This document shows positions 1-55,957 of a DNA stretch of 55,957 nucleotides, in pieces. The DNA lies in assembly GCF_000568255.1 (NCBI RefSeq), contig NZ_KK037166.1, positions 9,510,124 through 9,566,080 on the forward strand. The letters run 5' to 3'. Origin of the DNA: Kutzneria sp. 744 (lineage in GTDB: Bacteria; Actinomycetota; Actinomycetes; Mycobacteriales; Pseudonocardiaceae). The notes below the pieces were generated by a model, which saw only the letters and a program-made list of their open reading frames with translations, made no database searches and had not been told where the DNA came from. Every line of letters starts with the position of its first letter. Position 1 is the stretch's first letter. A program made the translations under genes and the position numbers.

Positions 1-13
1 GGGCACCTTGGTG

Positions 14-1481
14 TCAGCGGTAGACCGTCAACGCGGTGCGGCGGGCCTTGAAGGCGAAGACGGAGCCCTCGGGGTGGACCTCGCCGTCGGTGGCGATGGC
101 GACGGCGCGGCCGTGCACGCGGACCTCGAACTCGGGCAGGTCGAGCTGGCGGTAGGTGTGGCTGCGGTGCAGGGCCCCGGCCAGGGCGGCGAAGACGAAG
201 CGGGTGCGGGAGAAGGGGATGTCGGCGCGGATGAAGCGCACGTCCAGCAGCCCGGAGTCGAGGCGGTGGCGGGTGGCGGGGGCGAAGCCCTTGGGCAGGT
301 AGGGGTTGTTGCCGACGAAGACCATCCAGACCGTGGCCCGGCGGCCGTTGATGGTCACCGTGAGCGGCTCGGCCTCGTGCAGGACGCGGACCAGGGCGTA
401 GGCGCCGGCCGGCCACTTGCCGAGGCGCTTGGCGTGCTTGTCGCGCAGGCGGACCAGGTCGGGGTAGCCGCCGAGGCTGGCGGTGTTCAGGAAGATCGTC
501 GGCTCACCGCCCTCCACGGACACGGATCCGAGGCCGATGGCGATCCCCGTGCCGGATTCGGTGGCGGTGCGGCTCTGTTCGAGGCTGCTGACGCCGATGT
601 CGCGGGCGAAGTGGTTGAGGGTGCCGGCGGGCACGACGGCCAGCGGCAGCCCGGTGTCGGCGGCGACCGACGCCACCGCGGCCACGGTGCCGTCGCCGCC
701 GGCCGCGCCGAGGGCCCGGACGGCGGAGAAGTCCTGGTCGGCGAGCTCGTCGATGCGGATCACGGTGGCTTGGGGCCACGCGGCCTTGATCTCGTCGGCC
801 GGGTCGGTGTCGTCGGGCCCCGAGTTGGGGTTGGCGACGATGGTCAGGCCCTCCCCGTCCTGGAGCACGGGAGTGTGGACGGGCGTGTCCGATTCGGCCG
901 GCTGGCCGACACCCAGGGGCCACCAGCGCCGGGTGAGCAGCCCGACACCGACGCCCATGGCCGCGCCGAAGGCGACGTCCGAGGGCCAGTGCACGCCCGT
1001 GTGCACGCGCGAGTAGGCCACGGCGGCGGCCACCGGGGGCGACGAAGGCGGCGGCCACCGGCGATTCCATGGCCACCGCGGTGGTGAAGGCGGCGGCCGA
1101 GGCGGCGTGCCCGGACGGGAACGAGGAGGAGGTGGGACGCCTGGTCAGCCGCCGCGCGAGCGGCACCAGGTCGGCGGCGGGCCGTCGGCGGGGGAAGACC
1201 TGTTTGCCCAGGGCGTTGGCCGTGAAGCTGGCGCCGGCGATGGCGACCAGGCCACGCATCGCGGCCCGCCGCCCCCGGCCCGGCATGGTGGCCAGCACCG
1301 CCGCGGCGGTGAACCAGATCAAGCTGTGGTTCGCCGAAGTCGACAGTTTCTTGACCACAACATCCGCGCGGGACGGCCGCAGGGCCGCCGACCTGCGCAT
1401 CAAAGCCTCGTCGAGGCGGTTCACGGAGCGCACGTTATGCGAAGGTAGCCGAATTTTCGCGCCGATCCCCGAACGGCGCAC
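14..1481 (-). pseudogene. PAP2 phosphatase / diacylglycerol kinase-like fusion, frameshifted
   Basis: The N-terminal part carries the PAP2 (lipid phosphate phosphatase) signature in order: KQVFPRRRP, the PSGHAASA block and SRVHTGVHWPSD, on a hydrophobic helical background. The C-terminal part is a lipid-kinase catalytic domain with GGDGTVAA and PAGTLNHFARD. Actinobacteria often encode this fusion, a membrane protein expected to act on phosphatidate/isoprenyl lipids. The two halves are in different frames. The break lies in a five-G run at 1035-1039 (plus strand); removing one G gives a continuous product of about 470-490 residues ending at the TGA at 14-16. The furthest GTG is at 1481, but a GTG at 1424 (VNRLDEALM) is a reasonable alternative. 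The gene is divergent from pafA. I infer a sequencing error rather than true decay, because both catalytic halves look intact. Confidence 0.85.
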
Positions 1482-1503
1482 GGTCAGCGCGCGCCGGACC
1501 GCC

Positions 1504-1516
1504 TAATGTGAAGGGA
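1504..1516 (+). promoter_or_regulatory. Candidate -10 element for leaderless pafA
   Basis: TAATGT at 1504-1509 lies six bases before the ATG of pafA at 1516. In actinobacteria this spacing is typical of leaderless transcripts that begin at the start codon. No good -35 is visible. This is pattern-based inference only. Confidence 0.3.
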
Positions 1517-2874
1517 TGCAGCGGCGGATCTTCGGAATCGAGACCGAGTTCGGGGTGACCTGCACGTTCCACGGGCAGCGTCGGTTGTCACCCGACGAGG
1601 TGGCGCGGTACCTGTTCCGGCGCGTCGTGTCGTGGGGGCGCTCGTCGAACGTCTTCCTGCGCAACGGCTCGCGCCTGTACCTGGACGTCGGCTCCCACCC
1701 GGAGTACGCGACCGCCGAGTGCGACGACCTCACGCAGCTGGTCACGCACGACAAGGCCGGTGAGCGGATCCTGGAGGACCTGCTCGTCGACGCCGAGCGG
1801 CGGCTGGCCGACGAGGGCATCGGCGGCGACATCTTCCTGTTCAAGAACAACACCGACTCGGCCGGCAACTCCTACGGCTGCCACGAGAACTACTGCGTGG
1901 CCCGGGCCGGCGAGTTCTCGCGGATCGCCGACGTGCTGCTGCCGTTCCTGGTGACCAGGCAGCTGATCTGCGGCGCCGGCAAGGTGCTGCAGACCCCGCG
2001 CGGCGCGGTGTACTGCTTGTCCCAGCGGGCCGAGCACATCTGGGAGGGCGTCTCCAGCGCGACCACCCGCTCCCGTCCGATCATCAACACCCGTGACGAG
2101 CCGCACGCCGACGCCGAGCGCTACCGGCGCCTGCACGTGATCGTCGGCGACTCGAACATGTCCGAGGTGACGACGCTGCTCAAGGTGGGCAGCGCCAACC
2201 TGGTGCTGGAGATGATCGAGCAGGGCGTGCAGTTCCGGGACTTCAGCCTGGACAACCCGATCCGGGCGATCCGCGAGATCAGCCACGACCTGACCGGCCG
2301 CCGGCTGGTCCGGCTGGCCGGCGGCCGCGAGGCCTCCGCGCTGGACATCCAGCGCGAGTACCACGCCAAGGCCGTCGAGCACGTGGCGTCGCGGACCAAC
2401 GACCCGACCTCGCAGCGGGTCGTCGACCTGTGGGGCAAGGTCCTGGACGCCGTCGAGGCGCAGGACCTGTCCAAGATCGACCGGGAGATCGACTGGGCGG
2501 TCAAGCACCGCCTGATCGAGCGCTACCAGGCCAAGCACGGCCTGGAGCTGTCCAGCCCGCGTATCGCCCAGCTCGACCTGGCCTACCACGACATCCGGCG
2601 CGGGCGGGGCATCTTCGACCTGCTCCAGCGCAAGGACCTGGTGCACCGGGTCACCGACGACGGCGAGATCGAGGCGGCCAAGGACACCCCGCCCCAGACC
2701 ACCCGGGCCAAGCTGCGCGGCGACTTCATCGCCGCCGCCCAGGCCGCCGGCCGGGACTTCACCGTCGACTGGGTGCACCTGAAGCTCAACGACCAGGCCC
2801 AGCGCACCGTCCTGTGCAAGGACCCCTTCCGCGCCGTCGACGAACGCGTGGAACGCCTGATCTCCAGCCTGTGA
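1516..2874 (+). CDS. pafA: Pup--protein ligase PafA
   Basis: PafA attaches the small modifier Pup, through its C-terminal glutamate, to lysines of target proteins and so marks them for the bacterial proteasome. The 452-residue length is that of the family. The N-terminus [11 protein letters not shown] is the carboxylate-amine-ligase-like signature, followed by the conserved [19 protein letters not shown] segment and the [17 protein letters not shown] segment of the ATP/metal site. The C-terminus ends in RVERLISSL. It is followed by a strong hairpin terminator. In mycobacteria pafA is directly upstream of pafB and pafC; here a UbiA gene and an SRPBCC gene lie between them. Prokaryotic proteasome genes themselves are not in the window. 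Confidence 0.98.
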
Positions 2875-2889
2875 CCGCTTGACAACGCG

Positions 2890-2918
2890 AAGGCCCGCCC
2901 CACCTGGGGCGGGCCTTT
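2890..2918 (+). terminator. Hairpin terminator after pafA
   Basis: A perfect 12-bp stem, 2890-2901 (AAGGCCCGCCCC) pairing with 2906-2917, closes a four-base loop. The A/T outer pairs give a short U run on either strand, so it may serve both pafA and the converging UbiA gene. Confidence 0.85.
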
Positions 2919-3025
2919 CCGTGTCCCCGGACCAAGATCGCGCCGACCCGGCCGGCCGGCTTCGCCGAGTAAAATCGAATCTGGGGGATCCCTGGAGAAG
3001 TTGATCTTCAGGGATGGCGTGATGA

Positions 3026-3775
3026 TCAGGTCGTGATGATCAGGAGGACCACGTCCAGGAGCGCCACCAGCATGGCGGCCTGGAAGGGGTGGCGGCGGCC
3101 GAAGAGCAGGACCACGGCCGAGGCGGCCACGGCGTAGGGGTTGAGGACTGCGGCGGCGGCCAGGAGCAGGACGCAGGTGGCGGCCCAACTGCCCCGCGGC
3201 CCCAGGCGATGGGGGAGGCCCCGGACGCCGGTGGCCAGGTCCTGGGCCAGGTCGGGAAGGGCGTTGGCGAAGTGGGCGCCGGAACCGAGCAGGGCACCGG
3301 CGGCCAGCAGCCACCACGGCGGCGTCGCGGGCACGCCCAGGACCACGAAAGCGGGCCCGCCGGCGAAGGACACGGCGTACGGCAGCACCGACAGCACGGT
3401 GCCCTTGAGCAGCGCGTTGTAGCTCCACGCGCTGGCCACGGCCACCAGGTGCACGAGCCCGGGGATCAACCCCGACAGGAACGACAGCGGCACGACGGCC
3501 ACACCTGACACCACATACGCCACCAAGACCGCCTTCGCACCGACCTCGCCGTTGGGAATGGGCTTGTCGGCACGGCCGGAGGCGGCGTCGCGATCCCGGT
3601 CCAGGTAGTCGTTGAGCCAGCCCACGGACAGCTGCCCGGACAGGATGGTCGCCCCCACGGCGGCGATGCCGCCCGGCGACCGGCCCCACACCACGGCCAG
3701 CCCCACCGAGATCAGCGTGACGGCGACCGCCGGCGCGGGGTGGCTCGCTCGGACCAGTCCGCTGACCATGGGCAC
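3026..3775 (-). CDS. UbiA-family prenyltransferase
   Basis: An integral membrane protein of about 249 residues with seven to nine hydrophobic segments. It has the two aspartate-rich motifs of the UbiA superfamily: NDYLDRDRDAASGRADKP around residues 54-72 (first NDxxDxxxD), and NALPDLAQD near residue 170 (second DxxxD). These bind the diphosphate of the isoprenoid donor through Mg2+. The acceptor cannot be told from sequence; menaquinone/heme-like or lipid acceptors are all possible. The start may be the GTG at 3775 or the ATG two codons later, and neither has a strong ribosome binding site. It is divergent from the SRPBCC gene (57-bp gap) and sits between pafA and pafB, which are usually adjacent. 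Confidence 0.88.
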   Translation of the reverse strand: MPMVSGLVRASHPAPAVAVTLISVGLAVVWGRSPGGIAAVGATILSGQLSVGWLNDYLDRDRDAASGRADKPIPNGEVGAKAVLVAYVVSGVAVVPLSFLSGLIPGLVHLVAVASAWSYNALLKGTVLSVLPYAVSFAGGPAFVVLGVPATPPWWLLAAGALLGSGAHFANALPDLAQDLATGVRGLPHRLGPRGSWAATCVLLLAAAAVLNPYAVAASAVVLLFGRRHPFQAAMLVALLDVVLLIITT

Positions 3776-3832
3776 GATCCACTACTCTGCCGGAATCTGG
3801 GCCCGGGAGCGTGCCCGTCCTAGGAGAACACG

Positions 3833-4252
3833 GTGCCGGCAACCGATCTGATCCACACCTACGTGGTGCCCGCGCGCCCCGAGAAGGTGTACGCGCACAT
3901 CACCGACCCCGCCAGCTACGTGGGCCTGTCGCCGCTGGTCGTCGACGTGTACGACATCGACGACACGGGCTACACGGCGGTCGAGCGGTTCCGGCTCGGG
4001 CCGTTCAAGCACGACAACCACATTCGGGTGACGCTGACCGCGGGGGACAATGTGGTGGCCAGCGACGTGCGCAGCCCCGGCGGCGTGCGGCTGGCCCACC
4101 GGTTCGAGCTGTCCGGGCACGCCGACGGCTGCGAGGTCGTGGAGCGCATGCACCTGACCGCCCCGTTCGGGCTGGTGCGTTTCGCCGCGTCCCAGGCGCT
4201 CGGCGTGATGCGGGCGCGGCGAGCGATCCTGACCAGCAGGCTGGAGGACTAA
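3833..4252 (+). CDS. SRPBCC (START-like) family protein
   Basis: A 139-residue protein with the N-terminal pattern of SRPBCC ligand-binding proteins (HTYVVPARPEKVYAHITDP, then beta strands and a long C-terminal helix ending RRAILTSRLED). The fold makes a hydrophobic pocket, and many members bind lipids or polyketides. The GTG start at 3833 is preceded by AGGAG at 3822-3826. It ends nine bases before pafB and is probably co-transcribed with it. No ligand can be assigned. Confidence 0.75.
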   Translation: MPATDLIHTYVVPARPEKVYAHITDPASYVGLSPLVVDVYDIDDTGYTAVERFRLGPFKHDNHIRVTLTAGDNVVASDVRSPGGVRLAHRFELSGHADGCEVVERMHLTAPFGLVRFAASQALGVMRARRAILTSRLED

Positions 4253-4261
4253 GGTGCTGAC

Positions 4262-5248
4262 GTGTCCATAGCCCGCGCCGAACGTCTCGTCAACCTCGTG
4301 CTGTGCCTGCTGTCCACCCGGCAGTACCTGACGGCCGACCGGATCAGGACGATCGTGCCCGGCTACCCCGAGGACGCCAACCCGGAGGCGTTCTACCGGA
4401 TGTTCGAGCGGGACAAGGCCGAGCTGCGCGACCTGGGCATCCCGCTGGAGACCGGCCGCAACAACCCGTTCGACCCGGCCGAGGGCTACCGCATCGCTCG
4501 CCGCGACTACGAGCTCGGCGACATCGACCTGGAGCCGGACGAGGCGGCCGCGGTGGCGCTGGCCGTGCGGCTGTGGGACTCGCCGGAGCTGACCGGGGCG
4601 GCCGAGGTGGCGCTGCTCAAGCTGCGCGCCGCGGGCGTGGACGTGGACCAGGCCGCGCCGGCCGCGGTGGAGCCGCGGGTGCGGGCCAGCGAGCCGGCGT
4701 TCGCGACGCTGCTCCAGGCCGTGCAGACCGGCCGGGTCGTCACGTTCGACTACCGCCGCCCGGTGCCGGCCGAGGTGCGGACGCGGACCGTGGAGCCGTG
4801 GGGCGTGGTGTCCTGGCGTGGCCGCTGGTATCTGGTCGGGCACGACCGCGACCGCCGGGCCGCGCGGTGCTTCCGTCTGCAACGGATCGTCGGCGACGCC
4901 AAGGCCGTGAGCAAGCCGGGCGAGGTGCAGACGCCGGTGGGCGTGGACCTGATGAGCTACGTGAAGGGCTTCGAGGACGACAGCGCCCAGGGCACGCTGG
5001 CCCGCCTGTGGGTGGCCAAGGGGCAGGCTCAGGGGCTGCGCCGACGGGCCCGGGTGGTCGGCGCGGACGTCGTCGACGGCATCGAGGGGGATCTGCTGGA
5101 GATCGAGCTGACCCAGCCCGAGTCGGCGGCCGGCTGGATCGCCGGCTTCGGCGCGGACGTCGAGGTGCTGGAGCCGGAGCTGCTGCGCAAGTCGGTGTAC
5201 GAGCGGCTGCTCGGCGCGCTGGCCGCGGCGGACGGGAAGGCGTCGTGA
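4262..5248 (+). CDS. pafB: WYL-domain transcriptional regulator PafB
   Basis: The 328-residue protein has an N-terminal winged-helix region (ERLVNLVLCLLSTRQYLTAD) and a WYL domain around residues 145-215 that includes the diagnostic GRWYLVGHDRD. PafB and PafC form a heterodimer that activates the LexA-independent DNA-damage response in mycobacteria by changing RNA polymerase promoter recognition (established for the family). The stop codon overlaps the GTG start of pafC (GTGA at 5245-5248), so the two are translationally coupled, as expected for obligate partners. Confidence 0.95.
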   Translation: MSIARAERLVNLVLCLLSTRQYLTADRIRTIVPGYPEDANPEAFYRMFERDKAELRDLGIPLETGRNNPFDPAEGYRIARRDYELGDIDLEPDEAAAVALAVRLWDSPELTGAAEVALLKLRAAGVDVDQAAPAAVEPRVRASEPAFATLLQAVQTGRVVTFDYRRPVPAEVRTRTVEPWGVVSWRGRWYLVGHDRDRRAARCFRLQRIVGDAKAVSKPGEVQTPVGVDLMSYVKGFEDDSAQGTLARLWVAKGQAQGLRRRARVVGADVVDGIEGDLLEIELTQPESAAGWIAGFGADVEVLEPELLRKSVYERLLGALAAADGKAS

Positions 5249-6224
5249 GCTCCAGCGGGACCGACCGGCTGACCCGGTTGCTGGCGCTGGTGCCGTACCT
5301 GATCGCGCGGCCGGGCATCCCGGTCGACGAGGCCGCCGCCGACTTCGGCGTGACGGCCCGGCAGCTGCGCAAGGACCTGGAGCTGTTTGTGGATGTGCGG
5401 CCTGCCGGGGTACGGGGCCGGGTGACCTGATCGATCTGTCCTTTCGAGGGCGAGACGATCACCGTCACCTTCGACGCCTGCATGAACAAGCCGCTGCGGC
5501 TGACCGGGCGCCCGAGGCGACCGCCCTGCTGGTGGCGCTGCGGGCGCTGGCCGACACCCCCGGCGTGGCCGACACCGACGCCGTGCGCCGGGCCCTGGCC
5601 AAGGTCGAGGCCGCCGCCGGCGCCGCCCAGCCGGCCGGCGTCGTGGTCGGGCTCGCCGCCCCCGAGGCCGAGGCGACCGCCGAGGTGCGGGAGATCGTCC
5701 GGGACGCCCTGAGCCGCAAGCGGGCGCTGAAGATCCGGTACTACACCGCGTCGCGGGACGAGATGACCGAGCGGGTCGTCGACCCCATGCGGGCGCTGCT
5801 GGTGGAGGGCCGCAACTACCTGGAGGCGTGGTGCCGCTACGCCTGCGACATGCGCCTGTTCCGGATGGACCGGATCGACGCCATCGAGGTCCTCGACGAG
5901 CCCGCCGCCCCGCCGCCCTACGCCGAGCCCACCGACGTCTCCGCCGGCCTGTTCCGCCCCGAGGCCGGGCAGCAGGTCGCCGTGCTGCGGCTGGAGCCCG
6001 ACGCCCGCTGGATCTCCGAGTACTACGCCGTCGACGAGCAGACCGAGCTCGACGGCGGCCGGTGCCGGGTGGTCATGCGCTACACCGACCCCACGTGGAT
6101 GGCCCGCCTCGTGGTCGGCACCGGCGGCCTCGCCGTGGCCGAGGGGCCCGTCGAGCTGGTGGACCTGATCCGCGAGCGCACCTCGGCGGCGCTGGCCCGC
6201 GCCGGCCGCCAACTCGCCGGCTGA
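5245..6224 (+). pseudogene. pafC: WYL-domain regulator PafC, multiply frameshifted
   Basis: The partner of PafB in the DNA-damage-responsive activator. The N-terminus (DRLTRLLALVPYLIARPGIP, GVTARQLRKDLELL) and the C-terminal WYL region (RNYLEAWCR, DARWISEYYAV) are both clear, and the corrected length of about 324 residues is normal. The frame is broken at four places within about 125 bp: an extra T at 5386-5388, an extra G at 5414-5417, an extra T at 5442-5444, and a shift at 5506-5511 (two extra G or one missing C). Correcting them restores family sequence such as MNKPLRLT followed by PEATALLVALR. The clustering at short homopolymers points to sequence error, but true inactivation is not excluded. 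A long palindrome begins at the base after the stop codon. Confidence 0.88.
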
Positions 6225-6344
6225 ACCCCCGCGAGTCACGCTCTCCGGCACACCGAAACACGGTTTCAGGCAGATCTGAGCCCCGAGTCTCGGTTCTGTC
6301 CGAAACTGTATTTCGGTGTGCCCCAGAGCGTGACTCGCGGGGGT
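6225..6344. repeat. Long palindromic intergenic element, family A copy 1 (uninterrupted)
   Basis: A near-perfect 120-bp inverted repeat. The left arm opens with ACCCCCGCGAGTCACGCTCT at 6225 and the right arm closes with its complement at 6344. Over the outer 45-50 bases only a few positions mismatch, and the centre (CCGAG-T-CTCGG near 6283-6293) continues the symmetry. It starts directly after the pafC TGA. The left arm matches the arm at 14721 at about 48 of 50 positions, so this is a dispersed family. No transposase is nearby. Confidence 0.9.
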
Positions 6345-6386
6345 GGGGTGGGCTGTACCCCGGCCGTATTCGGGAACCTTTACTGT

Positions 6387-6650
6387 GTGCTGGTGTTGTA
6401 CGTCATCGCCGCGCTGGTGATCGTGCTGGGGCTGGTGCCCCTGGCCGTCAATCCTCAGCATTTCGCACATATCAAGGCCGCCCGGTTGAAGGCCACGGCG
6501 GCGCGGGCGCAGGCCGACATCGCCGATCGGCGGGGCCTGGTCCGCGCGAGGATCGCCGCGCTGGGGGTGGCGCTGGCCCAACGCCGTAGGATCGGCAGGG
6601 AGCAACAGGTCGCCGTCGTGGCGGCGGACGCTGAGGGGCGGCATCGGTGA
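6387..6650 (+). CDS. Small single-pass membrane protein coupled to tatC
   Basis: An 87-residue protein from the GTG at 6387: a hydrophobic N-terminal helix (residues 2-19, LVLYVIAALVIVLGLVPLAV) followed by a basic, alanine- and arginine-rich helical tail. The TGA overlaps the tatC GTG start (GTGA at 6647-6650). It occupies the position where actinobacteria usually carry tatA, and the topology resembles TatA (one membrane helix, then a charged helix). It lacks the FG hinge and the polar residue expected in the TatA membrane helix, so I do not call it TatA. Function unknown. Confidence 0.65.
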   Translation: MLVLYVIAALVIVLGLVPLAVNPQHFAHIKAARLKATAARAQADIADRRGLVRARIAALGVALAQRRRIGREQQVAVVAADAEGRHR

Positions 6651-7591
6651 CGTCCGAGAAGAAGACCGAACGCAAGGGCAAGCGGCGTCGTCGCAGCCGT
6701 CGGCAGAATCCCGACGGCACGATGACCTTGATGGAGCACCTGTTCGAGCTGCGGTACCGGCTCGGCATGGCGCTGCTCGGCGTCGCGCTGGGCGGCATCA
6801 TCGGCTTCATCTGGTTCGAGACCTCGGTCTGGCCCATTCCGACGCTGGGTGACCTGCTGATCGGTCCGTACAACAACATCCCCAAGCACCTGCTGCTGCC
6901 GGGCACCGAAGGCAAACTGCTCCAGAACAGCCCGTTCGAGGGCTTCATGGTCCGCCTGCAGGTCGGCATCGCGGCCGGCACGGTGCTGTTCAGCCCGATG
7001 TGGCTCTACCACCTGTGGGCGTTCATCACTCCAGGCCTCTACAACAAGGAAAAGAAGTTCGCCCGGATCTTCGTCGCGTGCGCGGTGGTCCTGTTCGTCG
7101 GCGGCGCGGTGCTGGCCTACCTGGTCGCGCCCGAGGCACTGACCGTGCTGTCGAGCATCAGCTCCAGCGAGTTCGTCACGGCGCTGACCGCCGACAAGTA
7201 CATCTCGTTCATCCTGGCGCTGCTGGTCATCTTCGGCGTGAGCTTCGAGCTGCCGCTGCTGGTGGTGATGCTGAACAAGGTCGGCATCCTGCCGTACCAG
7301 AAGCTCAAGAAATGGCGCCGGGGCATCATCTTCGGCCTGTTCTGCTTCGCCGCGGTGGTCACCCCCGGCCAGGACCCGATCTCGATGTGCGTGCTGGCCG
7401 GCGCGCTGACGGTGCTGTTCGAGGTGGCGGTGCAGATCTCCCGCCTCAACGACCGCAACAAGGACAAGGAGAACGAGTGGTCCGACCTCGATGACGACGA
7501 GGCCTCGCCGCTCAACTACGACCCGCAGCCGGAGCAGGCCACGCCGGAGTCCGAGGTCCGCGCGACGAAGTACGACGAAGACGCCACGTGA
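6647..7591 (+). CDS. tatC: Sec-independent protein translocase TatC
   Basis: TatC is the multi-spanning receptor of the twin-arginine translocase that exports folded proteins. At 314 residues it has the usual features: MTLMEHLFELRYRLG at the cytoplasmic N-terminus, the conserved NSPFEGFMVRLQVG, six hydrophobic helices, FGVSFELPLLVVMLNKVGIL, and FAAVVTPGQDPISM before the last helices. The C-terminal tail is acidic. It overlaps the small membrane protein upstream and the lipid kinase downstream (GTGA at 7588-7591), making a tight operon. Confidence 0.97.
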   Translation: MTSEKKTERKGKRRRRSRRQNPDGTMTLMEHLFELRYRLGMALLGVALGGIIGFIWFETSVWPIPTLGDLLIGPYNNIPKHLLLPGTEGKLLQNSPFEGFMVRLQVGIAAGTVLFSPMWLYHLWAFITPGLYNKEKKFARIFVACAVVLFVGGAVLAYLVAPEALTVLSSISSSEFVTALTADKYISFILALLVIFGVSFELPLLVVMLNKVGILPYQKLKKWRRGIIFGLFCFAAVVTPGQDPISMCVLAGALTVLFEVAVQISRLNDRNKDKENEWSDLDDDEASPLNYDPQPEQATPESEVRATKYDEDAT

Positions 7592-8448
7592 CGGTAGCTC
7601 TGCTGGTGTGCCCGGCGGCCGGTCTCGGCGCCGCCGGGCGGATCGCCGGCACGGTGGCCGACCGCCTGCGGGCGGTGTGCGGTGACGTGCAGCTGCTGGT
7701 CGCCTCCGACGCCGCGGGCACGAACCGGTTGGCGCACAAGGCGGTCCGGGACGGCGTCGAGGTGCTGGCGGTGCTCGGCGGCGACGGCGCCGCGCACGCG
7801 GGCGTGCAGGCCTGTGCCGGCACGAAAACCGCACTTGCCGTCATCCCGGCCGGCACCGGCAACGACTTCGCCCGCGCCCTGGATCTGAGCCTGGACGGCG
7901 TCGTGGAGGCGCTGCGCACGGGCCGTCGCCGGGCGATCGACCTCGGGCACGTGCAGAGCGGGGCCTGGTTCGGCACGGTGCTGTGCGCCGGCTTCGACTC
8001 GGCGGTCAACGAACGCGTGAACCGGATGCGGTGGCCCCGTGGCCCGAGGCGCTATGACCTGGCGATCGTGCTGGAGCTGGCGCAGCTGCGGTCTCGGCCG
8101 CTGACCGTGCGCACGCCGGCCGGCGAGGTGGAGCTGGAGGCGACGCTGATCGCTGTCGGCAACACCCCGTTCTACGGCGGCGGCGTGCCCATCTGCCCGG
8201 ACGCCGACCCCGGCGACGGGCTGCTCGACGTCACCATCGCCGGGCGGGCCAGCCGCACCGAGCTGATGCGGATCCTGCCCAAGCTGCGCACCGGTCGGCA
8301 CGTCGACCACCCGGTGGTGACCACGCTGCGGGCCAGCTCGGTGGCCATCGCCGGCAACGACTGGATCGGCTACGCCGACGGTGAGCGGCAGCGGGAGCTG
8401 CCGCTCACCATCGAGTGCGTGCCGAAGGCGCTAAGGGTTGTGGCTTAA
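7588..8448 (+). CDS. Diacylglycerol/lipid kinase family protein (YegS/BmrU-like)
   Basis: A 286-residue lipid kinase. The nucleotide-binding signature VLGGDGAAHAGV is near residues 60-70, followed by VIPAGTGNDFARALDL and a C-terminal beta-rich domain (GGGVPICPDADPGDGLLDV). It probably phosphorylates a membrane lipid such as diacylglycerol; the exact substrate cannot be read. It is translationally coupled to tatC. Its TAA (8446-8448) overlaps by three bases the TAA of the converging gene. A second kinase domain of the same superfamily lies in the fusion gene at 14-1481. Confidence 0.9.
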   Translation: MTVALLVCPAAGLGAAGRIAGTVADRLRAVCGDVQLLVASDAAGTNRLAHKAVRDGVEVLAVLGGDGAAHAGVQACAGTKTALAVIPAGTGNDFARALDLSLDGVVEALRTGRRRAIDLGHVQSGAWFGTVLCAGFDSAVNERVNRMRWPRGPRRYDLAIVLELAQLRSRPLTVRTPAGEVELEATLIAVGNTPFYGGGVPICPDADPGDGLLDVTIAGRASRTELMRILPKLRTGRHVDHPVVTTLRASSVAIAGNDWIGYADGERQRELPLTIECVPKALRVVA

Positions 8449-10615
8449 CACTTCTGTGCGGGCCGCTTCCACTTGTCGCCGTCGGTGGAGTCGCCGTCCT
8501 TGAGCGTGCCGGCGGTCTTCATGAACGCCACCGAGGCGTCCTTGAGCATCTGCTGGAGCTTGGCCGGCGGATCCGACGGCGTCGCCGCGCCGTTCTTGGC
8601 GAACCAGCCGCTGGGCCCGAAGTCGCCGTAGGCCTGCCCGCCCTGGAAGACGTGGATCTCGAAGTCGGGGAACCGCGCGGTGTCCAGTCGGGCCGTGAAC
8701 TTGTCGTACAGGTTCACGGGTGTGCGACCGCTGCCGCCCTTCTCCGTCCAGCCGCAGGCGCGGTCCGGACGGAGCGACTCCAGCCGCTTGCCCTCGGCCG
8801 CGAGGTCCACCGGGCCAGCGCCAGGGCGTGCACCTTGGCCCGGACCTGGAGGAACCAGAAGTAGTAGCCGCTGCCGCCGGACTTGGCCCTGGCGTCGGCC
8901 TCGGCCTTGTCGTTGGCCTGCGTGAAACCGCCGTGCATGTCCTTGTCCAGGCACTGCATGGTGACCGTGCCCGTGGTGGCCACCTTGGTCGTGGCGCTGC
9001 ACGAGCCGGCGGCGATGTCGTCGATGGTGACGCTGGCCGACATCTGCGTGGTCACCTCGGCCGGCGGCGACGTGCCGGCCGCCGTGGTGGCGGTGAAGTG
9101 GGCGACGACCTGGCAGCCCGCGGCCTCGCAGTCGTCGAAGTGCTCCAGATTGTCCACGGAGCTCACCGTGTAGCGCACGCTGGTGTCGATGGCGTCGCCG
9201 AGCTGGCCGACGTCGGTCTGCATCTCGTCGTACAGCTGGTCGTTGTTGTCGGCGTTCATCGGCGTGAAGTCGGCGGTGCCGAGGCCGGTGTAGCCCGCTC
9301 GCTCGCCGTTGAGCAGCAGCTTGTTGCCGGGGTTGGTGAACGCCGAGGCCGCCTTCTTGGTCTGCTTGTCGACCCAGCGGACCACTCGGTACGGCTGCTC
9401 CTTGGCCACGTACAGGGTGCCGTCGGGGGTGTCGCCCTTGAGCACGGGCACGCCGTCGATGGTGGTGCCGTCGTCGCTGGGCGTGGGCAGCTTCTCCGTG
9501 CGCGCCACCTCGTCGCGCAGCTTGCCGGCGATCGCCGCCGGGGTGACCGACTGCTTGACCAGGGGCTTCAGCTCGCCGACGTCGCCGGTGATCCACCGGT
9601 TCTGCAGGCCGGCATCGTTGAACGCGTCCCGCGCGGTGCCGGGCGGCAGCAGGTTGCCGTTCAGCTTGACGAACAGCTTGCCGTTGACCAGCAGGAACTG
9701 GAACTTGATCTGGGTGACGCTGCTGGTCATGAGCCAGCCGGCGGCGTCGCCCTCGTTGGTGACGCGGCCGTCGAACTGGCTGCCGTCCGGCAGGTCCGAG
9801 CGGTAGTCGGCGATCGGCTGGGCCGCGAGGTTGGCCACCGCCTGCTCGAACGGGCTGCGGTCCGGCGGCCACACCAGCCACGTCGTCACGCCCGCGACCA
9901 GCAGCACGACCACGGCCGCCGCCGTGAGGATGAACCGCTTGCTCCGGCGCTTGCGGGGCTTGATCGGCACGAGGTCGGTGCGCAGCGGCGCATGCCAGCC
10001 CGGTGGCAGGTCCGCCGTCGCCACGAGCGGCGGGTGCCACGGCTTGACCGGCGTCGGCCACGACAGCTGCACCGGCTGCCCGATCGCCGGGTTCGGCCCG
10101 GCCCCCAGCGGCCCGACCGGTGTCGCGGGGCCGGCCTGCGTCATCTGCCCGGCCGGCTGCCACTGGGACTGCGGCAGGTTGGCCACGGTGGGGTTCGGCT
10201 GCCACGCGGTCGGCTGCCCGCTGTCCCAGCCGGCCGGCGCCTGGTAGGACGCCTGCCCAGCGCCGCTGTGTTGCCACTGGTCCTGTGGCTGGGTGGGCTG
10301 CTGAAAACGACTGCCACGGAGTCTGCGGAACGTCCGAAAACGGGCGCTGCCGGCTGTCCGACCGGGGCCGTCGACTGCTGCCACGGGCTCGCGGGCACCT
10401 CCGCGACAAAAAACCGTGATCTGGGGCTGCGCGTCGACGGCCGGGATGGCCTGCTGCGCGTCGGCGGGCTGCGGCGCCTCGACGATCGGCGTGGCCGCCT
10501 GGTCCTTGGCCGTCGCCGAGGCGTCCGGAAGGTCGTATCTAGGCGGCTCGGCGATCGGGTCCTCCGGCGTCGTCTGCGCGCGCGAAGGCTCGATGGACTC
10601 CTGGTCCATGATCAA
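8445..10615 (-). CDS. Membrane-anchored exported protein with Pro/Gln-rich N-terminus, frameshifted as sequenced
   Basis: Starts MIMDQESIEP at 10615 (or the ATG two codons later), with GGGGGGAT upstream as ribosome binding site. About 230 cytoplasmic residues rich in P, Q and W are followed by KPRKRRSKR and one membrane helix (FILTAAAVVVLLVAGVTTWL), then about 450 extracytoplasmic residues. The first part of these (SPFEQAVANLAAQPIADY...) looks like a lipid-carrier/LppX-type beta fold, but I am not sure. As sequenced the longest frame ends at 8714. The N-terminal segment appears to contain three extra bases at 10301-10413 (runs in ACAAAAAACC, GGAAAACG and CGAAAACGA), and one base is missing near 8815. 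Correcting these gives about 722 residues ending DKWKRPAQKC at 8445. No function assigned. Confidence 0.65.
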
Positions 10616-10662
10616 TCCCCCCTACAGGTTCGGGCGGAATGATGTCAGGCCAAGGTCACGGG

Positions 10663-11439
10663 TTAATAGCGTTTATCCAGCGCTTCGGTCAGATCGTGAT
10701 AACTGAGGCTGCCGGCCAGACCGCCGAATCCGGCCCCGCCGAGCACGGACGTGAGGGCATCTCGCGCGCCGCCCCAGGCCAGCCGGCACAGCGAGGAGCC
10801 GGTGGAGACCCGCCGAACCCCCATGGCGGCCAACGACTCCGGCGACGGCAGCGTGGGGGAGGCGAGCACGTTGAGCGCGACGCCGGGCAGCGCGGCCAGG
10901 ATCTCCGGAATGAGCTTCTCCGGGAGACCGGGCGCGAACACACAATCGGCCCCGGCCTCGACGTAGTGCCGCAGTCGGGAGACGCCCTCGTCGAATCCGC
11001 CGTCGCCGAACCACCAGACGTCGGTGCGGGCGTTGATGACCAGATCCGCGTCGAGCGAGCGGATCTGGGCGATGCGGTCGGCGGCCTCGGCCGGCTCGCG
11101 CAGCACCGTCTCGGGATACCGGGTGTCCTCGATGTTGACGCCCACGACGCCGACGTCCAGGGCGGCGCGGATGGTCGCGCGCACGTCGTCGTAGCCGCCT
11201 TCGAGGTCGGCCGACACCGGCACGACCGAGGCGTTCACGATGGCCGCCACCGCCGTCATCATGGTGGCCATCGGCATCCGCTGGCCGTCCGGCAGCCCGA
11301 GCGCCGCGGCCACGCCGGCGCTGGTCGTGCCGAGCGCCGGCACGCCCGGCACGGTCGACAGCAGCCGCGCCGACGCCGGGTCCCAGGCGTTGGGCAGCAC
11401 GAAGAACCCACTCTGGTGCAGCTCCCGGAAGCTCGTCAT
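10663..11439 (-). CDS. Isocitrate lyase/PEP mutase family protein
   Basis: A 258-residue TIM-barrel protein of the isocitrate lyase/phosphonomutase superfamily. Recognisable blocks are FFVLPNAWDPASARLL near the N-terminus, the metal/substrate segment VSADLEGGYDD, GVNIEDT, and INARTDVWW. It lacks the KKCGH loop of true isocitrate lyases, so a carbon-carbon or phosphonate bond reaction on an oxaloacetate/pyruvate-like substrate is inferred only. The ATG at 11439 (MTSFRELH) is preferred over the GTG seven codons upstream because homologous sequence begins there. It is downstream of, and in the same direction as, the secreted glycosidase. Confidence 0.85.
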   Translation of the reverse strand: MTSFRELHQSGFFVLPNAWDPASARLLSTVPGVPALGTTSAGVAAALGLPDGQRMPMATMMTAVAAIVNASVVPVSADLEGGYDDVRATIRAALDVGVVGVNIEDTRYPETVLREPAEAADRIAQIRSLDADLVINARTDVWWFGDGGFDEGVSRLRHYVEAGADCVFAPGLPEKLIPEILAALPGVALNVLASPTLPSPESLAAMGVRRVSTGSSLCRLAWGGARDALTSVLGGAGFGGLAGSLSYHDLTEALDKRY

Positions 11440-11481
11440 GCGGAGAGCGTAGGCACGCAACGGTTCGGCGCGCGCCGAACC

Positions 11482-12825
11482 TCAGCCGAACGAGGAGATG
11501 CGCAGCGCCCAGTCGTCGTCCCCGCCGTGGTTGCGGCCGGGCGGCGTGAAGGTCACCTCGCCGCGGCCGACGGGCGGGTTGGCCAGCCGGTAGGCGCCGT
11601 CGGTCGGGTCGTACCAGAAGGCGATGGCGCCCGGTTGCAGCTGCGACATGTCCACCGTGATCGAGCGGGTGGTCGGCAGGTAGAACACCGCGAGCCGGCC
11701 GTCGGCGGTGCTCGCGGCGGTGGCGTAGTCGTTGTCGTTGACCGAGCCGACGGTGTTGGCCGTGCCGTAGCCGGCGGTGAGCAGCTTGTGCTGCTGGTCC
11801 GGCACCAGGTCGTACCAGCGGCTGCTGCGGAACAGGTCGGTCATCAGCCGGAACTCCCGCGTGCCCTGGGTGTTCACGTGGTCCTGCCAGCCCGGCTTGA
11901 ACTGCCACGTCCAGCCGCTGCCGTAGAGCTGGCCGGTGGCGCCGCTGGTCATCGTCCAGTACTCCTGGCGCCGCAACGTCTTCGGGCCGGTGTACTCGTG
12001 CTCGTCCTCGTAGTTGGCCTCGACCATGTACACCGGGAGCGGGTTGTCCCGGTTGTACTCCTTGAGCACCTGGGCGTAGGTCGGGTAGTAGGTGTAGGCC
12101 GAGTCCAGCTGGATGTACGGCCGCCAGGTGGGGTCGTCGAGCGAGCCGCTGGTCATGTAGTTCAGCTCGACGGTCTGCAGGTGCTGGGGGTCGGTTTCCT
12201 TGAGGGCACGGGCAACCGACTGCACCAGCGCGGTGTCCTTGGGGTCCTGCCAGGTCTGGAGGTCGCAGCCGTTGAACCAGACGATGTTGGGGTACTTGGC
12301 GAATCGCTGCCCGAGGAACTTGCCGAAATCGTAGGCCTTGTCGACCCCGTTGTCCCGCAACAACTGTAGGTGGCCGCAGGTCTCGACCGGCGTGAGCCAG
12401 ATGGTCAGCCCGTCGTCGCGGGCGGCGGCCACCATGTGCTCGACCCGGTCCCAGTAGGCCGGATTGGGCGTGGCCATGTCGCCCGCCTTGGTGAACGGCG
12501 TGATGCCGTCGTAGGTGGCGTCGTCGGGGTGGCCGCCCTGGTCGGGCGGCACCAGCGAGTTGATCCACAGTGTGTTGAAGCCGCCCGCGCGCCGGTTGGC
12601 GAAGTAGTCCGCCGCCTCGTCCTCGGACATCGTCACGAACAGGCCCTGCGGCGAGTCGCCGGAGATCAGGTACGGCTGGCCGGCCTGGTCGAGCAGGTAT
12701 CGGCCGTTCGCGCTGGCCGAGGTCGGCCAGGCGAACCGCCCCGCGTTCTCCGGCGCCTGCACCGCGGGCGTCGCCAGCATCGACGACACCAGCACCGTGG
12801 CTGTTACCAAGATCGGGATCCGCAC
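11482..12825 (-). CDS. Secreted apiosidase-like glycoside hydrolase (DUF4038 type)
   Basis: The N-terminal 24 residues form a signal peptide (MRIPILVTATVLVSSMLATP). The body is a TIM-barrel related to apiosidase-like DUF4038 proteins: NGRYLLDQAGQPYLISGDSPQGL, a middle barrel with IVWFNGCDLQTWQDP and MVEANYEDEHEYTGP (candidate acidic catalytic residues), and a C-terminal beta domain (FYLPTTRSITVDMSQLQPGAIAFWYDPTDGAYR) resembling the putative collagen-binding domain often paired with it. It probably trims plant cell-wall polysaccharides outside the cell. 447 residues, GTG start. Confidence 0.85.
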   Translation of the reverse strand: MRIPILVTATVLVSSMLATPAVQAPENAGRFAWPTSASANGRYLLDQAGQPYLISGDSPQGLFVTMSEDEAADYFANRRAGGFNTLWINSLVPPDQGGHPDDATYDGITPFTKAGDMATPNPAYWDRVEHMVAAARDDGLTIWLTPVETCGHLQLLRDNGVDKAYDFGKFLGQRFAKYPNIVWFNGCDLQTWQDPKDTALVQSVARALKETDPQHLQTVELNYMTSGSLDDPTWRPYIQLDSAYTYYPTYAQVLKEYNRDNPLPVYMVEANYEDEHEYTGPKTLRRQEYWTMTSGATGQLYGSGWTWQFKPGWQDHVNTQGTREFRLMTDLFRSSRWYDLVPDQQHKLLTAGYGTANTVGSVNDNDYATAASTADGRLAVFYLPTTRSITVDMSQLQPGAIAFWYDPTDGAYRLANPPVGRGEVTFTPPGRNHGGDDDWALRISSFG

Positions 12826-12865
12826 AACTTCGGATCGTACGGATCCCGACGCGAGGCCGCAGTGC

Positions 12866-13759
12866 TTACGGCAGAAGATCTATGCGGTGGTGTGCGACCA
12901 AATAATTCCCACGGGCGAAGGCTTTGGCCATCGGCACGTTCGTGACGTCGGTGCCCGCCACGATCTTCCGCGCCCCCTCCGCGGCCAGCATGTGGGTGGT
13001 TTCCGCGAGCAGATCGAGGGCGTAGCCGTGGCCGCGCTGCTCGGGCACGACCGCGATGTAGCCGACCACGTGGGCGCTGTAGTGGAAACAGGGCGCGGCC
13101 AGGCCGACGAGTTCGCCGTCCGGTGTGTACGCCAGCCGCCACCACTCGCGTGGGCTGGGCATCCAGCGCAGGTAGTCGAGCTCCTCCAGCGCGGAGGCGT
13201 CCAGGCCCTTCTCGGCGATGATCTGCCGGACATGGGCGTCAAGGCTAGTGGCGTTGACGCGTCGGAAGACGTCGAAGATGGCGTCGTCGTCCGGCTCGGG
13301 CCGGAATTCCAGGCGGGTGCTGCGTTCCGGTAGACCGCACTCGGGCGTCCAGCGGTAGGTGTAGCGCTCCACCAGGTATTTCAGCCCGGCCGCTGTCGCC
13401 GCGTCGAGACGGGCCGTTGCGGCGGCATGCGTTGCCGGGTCGTCCCGCCAGTTCGGCGGCAGCGGGATCGAGTACTCGGTGCGGAAGGGCGCGGTGCGCA
13501 GCAGGTGCGCGGCGGCGTCGGCATCGGTGAAGTCGAACCAGTCCAACGCTTTCGGCTCGGTGTCCTCGGGGCCGGCCCACCAGACCGCGCGGGCCACCAC
13601 GACGCCGTCGCGCAGCGCGACCCACGTCCACTCAGGACGGTAGTTGCCGGTGGCGTACGTGGTGCCGAAGGCGCCGTAGCCGACCAGGTTGGGGTCGTCG
13701 AGCGAGTCGAACAGGTGCTCTTCGCCGGCCTGGAGCGGCCGGACGATCAGATCAGACAT
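12866..13759 (-). CDS. GNAT-family N-acetyltransferase
   Basis: A 297-residue protein whose C-terminal half has the GNAT acetyl-CoA motif (VGYIAVVPEQRGHGYALDLL) followed by VAGTDVTNVPMAKAFARGNY. The N-terminal half is a degenerate second GNAT-like region. The substrate is unknown; drug or amino-group acetylation are possibilities. The start at 13759 has GGAGA at 13769-13773. The unusual feature is upstream: a short leader ORF and three alternative hairpins (13760-13859), one of which partly covers this ribosome binding site, so translation is probably regulated by ribosome behaviour on the leader. Confidence 0.85.
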   Translation of the reverse strand: MSDLIVRPLQAGEEHLFDSLDDPNLVGYGAFGTTYATGNYRPEWTWVALRDGVVVARAVWWAGPEDTEPKALDWFDFTDADAAAHLLRTAPFRTEYSIPLPPNWRDDPATHAAATARLDAATAAGLKYLVERYTYRWTPECGLPERSTRLEFRPEPDDDAIFDVFRRVNATSLDAHVRQIIAEKGLDASALEELDYLRWMPSPREWWRLAYTPDGELVGLAAPCFHYSAHVVGYIAVVPEQRGHGYALDLLAETTHMLAAEGARKIVAGTDVTNVPMAKAFARGNYLVAHHRIDLLP

Positions 13760-13859
13760 GTGTGGTGATCTCCGGGAGTGTGGGTGTGCTCCCGGGTCAC
13801 GCCCTCGGGGTTCGGTGGGAGCACATGAGCAGTCGAGTGCACATCGCTCCCACCTCCTT
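13760..13859 (-). promoter_or_regulatory. Leader attenuator with three mutually exclusive hairpins
   Basis: Read on the minus strand. Segment 1, GGTGGGAGC (13854-13846), pairs with segment 2, GCTCCCACC (13822-13814). Segment 2 read as TGTGCTCCC (13825-13817) pairs instead with segment 3, GGGAGCACA (13793-13785). Segment 3 read as CCGGGAG (13795-13789) can pair with segment 4, CTCCCGG (13778-13772), which overlaps the GGAGA ribosome binding site of the GNAT gene. Segment 1 lies in the leader's own ribosome binding region, and segment 2 lies inside the leader ORF. This 1:2 / 2:3 / 3:4 arrangement is the classical form of ribosome-controlled attenuation. Confidence 0.7.
13797..13844 (-). CDS. 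15-residue leader peptide
   Basis: ATG at 13844, fifteen codons, TGA at 13797-13799. The predicted peptide is MCTRLLMCSHRTPRA. A very strong ribosome binding site, AAGGAGG (13859-13853), sits eight bases before the ATG. The peptide contains two Cys, two Met and three Arg; no single residue is repeated enough to name the controlling amino acid. It ends 37 bases before the GNAT start. Confidence 0.7.
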   Translation of the reverse strand: MCTRLLMCSHRTPRA

Positions 13860-13870
13860 GCCGTCTCGAA

Positions 13871-13908
13871 AGGGCGCGTCGGCGACTCTAGCGACGCCGA
13901 CGCGCCCT
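13871..13908 (-). terminator. Hairpin terminator downstream of the DUF1080 gene
   Basis: A perfect 14-bp stem (13871-13884 AGGGCGCGTCGGCG pairing with 13895-13908) with a ten-base loop, followed on the minus strand by TTTCG. It lies 13 bases after the DUF1080 stop and just upstream of the GNAT leader, separating the two transcription units. Confidence 0.75.
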
Positions 13909-13921
13909 CGCGAACGGATTA

Positions 13922-14635
13922 TCAGCCGGTGGTGATGAACTTGTCGGGGCTCGTCACCACGGGCGACTCGACGTACAGGCTGCGGTACTCGTCCTGGATG
14001 CCGCTGTTGTGCACCTGCAGGGCCAGCGGGCCGTCACGGCCGGCCGTCTTGTCGGTGAAGTCCAGGACCTCGGTCCCCTTGCAGGTGGCGGCCGTGCCCT
14101 TGAGCGGGCAGCAGGCCATCCTGGCCACGCCGGTGGTCTTGTTGCCGATCAGCTCGCACTGCGACCAGGTGTGGATGTCGAACTTGTCGTGGGGGAGCTG
14201 CTTGAACAGCTTGCCGCCGCCGTTGTTGTGGCCCGGGCGGTAGTCCCAGTGGCCGCCGTTGGGCGGCTGGAACTGAATGGCGCTCAGGGCGTCCTTGAGC
14301 GGGCTGGTGGTGCCCCAGATCAGCACCGTCGGCGCGTGGTTGCCCTTGACCTGCCGGACGTTGAAGATCCAGCGGAACGTGCCGGCCTGCGCCTTGTTGT
14401 AGTACAGCCAGCCCCGCGAGGTGCCGTTGCCGTGGATCACCCCGTCCTTGGCCGACCACTGGCCGTTGGCCTGCGCCGTCCAGCCGTCCAGCGTCTTCCC
14501 GTCGAACATGGAGACGAGGTTCGGGTCGTTGTACGGGTTGTCGGCCTTGGTCGATGCCAGGGACGCCGGGGCGACGGCGACCGCCATGAGCAGGGAGATC
14601 GCGATGGTGACTATCCATAGTGGACGACGAACCAT
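13922..14635 (-). CDS. Secreted DUF1080 (3-keto-disaccharide hydrolase-like) protein
   Basis: A 237-residue exported protein. A signal peptide covers about the first 30 residues (MVRRPLWIVTIAISLLMAVA), followed by the DUF1080 concanavalin-like beta-sandwich: LVSMFDGKTLDGW, WSAKDGVIHGNG, and the C-terminal GPLALQVHNSGIQDEYRSLYV. Some proteins of this family hydrolyse 3-keto-glycosides. The ATG at 14635 is preferred because GGAGG lies just upstream; an ATG at 14674 would put extra charged residues before the signal peptide. It is next to the alpha-galactosidase and the apiosidase-like enzyme, which suggests a small carbohydrate-degradation neighbourhood. Confidence 0.85.
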   Translation of the reverse strand: MVRRPLWIVTIAISLLMAVAVAPASLASTKADNPYNDPNLVSMFDGKTLDGWTAQANGQWSAKDGVIHGNGTSRGWLYYNKAQAGTFRWIFNVRQVKGNHAPTVLIWGTTSPLKDALSAIQFQPPNGGHWDYRPGHNNGGGKLFKQLPHDKFDIHTWSQCELIGNKTTGVARMACCPLKGTAATCKGTEVLDFTDKTAGRDGPLALQVHNSGIQDEYRSLYVESPVVTSPDKFITTG

Positions 14636-14720
14636 GATCCCTCCGAGCGTGAATAGGACTGTAAACCTTTTCATGCGCGGCCGTCCCAGGCTACGAGCAC
14701 CCTCGCCACCCCGTCAACCC

Positions 14721-14792
14721 ACCCCCGCGAGTCTCGCTCTCCGGCACACCGAAATACGGTTTCAGGCAGAACTGAGCCTCGGAGCTCAGTTC
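14721..14792. repeat. Family A palindrome, left arm (copy 2)
   Basis: Bases 14721-14770 match the left arm of the 6225 element at about 48 of 50 positions. The arm ends in a local hairpin, GAACTGAGC (14769-14777) with GCTCAGTTC (14784-14792). The matching right arm is not adjacent but about 380 bp away at 15164-15219. Confidence 0.85.
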
Positions 14793-15149
14793 CCGATGCC
14801 GTCGTCGGCGTCGTGGCTGATCCACAGGATGGGCTCGCTGTGTTCGAAGACCTCGCGGGTCTGGATGCAGGTGGTCCTCAACAGCCAGTGGCGCGTCCAC
14901 CAAGCCCGCCGGTCGCGCTGCATGACCTGGTCGGCTCGGACCGCCTTCCGGCACGCGTGCGAACGGCTCGTCGATCAGCGCGAACGCATGCCTGTTCTCG
15001 TGGTCGAAGATGACGGCGTGGAAGGTAGGTGGACGGAGTTGGGCTCCACTCAGCCCGTTTCGCGGAACCCGAGCTTCTCCCAGACTCGGCGTGGAGGTTC
15101 CGACCGGGATCCGTCGGCGAGCGGCCACGGCCCAACCGGAACTCGACAC
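14786..15149 (-). pseudogene. Small hypothetical ORF between palindrome arms, frameshifted
   Basis: Minus-strand reading gives coherent protein-like sequence in two frames: FHAVIFDHENRHAFALIDEP upstream, then QRDRRAWWTRHWLLRTTCI and FEHSEPILWISHDADDGIGN before the TGA at 14788-14786. Removing one base near 14944 joins them through ARVPEAVRADQVMQRD, which reads naturally. The true start is uncertain: the frame is open from 15149, but the first part looks non-coding. I do not recognise the family. The stop codon lies inside the hairpin at the tip of the left palindrome arm, so the ORF sits between the split arms of a family A element. Confidence 0.5.
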
Positions 15150-15163
15150 AGGGTTGCCCGGGA

Positions 15164-15219
15164 GCGGGACTCGCGGGAAAACGTAATTCGGTGTGACGCT
15201 AGGCGGGACTCGCGGGGGT
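15164..15219. repeat. Family A palindrome, right arm (copy 3)
   Basis: On the minus strand from 15219 the sequence aligns without gaps to the 6225 arm over 43 bases with nine mismatches. The 14-base core GCGGGACTCGCGGG occurs twice (15164-15177 and 15203-15216). The arm overlaps the 3' end of the alpha-galactosidase gene, supplying its last codons and stop. Confidence 0.8.
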
Positions 15220-17277
15220 TAGTTCGAAGAGCATGGCTTGGGAGGGGGCTAGGAGAGGGGGTTGGAGGCCGGTGTGGGTCAGGGCGGCGCCGGAGAGGGT
15301 GAGGCCGGTGGTGATCCACGGGGTTTGGGTGACGAAGTGGCCGGAGACAGGGAGGAGTTCGGGGATGGCCCGGATGGTGTAGCGGCGGGTGGGGTCCAGG
15401 CCGGGGAAGCGGAGGCGGGCGGGGAGGGCGTCGGGGGAGGTTTCCAGGCGGGCGTAGCAGAAGACGGCATGGTCGGGGCCGATGACGCCGTGCAGGAGGG
15501 AACCGTGGTCGGGGTGGTCGGCGCGAACGGTGACGCCGGTGTGGAGGAGGCCACGAAGGCGCTTGTACACGGAGATCCACGCCGTCAGAGCATCGAGCTC
15601 CTCCGACGACAGGGAAGTGAGGTCCCACTCCAGGCCGGCGTGGTTGAACAACGCGGTGGCGCAACGAAAAGGGAGCTCGGCGAAGCGGCCGGTGGTGTGG
15701 GCCTCGGGCGGACCGACGTGGCTGCCGACCAGCTCGGGCGGGATCAGCAGACCCATCCAGCGCTGAATGCGTTGGCGCTCAACGGCGTCGTTGGTGTCGG
15801 AGGCCCAGACGCGGTCGGTGTGGGCGAGAACGCCGAGGTCGACGCGGGCCCCGCCGGAGGAGCAGGACTCGATCTCCAGGGCGGGATGCCGCGAGCGGAG
15901 CTCGTCGAACAAGCGGTAGACGGCCACGGTCTGGTCGTGCGTGAGGGACTCCATAAGGTCCCGGTTGTGGTCCCACTTGATGTAGTCGATGCGGTACTCG
16001 GTGACGAGGGAATCCAACCGCTCCAACAAATAGTCGTACACGGCGGGCAGGGCGACGTTCAGCACCTGCTGGCGGCGCCAGGGCAGGGCGTCGGCCAGGA
16101 GCCAGTCGGGATGGGCGCGGGCCAGGTCGGAGTCGGGGTTGACCATCTCGGGCTCGAACCACAGGCCGAACTGCATTCCCTTGTCCCGCACGTAGTCCAC
16201 GAGCGGCGAAAGGCCGTCGGGCCAGACGTCGGAGTCCACGAACCAGTCGCCGAGGCCGGCGGAGTCGTCGCGGCGGCCACGGAACCAGCCGTCATCGAGG
16301 ACGAAGCGCTCGACGCCGATCTCGGCGGCCCGGTCGGCCAACGCCCGGAGTCGGCCCAGGTCGTGGTTGAAGTAGACGGCTTCCCAGGTGTTCAACACGA
16401 CCGGACGCGGCGTCGACGGGTGCGAGGTACGGGCCCGCATCCAGGCGTGCAGGCGCGCGCTCAAGCCGTCAAGGCCCTGGTCGGACCAGACGAAAAAGGC
16501 CCACGGGGTGGCATAGGACTCGCCGGGGGCGAGCCGGATCTCGCCCGGGTCAAGGAGTTCCGACGCGCCGAGCAGGCTCAGCCCCTCGGGGAGCCGCTCG
16601 GCGAAGTGCTCGTGGTTGCCGCTCCACGCGAGGTGCACGCCCCACACCTCGCCGTGCCGGAAGCCGAAGCCGTCGGTGCCGGCGACGAGCAGCCCGGTGG
16701 CGTCGTGGCCGGTGCGCCCACGCCGGCTCTCCCGCGCCCGCAGCCCATGCAGGAACGGACTGCGCTGCGGCGACCGCTCCCGGCACCAGCGGCCGGTGAG
16801 ATCGAGCAGCTCAACAGCATGCGCGGGCACGGGAAGCAGCAGCCGCAGGGCGTCCACGGTCCAGGTGTCGGCGCCGGTGTTCACGACCTCGTGCCGAACC
16901 CGCAGCACGCCGGAGGGATCCAGGTGCAGCTCGACGTGGAACTCGACGCCGGCAGCGGAATCGGCGGCGGTGAACGACAGGGAGTTGCCGTCGACGGCGA
17001 CGGGCCCCAGCAGCTCGGGCCGCAGGTGCTGGAAGGAGCCGTCGCGGTGCCCGGAGGCGCCGGGCCGGCCCAGCCACCCCTCCCGTGAGGACGGCAGCAG
17101 GGTGAGCCGGATCGGCGTGTCGACGGAGCTCGGCGGCACGCCCGGCGTCGCCGCCAGCACCAGGTCCTCGTCGACCGGCCCGAGGTCGGCGCCCCAGTGC
17201 AGCACCCGGGGCAGCCCCGGACCGGTCTCGACGACCAGACCGGTCCCGTTCGCCGCCAGGCTGATCAGCTCGCTCAT
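15199..17277 (-). CDS. Alpha-galactosidase, glycoside hydrolase family 36
   Basis: Hydrolyses terminal alpha-galactosides such as melibiose and raffinose oligosaccharides. The protein has about 692 residues from the ATG at 17277 and the GH36 architecture: N-terminal beta-supersandwich, (beta/alpha)8 barrel and C-terminal beta domain. Diagnostic motifs are VVLNTWEAVYFNHD, FVLDDGWFRGRRDD, DYIKWDHNRD (nucleophile Asp) and RVWASDTNDAVERQRIQ (acid/base Asp). There is no signal peptide, so it acts on imported sugars. The C-terminal LTPASPA and stop codon are encoded by an arm of the family A palindrome, implying the repeat moved into or grew from the gene end. Confidence 0.95.
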   Translation of the reverse strand: MSELISLAANGTGLVVETGPGLPRVLHWGADLGPVDEDLVLAATPGVPPSSVDTPIRLTLLPSSREGWLGRPGASGHRDGSFQHLRPELLGPVAVDGNSLSFTAADSAAGVEFHVELHLDPSGVLRVRHEVVNTGADTWTVDALRLLLPVPAHAVELLDLTGRWCRERSPQRSPFLHGLRARESRRGRTGHDATGLLVAGTDGFGFRHGEVWGVHLAWSGNHEHFAERLPEGLSLLGASELLDPGEIRLAPGESYATPWAFFVWSDQGLDGLSARLHAWMRARTSHPSTPRPVVLNTWEAVYFNHDLGRLRALADRAAEIGVERFVLDDGWFRGRRDDSAGLGDWFVDSDVWPDGLSPLVDYVRDKGMQFGLWFEPEMVNPDSDLARAHPDWLLADALPWRRQQVLNVALPAVYDYLLERLDSLVTEYRIDYIKWDHNRDLMESLTHDQTVAVYRLFDELRSRHPALEIESCSSGGARVDLGVLAHTDRVWASDTNDAVERQRIQRWMGLLIPPELVGSHVGPPEAHTTGRFAELPFRCATALFNHAGLEWDLTSLSSEELDALTAWISVYKRLRGLLHTGVTVRADHPDHGSLLHGVIGPDHAVFCYARLETSPDALPARLRFPGLDPTRRYTIRAIPELLPVSGHFVTQTPWITTGLTLSGAALTHTGLQPPLLAPSQAMLFELTPASPA

Positions 17278-17314
17278 GAGCGGCAACCTAGGCGACGACC
17301 GAGAACGTTTTCAA

Positions 17315-18085
17315 CTACCGGACGGCCACGAGCACCCGATCGTCACCGGACTGCCATACTGTGCCGATCTCGCGGAACCCGGCCTGCTGGAGCAACTCCA
17401 CGTGCGTCTCCAGGTCGGGGCCGATGCCGTGGTCGTGCGCCGGCACGGCCCGCTCGCGCCGCTGGGCCAGCAGGTCGGCAAACGTTTCCTCCGCCTCGAC
17501 GGCGTCCCACCACTGGTCCCAGTCCTCGTTCGCCTTCACGCCGGCCCGCGCCTCGTGCCGGTGCCGGACCAGGCGCTGCAACTCACGCAGCCGGGGCTTG
17601 GCCTCGGCGAAGTGGTCGCCGTCGATGAAGACGCCACCGGGCTCGATCAGGTCGGCGAGATCCCGGTACAGCTGGCCGAGGGCCTCGGCCGACAGCCAGT
17701 GCAGCGCGGTGGTCGACACCGCCGCCTGGATCTTGCCGGTCACCCCGGCCGTGTCGGCCCACCCCGGCACGCCCAGCCGCGCCTCCACGAACCGGACGGA
17801 CGACGGAGCGGTGGCCCGGGCGAAGGCCAGGAGCAGGGGATCGGTGTCGATTCCCACGAAATGGGCGGCCGGCACGCGCTCCACCAGCCGGGCGGCCAGC
17901 GAGCCCGGCCCGCAGCCGAGATCGAGGACGGTGGGCGACGAATGTTGGCCGAGCGTGTCCGAAAGGACATCCCCGATCACCGTGAACCGCAGCTCACGAT
18001 CGGGGATGTAGTGCTCCTGCTGCGCGTCCCAGCGGCGCAGCCACTCGGCCGCGACGGCCGGATCCACGATATCGGTGCTGGTCAT
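17315..18085 (-). CDS. Class I SAM-dependent methyltransferase
   Basis: A 256-residue methyltransferase with motif I VLDLGCGPGSLAARL, the acidic FVGIDTDPLLL after strand 2, and AAVSTTALHWLS at motif IV. The type is that of small-molecule (trans-aconitate/ubiquinone-like) methyltransferases. The ATG at 18085 is preceded by GGGGAGGGG. Its promoter region is shared with the divergent importer operon and contains a 15-bp palindrome (18112-18126). Substrate unknown. Confidence 0.88.
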   Translation of the reverse strand: MTSTDIVDPAVAAEWLRRWDAQQEHYIPDRELRFTVIGDVLSDTLGQHSSPTVLDLGCGPGSLAARLVERVPAAHFVGIDTDPLLLAFARATAPSSVRFVEARLGVPGWADTAGVTGKIQAAVSTTALHWLSAEALGQLYRDLADLIEPGGVFIDGDHFAEAKPRLRELQRLVRHRHEARAGVKANEDWDQWWDAVEAEETFADLLAQRRERAVPAHDHGIGPDLETHVELLQQAGFREIGTVWQSGDDRVLVAVR

Positions 18086-18111
18086 GACCCCTCCCCATGT
18101 TCGATCCTTAC

Positions 18112-18126
18112 TGCAACCTAGTTGCA
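18112..18126. promoter_or_regulatory. TGCAAC-CTA-GTTGCA operator-like palindrome
   Basis: A perfect inverted repeat of two six-base half-sites around CTA in the 146-bp divergent region between the methyltransferase and the oligopeptide importer. The size and symmetry suit a dimeric MarR- or GntR-type repressor. No such regulator is adjacent, so the cognate protein is unknown. Confidence 0.55.
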
Positions 18127-18231
18127 ACTGGGTCGCTTCTCAAGGGGTGGACGGCCGATCGACGGGTGTGGTCGCCGGATAGGGTTTGCGACCATCCGTG
18201 TACTGACTGGTATCGAGGTGGGGGAACACCC

Positions 18232-19932
18232 ATGACTTGGCGACGACCGTCCCTGTTGGTAGCCGGTGTGCTACTCGCCGGCACCGCGACCGCGTGTGGT
18301 GGCGGCGGCCAGAGCACCGCCACAGCGTTCGACCCGAACAACTGCCAGGGCGGCACGCTGGAGATCCTCAACCAGGACGACGCCGGCTCGCACCTGGACC
18401 CGGCGCGGCTCTACACCTCGGGCGGCGGCAACATCCCGTCGCTGCTGTTCCGCACGCTGACCACCAGGACCCGCAAGGCCGGCGCGGACGGCGCCAAGGT
18501 CGCCCCCGACCTCGCCACCGACACCGGCCAGCCCAACGCCGACGCCACGGTGTGGACCTACCACCTGCGCGACGGCCTGAAGTTCGAGGACGGCACCCCG
18601 ATCACCTCGGCCGACGTGAAGTACGGCATCGAGCGGGGCTTCGCCGCCGAGCTGCCGGGCGGCGCCCCCTACCTGCACGACTGGCTGGTCAACGCGCAGA
18701 ACTACCCGGGCCCGTACAAGGATCCGAACGGCATCCCGGCCATCGAGACGCCGGACGCCAAGACCATCGTGTTCCACCTGAACTCCCCGCACGGCGACTT
18801 CCCTTACCTGGCAACGGCCACCCAGTTCGCGCCGGTGCCCAAGGCGCTGGACAAGGGCGCCGACTACGAGAAGCATCCGATCTCCAGCGGCCCGTACAAG
18901 ATCGAGACGTACGACAAGGGCAAGAGCGTGGTGCTGGTCCGCAACACCAACTGGTCGCGCGCCGTCGACCCGAACCGGCTGGCCTGCCCGGACCGCATCG
19001 AGGGCACGTACGGCCTCGACCAGGCGGTGATCAACCAGCGGCTGTCCACCGGCACCGGCAAGGACGCCGACGCGGTCACCACCGACACCGACCTCGGCCC
19101 GTCGGAGCTGGCCCAGCTGGACAACAATCCCGAGCTGGCCAAGCGCGTGGCCAAGGGCGGCTTCCCGTACACGTACTACATCGCCTTCGACAACACCAAG
19201 GCCCCGTTCGACAACCCCAAGGTGCGCCAGGCCTTCAGCTACGCCATCGACCGCACCTCGGTGGTCAACGCGGCCGGCGGCAGCTCGCTGGCCTACCCGG
19301 CCACGACCTTCCTGCCCGACAACAAGACCATGGGCTACCAGCCGTTCGACTACTTCCCGGCCGGCCGCAACGGCGACCCGGCCAAGGCCAAGCAGCTGCT
19401 GGCCGAGGCCGGCTTCCCCGACGGCATCACCGTGACGCTGGCCCACCGCAGCGCCGACTTCAACCAGGACGGGCCGAAGGTGGCCACGGCGGTGCAGGAC
19501 GCGTACAAGAAGGCCGGGATCACGGTCAAGCTCCAGAGCATCGAGACCGACAGCTACTCGACCACTGTGGACAATCCGGCCACGCAGCCGCAGATGGCGC
19601 TGCAGGGCTGGGGCGCCGACTGGCCGTCCGGCGGCCCGTTCATCGTGCCGATCTTCGACGGCCGGCAGTACCTGGCCGGCGGCGGCAACTTCAACACCGC
19701 GCACTTCAACGATCCCAAGGTGAACGCCGAGATCGACGAGATCAACAAGATCACCGACCCGGCCCAGGCCGCGCAGCGGTGGGGCCAGCTCGACGCGGAG
19801 ATCATGAAGCAGTCGCCGGCCGTGCTGCTGTTCCACACCACGCAGCTGCGCCTGTACGGCAAGAACGTCAAGAACGCCTTCGTCAGCGACTGGACCGGCG
19901 TCTACGACCTCTCCCAGGTGTCCGTGAAGTGA
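18232..19932 (+). CDS. Oligopeptide-type ABC transporter substrate-binding lipoprotein
   Basis: A 566-residue family-5 (Opp/Dpp) solute-binding protein. The N-terminus MTWRRPSLLVAGVLLAG ends at a Cys near residue 22 (ATAC lipobox) for lipid anchoring. It then has DPARLYTSGGGNIPSLLFRT, the family signature YHLRDGLKFEDGTPITSADV, and FSYAIDRTSVV. The ligand is probably a peptide or other amphipathic oligomer. The ATG at 18232 is chosen over upstream codons because it starts the signal sequence and has GGTGGGG before it. First gene of a five-gene importer operon; its TGA overlaps the next GTG. Confidence 0.93.
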   Translation: MTWRRPSLLVAGVLLAGTATACGGGGQSTATAFDPNNCQGGTLEILNQDDAGSHLDPARLYTSGGGNIPSLLFRTLTTRTRKAGADGAKVAPDLATDTGQPNADATVWTYHLRDGLKFEDGTPITSADVKYGIERGFAAELPGGAPYLHDWLVNAQNYPGPYKDPNGIPAIETPDAKTIVFHLNSPHGDFPYLATATQFAPVPKALDKGADYEKHPISSGPYKIETYDKGKSVVLVRNTNWSRAVDPNRLACPDRIEGTYGLDQAVINQRLSTGTGKDADAVTTDTDLGPSELAQLDNNPELAKRVAKGGFPYTYYIAFDNTKAPFDNPKVRQAFSYAIDRTSVVNAAGGSSLAYPATTFLPDNKTMGYQPFDYFPAGRNGDPAKAKQLLAEAGFPDGITVTLAHRSADFNQDGPKVATAVQDAYKKAGITVKLQSIETDSYSTTVDNPATQPQMALQGWGADWPSGGPFIVPIFDGRQYLAGGGNFNTAHFNDPKVNAEIDEINKITDPAQAAQRWGQLDAEIMKQSPAVLLFHTTQLRLYGKNVKNAFVSDWTGVYDLSQVSVK

Positions 19933-20861
19933 CCGCTCCATCCGATGCACGGCCCGGTCTCCGGGTGTTCACAGGCCGGTTCCGCACCGACCGCGCCGCC
20001 GTGTTCGGCGCGGTCGTGGCGGGCCTGCTGGTGCTGCTGGCGATCCTGGCCCCGGTGCTGACCGCGCTGGAGGGCCAGGACATCGCCTCGTTCCACAACG
20101 ACCTGGTCGACTCGGCGCGCGGCGGCGTTCCGATCGGCTCGCTGGGCGGCATCAGCGGCCAGCACTGGCTGGGTGTGGAGCCGCAGACCGGGCGTGACCT
20201 GTTCGCCCGGGTGGCGCAGGGCGCGCAGATCTCGTTGCTGGTGGCCGTGTGCGCGACCATGGTGCAGGTCTTCCTCGGCGTGGTCGTCGGTCTGGCCGCG
20301 GGGCTCGGCGGCAAGTGGCTGGACACCGTGCTGACCCGGCTGGCCGACATCTCGCTGGCCTTCCCGGTCATCATCTTCTCGCTGGCCCTGCTGACCATCG
20401 TGCCGGACAGCTTCCCCCGGCCGCTGCTGCTGGCCCTGGTGATCGGCGTGCTGGGCTGGGGCGGCACCGCCCGTATCAGCCGCGCCCAGACGTTGTCCTT
20501 GCGCACCAGGGACTTCGTGGCGGCGGCCCGGCTGTCCGGGGCCGGCGGCTTCCGGATCGCCCGGCGGGAGATCCTGCCCGGCCTGGCCGCGCCGGTGATC
20601 ACCTACGCGGCGCTGCTGTTGCCCTCCAACGTGATCACCGAGGCGGCGCTGTCCTTCCTCGGCGTCGGCGTTCGGCCGCCGACCTCGTCCTGGGGTCAGA
20701 TGCTGTCCACCGCCACCACGTGGTTCCGTAGCGACGTGATGTACGTGCTCATCCCCGCGTTCATGGTGTTCCTCACCGTGCTGTCGTTCACGTTGATGGG
20801 TGAGGGGGTCCGGGTGGCGCTCGACCCGCGTACCACCCGGCTGACCAGGAAGGCGGGCTGA
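19929..20861 (+). CDS. ABC transporter permease, DppC/OppC type
   Basis: A 310-residue inner-membrane permease starting at the GTG that overlaps the preceding stop (19929-19932). It has six hydrophobic segments and the binding-protein-dependent transport EAA loop (FVAAARLSGAGGFRIARREI), with the DppC-typical extended N-terminus containing GVEPQTGRDLFARV. The C-terminus ends GVRVALDPRTTR. It pairs with the DppB-type permease starting one base after its stop. Confidence 0.93.
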   Translation: MTAPSDARPGLRVFTGRFRTDRAAVFGAVVAGLLVLLAILAPVLTALEGQDIASFHNDLVDSARGGVPIGSLGGISGQHWLGVEPQTGRDLFARVAQGAQISLLVAVCATMVQVFLGVVVGLAAGLGGKWLDTVLTRLADISLAFPVIIFSLALLTIVPDSFPRPLLLALVIGVLGWGGTARISRAQTLSLRTRDFVAAARLSGAGGFRIARREILPGLAAPVITYAALLLPSNVITEAALSFLGVGVRPPTSSWGQMLSTATTWFRSDVMYVLIPAFMVFLTVLSFTLMGEGVRVALDPRTTRLTRKAG

Positions 20862-20862
20862 G

Positions 20863-21855
20863 GTGCTCGGCTACGCGGTGCGCCGGATCGGCGGCGCGGC
20901 GGCGGTGCTGCTGATCATGTCGGCGGTGGTGTACGTGCTGTTCTACCTGATGCCGTCCGACCCGGCGCAGTTGGTGTGCGGCATCAAGAGCTGCACCCCG
21001 GACCGGCTGGCGCTGATCTCGCACAGCCTCGGCCTCGACGAGCCGCTGTACCTGCAGTACTGGCACTTCCTGTCTGGACTGGTCGCCGGCCGCGACTTCA
21101 GCATGGGACCGTCCGTCGTGCACTGCGCGGCGCCGTGCCTCGGCTATTCCTACCAGTACACCGAACCCGTGCTGCAGATGATCCTGGACCGCCTTCCGGT
21201 GTCGGGCTCGCTGGTGGTCGGGGCGGCGATCCTGTGGCTGGCCTTCGGCATCGGGATCGGCGTGCTGTCGGCGCTGCGCCGGGGCCGCTGGGTCGACCAC
21301 GCCGTCAACGCGCTCGTGCTCGGCGGGCTGGCGGTGCCGATCTTCATCACCGGGCTGCTGGCCCTGCTGGTCTTCTGCGTCTCGCTGGAGTGGCTGCCGT
21401 TCCCGACCTGGGTGCCGTTCGACGAGAATCCGTTGCTGTGGGCCCAGAACCTGATCCTGCCGTGGATCGTGCTGGCCCTGACCACGATGCCCGTGTACGT
21501 CCGGATGTCACGCGCCGGCATGCTGGAGACGCTGGCCGAGGACCACATCCGCACCGCCCGCGCCTACGGCCTGCCGGAGCGGCAGGTGATCGGCCGGCAC
21601 GCGCTGCGGGGGGCGCTGAGCCCGCTGATCACGTTGGCGGCGCTGGACATCGCCGGCATCCTGACCTCCTCGGTGCTCACCGAGTCGGTGTTCGGCCTGC
21701 CCGGCATCGGCCAGCTGACCGTGCAGGCGGTGCGCAACGTCGACCTGCCGGTGGTGGTCGGGCTGGTGCTGCTGATCGGCACGGTCATCGTGGTGTGCAA
21801 CACGATCGCCGACCTGCTCTACGCGGCGGTCGACAAGAGGGTGAGCGTCTCGTGA
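20863..21855 (+). CDS. ABC transporter permease, DppB/OppB type
   Basis: A 330-residue membrane permease, second half of the importer channel. It begins MLGYAVRRIGGAAAVLLIMS and has the DppB pattern LGLDEPLYLQYWHFLSGL, the EAA loop HIRTARAYGLPERQVIGRHA, and the characteristic LTESVFGLPGIGQLTVQAV near the C-terminus. A Cys-containing insert (VCGIKSCTP, VVHCAAPCLGYSY) in the first periplasmic loop is longer than in enteric DppB and might form disulfides. The order DppC before DppB is reversed from the enteric operon. Confidence 0.92.
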   Translation: MLGYAVRRIGGAAAVLLIMSAVVYVLFYLMPSDPAQLVCGIKSCTPDRLALISHSLGLDEPLYLQYWHFLSGLVAGRDFSMGPSVVHCAAPCLGYSYQYTEPVLQMILDRLPVSGSLVVGAAILWLAFGIGIGVLSALRRGRWVDHAVNALVLGGLAVPIFITGLLALLVFCVSLEWLPFPTWVPFDENPLLWAQNLILPWIVLALTTMPVYVRMSRAGMLETLAEDHIRTARAYGLPERQVIGRHALRGALSPLITLAALDIAGILTSSVLTESVFGLPGIGQLTVQAVRNVDLPVVVGLVLLIGTVIVVCNTIADLLYAAVDKRVSVS

Positions 21856-21932
21856 GCGAGCTTGCGAGCGAACCATTCAACGCAGAGCGTCCGCGAACGC
21901 GGACACCGAGCGCCAGCGAGGTGCCGCAGTGA
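21852..21932 (+). CDS. Possible 26-residue coupling ORF between permease and ATPase genes
   Basis: A GTG at 21852 overlaps the permease stop (GTGA), and the TGA at 21930-21932 overlaps the ATPase GTG start (again GTGA). It would encode MSELASEPFNAERPR followed by TRTPSASEVPQ. Ribosomes could pass through it to bridge the 73-bp gap. The DNA contains a short symmetrical GAGCGAGCTTGCGAGCGAA block. Whether the peptide matters is unknown. Confidence 0.35.
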   Translation: MSELASEPFNAERPRTRTPSASEVPQ

Positions 21933-23557
21933 GTGAAACCGTTGTGTCGGTGCGGGATCTGGTCATCGACTTCCACACCGAGGGCGACACGGTCCGGGCC
22001 GTCGACGGGCTCTCCTTCGAGCTGCGGGCCGGGCGGGCCCTGGGCATCGTGGGGGAGTCGGGCTCCGGCAAGAGCGCGACCGCCCTGTCGCTGCTGGGTC
22101 TGCACCGCGGCGGCAACGCCGAGGTCGCCGGTGAGATCGACGTGCTCGGCACGAAGGTGCTCACCGCGACGAACGAACAGGTGCGGCAGCTGCGCGGCAG
22201 CCGGATCGCCATGGTGTTCCAGGATCCACTGTCCGCTTTGGACCCGTTCTTCAGCGTCGGCGACCAGATCGTCGAGGTGTACCGGGCGCACAACAAGGCG
22301 GACAAGCGAACCGCGCGCAGACGGGCGGTCGAGGTGCTCGACCGCGTCGGCATTCCCGACGCGGCCAGGAGAGTCAACGCCTATCCGCACGAGTTCTCCG
22401 GCGGCATGCGGCAACGCGCCCTGATCGCCATGGCGCTGGCCCTGTCGCCCAAGGTTCTCGTGGCCGACGAGCCGACCACGGCGCTGGACGTCACCGTGCA
22501 GGCGCAGATCCTGGACCTGATCCACGACCTGCGCACGGAGACCGGGATGGCCCTCATCCTGGTCACCCACGACCTCGCGGTGGCCGCCGGCAACGTCGAC
22601 GACGTGCTGGTGATGCAGCACGGCAAGGCCGTCGAGCACGGCCCGGCGGCCGAGGTTCTCGGTGCCCCGTCGGCGAAGTACACCCGCGAGCTGGTTGCCG
22701 CGATCCCACGGCTGGAGCAGCCGCGGGAGTCGAAGGTGGTCGGCGGCGAGCCGCTGGTGCAGGTCAAGGACGTGCACCAGGTGTTCTCGGTTGGCTCATT
22801 CCTCAACCGCACCAAGGTGAACGCCGTCGACGGCGTGACCCTGGACGTGCTGCGCGGCGAGGCGCTGGGCGTGGTGGGGGAGAGCGGCAGCGGCAAGACC
22901 ACGCTGGCCCGCATGATCGTCCGCCTGCTGCGGCCGACCGCCGGCCAGATCCTGTTCGACGGCCGGGACATCGCCTCGGACAAGGAGATCCGCGAGGTTC
23001 GGCGGGACCTCCAGATGGTCTTCCAGGACCCGGTGTCCTCGCTCAACCCCCGCCGCACCATCGGCGAGAGCATCGCCGACCCGCTGCGCGTGCAGGGCGA
23101 GGACGCGTCCCGCAAACGGGTTCGGGAGCTGCTCGACCTGGTCGGCCTCGACCCGGACCGGATCGACCGCTACCCGCACGAGTTCTCCGGCGGCCAGCGG
23201 CAGCGCATCGGCATCGCGCGGGCCATCGGGCTGCGGCCCAAGCTGCTGGTCTGCGACGAGCCGGTGTCGGCGCTGGACGTGTCGACCCAGTCCCAGATCA
23301 TCCGGCTGCTGGCCTCGCTGCGGACCGAGTTCGACCTTACGCTGGTTTTCGTGGCCCACGACCTCGCGGTGGTGCGGCAGGTCAGCGACCGGGTCGCGGT
23401 GATGAGCAAGGGGGCCGTGGTGGAGCTCGGCGAGACCGATTCGCTGTACGACAATCCCACGCACCCGTACACCAAATCGCTGCTGACGGCGGTGCCGGTG
23501 CTCGACCCAGAGCTGGCGCGGCAGCGGCGGCTGGAACGCGGACAGCTGACCCCGTGA
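21929..23557 (+). CDS. Fused oligopeptide ABC transporter ATPase (DppD-DppF)
   Basis: A 542-residue protein with two complete nucleotide-binding domains. NBD1: Walker A GESGSGKSATA (about residues 41-51), signature FSGGMRQRALI, Walker B VLVADEPTTALD. NBD2: Walker A GESGSGKTTLA (near 316), QMVFQDPVSSLNPRRTI, signature FSGGQRQRIGI, Walker B LLVCDEPVSALD. The C-terminus carries the Opp/Dpp tail NPTHPYTKSLLTAVP. It drives the importer encoded just upstream. The last codons overlap the GTG of the pentapeptide gene (23554-23557). Confidence 0.96.
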   Translation: MSETVVSVRDLVIDFHTEGDTVRAVDGLSFELRAGRALGIVGESGSGKSATALSLLGLHRGGNAEVAGEIDVLGTKVLTATNEQVRQLRGSRIAMVFQDPLSALDPFFSVGDQIVEVYRAHNKADKRTARRRAVEVLDRVGIPDAARRVNAYPHEFSGGMRQRALIAMALALSPKVLVADEPTTALDVTVQAQILDLIHDLRTETGMALILVTHDLAVAAGNVDDVLVMQHGKAVEHGPAAEVLGAPSAKYTRELVAAIPRLEQPRESKVVGGEPLVQVKDVHQVFSVGSFLNRTKVNAVDGVTLDVLRGEALGVVGESGSGKTTLARMIVRLLRPTAGQILFDGRDIASDKEIREVRRDLQMVFQDPVSSLNPRRTIGESIADPLRVQGEDASRKRVRELLDLVGLDPDRIDRYPHEFSGGQRQRIGIARAIGLRPKLLVCDEPVSALDVSTQSQIIRLLASLRTEFDLTLVFVAHDLAVVRQVSDRVAVMSKGAVVELGETDSLYDNPTHPYTKSLLTAVPVLDPELARQRRLERGQLTP

Positions 23558-24153
23558 GGTTCCCGATTCGGTGGCCGGTGGTGATCGTGGTCGGTGTCGT
23601 GCTGGCCACGATCGGGCTGGTCGGCGGGTACTGGGACCAGATCGACCACGCCGCCGTGGACGCGCGGCACACGGCGGCGCTGAAAGACCTTGGGGCGAAC
23701 GACGTCGAGGCCCGCATTCGCGGCATGAACGAGCTGGAACAGGTCACCAAGGCCTCGCCCGGCGACCAGCCCGCCGTGGTGACCGAATTGGCGGCGTTCA
23801 TCCGGTCCACGGCGGGATCGGCCGACTGCCCGGACCGCCCGGTGAGCGGGGATGTGCAGGCAGCGCTGGGTGTGCTCAACCGGCGGCCGGCGTCGCCGGA
23901 CATCGGCACGGTCATCGACCTGCACGGGGCGTGCCTGCGCAACGCGCAGATGATCCGCATCGAACTGGTGCAGGCCAACCTGTCCGGCGCGAACCTGCGC
24001 GGCGCCGACCTGAGCTGGGCGGTGCTGGACGGCGCCGACCTGCGCGGGGCCGATCTCGCCGGCGCCGACCTCAGCCACGCTCATGCAGTAGCCGCCGACC
24101 TCACCTCGGCCGACCTCGACGGCGCGCGCACCGAGGGCCTGCACCGCGCCTGA
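23554..24153 (+). CDS. Membrane-anchored pentapeptide-repeat protein
   Basis: A 199-residue protein. Residues 6-26 form a membrane helix (RWPVVIVVGVVLATIGLVGG); a helical linker follows, then a pentapeptide-repeat stack from about residue 140 (ANLSGANLRGADLSWAVLDG, ADLRGADLAGADLSHA, ADLTSADLDGA). A-D/N-L-x-x repeats build a right-handed quadrilateral beta-helix. It is coupled to the importer ATPase by a GTGA overlap, so it is made with the transporter; an accessory or regulatory role is inferred only. It is followed by a strong palindrome. Confidence 0.85.
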   Translation: MRFPIRWPVVIVVGVVLATIGLVGGYWDQIDHAAVDARHTAALKDLGANDVEARIRGMNELEQVTKASPGDQPAVVTELAAFIRSTAGSADCPDRPVSGDVQAALGVLNRRPASPDIGTVIDLHGACLRNAQMIRIELVQANLSGANLRGADLSWAVLDGADLRGADLAGADLSHAHAVAADLTSADLDGARTEGLHRA

Positions 24154-24163
24154 GCAAGGGAAT

Positions 24164-24216
24164 GCCACATGCGCTTCCCATTTGCCGCCAGAGCGCAAAT
24201 GGGAAGCGCATGTGGC
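24164..24216. repeat. Family B palindrome, copy 1 (between convergent genes)
   Basis: A perfect 22-bp stem: GCCACATGCGCTTCCC... at 24164-24185 pairs with 24195-24216, with a nine-base loop. It lies between the stop of the pentapeptide gene and the stop of the converging TetR gene. It may terminate both transcripts, but no U tract follows. The core GCCACATGCGCTTCC recurs at 37243, with a variant at 41168. Confidence 0.9.
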
Positions 24217-24219
24217 GAA

Positions 24220-24747
24220 CTAGCGGCGGAAGGCGGCGACGACCATCTCGCCGTAACGACGCCAGGCCGCCTCGTCGACGATGTCCAGGCGCAGCATCTG
24301 GCGCACGGCCCCGCCCACCAGCACCAGGATGTCGGTGACCGTGATGTCTGGGCGAAGGCTTGAGCCCGCCGCGGCGAGAAGTTCCTTCTGGAGGGCCAGG
24401 ATCCGGTCGGTGGACACGGTGCCGGCGGCCAGGGCGTCGGCCAGCAGCCGGTGCTGGGCCAGGGTGGCGAACAGGTCGACGACGTAGCGGCTGAACGCCT
24501 GGCAGGCCTCGGGCTCGGCCAGCGCGGCGACCGTGCGCCGCTCCAACTCCTCGACGTGGCAACGGACGACCGCGGCGACCAGATCGTCCTTGGTCGGGTA
24601 GTTGCGGTACACCGTGGCCTTGCCGACGCCGGCCCGGGCGGCGATGTCCGGGACCGTCCCTTGTAGACCGTGCTCGGCGAAGACCTCGGCCGCGGCGACC
24701 AGCACCCGCTCGTGGTTGAGCCGGGCGTCCAGTCGGCGTTCAGGCAT
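24220..24747 (-). CDS. TetR/AcrR-family transcriptional regulator
   Basis: A 175-residue one-component repressor. The N-terminal helix-turn-helix spans residues 12-55 (ERVLVAAAEVFAEHGLQGTV, AARAGVGKATVYRNYPTKDDLV), followed by an all-helical ligand-binding domain. It overlaps the 3' end of the upstream CMD gene by eight bases, so both are one operon. Two near-identical 14-bp palindromes upstream of that operon (25319-25365) are its likely operators, implying autorepression. Confidence 0.93.
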   Translation of the reverse strand: MPERRLDARLNHERVLVAAAEVFAEHGLQGTVPDIAARAGVGKATVYRNYPTKDDLVAAVVRCHVEELERRTVAALAEPEACQAFSRYVVDLFATLAQHRLLADALAAGTVSTDRILALQKELLAAAGSSLRPDITVTDILVLVGGAVRQMLRLDIVDEAAWRRYGEMVVAAFRR

Positions 24748-25258
24748 CGTCTTCGGCCGGCACGTCCAGTGTGGTGGCGATCCGGTTGAACGCCAGGTAG
24801 AAGGCGCAGACCTGGATCAGCTCGACGAGCTCCCGGTCGGTCAGGAAGGCCCGGGCCCGGCCGAAGAGCTCGTCACCGACCCGGGGCCGCGCGACCAGCT
24901 CGGAGGCGAACTGGATGATCACCTGGTCCCGCGCGTCCAGCCCCGGATTGTCGAAGTCCTTGCGGGCGATGGCCGCGCGCAGCTCGTCGGTGATGCCGGC
25001 CTGCGCCGACATCGGCACGTGCTGGCCGGCGGTGAACTCGCACTCGGTGCACGCGGCGACGGTCAGGGTCGCCAGCTCGCGGTACCGGTCGGGCAGGGCC
25101 AGCACCTCGAACTGGAGCAGGCCCAGCTGGAGGAACGGCTGCACCGTGGCCACGGCGTGGCTGGCCATCCGGACCATGCCCGACGGCGGCACGACAGCCA
25201 GGAACCGCCGCACGTCGGCGGGCAGCGTGTCCGGGTCGGGGGCGGGGAGCCGGGTCAT
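24740..25258 (-). CDS. Carboxymuconolactone decarboxylase/AhpD-like protein
   Basis: A 172-residue helical protein with the AhpD-type redox motif ACTECEFTAGQH (CxxC then His) near residue 70. AhpD-like CMD proteins use the two cysteines for thiol-dependent peroxide reduction; this one may do so, or may act on a ring-cleavage product. It is followed by, and overlaps, the TetR regulator gene. The ATG at 25258 overlaps the stop of a 13-codon upstream ORF, suggesting translational coupling. Confidence 0.87.
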   Translation of the reverse strand: MTRLPAPDPDTLPADVRRFLAVVPPSGMVRMASHAVATVQPFLQLGLLQFEVLALPDRYRELATLTVAACTECEFTAGQHVPMSAQAGITDELRAAIARKDFDNPGLDARDQVIIQFASELVARPRVGDELFGRARAFLTDRELVELIQVCAFYLAFNRIATTLDVPAEDDA

Positions 25259-25296
25259 GACCGCGGGACCGCGGACTCGGCGCGTGTGGTGCTCAT
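25255..25296 (-). CDS. 13-residue upstream ORF coupled to the CMD gene
   Basis: ATG at 25296, peptide MSTTRAESAVPRS, with TGA at 25257-25255 overlapping the CMD ATG (ATGA). GAGAGG precedes the ATG by six bases, whereas the CMD start has no good ribosome binding site of its own, so re-initiation is plausible. It could instead be an N-terminal remnant shifted by an indel. Confidence 0.4.
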   Translation of the reverse strand: MSTTRAESAVPRS

Positions 25297-25318
25297 GGCT
25301 GCCTCTCGGAGGTCAAGC

Positions 25319-25365
25319 GGACCCCAGGGTCCGGTCAGCCCGAAGCTAACCGGACTCCGGGGTCC
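25319..25365. promoter_or_regulatory. Two TetR operator-like palindromes
   Basis: GGACCCCAGGGTCC at 25319-25332 is a perfect palindrome. GGACTCCGGGGTCC at 25352-25365 is the same sequence with one arm altered. They are 33 bp apart centre to centre, about three helical turns, just upstream of the CMD-TetR operon. This fits cooperative binding by the adjacent TetR protein. Confidence 0.7.
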
Positions 25366-25383
25366 AGATCCGTCGAGTGTGGC

Positions 25384-27017
25384 TCAGTTCACTTTCACCG
25401 GCAGCAGCACGGCCGACGGGTGGGCGGCGTCGTGGAAGATCTCCAGCGTCGTCACGTGCGGGGTGGCGGCGGTGGCCACGGGCTCGTCGCCGCCCAGGTT
25501 GCGCGCGAAGCGGGGGAATGCCCCGGCCGCGACCTGCACGCGGATCCGGTGCCCGCGCTGGAACACGTGCGCGGTGGGCGACAGCGCCACCGTCACCTTG
25601 GTGATCCCGTCCGGCCGGACCTTGACCAGGTCGTCGCAGATGTTGATCGACCGGTCGCGCTTGTCACGTCACACACTTCCGTACGAACAGGTCGCACGCC
25701 TTCTGATCGGCCCGCAGCCACACCTCGGCCGCGACCTCGCCGATCACCTCCAGGTCGGCCTCCAGCACGTCCGAGGTGAACGTGAGGACGTCGTCCCGCT
25801 TCTCCACGGACCGGTTGTCCACCGCGCCCGCGCCCCGCGGCTCCAGCTTCGCGCCGCCGATCGACGGCGTCGGGTCGGACGGGTCGTAGGTGAAGGTGTC
25901 GGGCGCGACGAAACCGCCCGGGACCTGGCCCAGGGCACTGCCCTCACGCAGGTGCCAGCGCTGCTGCGTGTAGCCGGCGGGCGGCCACTGGTCGAACTCC
26001 CGCCACTGCTTCACGCCCATGACGAACAGCCGCACCGGGGCCCGATACGCCGGCTTGGCGCCGCGGGCCAGCGGCCCGGCCCAGCGGACGGTCTCCCAGA
26101 TCGACGCGGCCAACCCCTTCGGGTCGGCGTGCGCCCACGGCCCGATGGTCAGCCGTGGCGGGCGGCCGGCGGCCACCAGGGCCTGGTAGTCCCGCAGCTG
26201 GTCGGCCAGGAAGATGTCGTACCAGCCGGCGATCGAGCTCACCGGCACCTTGACCTCGGCGACGGTGTCGCTGAAGTCCTCCTTCTTCCAGTACGGGTCG
26301 TCCTGGTCGTGGTGCACGCAGTCCTGGTAGAACGGCCACGCGCGGCCCAGCGCCGCCTTGTCGCCGTCGGCCAGCGGCAGCGTGCGCATCGCCGCCTCGA
26401 TCTTCTTGCGCTCCAGCGACGCCCTGAGCCCGGCGAACCGCCGCTCCTGGTGGGCGGTCATCACCGACCAGTTCATCAGCGTCTCGAGCTCGATCCGGCC
26501 CGGCCGCAGGAAGGTCATGGCCAGCCGCGACGACGTGACGTGCGGAACCATGGCCTTGACCTGCACGGGCGCGTCGGCGGCGACGACCCACTGGGTGTAG
26601 CCGAGGTAGCTGGCGCCGGTCAGCACCACCGAGCCGTTGAACCACGGCTGCTCGGCCAGCCATCGCAGCACGGCGTGGCCGTCGGCCCGCTCCTCCCGCA
26701 TGGCCCGGAACTCGCCGCCGCCGGAGCCGAACGTGCCCCGGGTGCTGACGAGGAGCACCTGGAAGCCCCGTTCGGCCAGCAGGCGGCCCATCAGCCAGCC
26801 CAGCGGGCCCTTGCGGCCGTAGGGGGAGCGGACCAGCGCCGTCGGCAGGTCCGGGCCGCGGCTCGTGTCAGATGCTGGCGCGGGGCCACCACCGGTCCGC
26901 GAGCAGCGTCACACCGTCGTCGGCGGTGATGCGCAGATCACGTTCCACCGACACCTTGCGCGTCGTCGCCGGCGGCAGCTTCAGCAATCGTTGCGCGACC
27001 CAACCAGTCACCGTCAT
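25384..27017 (-). pseudogene. CocE/NonD-family (X-Pro dipeptidyl-peptidase-like) hydrolase, frameshifted
   Basis: An alpha/beta hydrolase of the cocaine-esterase type. The start is probably the ATG at 27017 (MTVTGWVAQRLLKLPPATT). The catalytic segment STRGTFGSGGGEF ... LTGASYLGYTQW contains the GxSYxG nucleophile elbow; IAGWYDIFLADQLRDY and LTIGPWAHADP carry the expected Asp and His; the C-terminal jelly roll ends AVLLPVKVN. Two breaks are seen. One extra base near 26878 separates DRWWPRA from SDTSRGPDLPTALVRSPYG. Indels around 25664-25675 separate KACDLFVR from the RSINICDDLVKV continuation. With these repaired the protein is about 540 residues, normal for the family. Sequence error seems likely. 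Confidence 0.85.
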
Positions 27018-27213
27018 CGGCCCAGCCTGCCACGTTCACCCTCCGTGTGCGCCCGCTACCGCGAACACTGTCGGCATTCGGGTGATTACTGCCCGTTTCG
27101 CTAGGCCGAGCGTGTGGTCCTGGATGAACCCGGATCAAACGGGCGCGCGAGCGGGTAACTCGATGGTGCATTCTTGCTGGTACCGGCCCGGCGAGGGGCA
27201 GGAGGTACCCACA

Positions 27214-27543
27214 ATGGCCAGCAACCTCGGGCCTGACAGCTCGGCGGCGCTTCCCCTCCGCGACTACAACCGCCTCACACACGGTGAGTTGGCGGACTCA
27301 ATCCTGAGTCTCACCGCCCACGAACTGCACCAGTTGTTGGCTTACGAATGGGTGCACGCGCAGCGCGACGGCGTTCTGGGGATGCTGCGGGCCCGCCTCA
27401 CGGAACTGGGCACCGGCGTCGCACCTTCGGGCACCCCGTCGGTGTTCATTCCGGAGCAGGCCGGCAGTCCCGAGAACCTGCCGGTGATGCCGCGGATCGA
27501 TGGCGCCATCGAGGGAACAGAACAGGGTCGCCCCGCGTTGTGA
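27214..27543 (+). CDS. DUF8129-like small helical protein
   Basis: A 109-residue protein. LPLRDYNRLTHGELADSILS followed by LTAHELHQLLAYEWVHAQRD and a regularly spaced leucine/arginine helix resembles the short 'LPDYD..L......I..L....L..LL.YE..HA.R..V...L..RL' module of actinobacterial DUF8129 proteins, here standing alone with a disordered tail. The ATG at 27214 has an excellent AGGAGGT at 27200-27206. A perfect hairpin follows 110 bp downstream. Role unknown. Confidence 0.7.
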   Translation: MASNLGPDSSAALPLRDYNRLTHGELADSILSLTAHELHQLLAYEWVHAQRDGVLGMLRARLTELGTGVAPSGTPSVFIPEQAGSPENLPVMPRIDGAIEGTEQGRPAL

Positions 27544-27651
27544 GGGATGGTCGGCGGCGTGCGAGCCGCGGTGACCGCGTCGATGAACCCCCTCTCATCC
27601 GCGGATAGCGGCAGTCCCGAATGCCGCCCGCCGGCGCCCCGCCGACCCCGT

Positions 27652-27692
27652 CGCCGTTCCGGGACAACTACCCCGTGCGTCCCGGAACGGCG
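27652..27692 (+). terminator. Hairpin downstream of the DUF8129-like gene
   Basis: A perfect 14-bp stem, CGCCGTTCCGGGAC (27652-27665) with 27679-27692, and a 13-base loop. No U tract. The rest of the 293-bp gap (27544-27836) shows no other gene. Confidence 0.6.
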
Positions 27693-27836
27693 CGCTCGAC
27701 AGGTGCGGCCGGACCTGGCCTCTTTCCCGTTTCGACACCACGGACGTGATCAGAATTACCTGAACCCGTATTTCGGGAGTCAAATCCGTGTGGAGGGGGT
27801 AAGAGAAGGGGCGTAGGTCGGGGAAAGGAACCTGAG

Positions 27837-27992
27837 ATGAGCGTGGACCGGGACTTCACGGGCTGGGCCGAGCCGGAAACAGACCGGGTGGCCATGTCCG
27901 ATCCGGACGCGGGCCGCCATCGCGCGGACACCGTGAGCAACGGGATCAGCGTCGAGGAGCTGCTGGTCAGGGTCGGCCAGCACGGAGGCTGA
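27837..27992 (+). CDS. 51-residue small hypothetical protein
   Basis: ATG at 27837 with AAAGGAA nearby, TGA at 27990-27992. The peptide begins MSVDRDFTGWAEPETDRV and ends TVSNGISVEELLVRVGQHGG. The SVEELL..G block resembles a short motif I have seen at the termini of other actinobacterial proteins. The GC pattern is coding-like and the gene is bracketed by hairpins at 27652 and 27998, so it is its own transcription unit upstream of the sigma factor. Function unknown. Confidence 0.6.
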   Translation: MSVDRDFTGWAEPETDRVAMSDPDAGRHRADTVSNGISVEELLVRVGQHGG

Positions 27993-27997
27993 GTGTG

Positions 27998-28033
27998 ACG
28001 TAGCCGACGCCGGGCTCCGGCGTCACGCTACGT
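27998..28033 (+). terminator. Hairpin after the 51-residue gene
   Basis: ACGTAGC (27998-28004) pairs with GCTACGT (28027-28033), and GACGCCGG (28006-28013) with CCGGCGTC (28017-28024), with a small internal bulge and a GCT loop. It begins five bases after the stop codon. Confidence 0.75.
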
Positions 28034-28177
28034 GGAATTAACCGTCCCGTACTCGCGTTGGACAGCATGCGGAAACCCGAGAGGGGCCGACCGGCTCCCG
28101 GAGTCCGCTACTCCTCGAACGTAGCAAAGCAACAGCCTTGCGCGCTCGGGACCGGCGAAAGACGTGAGGAGGTCATC

Positions 28178-29125
28178 GTGGCGGAGGTGAGGACGCCCCG
28201 GCAGCGGGTCGCGACCGACGGCGACCAGGACCTGGTGCGCCACTACCTGGCCGACATCGGGACCACCCCGCTGCTGACGGCCCCCGAGGAGGTCTCGCTC
28301 TCGAGGCGCATCGAGGCCGGCGTGTACGCCGCCGAGCTGCTGCGCACGGGCGAGCTGGGGGGCCGCACGCGCGAGGAGCTGGCCCTGGTGTCCAGGGACG
28401 GCGAGCAGGCCAGGGACCACATGATCCGGGCCAATCTGCGGCTGGTGGTCTCCACCGCCCGCAAGTACAGCCACCGCGGGCTGCCGTTCCTGGACGTCAT
28501 CCAGGAGGGCAACCTCGGACTGATCCGGGCGGTCGAGAAGTTCGACTACGCCAAGGGCTTCAAGTTCTCCACCTACGCGATGTGGTGGATCCGGCAGGCG
28601 ATCGAGCGCGGGGTCGCGGAGACCTCGCGGGTCATCCGCCTTCCCGTCCACGTCGTCGAGCAGGTGAACAAGATCGCGAAGGCGGACCGCCAGCTCAACC
28701 TGAAGCTGGGCCGCGAGCCGTCGGTGGCCGAGATCGCCGACGAGTGCGGCCTGCCGGTCGAGCGGGTGGTCGAGCTGCGCCGGGCCAGCCGCGAGGCGAC
28801 CAGCCTGGACGCCACCGTGGGCGAGGACGGTGAGACCACGATCTCCGACCTCATCGAGGACACCGACTCCGTGCGGGCCTCCGATGTGTTGGAGCGCGAG
28901 GCGCTGACCGAGTCCGTGCGGGCGGTCGTGAACACCCTTCCGCAGCGGGAGGCCCTGATCGTCAGCCTGCGGTTCGGGCTCGACGGCGGCAACCCCCGCA
29001 CGCTCCAGGAGGTCGCCGAGCGTGTCGGCCTGACCCGCGAGCGTGTGCGTCAGCTCGAGAAGGGCGCACTGGCCCAGTTGCGCAATCCGGAGCACAGCCG
29101 GCCGCTGTTGGAGTGGGCGAGCTGA
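28178..29125 (+). CDS. RNA polymerase sigma factor, group 2 sigma-70 type
   Basis: A 315-residue sigma factor with regions 1.2-4.2. [22 protein letters not shown] is region 1.2; [40 protein letters not shown] are regions 2.1-2.4; regions 3.0-3.1 follow; [20 protein letters not shown] is the region 4.2 helix-turn-helix. There is no long region 1.1, so it is a SigB/HrdA-like alternative principal-type factor rather than the housekeeping HrdB. The start is the GTG at 28178, since AGGAGG sits just before it; the frame stays open upstream to 28058. No anti-sigma gene is adjacent. Confidence 0.93.
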
Positions 29126-29143
29126 GCCGAACCCCAGGACCTT

Positions 29144-29204
29144 GATAGGCCGAGTGGCGTAATCCTGTCGGTAACCGCTGTACGGAAACGTGACCCGGCC
29201 TATC
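29144..29204. other. Nine-base inverted repeat in the sigma-lipoprotein intergenic region
   Basis: GATAGGCCG (29144-29152) and CGGCCTATC (29196-29204) are perfect complements 43 bases apart, just after the sigma factor stop and before the binding-protein start at 29224. They could be a weak terminator stem or a split operator. Confidence 0.4.
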
Positions 29205-29223
29205 CGCAAGATACCTTCGTGGG

Positions 29224-30471
29224 GTGTTCCCCCGAAGACTGTCGTTCCTGGGGCCACGTTCCGCAGCGGTGGTGTCACTGGTCGTACTGGCCGTGACGGC
29301 TGCCGCCTGCGGAACGCCCGTGCCCGCCGTGAAAACCGGCACCGGTGTCACCGACAAGACGATCAGACTGGGCGTGCTCAGCGATCTGTCGGGACCTTTC
29401 GGCCCGCTGGGCGAGGCGGTGGTGCAGGGCAACCAGCTCTACATCGACAAGCTGAACGCCGCGGGCGGTGTGTGCGGCCGCAAGATCGAACTGGACGTGC
29501 AGGACACCGGCTTCAACACCGACAAGGCCGTGCAGCTCTACTTCAAGCAGGAACCCACCGTGCTGGGCCTGCTCCAGGTCGTGGGCAGCGACATCACCAG
29601 CCGGATCACCCCGGACATGCTCCAGCAGCAGGTGATGGCCGCGCCCACGTCCTGGTCGAGCGACCTGCTCGGCAACCCCTACATGGTCGTGGTCGGCGCC
29701 ACCTACGACCTCGACGTGATCAACAGCTTCGACTTCCTCGTGCGGCAGGACAAACTGCACAAGGGCGACGTCATCGGGCACATCTACAACGACGACCCCG
29801 AGTACGGCGGCAACGCGTTGCAGGGCAGCCAGTTCGTCGCCGACAAGCTGGGCCTGACCCTCAAGGCCATCGAGGTCCCGTCGACCAAGAAGGACTTCTC
29901 CGCCGAGATCGGCCAGCTCAAGGCGGCCGGGGCCAAGGCCGTCGCGATCAGCACCTACCCGCAGCAGACCGCCGTCGCCGTCGGCACGGCCGCCCAGGCC
30001 GGCCTGACGGTGCCGTTCCTGGTCTCCAACCCCGGCTTCGACCCGTCCGTGCTGGCCAGCCCGGCCGGGCCGGCCTTCCAGCAGCTGGTGCTCGTGTCCT
30101 CGTCGGTCGCCCCGTTCGGTGCCAAACTGCCGGCCGCCGAGGACCTGGCCACGGCCTACAAGGCCAAGTACCCCAACGGAAAGCCGTCGATGGCCGTGAA
30201 CTACGGCTACGTCGTGGGCATCGGCTACAGCGCCATCCTCAAGCGCGCCTGCGCCGAGGGGGACCTGACCAGGGCCGGCGTGCAGAAGGCCTTCCACGAG
30301 CTGACCGGAGTGGACACCAGCGGCCTCACCGCGCCGCTGCTGTTCTCCTCCTCGAACTACCCGTCCAGCCGGCAGTCCTTCGTGCTGCGCCCCAACCCGG
30401 ACACCCCCGGCGGCCTGGACATCGTGGACCCGTTGAAGGAATCGGACCTGGTCCGCCAGCGGATAGGCTAG
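29224..30471 (+). CDS. Orphan branched-chain amino acid-type ABC substrate-binding lipoprotein
   Basis: A 415-residue Peripla_BP_6 protein. The signal sequence ends at LAVTAAAC (lipobox, Cys about residue 29). The body has the type I binding-protein pattern IRLGVLSDLSGPFGPLGEAV, QGNQLYIDKLNAAGGVCGRKIE and GAKAVAISTYPQQTA. Leu/Ile/Val or another small amphipathic ligand is plausible. No permease or ATPase is beside it, so it is an orphan. The IS630 element inserted exactly at the TA of its TAG stop codon; the IS supplies the following G, so the protein is unchanged. Its probable terminator (33808-33832) now lies 3.3 kb away on the other side of the element. Confidence 0.9.
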   Translation: MFPRRLSFLGPRSAAVVSLVVLAVTAAACGTPVPAVKTGTGVTDKTIRLGVLSDLSGPFGPLGEAVVQGNQLYIDKLNAAGGVCGRKIELDVQDTGFNTDKAVQLYFKQEPTVLGLLQVVGSDITSRITPDMLQQQVMAAPTSWSSDLLGNPYMVVVGATYDLDVINSFDFLVRQDKLHKGDVIGHIYNDDPEYGGNALQGSQFVADKLGLTLKAIEVPSTKKDFSAEIGQLKAAGAKAVAISTYPQQTAVAVGTAAQAGLTVPFLVSNPGFDPSVLASPAGPAFQQLVLVSSSVAPFGAKLPAAEDLATAYKAKYPNGKPSMAVNYGYVVGIGYSAILKRACAEGDLTRAGVQKAFHELTGVDTSGLTAPLLFSSSNYPSSRQSFVLRPNPDTPGGLDIVDPLKESDLVRQRIG

Positions 30472-30482
30472 TGTCCTGCGCC
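30471..30482 (+). repeat. IS630 left terminal inverted repeat
   Basis: GTGTCCTGCGCC, a perfect complement of the right end. Similarity continues weakly for about ten more bases (AGGAATTCGGT against TAAAGTTCGTT). Preceded by the TA duplication. Confidence 0.9.
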
Positions 30483-31634
30483 AGGAATTCGGTCAAGATA
30501 TGAGGCGAGGCGGTCGAGGATCTCGTCAGCGTCCTTGGTCCACACGAACGGCCTGGGATCGGCGTTCCACGTCGTGATCCAGTCGCGGATGTCGTTTTCC
30601 AGTGCACGTAAGGACTTGTGCGCAGCTCGACGCAGGCGTTTGTCGGTCAGCAAGCCGAACCATCGCTCCACCTGGTTGAGCCAGGAGGAGTAGGTCGGGG
30701 TGAAGTGCATGTGGAAGCGGGGGTGCGCGGCCAGCCACTTGTTGATCGTGGGGTGTTTGTGGGTGGTGTAGTTGTCGCAGATTAGGTGCACGTCAAGGTC
30801 GGCGGGCACCTGCTTGTCCAGTGTGGTGAGGAACTTCTTGAACTCCACCGCGCGGTGACGGCGGTGGATGGAGCCGATCACCTCGCCGCTGGCCACGTCG
30901 AGCGCGGCGAACAGGGTGGTGATGCCGTGCCGGATGTAGTCATGGGTACGGCGCTGCGGCAGGCCGGGCATCATCGGCAGCATCGGCGCGGACCGGTCCA
31001 GCGCCTGGATCTGCGACTTCGTGCGCCACGAGGCGCTGCACTATCGGGTGGAGGTGAGAGACCTCCGCCGTCGTCCTGTCGCAGCAGGTCGATGAAGCTG
31101 AGGGCAGCCTGATCCGGGAGGCGCCGGGGAGGGTGGGAGCAGCCCTGACAACGAGGAGACGGGCCGGCACTGCCAGACGGCTCGGGCTCACCTAGCGAGA
31201 CGGAAAGGTGTACGTGAGGAACCAGCGGTTAAAGCCTCTCAAGAGATACACCGGCTCCAACCTGGCGGATGCGGGCCGGAGCGCGACGCACACCTGTCTT
31301 GACCGGATGTCCGGGACAGGGCGGGTGACTTTCGGGCCGGGTGAAGACGCCGGCAGGGAGGCCGCGAGGAAAGGCTGCGGCGTACTCGTGGCGATGTCGC
31401 AGGGGCAAAGCTGGGCACCGACCCCGTCGACCGGTGTGTGGTGAACGTGGGAAGCGTCCCGGGCTGGTCCCGCGTGCTGGCCGTCCAGGTCGGGTGCGGG
31501 CAGGCTCGTCGTCGGCTGAGCGGGCCGGGGCGTGGCGGAGCCGTCGTAGTAGTCCGAGGTCGGGAAAGCCGGCCACATGGCGAAGGGCGGCAGCGAGTCC
31601 GCGGCGATGGGAACGGAAGGGCAGGAGATCACCG

Positions 31635-33068
31635 GTGAATACGGGTGTGCTGTGGCCGACGGTCGAGGAGGCCGAGGCGCGGGTACTGCGGATCCAGACC
31701 AAGCTGCATCAGTGGGCGATCGATGGTCCTGGTCGCCGGTTCGACGACGTGTTCAATTTGGTGTGTGACCCGGCTGTTCTCGTTGTGGCGTGGACGCGGG
31801 TCAGGGGCAACAAGGGTAAGCGGTCGGCGGGGGTGGATGGTGTCCGTCCGGACGCCGTGTTCGCCGCCGAGGAGTGGTTCCTGCCCACCTTGAGGCGAGA
31901 TCTCAGGGAGCGGCGGTTCGACCCGATGCCCGTGCGGGAGCGGATGATCCCCAAGCCGGGCAGCGCGAATCTGCGTCGCTTGGGTATCCCGACCGCGCGG
32001 GACCGCACCGTGCAGGCGGCTCTGAAGCTGGTACTGGAGCCGATCTTCGAGGCGGACTTCCAACCGTGTTCCTACGGTTTCCGTCCTCGGCGCCGGGCCC
32101 AGGATGCGATCGCGGAGATCCACCAGTTCACGTCCCGCTCGTATGAGTGGGTCCTGGAAGGGGACATCGAGGCGTGCTTCGACATGATCGACCACCCGGC
32201 CCTGATGGACCGGGTGCGTGGTCGGGTCGGGGACAAACGTGTTCTGGCTCTGGTGAAGGCGTTCCTGCATGCGGGCGTCCTCAGCGAGGACGGCGTGGTC
32301 AGGAACACCAGTACCGGCACACCCCAAGGCGGGATCCTGTCTCCGTTGCTGGCCAACATCGCCCTGTCAGTCCTGGACGAGCATTTCGCCCGGGCATGGG
32401 CGGCCAGCGGCACCTCGTATCGGCGGTTCGTGGCGCGCCGCAAGGGGTCGGCCACCTATCGGATCGTTCGCTACGCGGACGATTTCGTGGTTCTGGTGTC
32501 CGGGTCGAAGCGGCATGCCGAAGACCTCCGGGAGGTGGTGGCCGGACTGTTGGCCCCGATGGGCCTGCGGTTGTCGGCAGCCAAGACGAGGGTCTGTCAC
32601 ATCGATGAGGGCTTCGACTTCCTCGGGTTCCGCATCCAGCGGAAACGGAAGCGGGGCACGGACAAGCGCGTGGTCTACACCTACCCGTCGAAGAAGGCGC
32701 TGGCCTCGATCGTCGGGCGGGTCCGCGCGCTGACCCGCAGGTCGTCGCATCCAACACTTGCCGCCCTGCTGCGCCAACTCAACTTGGTGCTGCGGGGTTG
32801 GTGCGTCTACTTCCGTCATGGTGTGTCGAAGGCGACCTTCCACTACCTCGATGATTACGCCTGGCATCGGGTAGTGCGGTGGATTCGTAAGCGGCACAAC
32901 AAAACGAAGTGGGCCGTCCTCATGCGCCGTTACCTTCCGGGGTGGCGACCGACGGAGGACGAGGTGACGTTGTTCCAGCCCCAGACGGTGACGGTCAGCC
33001 GTTACCGATACCGGGCGGCCAACATCCCTACACCCTGGGCAGTCATAACGCCAGAACCAGCAAAGTGA
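31635..33068 (+). CDS. ltrA: Group II intron reverse transcriptase/maturase
   Basis: A 477-residue intron-encoded protein. The GTG at 31635 is used because AGGAG (31623-31627) precedes it; the frame is open further upstream through ribozyme sequence. RT domains include KRSAGVDGVRPD (RT1), RRLGIPTARDRTVQAALKLV (RT2), YGFRPRRRAQDAI (RT2a), LEGDIEACFDMIDH (RT3), GTPQGGILSPLLANIAL (RT4), and the catalytic YADDFVVL (RT5). A maturase X/GIIM domain follows (LLRQLNLVLRGWCVYFRHGV, RWIRKRHNKTKW). I see no HNH endonuclease domain, so mobility would rely on replication-fork or single-strand priming. The ORF is intact. Confidence 0.96.
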   Translation: MNTGVLWPTVEEAEARVLRIQTKLHQWAIDGPGRRFDDVFNLVCDPAVLVVAWTRVRGNKGKRSAGVDGVRPDAVFAAEEWFLPTLRRDLRERRFDPMPVRERMIPKPGSANLRRLGIPTARDRTVQAALKLVLEPIFEADFQPCSYGFRPRRRAQDAIAEIHQFTSRSYEWVLEGDIEACFDMIDHPALMDRVRGRVGDKRVLALVKAFLHAGVLSEDGVVRNTSTGTPQGGILSPLLANIALSVLDEHFARAWAASGTSYRRFVARRKGSATYRIVRYADDFVVLVSGSKRHAEDLREVVAGLLAPMGLRLSAAKTRVCHIDEGFDFLGFRIQRKRKRGTDKRVVYTYPSKKALASIVGRVRALTRRSSHPTLAALLRQLNLVLRGWCVYFRHGVSKATFHYLDDYAWHRVVRWIRKRHNKTKWAVLMRRYLPGWRPTEDEVTLFQPQTVTVSRYRYRAANIPTPWAVITPEPAK

Positions 33069-33090
33069 TCCGCTGACACGGGCTCGTGGA

Positions 33091-33124
33091 GAGCCGGATG
33101 CTCAGGAATGGGCACGTCCGGTTC
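33091..33124 (+). ncRNA. Group II intron domain V catalytic hairpin
   Basis: The sequence starts GAGCCGGATGCTCAGGAATG and ends GGGCACGTCCGGTTC, pairing GAGCCGGA with TCCGGTTC (one G-U) around the catalytic bulge, the standard 34-nt domain V form. It lies 22 bases after the reverse transcriptase stop. Domain VI, with its branch-point helix, follows to 33187. Confidence 0.9.
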
Positions 33125-33758
33125 GGCGGGCGGGCCGGGGAAACGTAACGTTCGTAAGGACGTCAACGCGCCCCGGTCCGACCCAACTCGTCGACGCAGA
33201 GGACCAGCGCCTTGTCGGGCGGATTCAGGTAGAGCCCGACGACGTCGCGGACCTTGTCGACGAACTGCGGATCGTTGCTGAGTTTGAAGGTGTCGACCTG
33301 GTGGGGCTTGAGGTTGAACGCCTTCCAGATCCGTCCGACCGTCGACTTGGACAATCCGCTCTCGGCCGCCATCGAGGTCCGCGACCAGTGCGTGGCATCG
33401 GCCGGGGTCCGTTCCAGCGTGGCCACCACCAGTTCCTCGACCTGCTCGTCGGTGATCTTGCGCGGGGCGCCCGGACGTGGCTCGTCCACCAAGCCCTCCA
33501 GGCGCCTGTCCAGGAACCGTCGTCGCCACTTGCCCACCGTCTGCGGCCAGATCCCCAACTCGGCGGCGACGTCCTGATTGGATCCGCCGGCCGCGCACCC
33601 GAGCACGATTCGGCATCGCTGTGCCAATGCCTGCGACGACTTCGCCCGCCGCGCCCACCGTTGAAGCGTCTCGCGTTCCTCGTCGGTTAACACCACAGCG
33701 GCCACCGGCCGGCCTCTACCTGCCATCCGTCAATCCTACAATTAATCAACGAACTTTA

Positions 33759-33770
33759 GGCGCAGGACAC
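33759..33770 (-). repeat. IS630 right terminal inverted repeat
   Basis: GGCGCAGGACAC, perfect complement of the left end at 30471-30482, followed by the TA target duplication at 33771-33772. Confidence 0.9.
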
Positions 33771-33807
33771 TAGTTCTGTGTTTTTTGGCGCCGCCTTCGG
33801 CGTCGCG

Positions 33808-33832
33808 GGCTCGGCCCCTTTGGGGCCGAGCC
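33808..33832 (+). terminator. Hairpin terminator, probably of the orphan lipoprotein gene
   Basis: An 11-bp perfect GC stem, GGCTCGGCCCC (33808-33818) with 33822-33832, and a TTT loop. Without the IS it would lie about 37 bp after the lipoprotein stop, so it is probably that gene's terminator, displaced by the insertion. It also faces the converging small gene at 33843-34082. Confidence 0.7.
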
Positions 33833-33842
33833 GTCTCTGGTG

Positions 33843-34082
33843 TCAGCGGATATCGCGTCGAACCTTCCACTCTGGACGGACGAGGCTGGGGTGGCGACGG
33901 GCTTTGTGGGCCGGGCTGCCCGCCGCCATCAGCATCAGCTCCTGGTCCGGTGTCGGGCAGCCGTCGGCCATGGCCTTCTCGGCCAGCGCCAGCGGGATGA
34001 CCTCGGCCAGCCTCGGGCCGGGGATCACGGGGGCCTTCCGGCGTCGGCGGAACAGGCGCGCGAGGGTGCGAAGACCGAGCAT
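33843..34082 (-). CDS. 79-residue basic hypothetical protein
   Basis: ATG at 34082 (MLGLRTLARLFRRRRKAPVI) with GGGAGG just upstream. The N-terminus is an amphipathic basic helix; the rest is helical (LAEVIPLALAEKAMADGCP, QELMLMAAGSPAHKARR). It is downstream of and co-directional with the patatin gene, 74 bp away. Family not recognised. Confidence 0.6.
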   Translation of the reverse strand: MLGLRTLARLFRRRRKAPVIPGPRLAEVIPLALAEKAMADGCPTPDQELMLMAAGSPAHKARRHPSLVRPEWKVRRDIR

Positions 34083-34156
34083 GGTGGGTCCTCCCGTGAG
34101 CCGCGGAACACCAAGTGTGACAGCGGACACAGGTGTCTGGCTGTCCGCCGAACGGA

Positions 34157-34990
34157 TCACCGCCAGAAGGCGGCGATCTCCTCGGCCAGCTTCGCGCCCT
34201 GCCGCCGGCCTGCTTCCGCCACCGGCGTGCGCACGGTCGGGTCCAGCGGGTTCGTGCCCATCGCGGCCAGCACGTCCTCGTCCGGCTTGACGATCAGGAC
34301 CGTGGACCCCTGCGCCCGCAACGCTTCCGCCTGCTCAGCGAGATCGGTGACACCGGGCATCTCCATGGCCTGGAGCACCAGCACGACATCCTCGCCGAAG
34401 GCCAGATCGGCGTTCTCGGCGCTGCGCACGCCGCCGTCGACGTAGCGGCTGTCGCCGATCGTCACCGGCGGCCAGATGCCCGGCACCGCGCAGCTCGCCG
34501 CCACGGCGTCGACCAGGCTCACGCCGCTGTCACGGCCGAAAACCCGCTCCTCACCGGTGTTCGCGTCCACCGCGACGATCAACAGCTCCCGCTCGTCCGG
34601 CCACTTGTCGACCGGCACGCGGGCGGTGATCACCTCGCGCCGGGCCGCCTCGCTGACGGTCTCGGTGAGCAGCGCGATCCGGCCGATCTGCTGCCGCAGC
34701 GCGTCCCGGTCCGGCGGGTTCTCCTGGTCGTAGGCGAAGATCGCGGCCATCTTCTCCGGATCCACCACGGCCGGGATCTCGGGCGCCTGCTTGGCCGGAT
34801 CCGTCTGCCTGGCCAGCAACTCGTCCATCGGCAGGCCGCTGACCAGCTGCGCGGCCACCGCCGAGCCGGCCGACGTGCCGACGATCAGGTCCGCCTCGCG
34901 CAGACCGATCCCTTCCAGGCCGGCCAACAACCCGATCTCCCAGGCGATGCCGGCGACTCCGCCGCCGCCCAACACCAGTGCGTGTCCCAT
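34157..34990 (-). CDS. Patatin-like phospholipase family protein
   Basis: A 277-residue serine acyl hydrolase. The oxyanion loop LVLGGGGVAGIAWEIGLL is at the N-terminus, the nucleophile elbow IVGTSAGSAVAAQ near residue 40, and the Asp of the catalytic dyad in YVDGGVRSAENADL near 195. Patatins cleave acyl chains from membrane lipids. It shares an 87-bp divergent region with the PNPOx-like gene, where a DosR-like box lies (35006-35019), so it may belong to the same redox response. Confidence 0.92.
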   Translation of the reverse strand: MGHALVLGGGGVAGIAWEIGLLAGLEGIGLREADLIVGTSAGSAVAAQLVSGLPMDELLARQTDPAKQAPEIPAVVDPEKMAAIFAYDQENPPDRDALRQQIGRIALLTETVSEAARREVITARVPVDKWPDERELLIVAVDANTGEERVFGRDSGVSLVDAVAASCAVPGIWPPVTIGDSRYVDGGVRSAENADLAFGEDVVLVLQAMEMPGVTDLAEQAEALRAQGSTVLIVKPDEDVLAAMGTNPLDPTVRTPVAEAGRRQGAKLAEEIAAFWR

Positions 34991-35005
34991 TACCGGATCA
35001 TCCCA

Positions 35006-35019
35006 GGGTCGAAGGTCCC
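35006..35019 (-). promoter_or_regulatory. DosR/DevR-like box upstream of the PNPOx gene
   Basis: On the minus strand GGGACCTTCGACCC matches 11 of 14 positions of the mycobacterial DosR core GGGACTTTAGTCCC. It lies between the patatin and PNPOx genes. A closely similar sequence lies upstream of the Acg gene, which increases the likelihood that both are DevR sites. Confidence 0.5.
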
Positions 35020-35077
35020 GCCCGAAAGGGCCTCATGTCGCTGCCGGGGGCGGCCGATTCCGGTCGAGTATGGACCC

Positions 35078-35500
35078 ATGAGCCTCGATCGGTCCGCCAC
35101 CGGCACGGATTCGACCGGGCTGACCGTGCTCGACGAGGTGGAGTGCCTGCGGCTGCTGGCGTCCGTGCCGCTGGGCCGGATCGCCGTGAGCGACCGCGCG
35201 CTGCCGTGCGTGCTGCCGGTGTACTTCCTGCTGACCGGGCGGACCGTGCTGCTGCGGGTGTCCGGCACCGGCCGGCTGGCCGCCGCCACCCGGGCCGCGG
35301 TCGTCGCCTTCGAGGCCGACGAGATGGGGCCGTCGGGCGGCTGGAGCGTGCTGGGCATCGGACGCACCCGATCCGTGCGTCCGGACGAACGCGCTGCGGC
35401 GAGTGGCCTGCGAAGGTGGGGAATCGGGGAGCACGACCGCTTCGTGGCCGTCGGGCTGGAGCTGCTCACCGGACGCCGGCTGCCCCCGCCGACAGGGTGA
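35078..35500 (+). CDS. Pyridoxamine 5'-phosphate oxidase-like flavin-binding protein
   Basis: A 140-residue split-barrel protein: VLDEVECLRLLASVPLGRIA then VSDRALPCVLPVYFLLTGRT, the pattern of small PNPOx-like proteins that bind FMN or F420 rather than make pyridoxal phosphate. Such proteins are frequent members of DosR-type regulons. It lies 84 bp upstream of the sensor kinase gene and has a DosR-like box in front. Substrate unknown. Confidence 0.85.
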   Translation: MSLDRSATGTDSTGLTVLDEVECLRLLASVPLGRIAVSDRALPCVLPVYFLLTGRTVLLRVSGTGRLAAATRAAVVAFEADEMGPSGGWSVLGIGRTRSVRPDERAAASGLRRWGIGEHDRFVAVGLELLTGRRLPPPTG

Positions 35501-37213
<1,713 letters not shown>

Positions 37214-37242
37214 GCCGCCACCCCGCCCGCTCCCACTTTTTC

Positions 37243-37295
37243 GCCACATGCGCTTCCTCTGTGGCACCAGGACGCAAGTAGGAAGCGCATGTGGC
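37243..37295. repeat. Family B palindrome, copy 2 (between convergent genes)
   Basis: GCCACATGCGCTTCC (37243-37257) pairs perfectly with 37281-37295; the middle is not symmetrical. It is preceded by TTTTTC, as is the third copy. It sits between the stop of the sensor kinase gene and the stop of the converging secreted-protein gene. Confidence 0.88.
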
Positions 37296-37305
37296 AAAAC
37301 CACCG

Positions 37306-37671
37306 TCAGCACTTGCCCCAGAAGAACAGGTTCAGGGTCTGGCCGTTCACGAAGGGCTTGCCGATGGTCGGCCACGAGGCGTGGGCCCGGAACGGGAACT
37401 TGACCTTCGAACTCTCCGACGAGCCGTCGTCGTGGAAGCCGCAGGCGTCGGACTGCGAGACGTTCTTGACGGACATGGTCGCGGTGCGGCCGGTGTCCAG
37501 GCTGCTGGCGCCCCGCCACAGGCCCTGCGGGTTCCCGCCGAAGTCGGCCTGCGGGTAGGCCCACAGCCACGGATTGGGATCGTTGGCCGCGGATGCGGAC
37601 ACCGCGGGCGAAAGCGCGACTCCGGCGCCGGCGAGAAGGACGGCTGCGACCACGGTGGCCAGGCTCTTCAT
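37306..37671 (-). CDS. Small secreted protein of unknown function
   Basis: A 121-residue protein with a clear signal peptide (MKSLATVVAAVLLAGAGVAL ... ASA). The mature domain is about 93 residues, rich in W/G/S, with only two Cys (SDACGFH and the C-terminal WGKC) that could form one disulfide. The mature start NPWLWAYPQADFGGNPQGL faintly recalls beta-gamma-crystallin or protease-inhibitor I36 folds; I do not assign either. The ATG at 37671 has TTGGAGG upstream. Confidence 0.7.
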   Translation of the reverse strand: MKSLATVVAAVLLAGAGVALSPAVSASAANDPNPWLWAYPQADFGGNPQGLWRGASSLDTGRTATMSVKNVSQSDACGFHDDGSSESSKVKFPFRAHASWPTIGKPFVNGQTLNLFFWGKC

Positions 37672-37872
37672 GTTTTCCTCCAACTGATTCACGCGCGTGC
37701 GGGTCACGGCGTCGAATCATGATCGGCGGAGGAAATGAGGTGCGCGGTGCGCGCCGAGTGCTTCGGCAAGTAATCCGCGTCGAACTGCCGCCGCGCCCGT
37801 TCGGTTCGGACAGCAGTGCCCCGATCAACCCCTGCCGCCGAGGCCAGGGGCCGGGCGTGACCCGTGCGCCCC

Positions 37873-38517
37873 TCAGTTCCGGTCGCGGCTGCGCAATTCC
37901 GTGGCCAGCACGGCGACCTGGGTCCGGCGCTGCATGCCGAGCTTGGCCAGCAGGTGCGAGACGTAGTTCTTCACGGTCTTCTCGGCCAGGAACATGCGCT
38001 CGGCGATCTGGCGGTTGGTCAGGCCGTCACCGATGAGCTCCAGCACGGTGCGTTCCTGATCGGACAACTCCCGCAGGGGATCGGCGTCGTCACGCTGGCG
38101 GCGCAGGCGGTTCATCAGCGCGGCGGTGGTGCGGCCGTCCAACAGCGACTGCCCGCCGGCCACGGTGCGGATGGCGGCCAGCAGGTCGTGGCCGAGCACC
38201 TGCTTGAGCACGAAGCCGGCGGCGCCGGCCATGATGGCGTCGAGCAGGGCCTCGTCGTCGGAGAAGGACGTCAGCATCAGGCAGTGCAGCTCGGGGTTGC
38301 GGGCCCGCAGCTCACGGCACAGCTCGACGCCGTTGCCGTCGGGCAGACGCACGTCGAGCACGGCGACATCGGGGCTGGTGGCGGGAATCCGGGCGAGCGC
38401 CTCGGCGACCGAGGCGGCCTCGCCGCACACCTGGAGGTCGGGCTCGTCGTCGAGCAGGTCGGCGATGCCGCGCCGGACGATCTCGTGGTCGTCGACCAGG
38501 AACACTCGGGTGGGCAC
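37873..38517 (-). CDS. devR: NarL/FixJ-family response regulator, DevR/DosR type
   Basis: A 214-residue regulator. The receiver domain begins [20 protein letters not shown] and has the phosphoacceptor Asp in [15 protein letters not shown]; the C-terminal LuxR-type helix-turn-helix is [20 protein letters not shown] then [20 protein letters not shown]. Length and motifs match DevR/DosR, which is phosphorylated by DevS and switches on hypoxia/NO genes in mycobacteria. Divergent from the Acg gene, with a DosR-like box between them. Confidence 0.93.
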
Positions 38518-38553
38518 GGGCAGACACTAGTCAACCGCCCAGGATTCGCGGCA

Positions 38554-38567
38554 GTGTCCAAGGTCCC
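38554..38567 (-). promoter_or_regulatory. DosR/DevR-like box between devR and the Acg gene
   Basis: On the minus strand GGGACCTTGGACAC, 10 of 14 matches to the mycobacterial core and sharing GGGACCTT-GAC-C with the box at 35006-35019. It lies in the 137-bp divergent region, about 88 bp before the Acg start, and could also serve devR autoregulation. Confidence 0.4.
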
Positions 38568-38654
38568 CCCGATTGAGGTGAACAAGACGTGGCCGCCAGG
38601 CGTCTTCACGTTCGGGAGTGTTCGCACCAGCCCGGCGACGTTCGGAGGACCGTT

Positions 38655-39575
38655 GTGCTGACCCGGCGCAATTCCGGTGACCAGTGGACCAAGTTTGAGG
38701 CGACCACGCTGCTCAACGCCATTCGGCACGCCCCCGTCCTACACCCCGAGCGGCCGTACGTGCTCCAGCTGGGCGAGCGGTCGGCGTCCCTGTTCGAGCT
38801 GGGCCCGGGCACGCGCTACGAGCGGGCCGGCGTGAACCGCCTCCTGTACTGCGGCACGGCGCTGGCCAACCTGTACCTGGCCATGCGCGTGCTGGGCTGG
38901 CGCGCCACGATCGAGCTGGCCGGCGACGGCACGGCCCCCGACCTGGTGGCCACCGTGAAGGCGCTGACGCCCACGCCGCCGACCGACCGCGAGACGCTGT
39001 TGCACCGTCAGATCGAGCGCATGCCGCCGTACTGGGCCGAGCCCGGCGAGTGGGTGCCCGACTCGGCGGCCGTGGCCAAGCTCGTCGCCTCCAACTGGTG
39101 TCCCGGCACCGAGTTGCGGCTGCTCAGCGACCGGGCCGCGGCGATGGAGACCGCCCGGCTCGTGTTGCACGCCGGCAGACGCATGGACGGCGACCGCTGG
39201 TGCGCCGACGAGCTGGCCCCATGGCTGGAGCCGCAGCAGACCACGCCGGTCGCGCAAGTGGCCCCCCAGTTCGGCCCGCTGGCCACCATGTCGGCCGAGC
39301 CGTACGCGGACGCCGTCTGCTCGATCGCCGCGCGGCTGGTGGCCGACCCGATCCTTGTGGTCACGACCAGCGGCGACACCGCTCGTGACCACGTCCTCGC
39401 CGGTGCCGCCATCCAGAACGCCCGGCTGTCGGCGTCCGCCTTCGGGCTGGCGATCCGGCCGGTGACCCGGCTGATCAAGCTGGACGAGGTGCGCAAGGGC
39501 CTGGCCCGCCAGCTCGGGCCCGGCGTGTACCCGCACGCGCTGCTGCGGATCGGAGGCATGCCGAGCAACGTGTGA
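38655..39575 (+). CDS. Acg-family nitroreductase-like FMN protein
   Basis: A 306-residue protein from the GTG at 38655, which has GGAGGA eight bases upstream. It begins LTRRNSGDQWTKFEATTLL, NAIRHAPVLHPERPYVLQL and continues with YERAGVNRLLYCGTALANLY and LRLLSDRAAAMETARLVLHA, as in the Acg (Rv2032/Rv3131-like) proteins of the mycobacterial DosR regulon. These are nitroreductase-fold proteins thought to sequester or use FMN. Position beside devR supports the call. Confidence 0.88.
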   Translation: MLTRRNSGDQWTKFEATTLLNAIRHAPVLHPERPYVLQLGERSASLFELGPGTRYERAGVNRLLYCGTALANLYLAMRVLGWRATIELAGDGTAPDLVATVKALTPTPPTDRETLLHRQIERMPPYWAEPGEWVPDSAAVAKLVASNWCPGTELRLLSDRAAAMETARLVLHAGRRMDGDRWCADELAPWLEPQQTTPVAQVAPQFGPLATMSAEPYADAVCSIAARLVADPILVVTTSGDTARDHVLAGAAIQNARLSASAFGLAIRPVTRLIKLDEVRKGLARQLGPGVYPHALLRIGGMPSNV

Positions 39576-39629
39576 CGGCTGTCTCCGCGGCCATGACAGG
39601 CGGACTCGCGCCGACCTAGGTTGCTGGTC

Positions 39630-41018
39630 GTGAGCAGTCGACTGGTCGCCGTCATCGTCGCGGGTTCGTTCTTCATGGAGCTGCTGGACGGCACCGTGAT
39701 CACCACGGCGCTGCCCGGCATTGCCGGCTCGTTCCACGTCGGCGCGGTCGACGCCGGCCTGGGCGTGACCGTGTATCTGCTGACCGTCGCCGTGATGATC
39801 CCGCTCAGCGGCTGGCTGTCCGACCGCTTCGGCGCGCGGCCCGTGTTCTGCGCCGCGATCGTCGTGTTCACGCTCGCCTCGGTGCTGTGCGCGGCGTCCC
39901 AGACGCTGTGGCAGTTCGTGCTGGCCCGGGTCCTGCAGGGCATCGGCGGGGCGATGATGGTGCCAGTAGGTCGCACCGTGGTGCTGCGTGGCGCCGCGAA
40001 GGCGGACTTGATGGCGGCAACCGCCATCATCACCTGGCCCGGCCTGATCGCCCCCGTGCTCGGCCCGCCCATCGGTGGCGTGATCACCACGTACGCCTCG
40101 TGGCGCTGGATCTTCCTGATCAACGTGCCTTTGGGCGTGGCCGCCCTGATCTCCGCGCTGCTGGTCGTTCGGACGGCCGAGCGCACCCGGCGGCCCTTCG
40201 ACGGCCTCGGCTTCGCCCTGAGCGCCGTGTCCATCGCGTGCCTCGTGTACGGCCTGGACCTGGCCGGCACCGCCGGCACGAACTGGCTGATCACCGCCGG
40301 TCTGCTCGTGATCGGCCTGGCCGTCGGCGTCGTCGCCGTGCGTCATGCACTGCGTCATCCCACGCCTTTGGTGGACCTCTCCCCGCTGCGCATTCGGACC
40401 TATGCCGCCACTTCCAGCGAGGGCTCCCTGCTTCGGCTCGCCATCAACATGGTGCCTTTCCTGCTGCCCCTGCTGTTCCAGGTCGGCTTCGGCCTCAGCG
40501 CCGTCACCTCCGGTCTCCTGGTGCTCACGGTGTTCGCCGGCAACCTCGTCATGAAGACCATCACCACCCCGACCGTGCGCCGCTTCGGTTTCCGCCGCGT
40601 GTTGGTCGGCAACGGCGTCCTCGTCGCCCTGTCCCTGGGGGCCTGCGCCCTGTTCGGCGCCGCCACGCCGTACTGGCTCATCTGTGTCGTCTGCTTCCTC
40701 GGCGGCGCGTTCCGTTCGCTGGAGTTCACCGGCATCAACACCTTGGCCTTCGCCGACGTCCCCGCCGAGTCCATGAGCGCCGCCAGCACCCTCAACGCCA
40801 CCATCACCCAGCTCGCCACCGGCCTCGGCGTCGCCGTCGCCGCCACCGTCGTGGCCGTGGCCGCCGGCGGCCACGTCCCCACCGTCCTCGACTTCCGCCT
40901 CGGTTTCGTGGTTGGTGCCGTGATCGCCTTGGCCGGGGCGTTGATGTTCCTCCGCCTGGACCGCTCCGACGGCGCCGTGGTCAGCGCCGGCCGCCGAACC
41001 TCCGCCACCCGCGCATAG
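39630..41018 (+). CDS. MFS drug exporter, DHA2 (EmrB/QacA) family
   Basis: A 462-residue, about 14-helix transporter. Helix 1 has FMELLDGTVITTALPGIAGS (antiporter motif D1), the loop 2-3 motif is GWLSDRFGARPVF, and motif C lies in helix 5 (ITWPGLIAPVLGPPIGGVIT). It probably exports a drug or natural product in exchange for protons. The GTG at 39630 is the likely start. The TetR gene and FAD monooxygenase downstream are on the same strand but 273 bp away across a palindrome, so joint regulation is only possible. Confidence 0.93.
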   Translation: MSSRLVAVIVAGSFFMELLDGTVITTALPGIAGSFHVGAVDAGLGVTVYLLTVAVMIPLSGWLSDRFGARPVFCAAIVVFTLASVLCAASQTLWQFVLARVLQGIGGAMMVPVGRTVVLRGAAKADLMAATAIITWPGLIAPVLGPPIGGVITTYASWRWIFLINVPLGVAALISALLVVRTAERTRRPFDGLGFALSAVSIACLVYGLDLAGTAGTNWLITAGLLVIGLAVGVVAVRHALRHPTPLVDLSPLRIRTYAATSSEGSLLRLAINMVPFLLPLLFQVGFGLSAVTSGLLVLTVFAGNLVMKTITTPTVRRFGFRRVLVGNGVLVALSLGACALFGAATPYWLICVVCFLGGAFRSLEFTGINTLAFADVPAESMSAASTLNATITQLATGLGVAVAATVVAVAAGGHVPTVLDFRLGFVVGAVIALAGALMFLRLDRSDGAVVSAGRRTSATRA

Positions 41019-41166
41019 TCGCCGCTCGGCTGCTGGCCACCCCGGCTCCGCCCCGACCCCTCGCGGTTCCCGGGCATGGCCCTCGACTCCCGTCTCGCCC
41101 TTGGCCCGGCCTCCCACGCACCCTTCCCACGGGCCCTCGCCGCCCCGCACACCCACCCCCGTTTTT

Positions 41167-41221
41167 CGCCACATGTGCTCCGCATGCAGCGCCTGGAGTC
41201 GAATGCGGTCCACATGTGGCG
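41167..41221. repeat. Family B palindrome, variant copy 3
   Basis: CGCCACATGTGCTCCGCATGC (21 bases shown in two parts: CGCCACATGTG then CTCCGCATGC) pairs with ATGCGGTCCACATGTGGCG ending at 41221, with two mismatches. Preceded by TTTTT as in copy 2. Here it lies between co-directional genes (MFS, TetR). The rest of the 272-bp gap 41019-41290 shows no gene. Confidence 0.8.
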
Positions 41222-41290
41222 TTTGCCTTAGGGAAGTTGCCGGGTTGGAAATCTTGCCAGAATGGAAAGGATCTGGGTAGTGTGGGTGGC

Positions 41291-42097
41291 ATGGCGGGGC
41301 TGCGGGAGCGGAAGAAGCGCGAGACGAGGCTGGCGCTGAGCCGGGCGGCGATCGGACTGCTCGTGGCGCGGGGCTGGGACGGGGTGACCGTCGAGGAGAT
41401 CGCGGCGGCGGCGAACGTGTCGGACCGGACGTTCCGCAACTACTTCAGCAGCAAGGCGGAGGCGGTGGCGGCCAGTCACCTGGAGCGGGCGCTGGTCGTC
41501 GCCGACGAACTGCGGTCCCGGCCGGCGGAAGATCCGTTCTGGCCGGCGGTGCGAGCGGCGGTCCGGTCGAGTGTCACCGGATCGCCCGGCTCGACGCACG
41601 ACACGGCACCTGCCTCGCCCCACAGCGCAGTGCCTGCCTCGCCGCGCGACGTGCCGCGAGCTTCACCCAGCGACGCGGTGTCAGCCTCGCCGAGCAACAC
41701 AGAGCCCGCTTCCGGCTCATCCGCTGACGCCGCCTCCATTTCGCCGCACGGCACGGTGCCCGCCTCAACCCAAAGCGCGGCAACAGCTCCCGCCCGCGAC
41801 GGGGCGTACATGGAGCGGGTGAAGCTGGTGCTGAGCCATCCGTCGCTGCACGCGGAACTGCTCCGCGCGGACGACATCGCCAAGGACGAGCTGGCGGCGG
41901 CGATTGCCGAGCGGCTGGGGCTGGATCGGGAGCGGGATCTGTTTCCGCAGCTGGCGGCGTCGGTGGTGGCGGCGGGCGTGGCGACGGCGATGCGGTTCTG
42001 GATGGTCAACGATCCCCAGGGGTCGGTGATCGACGTGATGGATCGGGTCTTCGAGGAAATCGGGCGCGGATTGCCCGTGCCGGAGGGGGAATCGTGA
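41291..42097 (+). CDS. TetR-family regulator with an octapeptide-repeat insert
   Basis: A 268-residue protein. The N-terminal helix-turn-helix is normal (LALSRAAIGLLVARGWDGVT, IAAAANVSDRTFRNYFSSKA), and the C-terminal ligand domain resumes at YMERVKLVLSHPSLHAELL. Between them, about residues 96-172, lies a Ser/Pro/Ala-rich low-complexity stretch containing six octads that keep Ala-Ser at positions 5-6 (DTAPASPH, SAVPASPR, DVPRASPS, DAVSASPS, NTEPASGS, SADAASIS). This linker is not part of the TetR fold. The TGA overlaps the GTG of the FAD monooxygenase, its likely target. Confidence 0.9.
   Translation: MAGLRERKKRETRLALSRAAIGLLVARGWDGVTVEEIAAAANVSDRTFRNYFSSKAEAVAASHLERALVVADELRSRPAEDPFWPAVRAAVRSSVTGSPGSTHDTAPASPHSAVPASPRDVPRASPSDAVSASPSNTEPASGSSADAASISPHGTVPASTQSAATAPARDGAYMERVKLVLSHPSLHAELLRADDIAKDELAAAIAERLGLDRERDLFPQLAASVVAAGVATAMRFWMVNDPQGSVIDVMDRVFEEIGRGLPVPEGES
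41600..41743 (+). repeat. Six-unit 24-bp in-frame tandem repeat in the TetR gene
   Basis: Six diverged 24-bp units, each encoding eight residues with invariant Ala-Ser at positions 5-6. The first two units are most alike (CCTGCCTCGCC recurs at a 24-bp offset near 41609 and 41633). Divergence at third positions suggests an old expansion. Confidence 0.75.
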
Positions 42098-43608
42098 ATG
42101 TGATCATTTCGGGGGCCGGGCCGAACGGGCTGATGCTGGCCTGCGAACTGGCGCTGGCCGGGGTGAGACCGGTGGTGCTGGAGGCGCTGGTGGAACCGAG
42201 TGTGGAGCCCAAGGCGAACGGGCTCGTGGGTGAGGTGGTGCGGCTGGTCGACCACCGAGGGCTGTTCGAGGAGCTCGCGGGGGCGCCGGGGCCGCCGAAG
42301 GCGAATTCGGGGTTTTTCCCTTACGCGGGAATGTATCTCAACCTCGGCGTGCTCGACGAGAGCCCGCTGTACGTGCTGCCGGCGCCGCAACAGAAGATCG
42401 TCCGGGTGCTGGCGGAGCGGGCGCGACAGCTCGGTGTCGAGATCCGTTACGGGCACGAACTGGTTGGCCTCGAACAGGATGCGTCCGATGTCACGGTCGA
42501 GGTGAACGGCCCGGACGGCCGGTACGAACTGCAAGGCTCCTACCTGATCGGGGCGGACGGGGCCCGCAGCGCGGTGCGGAAGCTGTCGGGCATCGACTTC
42601 GGCGGCGTCACGTACGACCGGCGCACCCTGCGGATGGCCCACGCCACGGTGCCGGCGGACTGGGTGGATCCGACCACGCGGGGCCTGAAGGTCCCCGGCT
42701 ACGGCCTGGCGTTGCCGTTCCTGGGACTGCGCACCGAGCAGGGCGGCTTCTCCTACGCGCCGCTGCCGGATCACCCGCCGACGATCGCGACCGTGGAGTG
42801 GGACCAGCCGCCGGCCGACGAGCCGATGAGCATGGACGAGCTGCGGGCCAGCGTGCGCCGGGTGCTCGGCGTGGAGGTGCCGCTCGGCGAGCCGGAGGGC
42901 GACGGCCCGCACCTGATGAACCGCCTGACCAAGGGCCACAACCGGGTCGCCGAGCGGTTTCGGGACGGTCGGGTGTTCCTGCTCGGCGACGCGGCGCACA
43001 TCCTGGCCTACGGCGGAGGCGGCCTGAACCTGGGCATGCAGGACGCGGCCAACCTGGGCTGGAAGCTGGCCGCCGAGATCAACGGCACCGCGCCGGCCGG
43101 CCTGCTCGACACGTACGACACCGAGCGCCGCATCGCCGCCGAACGCATGCACATCTACGGCCAGGCCACGAACGCCCTGGTGGCGCCGGGCGGCGACGTC
43201 ACGGCCCTGCGGGTCCTGTTCGGCGAGATGCTCGGCGATCCGGCCGCGGTCCGGCGCATCGCGGAACTGCTGGCCGGCTCGGACATCCGCTACGACATGG
43301 GTGTCGCCGACGCGCATCCGCTGGTCGGCCGGTTCGCCCCGCCGATGGATCTGATGACGCCGGACGGCCCGTCGCGCCTGGCCGAACTCGCCCGCACGGG
43401 TCGGCCTCTCCTGCTGGACTTCACCGGCAGCCTGGGGCGCTTCCAAGGTGTCGTCGACGTGATCGCGGCCGAACCGATCGAGGGCATCCCGGCCGCGGTG
43501 CTGATCAGGCCGGACAACTACGTCGCCTGGGCGTCCGAGTCTCCTGACACAGAAGGGCTTTCGGGCGCGCTCGACCGCTGGTTCGGGGTCGCCGTGAACC
43601 ACGTCTGA
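42094..43608 (+). CDS. FAD-dependent monooxygenase (PHBH/aromatic hydroxylase type)
   Basis: A 504-residue flavoprotein hydroxylase. The Rossmann motif VIISGAGPNGLMLACELALA is at the N-terminus, the DG-type motif is YLIGADGARSAVRK near residue 155, and the second FAD motif RVFLLGDAAHILAYGGGGLN near 295. A C-terminal thioredoxin-like domain follows. Relatives hydroxylate phenolic substrates or inactivate antibiotics such as rifampicin or tetracycline. It is coupled to the TetR regulator by a GTGA overlap. Its last 91 bp overlap, antisense, the 3' end of the converging methyltransferase gene. Confidence 0.92.
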   Translation: MNVIISGAGPNGLMLACELALAGVRPVVLEALVEPSVEPKANGLVGEVVRLVDHRGLFEELAGAPGPPKANSGFFPYAGMYLNLGVLDESPLYVLPAPQQKIVRVLAERARQLGVEIRYGHELVGLEQDASDVTVEVNGPDGRYELQGSYLIGADGARSAVRKLSGIDFGGVTYDRRTLRMAHATVPADWVDPTTRGLKVPGYGLALPFLGLRTEQGGFSYAPLPDHPPTIATVEWDQPPADEPMSMDELRASVRRVLGVEVPLGEPEGDGPHLMNRLTKGHNRVAERFRDGRVFLLGDAAHILAYGGGGLNLGMQDAANLGWKLAAEINGTAPAGLLDTYDTERRIAAERMHIYGQATNALVAPGGDVTALRVLFGEMLGDPAAVRRIAELLAGSDIRYDMGVADAHPLVGRFAPPMDLMTPDGPSRLAELARTGRPLLLDFTGSLGRFQGVVDVIAAEPIEGIPAAVLIRPDNYVAWASESPDTEGLSGALDRWFGVAVNHV

Positions 43609-44237
43609 TCGTCGGTGAGCCAGTTGCCGAACCGAAGTCCGACGGCGTCGAGCTCGGCGGTCATGTCCGATGTGGACATTCGGCGGGCGGTGAACGGGTG
43701 CTCCCAGTGCTGGCCGGCCCCGTCGTAGTGGACCGTCGCGGCGAGCAGATCGCCGTCGAGGACGATGTCCTTGACGGCGATCGTCACCGGGCCCAGCTCC
43801 CGTGCAACGGAGTCCACCCGGTCGAACCAGGTCGGCGGGTGCCACTGGATCAGCACCGTGCCGCCATCGCGCACGTGATGTGCCGCCGTGGCAAGCAATC
43901 CCCGGCGGAGTTCGGCGTCGGCGGTGTTGACGAGTTGGCTGGCCAGCAGCACAGCGTCGAACCGCCGGTCCAGCCGCAACGACTCGATGTCCGCCCGGAT
44001 CGTCTCGGCCGTGAGGACGTGCGCCAGCATCTCCGAGGAGTTGTCCACCGCCAGCACCGGATGTCCCAGCGCCGCAAGCGGTTGCGTCACCCGGCCGGCA
44101 CCCGCGCCCAGTTCCAGCACGGTCGCGCCGGCCGGGATCGCGCCGTGGACCAGGGTGGCCTCGCCCGTCTCCGGCAGCAGCGCGTAGAGCCCGACGGGGC
44201 TGCCGTCCTTCGCCGTTCCGTCCACGTTCCTCCTCAT
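43518..44237 (-). CDS. Class I SAM-dependent methyltransferase
   Basis: A 239-residue methyltransferase from the ATG at 44237 (MRRNVDGTAKDGSPVGLYAL). SAM-binding motif I is VLELGAGAGRVTQPL; motif II region is LAVDNSSEMLAHVL, and motif IV is FDAVLLASQLVN. Substrate unknown. The ATG overlaps the stop of the PLP enzyme (ATGA), so they are co-translated. The tail SSAPESPSVSGDSDAQAT is encoded antisense to the monooxygenase and may be a recent extension. Confidence 0.87.
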   Translation of the reverse strand: MRRNVDGTAKDGSPVGLYALLPETGEATLVHGAIPAGATVLELGAGAGRVTQPLAALGHPVLAVDNSSEMLAHVLTAETIRADIESLRLDRRFDAVLLASQLVNTADAELRRGLLATAAHHVRDGGTVLIQWHPPTWFDRVDSVARELGPVTIAVKDIVLDGDLLAATVHYDGAGQHWEHPFTARRMSTSDMTAELDAVGLRFGNWLTDDQTWFTATPNQRSSAPESPSVSGDSDAQAT

Positions 44238-45184
44238 CCGAGCCGCGACCACTTGAACACGTCATCGGTGGTGGCATTGCCACCGCACACGACAAATCCG
44301 AGCTTCACATCGCCGCCCAACTGCTCCACAACCCGCCGCGCGGCCGGGACAAGGCAGCCGGCGGCGGGCTCGGCCCAGACCTTCGCGTGCTCGGCCAGGT
44401 CGAGCGTGCCCTGCACGGCCTCGGCGTCGGACACCAGCAGCACCTCGGTGACCAAAGTGGACACATGGTCGTAGGTGAGCTGAGAGACGCTGGGGGCGCT
44501 CAAGGTGGACACGACCGACGACAGCTCGGTCGGCACGGGACCGCCCGCGGCCAGGGCGTCGGTCATGGCCTGGGCGCCCTCGGTTTCGACGCCCCACACG
44601 CGAATCCCGGGACGACGGGCCTTCAGCGCGACAGCCACGCCGGAGATGAGGGCGCCGCCGCCGATGCTGACGAGCACATCGGTCAGGTCGGTGGCGTCGG
44701 CGGCGAGTTCCAACCCGACGGTGCCCTGACCGGCCAGCACGACGGGGTCGGCGAACGGATGCAGCAAGGTCATCCCGCCCTGCTGGAGCTGGTCCATCAA
44801 GGCGAAAGCGCCGGCCATGTCATCGGTGAGACGGACGTCGGCGCCGGCGGCACGAGCGGCGGAGGCGGCACGGGCCGGGGCGGAACGAGGCATGACAACG
44901 GTGGCCGACACGCCCAACGCGCCGGCCATGACGGCGACGCCGATGGCGTGGTTGCCGCCGCTGACGGCGACGACCCCGGCCGCCCGCTCATCGTCGGTCA
45001 GGGTCAGCAACTTCGAGGCGGCGCCGCGGACCTTGAAGGAGCCGCCGAGCTGGAGCAGCTCCAGCTTGGCCGTGACGGGCACGCCGAGCAGATCGGACAG
45101 GCCGGGGCTGACGACGGTGGGAGTTCGAAGCACATGCCCGGCGATGCGGGCCGCGGCGGCCTGGATGTCCGTGATGTCGACCAC
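44234..45184 (-). CDS. Threonine/serine dehydratase-like PLP enzyme
   Basis: A 316-residue fold-type II PLP enzyme. The PLP lysine is in QLGGSFKVRGAASKLL, the substrate loop is VVAVSGGNHAIGVAVMAG, and the phosphate-binding glycine loop is VLVSIGGGALISGVAVAL. It resembles biosynthetic or catabolic threonine/serine ammonia-lyases without an ACT domain. The GTG at 45184 is chosen because AGGGAGG precedes it; an in-frame start at 45211 lacks this. Co-directional with the methyltransferase and divergent from the TrxR-like gene. Confidence 0.9.
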   Translation of the reverse strand: MVDITDIQAAAARIAGHVLRTPTVVSPGLSDLLGVPVTAKLELLQLGGSFKVRGAASKLLTLTDDERAAGVVAVSGGNHAIGVAVMAGALGVSATVVMPRSAPARAASAARAAGADVRLTDDMAGAFALMDQLQQGGMTLLHPFADPVVLAGQGTVGLELAADATDLTDVLVSIGGGALISGVAVALKARRPGIRVWGVETEGAQAMTDALAAGGPVPTELSSVVSTLSAPSVSQLTYDHVSTLVTEVLLVSDAEAVQGTLDLAEHAKVWAEPAAGCLVPAARRVVEQLGGDVKLGFVVCGGNATTDDVFKWSRLG

Positions 45185-45252
45185 TGGCCCTCCCTGTTGC
45201 TGAAACAGCAAGTTCTTTTGCCGATCGCGCCAGGCGGTCGCATCATCCTGGT

Positions 45253-46146
45253 ATGAACAGTAACTACGACGTGATCGTGATCGGTGGCGGTGCCGCTGGG
45301 CTGAGCGGGGCGTTGACGTTGAGCCGGGCCCGGAGGTCGGTGCTGGTGATCGACGCCGGCCGGCCCCGCAACGCGCCGGCCGGCAACGCGCACAACTACC
45401 TCGGTCGGGAGGGGATCAACCCGCTGGAGCTGCTGCGCATCGGGCGCGGCGAGGTCGAGTCGTACGGCGGGGAGATCGTCGCCGGCGAAGCGGTGAAGGC
45501 GTCCGGAACGGGGCACGGCTTCACGGTCGAGCTGGCCGACGGGTCCACTGTGGACGGCCGGAGGCTCCTGGTGGCGACCGGTCTCACCGATGAGCTGCCC
45601 GACATCGAAGGCGTGGCGGAGCGGTGGGGCAAGGACGTGCTGCACTGCCCGTACTGCCACGGCTGGGAAGTGCGCGACCGGAGCATCGGCGTCATCGCGT
45701 GCAGCCCGATCTCCGTCCATCAGGCCCTGATGTGGAGGCAGTGGAGCGACGACATCACCTTCTACCTCAACGGCATCGTCGAACTCGACGACACGCAACG
45801 GAAGCAGTTCGAGGCGCGAGGCATCCTCGTCGTCGAGGGCGTCGTGCGCAGTCTGGATGACCTCGACCACGATGCCTTTGTCATCGCCCCGAACGCCCGC
45901 TCCAACGCTGACGTGCTCACCGCCCTCGGACTGACCGCCGCCGAACACCCGGCCGGCACCTGCATCCCGGCCGACGGCGAGGCGACCGGGGTCCCCGGCG
46001 TGTGGGTCGCGGGCAACGTCACGAACCTCATGGAGCAGGTCATCGGCGCGGCGGCCGCGGGCGTGCGGGCCGGGGCGGCGATCAATGCGGACCTGATCAC
46101 CGAGGAGACCGAACTGGCGGTAGCCAAGGCGTTTCCGGCCGCTTGA
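45253..46146 (+). CDS. NAD(P)/FAD-dependent oxidoreductase, thioredoxin reductase-like
   Basis: A 297-residue flavoprotein with the FAD motif YDVIVIGGGAAGLSGALTLS, a CPYCHG redox motif (residues about 132-137) as in the TrxR family, and the C-terminal FAD motif GVPGVWVAGNVTNLMEQVIG. The NADPH-binding GxGxxA motif expected after the CxxC is replaced by GVIACSPISVHQAL, so it may use another electron donor, like natural-product dithiol oxidases (HlmI/GliT type). The last 50 bp overlap the converging Lrp gene. Confidence 0.9.
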   Translation: MNSNYDVIVIGGGAAGLSGALTLSRARRSVLVIDAGRPRNAPAGNAHNYLGREGINPLELLRIGRGEVESYGGEIVAGEAVKASGTGHGFTVELADGSTVDGRRLLVATGLTDELPDIEGVAERWGKDVLHCPYCHGWEVRDRSIGVIACSPISVHQALMWRQWSDDITFYLNGIVELDDTQRKQFEARGILVVEGVVRSLDDLDHDAFVIAPNARSNADVLTALGLTAAEHPAGTCIPADGEATGVPGVWVAGNVTNLMEQVIGAAAAGVRAGAAINADLITEETELAVAKAFPAA

Positions 46147-47058
46147 CGGCCCGGCCGACGAGAACGGTGTCGACGGCGGTGACGCCGAGGACGCCCAGCT
46201 CCCGCGTGACGAGGCGGTAGAGCTCGTCGAGATCGCGGATCCAGATGGCGACCTGGAGATTGGACTGGCCGGTGGTGGCCACGCACCCGTGCACGGCGGG
46301 GTGCACGGCCATGGTGCGGCCGACGTGGTCCAAACGGGACGGTTCGACCTGGATCCACAGGTTGGCGTCGACGGCGAGACCGGCGCGCCGGGGATCGAAC
46401 AACACCTGGGTGCGCAGCGAGCCACTTCGGGCCAGCGCGCCGATCCGGCGTCGCACAGTGGATTCGGGGAGGCCGGTCTGCGCGGCGACGGAGGCGGCGG
46501 ACTCGCGGGCGTCCGAAGCCAGACAGTCCAGAATGGATGCATCGATACAATCCACCGTGGACTCACCGGAGGGTTTTGGTGTCAGATCAGTGCGTTCACG
46601 GTGCGAGAGAACGCCGAGACGCCAGGCGGGGCCTCGGAGAACACGTGCAGCACAGTCTTCGCCTCGACGGAGGTGACGGCCGACGTCGCGGGAAGCTGGT
46701 TGTGCAGCAAGCCGTTGTGGGCGCCGTCCCGGGTGAGCATGACGGCGCTGATCTCGTCGCCGGCGGCCGTGAGGTCGATGAACGGCACATCGTCGCGGAC
46801 GGCGAGGGCGGCGGCGATGGAGTCGACCTTGCCACGCAGCACCTTGATCCGCAGCAGCATCGCACCCGTGCCGGCCGGGCGGTCGGGGATGGTGGTGACT
46901 CGGATGGTCCCGGTGCCCAGCAGCTCGGCCCACCGCCGCCGCACCATCCGAGTGCTGATGTCGAGCACCTCGGAGGCCCGCTCGGCGGTCAACCGCCCGT
47001 CACACTGAAGGGCCGCGATCAGCCGCAGATCGCGGTCGTCAAGGACCTCAACCGCCAT
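46097..47058 (-). pseudogene. Double-module Lrp/AsnC-family regulator, one frameshift
   Basis: Two AsnC-type modules in one gene. Module 1: LDDRDLRLIAALQCDGRLTA ... RASEVLDISTRMVRRRWAELL, then an effector-like domain. Module 2: IDASILDCLASDARESAASV ... TGLPESTVRRRIGALARSG, then a RAM domain to VDTVLVGRAVKRPE. They are separated by a shift near 46639-46644, where adding one C to the C run (minus strand) restores SEAPAWRLGVLSHRE and a 320-residue protein. Start at the ATG at 47058. Convergent with the TrxR-like gene and divergent from the IMPase-like gene. Probably intact in the organism. Confidence 0.82.
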
Positions 47059-47140
47059 GTCGGACGCCACAACGGCCAGTTTCGCTCAGTTCAGCGGCGA
47101 GGACCAGTCCGAAACCGCCAACGGCGGCGATGCTCGGGGC

Positions 47141-47923
47141 ATGACCTCAGAGCTCATCACCCAGCTGACCGAGGCCGCCAAGGCGGTCGCCGCGCTCGTC
47201 ACCGCACACCCGATCACCCGGCCCGACTCGATGCCCCAGTTCATGGCCGTCTTCGACGAGATCGACAAGCCGGCGTCCGCGCTGCTCGCCGAGCACCTCG
47301 ACCGGATCAGGCCGGACGTGCCGTGGGCGGCGGAGATGCGCACGGAGGTGCCGGAAACCGGTGAGGTGTGGGTGGTCGACCCGATCGACGGCGCGGTGCA
47401 GTACATCCAGGGCCTGCCGCAGTGGTGCGTGAGCGTCACGCTGGTCCGCGACCGCGAACCGATTGCCACCGTGCTGCACTCGTCGGTGCTGGGGGAGACC
47501 TACACCGCCGAGCGGGGCCGCGGCGCGTTCCGTAACGGCGAGCCGATCGCGCCGTCCACGAAGATCGACCTGTCAGTGTGCCTGGTCGCTACCAGCCAGC
47601 CGCCGACCGTGGCCGACGAACCCGCCGCGATTGCCGGCGCCGGCCGCGCACTCGCCGCCGTGCTGCCGAAGGTCGGCGCCGTGCGCAATCTCGGGCCGAC
47701 GTCGTGGCAGATCGCCGATACCGCCGCGGGCCGGATCGATGCCTTCTGGGAGTTCGGCCGGGACGAGACCAACCTGCTGCCGGGCGCGCTCATCGCCCGC
47801 GAGGCCGGCGCGCTCGTCACCGATCTGAACGGCCTCCCGTGGCGGACCGGGGATCGCAGCTTCCTGGCCGCGCCGCCGACGCTGCACGACAAGGTGTTGC
47901 CGCTGCTGCATGATGGGGTGTGA
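47141..47923 (+). CDS. Inositol monophosphatase-family protein (atypical active site)
   Basis: A 260-residue protein from the ATG at 47141; the frame is open to an ATG at 47057, but conserved sequence begins MTSELITQLTEAAKAVAALV. The metal-binding block VWVVDPIDGAVQYIQGLPQW has Ala where canonical IMPases have Thr (DGTxxF). The second acidic site is in FGRDETNLLPGALIAREAGA. Lithium-sensitive phosphatase activity on inositol phosphate is therefore not certain; another small phosphate ester is possible. Confidence 0.85.
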   Translation: MTSELITQLTEAAKAVAALVTAHPITRPDSMPQFMAVFDEIDKPASALLAEHLDRIRPDVPWAAEMRTEVPETGEVWVVDPIDGAVQYIQGLPQWCVSVTLVRDREPIATVLHSSVLGETYTAERGRGAFRNGEPIAPSTKIDLSVCLVATSQPPTVADEPAAIAGAGRALAAVLPKVGAVRNLGPTSWQIADTAAGRIDAFWEFGRDETNLLPGALIAREAGALVTDLNGLPWRTGDRSFLAAPPTLHDKVLPLLHDGV

Positions 47924-47968
47924 GCTGGCAAGGGTTGAGTCCCCGGCGGCGGATGCTGTTGCGCTGCC

Positions 47969-48634
47969 TTGTCTTATTGGGCTACTGATTCACTTCTGTT
48001 CGTATTCAAAGCTACCTTGGCCATTCGTAATAGGGTGCCGGGCTTCGGCGGTGACCGGACCTCCCTGGAGCCGCTGGCCCAACGCCTCCGTCAGGACGGC
48101 AAGAACGCCGTTGTCCTGACGTTGCCGGGGGACGGGACGGGGGATCTGCAGCAGCAGACCCAGGTCCTGGACGCCGCCGTGAACTCCGCCCTTGCGGGCG
48201 GCACGTCCTCGGTGGACATCGTGGGCTACTCGGCCGGCGGCGTCGTGGCGCGGCTGTGGGTGGCCGGTCACAAGGGCGTCCGGCGGGTCGTGACGCTGGG
48301 TTCGCCGTTGCACGGGACGCAGTTGGCAGCCCAAGGCGGTGCGCTGGCCCCCAGCGCCTGCCCGACCGCGTGCCAGCAGCTCGCTCCCGGCAGCCCCGTG
48401 CTCAAGCCCATCGCCGGCGCCGCCGACGTGCCCTGGGTGTCCATCTGGACGGAGGACGACCAGACCGTCACCCCGCCCGACTCCGCCCGGCTGCCGGGGG
48501 CGATCAACCTGCCGCTCCAGCAGATCTGCCCCGGCGCGAGCGTGGACCACGGGCAGCTGCCGACCGATCCCCGAGTCATCGGACTGGTGCTGGCGAGCCT
48601 GGCCGGCACGACGCCGACCGACTGCCCCACGTGA
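47969..48634 (+). CDS. Alpha/beta-fold lipase, N-terminus uncertain
   Basis: The esterase core is clear: VPGFGGDRTSLEPLAQRL (oxyanion strand-loop), SSVDIVGYSAGGVVARLWVA with the nucleophile Ser, the lid region TLGSPLHGTQLA, and candidate Asp (VSIWTEDDQ) and His (VDHGQLPTD). Family members normally have a signal peptide and VVLVHG just before FGGD. Here the region 47930-48030 is only about 46% GC, has stops in two frames, and gives only a weak TTG start. An indel near 48029-48034 (ATAGGGTGCC) would join PWPFVI to VPGFGGDR. The gene may be N-terminally damaged or mis-sequenced. Confidence 0.72.
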   Translation: MSYWATDSLLFVFKATLAIRNRVPGFGGDRTSLEPLAQRLRQDGKNAVVLTLPGDGTGDLQQQTQVLDAAVNSALAGGTSSVDIVGYSAGGVVARLWVAGHKGVRRVVTLGSPLHGTQLAAQGGALAPSACPTACQQLAPGSPVLKPIAGAADVPWVSIWTEDDQTVTPPDSARLPGAINLPLQQICPGASVDHGQLPTDPRVIGLVLASLAGTTPTDCPT

Positions 48635-48716
48635 TCGTTCTGAGCAGCCCCCGAATCGATCCAAGCATGGTGGGCCGACGGGGTGGCGGGAAGAAGATCA
48701 TCTGAGGAGGGGGCGT

Positions 48717-48745
48717 TTGACTTCGGAAAACTGCGGGGGTATTGC
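48717..48745 (+). promoter_or_regulatory. Candidate promoter for the propeller-protein gene
   Basis: TTGACT (48717-48722), a 17-base spacer, then TATTGC (48740-48745). The -35 is good, the -10 is poor. It lies 131 bp before the ATG at 48877 in a 242-bp gap with no gene. Confidence 0.25.
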
Positions 48746-48876
48746 GGCGGGCGTCCGTGCGGAGCGGATTGCCCGATTGTCCTAGGGAGGGTGTTTAGTA
48801 GGGAATGTCCCGATGCTGGGCGAGGGGTCGGCTGGGCATGCTCCGGCGGCACAGATCCGAGCAGAGGGGCTTGTTG

Positions 48877-50166
48877 ATGAGACGCATCGGGACCGTCCTG
48901 GCGGTCATGGCGTTGGCGCCGGGGGGAGTCGCGTTCGCCGCGACGACGGCGGACACGACGCTGGTCAGCGTCACCGTGGACGGCACGCCGGCGTCGGGGA
49001 TGAGCGGGCGGCCGGCGATCTCGACGGACGGGCGGTTCGTGGCCTTCTCGTCGTCGGCGAAGAACCTGGTGCGGGGTGACGGCAACGGGGTGTCGGACAT
49101 CTTCGTGCGGGACCGGCAGAACGGCGCCACCACCCGGGTCAGCGTGAGCACGGCCGGCGTCGAGGGCGACGGGGCCAGCGGCAACCCGGTGATCTCGGGC
49201 GACGGCCGGTACGTGGTGTTCGAGTCCCTGGCGACGAACCTGGTGCCGGGTGACACGAACGGGGTGCAGGACATCTTCGAACGCGACCTGGTGACCGGGA
49301 AGACGACCCGCGTCAGCGGCGACCCGTGGACGCAGGCCAACGGCGAGAGCGCGGATCCGGCGATCTCGCAGGACGGGCAGACGATCGTGTACGACTCGCT
49401 GGCCAGCAACCTGGCCAGCGGGGACACCAACGGCGTGTCGGACATCTTCCAGTGGAAGCGGGGGGACCTGTTCAACTACCGGATCAACCTCGACGACTAC
49501 TTCCGCGAGGCGGACGGGCCGAGCTGGGCGCCCACGATCTCGGCCAACGGGGACACGGTGGCGTTCAACTCGGACGCCGACAACCTGGACCTGCGGGCGG
49601 ACACCAACCACTCGACGGACGTCTTCGTGCGCCAGCCGGGGGACACCCGCCTGGTCAGCCGGGGCAGCGACGGCGCGCTGGGCAACGGCACGAGCCGCGG
49701 CGCGAGGCTCTCGGCCGACGGCCGGCACATCGTGTTCGAGTCGTACGCGACGAACCTGGTGCCGGGCGACACGAACAACCGCTCGGACCTGTTCACGGCC
49801 AAGGTGGAGTACTGGGACACGATCACCCGCGTGAACGTGGACCCGACCGGTGCGGTGGTGGGCGGTTACACCGGCGGCCGGACGGCGATCTCGGGCGACG
49901 GCCGCTACGTCGCCTTCTCGTCGCCCCAGGACTTCCTCGTGCCGGGTGACAGCAACGGCCACTGGGACGTGGTGGTCCGCGACACCGTGGCCGGCACGAC
50001 GGCGCTGGCCAGCGTGGCCACCAACGGCACCCAGGGCGACAGCGACTCCCTGGAGCCGTCGATCACGCCGGACGGCCGGCAGCTGGCCTTCAAGACCTAC
50101 GCCACCACGTTCGCGCCGGACACCCCGCAGCCCTCGGCCAACACGTTCGTCCGCGACCTGGGCTGA
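48877..50166 (+). CDS. Secreted TolB/PD40-type seven-repeat beta-propeller protein
   Basis: A 429-residue exported protein with a signal peptide (MRRIGTVLAVMALAPGGVAF). The mature part contains seven copies of a blade motif of the form S.P.IS.DGR.VAF.S.A.NLV.GD.NG..DIF.RD, at roughly 50-65 residue spacing. TolB-like propellers mediate protein or polymer binding; the family is common on actinobacterial surfaces but its role is unknown. Convergent with the large NTPase-PBP gene, with only two bases between their stop codons. Confidence 0.88.
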   Translation: MRRIGTVLAVMALAPGGVAFAATTADTTLVSVTVDGTPASGMSGRPAISTDGRFVAFSSSAKNLVRGDGNGVSDIFVRDRQNGATTRVSVSTAGVEGDGASGNPVISGDGRYVVFESLATNLVPGDTNGVQDIFERDLVTGKTTRVSGDPWTQANGESADPAISQDGQTIVYDSLASNLASGDTNGVSDIFQWKRGDLFNYRINLDDYFREADGPSWAPTISANGDTVAFNSDADNLDLRADTNHSTDVFVRQPGDTRLVSRGSDGALGNGTSRGARLSADGRHIVFESYATNLVPGDTNNRSDLFTAKVEYWDTITRVNVDPTGAVVGGYTGGRTAISGDGRYVAFSSPQDFLVPGDSNGHWDVVVRDTVAGTTALASVATNGTQGDSDSLEPSITPDGRQLAFKTYATTFAPDTPQPSANTFVRDLG

Positions 50167-50168
50167 GC

Positions 50169-53100
50169 TCAGCAGGTGGTGTCGGGGTCGAGCGGCGTGC
50201 CGGACGGCCACACCAGGCCCTCCTGCGTCGCGGACCCGTCCGGATGGATCTGCATGATGGGCATGGCCTTGTCGACGGGGTCGCTGCCCCCGGTGTTGGG
50301 GAACGCGATGTAGCCGGTGGCCCCGCCGACCGGGTTCTTGCACTGCAACTGCATCACGAACGGCGCGACCGTGTTCACCGTGGTGACGTCCTTCGCCCTG
50401 CGCGTGGCGACGGCCGCGGTGAACACGGCGTCGTGCTCGGACATGGCCTGCCCGTCGTCGAGGTCGGCGGCGGGGAAGCCGTTGTCCGCAAACGCTTTCG
50501 CGAAGGCGTCGTAGTTGCGCACGTACGCGGAGCCGGCCGGGAAGGCCCGCCACTGGCCGCCGTGCGCGATGGCCGTGTAGTAGACGTGGATGTCCTTGGA
50601 CAGGGCCAGGTCCTTGACGCCGACCAGGCTGGAGGCGTCGTCGCCGGTGACGATGTCCATCGGACCCAGCCCGCACGTGCCGCCGTCGGCCAGCGCCTGG
50701 AGGAAGTACTTCAGATCGCTGCCACGGCCGGCGAAGTAGACCACGTCGGGCTTGTCCGCGCAGATGTTGCTGTACTTCTGCGCGAACACGTTGGTCATGT
50801 AGTCGGCCCGGGTCTGCCCGGTCAGCTGCGGCGGCGCCTTGTACGGCGACTGGTACTCGGGCTTCATCGCCGCGGTGAAGGCCTTGGTCAGCGTCCGCGT
50901 GTAGCTGTCGGCGGGATTGAGGTCCTGCACCAACAAGGTGTGCTGGTAGCCCCGCTGCCTGAGGTAGCCGACACCGGCCCGAACCTCCTCGCTGTTGGTG
51001 GGGGAGACGCGGAAGAAGTTGTCGATGGGATGCCCGGCCAGGTCCTGGTTCATGTCGTCGGCGGTCACCTGCGAGCCGATCACCGTGATGTCGGCGGCGG
51101 ACAGGGACGCGGCGGCGGCGCGGGTGCTGTCCAGGCTCTGCCCGAGCCCGACCACGGCGACGATGTGCTCCTCGGCCCTGGCCTTGACGATCGCCGCCAC
51201 GGCGGCCTCCTGCTGGTCGCCGTTGCTGCCGAAGTTGGCCAGTAGCAAGCGGATCCGCGGCGTGGTGCCGAACGCGGCCGAGGAGTTGTCGGCCCGCCAC
51301 AGCGCGGCCGCCGCGCCCTCGATGTCGTGCCGGGTGACCTGGACCAGCAGGCTGTCGGCGTCCGGATCGGGCGTCATGTCCTCCAGCAGCACGACCGTGG
51401 CGTACGCGCCGGTCCGCGGCGGGTTCAGTCCGGCCACCTTCTGTTCGAGGTCGAAGAGCGGATCGTGGTCACGGAATGCCGTGGCATCCAGGTTCAGGCC
51501 GACGCACCCGGCGGCACCGCCGGCATCGGTCAGGCCCCGGCCGCAGGTCTGCCACGGGTGCAAGGAGATCAGGGCGGCGGCCACGGCGGCGACGATGCCC
51601 ACGGCGACGTAGGGGACAGCGCGGCGGAACCGGCTGCGCGGGGTCAGCAGCCACGGTGCGCTCGGGGCGATGACTCCCCGTTCCACCAACGGTTCCGCGG
51701 CCCGGCGGGCGGCGTTGAGCAGCGCGTTGACGTCGCCCTCGCGTGACTGCGGCGGCAGCTCCTGGCGGTAGGCGTGCTCGACGATGTCCCGCTCCGGCGA
51801 CGGCACCGTGAACAGGTTGGTGGTCAACCAGTTGGCGACCACCAGCCGGCTGACCACGTTGCGCACCACCTGGCTCCGGTCGCGATCCCGGTTGGCCTGC
51901 TTGACCAACGTGTCGAACAGCTGCGTGACGGTCCGGCCCAGCGGCTGCGCGTCGGGCGCGCGGCAGACCATCTCCATGCGGTCCACCCAGTCCCGGTGCG
52001 GTTCGTTGTCGAACGCCTTCGCGAAGTCGTCGACCACGGCGACAACGCGCCCCAGCGCCAGCTGGCAGTAGGCACGGCGGGCCCGGTCGGTGCCGAAGTC
52101 GTTGAGCAGCACCGAGAACTGCTCCTCGTACGACGGCAGGCCCGAGGTCGGATCGCGATGGGTCAACGCCAGCACCAGATTGCCGGCGATCCACGGCTGC
52201 AGCACGGCCGGATCGGCGGTGGCGCTGCCGTCCCGCCTTTCCACCACCCACAGGGCATTGCGCAGCTCGGTCAGGATCCGGCCGACGTTGCGGTGGTCGA
52301 CCCGGGTCGCCGCCGACGGCAGCAGCCACGGCGCGGTGGCGAACGGGGCGGCGCTGACGAACTCCTCGATGCCGAGATCCGGGGCGTGCCGCGCTAGGCC
52401 GAGGTCGGTGAGTCGTTGCTGCCACGGGTGATCACCGGGATCGAGCACGTCCCGGGCGCCGGGCGTGAGCGTGGCCTTCTCCAACAGCGGCCGCACACTC
52501 TTCACCGCCGCCGGCAACCCGCCGGTGGCCCGCAAGGCCAGCAGCGCCGCCGGGGAATCCTCTGGCACGCCAAGCATATGCGCCGTCTCGCGCAGGGTCA
52601 GCGCCTCCAGCAGCACGGGATAGTAGGGGCTGGTCGGCTCGGCGGCCCAGTCGTCGTAGTCGGCGTGGCGGCAGGACTGCACGGTCCGTGCCTTGACCGC
52701 CGCCGCGGACAGCCACGGCGGCCGCCAATCCGGTTCCCAGCCGGGATTCCAGCGCCCACTGGTCGCCATCACCAGCAGCGGGTCGTGGGCGTTGCGGTCG
52801 TGGGCGAGCACCTGCTCGCGGGCGGTGGTCAGGTCGCGCAGGAAGCGTTCGCCGTCGGGATGGTCCACGTTGTCCAGCAGCAGCAACCAGTTGTGCCAGT
52901 GCCGGCGCCGGCTCGGCCGGTCGCACCGGCACCGGCTGCCCAGATCGGCCCGGGACAGCCGTTCCTGGCTCTCCCGCACATCGGCCAGGAACGCGGCCAT
53001 CAGCCACACGTTCCGGCCGGCGGCCGGCATCCGGTTGAGGTCGAGCAGCGCGTCGTACGGGTCCTCGGCACGTGGGTCGGGATGCTCGCCGTGCCACCGG

Positions 53101-53678
53101 ATCGCCCGCCGCAGCGACTCCCGGCCGGCCGCGTTCACCAGCTCGGGCAGGGCGGTGCTCAGCACCGCGCCGACGTTCTTGTCGATCATGTCGGCGTGCA
53201 CGGCGGTGTCCACGACGCCGCGCAGCAGCGCGCCCAGGGCCGGCCGCTGCCGCCCCGTGTACTGGGCGAACTCGGCCCGCAGCTTCTCCTTGGCCTTCTT
53301 GTGGTGCAGGTCGGTCAGCTGGGTGCGCACCGCGATCAGCCCGGTGACCAGGCGGGCGAACCGCGGCCGTCCCCGTTGCGGCCACTTGCGGCTGAGGCTG
53401 TAAGCCAGCTGTGTCAGCACTTCCATCGTGTCGGCCGGGGTGGTGCGCTGGAAGTCGTAGTCGGTGTGTACCACGTCGTTGTCGCAGCTGCGGCCGATGG
53501 AGCGCAGCGTGAAGCTCTTGCCGGCCCCGGTCGGGCCGAGCAGCACCACGACCGGCTGCCGGCGGCGCGGGCCGCCGGCGTCGCGGTTCCACAGCAGCCG
53601 GGCGACCAGCGCCGTGGCCGGGGGCAGGCGTCTTTCGTCGGGCACGGGTCCCTCCGAACGGGAGGTTTTCTTTCCCAT
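50169..53678 (-). CDS. P-loop NTPase / transmembrane / periplasmic-binding-protein fusion
   Basis: A 1,169-residue single-chain protein. Cytoplasmic part: Walker A VVVLLGPTGAGKSFTLRSIG (residues about 43-62), Walker B NWLLLLDNVDHPDGE near 264-277, and a sensor-1-like LLVMATSGRW near 301, followed by about 370 helical residues, a STAND- or AAA-like layout. One membrane helix, VPYVAVGIVAAVAAALISL, lies at about 690-708. The outer part (about 745-1160) is a type I periplasmic-binding fold of the branched-chain amino acid receptor class: DITVIGSQVTADDMNQDLAG, FFRVSPTNSEEVRAGVGYLR, PDVVYFAGRGSDLKYFLQAL. I infer a receptor that senses a solute outside and controls an NTPase inside. No transporter genes adjoin it. 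Confidence 0.85.
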   Translation of the reverse strand: MGKKTSRSEGPVPDERRLPPATALVARLLWNRDAGGPRRRQPVVVLLGPTGAGKSFTLRSIGRSCDNDVVHTDYDFQRTTPADTMEVLTQLAYSLSRKWPQRGRPRFARLVTGLIAVRTQLTDLHHKKAKEKLRAEFAQYTGRQRPALGALLRGVVDTAVHADMIDKNVGAVLSTALPELVNAAGRESLRRAIRWHGEHPDPRAEDPYDALLDLNRMPAAGRNVWLMAAFLADVRESQERLSRADLGSRCRCDRPSRRRHWHNWLLLLDNVDHPDGERFLRDLTTAREQVLAHDRNAHDPLLVMATSGRWNPGWEPDWRPPWLSAAAVKARTVQSCRHADYDDWAAEPTSPYYPVLLEALTLRETAHMLGVPEDSPAALLALRATGGLPAAVKSVRPLLEKATLTPGARDVLDPGDHPWQQRLTDLGLARHAPDLGIEEFVSAAPFATAPWLLPSAATRVDHRNVGRILTELRNALWVVERRDGSATADPAVLQPWIAGNLVLALTHRDPTSGLPSYEEQFSVLLNDFGTDRARRAYCQLALGRVVAVVDDFAKAFDNEPHRDWVDRMEMVCRAPDAQPLGRTVTQLFDTLVKQANRDRDRSQVVRNVVSRLVVANWLTTNLFTVPSPERDIVEHAYRQELPPQSREGDVNALLNAARRAAEPLVERGVIAPSAPWLLTPRSRFRRAVPYVAVGIVAAVAAALISLHPWQTCGRGLTDAGGAAGCVGLNLDATAFRDHDPLFDLEQKVAGLNPPRTGAYATVVLLEDMTPDPDADSLLVQVTRHDIEGAAAALWRADNSSAAFGTTPRIRLLLANFGSNGDQQEAAVAAIVKARAEEHIVAVVGLGQSLDSTRAAAASLSAADITVIGSQVTADDMNQDLAGHPIDNFFRVSPTNSEEVRAGVGYLRQRGYQHTLLVQDLNPADSYTRTLTKAFTAAMKPEYQSPYKAPPQLTGQTRADYMTNVFAQKYSNICADKPDVVYFAGRGSDLKYFLQALADGGTCGLGPMDIVTGDDASSLVGVKDLALSKDIHVYYTAIAHGGQWRAFPAGSAYVRNYDAFAKAFADNGFPAADLDDGQAMSEHDAVFTAAVATRRAKDVTTVNTVAPFVMQLQCKNPVGGATGYIAFPNTGGSDPVDKAMPIMQIHPDGSATQEGLVWPSGTPLDPDTTC

Positions 53679-53770
53679 GTATCGCAGACCCGCCCTGGTA
53701 CGGCACGGATGCGGTGATCACATCACCCGAACGGACCGTGACCGTTGGTCCATCTCCCGCACACCAGGGA

Positions 53771-54604
53771 CTAGGAGGTCACGTCCTTGGTGGCCAGGTT
53801 GGCCCACGCCGCGCCGAAGAACACCACCACGTACCCCGCCTGGAGCAACAGGCCCTTGTCGATGGAGTCCCAGAAGATGGGGTCGCGGAAGAAGTCGATC
53901 CACGAGAGCCAGTAGTTGGTCGGCAGGTACGGCCGGATCACCGCCGCCGCGTCCAGGGTCTGCAGCACGGCGCTGGTGATCAGGATCGACAGCGCGCCGA
54001 GGGCCGCGCCGAGCGAGGAACTGGTCAGCGTGGACAGGAACAGGCCGATCGCGCCGAAGCCGATCATCGCCACCACGATGTAGCCGATGGAGTACAGCAA
54101 CCGCGTGGTGAGCTGGCCGTGGGTCAGCGAGACACCCGACAGCGACGTCGCCGCCCCGGCCGCCGCGCCGCCGGCCGCGCTGGTCCCCGTGCCGAAGAGG
54201 ATCACTCCGACGATCAGCGAGCTGATCACCACGCAGGCGATGGCCAGCAACACGAAAACCACCAGGGCGACGATCTTGGCGACCAGCAGCCGTGAGCGTC
54301 CGACCGGCCGGATCAGCAGGTACCGCAGCGTTCCGCCGACGGACTCGCCGGCGATCGAGTCGCCCGCCACCACGGCCACCGACAGCGGCAGGAAGATGGG
54401 CAGCACCAACGCCAACGCCGCGGCCGGGAACAGCAAACCGTTGCCCCGCACGGCCGACAGGAACGCGCCGCCCTGCCCCGGCGGCGGCGCGAAGTCGGCG
54501 GTCTTGAGGAACACGCCCACGATGATCGGCAGCGCGCACAGCAGCAGGATGTTGGTCCAGATGCGGGGCCGCAGAACGAGTTTGCGCAGCTCGACCGTGA
54601 TCAT
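53771..54604 (-). CDS. ABC-2 type transporter permease
   Basis: A 277-residue membrane protein from the ATG at 54604 (MITVELRKLVLRPRIWTNIL), with six hydrophobic segments and the ABC-2 pattern GDSIAGESVGGTLRYLLIRP followed by VGRSRLLVAKIVALVVFVLL. Partner of the ATPase encoded upstream; the 109-bp gap between them is occupied by a tandem duplication. Likely a lipid, peptide or drug exporter. Confidence 0.92.
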   Translation of the reverse strand: MITVELRKLVLRPRIWTNILLLCALPIIVGVFLKTADFAPPPGQGGAFLSAVRGNGLLFPAAALALVLPIFLPLSVAVVAGDSIAGESVGGTLRYLLIRPVGRSRLLVAKIVALVVFVLLAIACVVISSLIVGVILFGTGTSAAGGAAAGAATSLSGVSLTHGQLTTRLLYSIGYIVVAMIGFGAIGLFLSTLTSSSLGAALGALSILITSAVLQTLDAAAVIRPYLPTNYWLSWIDFFRDPIFWDSIDKGLLLQAGYVVVFFGAAWANLATKDVTS

Positions 54605-54611
54605 GCGGCGA

Positions 54612-54723
54612 CCGCCCGATGCCCCGCGCGGCACCGTGGTTGCCGCTCGACGGTGTTCGTGGGGCGTCCGCCCGATGTCCTGCGCGCGTGCCTTGGTTGC
54701 CGCTCGACCGTGATCACGAGGCG
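54612..54723. repeat. 56-bp imperfect tandem duplication at the ATPase/permease junction
   Basis: CCGCCCGATG begins both units (54612 and 54668), and both share TGGTTGCCGCTCGAC and end GGCGTCC. A partial third unit (GCTCGACCGTGATCATG) runs into the permease start at 54593-54611. The second unit contains the ATPase stop codon. Confidence 0.7.
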
Positions 54724-55622
54724 TCCACCCGGTCCGAGCCGGCGCCGGTCACGTCCAGCACGACCTGCTCCAGGGTCCGCCGCTGCTCGGTGATCGCGGC
54801 CACCCGCAGCCCCGCGGCCACCAGCATCGCGTTCAGCGCGGCCGGATCTCCGTGTCGTATCACCAGGTTCTCTCCGTCACGGGCGACGAGTTGGCCGTTG
54901 AGCAGGGAAACCGCGTCGGCGGCGTCGGGACTGCGCACCTCGACCAGGCCGGTGCCGCCGCGAAGGGTGGCCAATTCCTCTTCCAGGACAAGGCGACCGC
55001 GATCCACGACGCCGACCCGGGTGCACAGCTGCTCCACCTCGGACAGCAGATGGCTGGACAGGAAAACGGTGGTGCCGGCCCGGTTCAGCTCGATCAGCAG
55101 GTCGCGGACCTCGTGAATTCCCTTGGGGTCGAGGCCGTTGGTCGGCTCGTCCAGAATCAGCAGCCGGGGTTTGCGCAGCAGTGCGGCGGCCAGCCCGAGC
55201 CGCTGCCGCATGCCGAGCGAGTAGGCCTTCACCGGCCGTCGGTCGATGCCCGAAAGTCCCACCTGGGCAAGGGCTTCCTCGATGCGGGCGCGCCGGGTCC
55301 GGCGGCTGCCGCCGGGGCCGCTGGCGTCCAGCAGGGACAGATTCCGCCGGCCGGACAGGTGCGGGTAGGCCGCCGGACCCTCGACCATGGCGCCGATCTG
55401 CGGCAACACCTCGGCCGCCCGCCGCGGCATCCGCGAGCCGAGAACGTCGATCTCGCCGGAGGTGGCGAAGACCAGGCCCAGCAACATTCGCACTGTCGTG
55501 GTCTTGCCGGAGCCGTTGGGGCCCAGGAAGCCGTAGCGGTCGCCCTCGCGCACGGTGAGGTCCACGGCGTCGACCGCGAGGACCGAGCCGTAGCGCTTGG
55601 TCAGCCCGCGTGTGACGATCAT
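54714..55622 (-). CDS. ABC transporter ATP-binding protein
   Basis: A 302-residue ATPase. Walker A GFLGPNGSGKTTTVRMLLGL, Q-loop region IGAMVEGPAAYPHLSGRRNL, signature YSLGMRQRLGLAAALL, Walker B LLILDEPTNGLDPKG and the H-loop FLSSHLLSEVEQLC. The type is the DrrA/CcmA-like exporter ATPase with a short C-terminal domain. Its ATG overlaps the stop of the upstream LolA/RseB-like gene (ATGA), so the three genes form one operon. Confidence 0.95.
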   Translation of the reverse strand: MIVTRGLTKRYGSVLAVDAVDLTVREGDRYGFLGPNGSGKTTTVRMLLGLVFATSGEIDVLGSRMPRRAAEVLPQIGAMVEGPAAYPHLSGRRNLSLLDASGPGGSRRTRRARIEEALAQVGLSGIDRRPVKAYSLGMRQRLGLAAALLRKPRLLILDEPTNGLDPKGIHEVRDLLIELNRAGTTVFLSSHLLSEVEQLCTRVGVVDRGRLVLEEELATLRGGTGLVEVRSPDAADAVSLLNGQLVARDGENLVIRHGDPAALNAMLVAAGLRVAAITEQRRTLEQVVLDVTGAGSDRVDAS

Positions 55623-55957
55623 GGGCGCCTCCTGGGCAGCGTCGACAGCTCGGCGGCCGCCTGGGTGAGCAGCGCCGGATCGACGGCGCCGGCGAGCAGG
55701 AACGTGCGGTAGCCGGCCCGTTCGACCAGCACCGACAAAGGGTTGATGGTCAGCAGGGTGCCCTGGCCGATCGGCAGCGGCACGGTCTTCGCGCCGACCT
55801 TGCCCATCGAGTTCACCACGCCCGCACCGACATTGCGGGGCAGCGGCACGGCGACGAAAGCCGACAAACCGGTGCCGTAGAAGCCGAGTCCGCGGCCGCC
55901 GCCGACCCGGTCGGTCTGCAACGGGCGCCCGGCGAGCTGGGCCGGCAGCGGGAAGCC
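55619..55957 (-). CDS. LolA/RseB-like exported protein, C-terminal part (runs off the window)
   Basis: The last 112 residues are present; the gene continues beyond the right edge. GLGFYGTGLSAFVAVPLPRN, PIGQGTLLTINPLSVLVERA and GYRTFLLAGAVDPALLTQAA resemble the C-terminal domain of LolA/RseB-type lipoprotein-binding proteins, which in actinobacteria often precede an ABC-2 transporter pair. The family call is tentative because the N-terminal half is missing. Confidence 0.5.
   Translation of the reverse strand, partial: GFPLPAQLAGRPLQTDRVGGGRGLGFYGTGLSAFVAVPLPRNVGAGVVNSMGKVGAKTVPLPIGQGTLLTINPLSVLVERAGYRTFLLAGAVDPALLTQAAAELSTLPRRRP

Follow-up and report, generated by a model that had tools for sequence, protein, structure and literature searches.

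In the window, by which we mean the whole stretch of 55,957 nucleotides of Kutzneria sp. 744 analysed here, we have found a gene for a protein that joins an outer LivK-like domain, one membrane helix and a predicted STAND-type NTPase. Sequence comparison and structure modelling show that the two halves are encoded by a linked gene pair in many actinomycetes and that they were fused once in the genus of the window. The best explanation, which we consider rather probable, is a single-pass surface receptor with its N-terminus inside the cell, whose outer LivK-like domain would signal through the helix to the STAND-type NTPase. The receptor type is real and conserved, and its novelty lies in the combination of a STAND-type switch with an extracellular LivK-like sensor, present in one chain here and mostly in two genes elsewhere, as part of a modular family.

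Architecture and topology of the receptor

The receptor gene and all its features lie on the reverse strand. The frame 50169-53678 is open throughout its 1169 codons and reaches an ATG at 53678 (1169 amino acids; this residue numbering is used throughout). The preferred start is a GTG (gene 50169-53645, 1158 amino acids). Because an RBS-like GGAGG (53651-53655) is found 5 nt before the GTG at 53645, and because the longest frame of the orthologue in genome G006 begins with VPDERR at the identical position, the true length is probably 1158 amino acids and not 1169.

The inner half contains the Walker A motif GPTGAGKS (residues 48-55; 53514-53537), whose Gly48 and Gly53 are each conserved in 46 of 47 alignment rows, the Walker B motif LLLLDN (residues 265-270; 52869-52886), without Glu directly after the Asp, and the STAND-type GxP motif TGGLP (residues 385-389; 52512-52526), with Gly387 in 47/47 rows and Pro389 in 40/47. 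Hydropathy indicates a single transmembrane helix at about residues 688-706 (51561-51617), preceded by an Arg-rich stretch, and the extracellular type I binding-protein domain (LivK-like) occupies residues 712-1169 (50169-51545). The one-piece protein with NTPase, membrane helix and exported binding domain described by the initial annotation is thus borne out by the open frame, the Walker motifs, the hydropathy and the type I fold of the model. The 47-row alignment keeps four cysteines of the outer part (in 39, 47, 46 and 46 rows), and no cysteine of the inner part is conserved to 60%. A helix was called in 43 of these rows, and in 35 of the 43 the net charge is higher on the side before it than on the side after it. 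Since both the outer-part cysteine conservation and the charge bias fit this orientation, the N-terminus is predicted to be inside.

Class of the inner NTPase

We assign the inner half, with moderate confidence, to the STAND-type NTPases on account of its motifs, its segment score against NB-ARC proteins and its structural matches. In the available part of PMC6468293, the hallmarks of STAND proteins are given as an NBD-HD-WHD core, a GxP motif in the helical domain, an arm, a sensor and usually an effector at one end. The receptor displays the Walker A motif, an hhhhD Walker B mostly devoid of the AAA+ catalytic Glu and the GxP motif in the helical domain. In the 47 rows, Lys54 of Walker A is Lys in 36, Arg in seven, Ala in three and a gap in one; Asp269 of Walker B is invariant (47/47) and is followed by Asn in 36, Asp in six, His in three, Lys in one and Glu in one; the sensor strand is ATS-like. 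For the window protein, Pfam gives only sub-threshold P-loop families (AAA_22, nSTAND_NTPase5, Zeta_toxin, AAA_16 and others), whereas AAA_16 matches 32 of the 44 rows of the NTPase set A6 (best E 2.4e-7). P-loop families are also the only matches at Pfam E 1 or better when an effector domain is sought, an undescribed effector being conceivable, and no caspase or cyclase constant domain is matched at this level.

Because the full-length hhalign comparison with NB-ARC aligned the P-loop alone, the segment from Walker B to GxP was compared separately, a choice made after seeing that result. Against 29 NB-ARC proteins of the same genome, this segment scores 39.1, compared with at most 23.4 for 150 column shuffles and 13.6 for the reversed segment, and the GxP of the receptor is aligned with the GxP of the same-genome NB-ARC profile. 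A first shuffle control had given one shuffle in 40 with a score of 132.9; in the repeat on modelled columns, 0/150 reached the real score.

The structure model has a pLDDT of 75 and a pTM of 0.80. The best structural matches of its NTPase are plant NLRs (11.9 to 11.4), the archaeal Walker-type ATPase 2qen (10.9) and CED-4 (10.6), with Dark (10.1), Avs3 (10.0) and the maltose-regulator entry 8bob (9.4), which we take to be MalT, further down; ORC2 (10.2) and Cdc6 (9.9) score close to these matches. The alignment with NLRs and CED-4 extends across about 300 residues. A Foldseek search with the model gave no match below E 1e-3, and sequence searches of either half against solved structures gave none of use. 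The initial annotation had left the class to be placed among STAND, AAA and KAP; motifs and profile comparison speak for STAND-type, structure less firmly.

The familiar STAND proteins are cytosolic sensors that carry repeat domains. The receptor shares with the NB-ARC/NACHT type (plant NLRs, CED-4, Apaf-1, Avs3, MalT) the P-loop, the Walker B Asp mostly without Glu, the ATS and the GxP, but those proteins sense through LRR, WD40 or TPR repeats whereas the sensor of the receptor would be a binding protein outside the cell, connected across a membrane helix. It also differs by the long helical stretch (about residues 84-244) that precedes Walker B in the model and by having no recognised effector domain. 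With a STAND core physically linked to a receptor for small molecules on the cell surface, chemical signals from outside would be able to set off an NLR-like switch and, in a single polypeptide, the passage of the signal via one helix to the STAND core would be directly testable.

The outer binding domain

The outer domain matches Pfam ANF_receptor with E 3e-4, below the curated cut-off, and its model is clearly a two-lobe type I binding protein. It has the same fold as the substrate-binding proteins LivJ and LivK but has a membrane helix of its own as anchor and is connected to an NTPase. In LivJ, the ligands of the amino-acid head group are presumably Ser79, Thr102 and Glu226. By hhalign, Ser79 corresponds to Ser848 (51135-51137; Ser in 99/105 rows) and Thr102 to Thr872 (51063-51065; Thr or Ser in 102/105), and the position equivalent to Glu226 is acidic in 74/105, this mapping of the three residues resting on a weak alignment. 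In the same alignment, Tyr202 of LivJ corresponds to Arg985 (50724-50726), an Arg in 104 of the 105 receptor-family rows. These rows include all architectures, with one protein counted twice (L139 = L144). The near-invariance of the shared cleft residues suggests a common ligand class. The ectodomains of class C GPCRs and natriuretic peptide receptors have the same fold and are likewise surface ligand domains signalling through the membrane; the receptor has neither a seven-helix domain nor a cyclase, so that the likeness is one of fold and logic only.

Between the window protein and its orthologues, identity is 56% in the outer domain and 76% in the NTPase core for G006, and 82% and 78%, respectively, for G002. 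The sensor therefore appears to evolve faster in one of the two comparisons, that with G006.

A linked gene pair and its fusion

No relative came up when the single protein was scanned against genome contigs. A match was present in 17 of 60 relatives, and the 19 loci fetched comprise three fusions of the window genus, 12 cases of an NTPase gene followed by a gene for a membrane-anchored binding protein, and four others: L043 (one chain with a P-loop), L041 and L042 (one chain without) and a fragment at a contig start. BLAST matches to the window NTPase identify nine of the 12 upstream genes, and those of L037, L038 and L044 rest on Pfam AAA matches and the P-loop alignment. The protein of L043 (genome G022, 1255 amino acids) matches the NTPase profile with E 1.3e-64 over residues 8-658 and has the P-loop GPGGSGKT at 38; its outer domain starts at 709, and the stretch at 714 is no more than weakly hydrophobic.

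A scan of one genome per species with two short patterns yielded 223 relatives. Among the best 80 of these, which include Streptomyces, Nocardia, Amycolatopsis, Actinokineospora and Microtetraspora and represent one subtype, the NTPase gene is directly upstream on the same strand in 80/80 loci (short and near the contig start in L194 and L211). The two genes overlap or abut in 34 cases (23 by exactly 4 nt), are separated by at most 50 nt in 41 and by at most 150 nt in four, and lie further apart in one; these gaps, and the gene calls outside named records, come from a codon-usage script and not from annotation. In 394 genomes of the class, at E 1e-10, the profile of the membrane-anchored binding protein matches 94, the weakest of which may be ordinary binding proteins, and the NTPase profile matches 31. 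In a sample of the phylum, 6/296 genomes match at E 1e-20, all within the class of the window. The genome sets may overlap, the contigs of L226 and L089 being equal in length. Plasmid records contain a few distant relatives, with no gene names under the matches.

In the outer-domain tree, the three proteins of the window genus form one clade (99*), around which are placed the split pairs L030, L031 and L170, the latter from Actinokineospora (Pseudonocardiaceae), the nearest named relative. This position indicates that the fusion in the window genus is derived and arose by a single event. The outer domain of L043 is found on a long branch in the half of the tree that holds the P-loop-less, TIR and DUF4062 forms (quick method). 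As it falls away from the window-genus clade, one-chain forms with a P-loop would have arisen at least twice or been kept on two lines. This tree, which was repeated without the doubled L139/L144 protein, excludes L133, L143, L147, L151 and L167; the NTPase alignment A2 excludes L038 and L039. The distances of the two halves are correlated (r 0.858, with 0/2000 permutations as high; mirror-tree of 47 chosen loci), for which linkage alone could suffice.

In a comparison of 35 groups, no third gene consistently accompanies the split pairs. Just three gene clusters recur in four or more of the groups, and these are scattered in position and belong to widespread types (by eye: ABC, short-chain dehydrogenase, TetR-like); the comparison was made across groups, one of which holds 76 loci whose neighbours were not compared with each other. 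As no cluster is consistently placed, a conserved effector gene beside the pair was rejected.

Exchange of the outer module

By sequence, the outer module is exchangeable among internal signalling domains. We surveyed 88 loci, the strongest matches of the class survey apart from G000, G055 and the second match of G306; matches with E above 8.3e-28, many of which have the frames of a usual free-standing binding protein, fall outside this set. The 88 loci comprise 27 split pairs, 54 single chains and seven cases of the membrane-anchored binding part alone (one protein counted twice). The N-terminal part of 40 of the 54 single chains matches the NTPase profile or a separate profile, A4, which is homologous to the NTPase by profile comparison (probability 99.4, E 4e-21) and has lost the P-loop. 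A loose P-loop pattern also matched six one-chain proteins at odd places, judged to be chance. The remaining 14 carry TIR and kinase domains (L095, L099), a kinase (L156), TIR (L155, L158), DUF4062 or a DUF4062-like domain (L136, L137, L157, L161, L162, L164; labelled by Pfam for L137 and L157 and by eye for the other four) or no label (L114, L133, L143). The kinase forms retain the Lys, HxD and DFG motifs.

This exchange of a receptor half among STAND, TIR and kinase outputs would show bacterial immune-type effectors under surface control. We tentatively propose, while rating it below an even chance, a modular family of actinomycete surface receptors, in which a LivK-like outer module with a near-invariant cleft Arg would act, in cis or in trans, with the cytosolic switches known from innate immunity (STAND NTPase, TIR, TIR + kinase, kinase, DUF4062); on this reading, the window would encode a surface NLR made as one chain, with its ligand outside and a resistosome-like assembly inside.

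Genomic neighbourhood in the window genus

Single-chain orthologues are found in G002 (81%) and G006 (68%), with the same neighbours and at the same chromosomal place. An assembly join, which the initial annotation had named together with rarity as grounds against the fusion, is contradicted by these full-length syntenic orthologues; the fusion is indeed rare, occurring in three genomes of a single genus and in the distant L043. The flanks are common to 5/7 genomes of the genus. Three genomes have the fused gene with one beta-propeller, in G005 the receptor is missing and three propellers stand in tandem, and the slot of G001 holds genes for a sigma factor and a CMD-family protein instead. A split relative is present at another place in G004, and G003 has a distant match. 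As the content of the slot varies among the seven genomes, the receptor is an accessory gene at a variable spot. The converging beta-propeller had been suggested as a partner; it was rejected, because propellers occur without receptor in G005 and no third gene is shared by the split pairs of the 35 groups.

The receptor is immediately preceded, on its own strand, by an ABC-2 exporter pair, with 92 bp between the end of the pair and the receptor ATG. The claim that no permease is nearby thus fails for this exporter and stands for Liv-type permeases, none of which was detected among the neighbour genes scanned (a part of the genes of the window). The free lipoprotein reported at 29224-30471 is indeed a binding protein (Peripla_BP_6, E 4e-51), but its close kinship to the outer domain of the receptor was rejected, since hhalign gave no useful alignment.

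Comparison with known systems

A known defence system was rejected as an identity for the receptor: the PADLOC-DB 2023 models gave only the P-loop stretch of mads_8 (E 0.0036). Among the listed matches of an open-access literature search, whose scope excludes subscription papers and preprints, no paper pairs a STAND NTPase with a type I binding protein. The nearest precedent met is the actinobacterial EACC1 system, a two-gene conflict system in which, according to the available part of Kaur et al. 2020 (PMC7159879), the variable C-terminal parts of the caspase proteins include transmembrane helices and an extracellular PBP domain. The receptor resembles it in these features but has no caspase domain, its pair being an NTPase and a membrane-anchored PBP; the likeness is one of description. 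The words periplasmic, peripla and PBP are absent from the portion available of the 2021 sequel (PMC8195603). GlnH-GlnX-PknG, as presented in the accessible sections of PMC6069109, is a further actinobacterial case in which an extracellular binding protein is proposed to signal across the membrane to a cytosolic effector. It differs in consisting of a lipoprotein, a separate membrane protein and a kinase, and hence in its effector.

Proposed mechanism and alternative explanations

In the mechanism that we propose, a small molecule with an amino-acid-like head group would bind the outer cleft, and closure or dimerisation of the outer domain would be transmitted through the helix. The STAND core would then be released from a closed ADP form to the ATP form, which may assemble as a membrane-bound hub and there engage or switch on a partner from another locus. 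Of these steps the output is the least secure, because neither an effector domain nor a conserved third gene was found. The pairing, the fusions and the swapping are most simply explained by a receptor half feeding different internal outputs. An outside ligand acting on the inner NTPase, as first suggested, accords with the comparisons, in which the halves are linked and co-diverge and the outer half is swapped.

The same mechanics could serve a nutrient sensor that controls metabolism or development by extracellular amino acids and not conflict. The LivK-like fold with its Ser79 and Thr102 equivalents would suit this role, as would the precedent of a solute-binding protein of the same phylum proposed to control a kinase via a membrane protein (available sections of PMC6069109). 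We regard it as a serious possibility, if short of probable, given the patchy distribution of the receptor (3/7 genus genomes, the syntenic slot lacking it in two others), the lack of a gene cluster conserved beside the pair across groups and the TIR partners in relatives. The NTPase might instead be an ORC/Cdc6-like or other AAA+ machine and not a STAND switch, the membrane part being a mere anchor. The GxP motif, the segment match to NB-ARC proteins and the residue after the Walker B Asp, mostly Asn and not Glu, make this unlikely, and a mere anchor would hardly conserve the cleft residues of its outer domain.

Regulation of the adjoining ABC-2 exporter by sensing of its substrate is suggested by the position of the exporter pair and by its synteny in 5/7 genus genomes. 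It is weakened by G001 and G005, which keep the exporter without the receptor, and by the presence of ABC-type genes near split pairs in only 7/35 groups, at scattered positions; we consider it improbable. A degenerate relic of a transport system, without receptor function, would account for the type I binding fold and for the degraded P-loop of some relatives. This reading is very improbable in view of the conserved cleft residues, the NTPase pairing throughout the best 80 of the 223 relatives, and the long open frames in three species, whose dN/dS is 0.25-0.71 for the three domains and 0.73-0.80 for linker and helix (a rough method for these GC-rich genes).

Propeller gene and chromosomal slot

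The receptor gene is met by a convergent gene on the + strand encoding a PD40 beta-propeller (window positions 48805-50166), with a gap of 2 nt between the two. This propeller is kept at the same place in the two congeneric genomes that carry the fused receptor (G002 and G006). In G005, a genome of the genus without the receptor, three propeller paralogues are arranged in tandem (locus L281, 5273-9155) and fill the slot that holds one propeller and the receptor in other congeners. In G001 two other genes lie in the same slot (L282, 4262-5634): one encodes a sigma-70-like factor carrying a SnoaL-like tail, the other a protein of the carboxymuconolactone-decarboxylase family. The slot of the receptor and the propeller looks like a variable spot.

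Variation of the NTPase and outer modules

A distant one-chain form of 1255 aa was found in G022 (L043, 7852-11619); it combines an intact P-loop NTPase with the outer domain, and the stretch between them is only weakly hydrophobic. Several loci among L115-L130 and L138-L169 encode single chains carrying a P-loop-less NTPase copy, and in some of them this copy contains one or two additional hydrophobic helices. The split-pair NTPases of L082, L086 and L174 have Ala in place of the P-loop lysine, and some members may therefore have lost nucleotide hydrolysis or binding. In other single chains the transmembrane binding-protein module is joined to a TIR domain (L155, L158), to TIR together with a kinase (L095, L099) or to a kinase (L156), and these fusions are predicted to be receptors with immune-type outputs.

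Other genes

The window also encodes a free Peripla_BP_6 lipoprotein (29224-30471, + strand), which gave no useful alignment with the outer domain of the receptor, and a reverse transcriptase/maturase of group II intron type (31635-33068, + strand). The whole genome (11.6 Mb) contains 68 NB-ARC matches at E 0.001.
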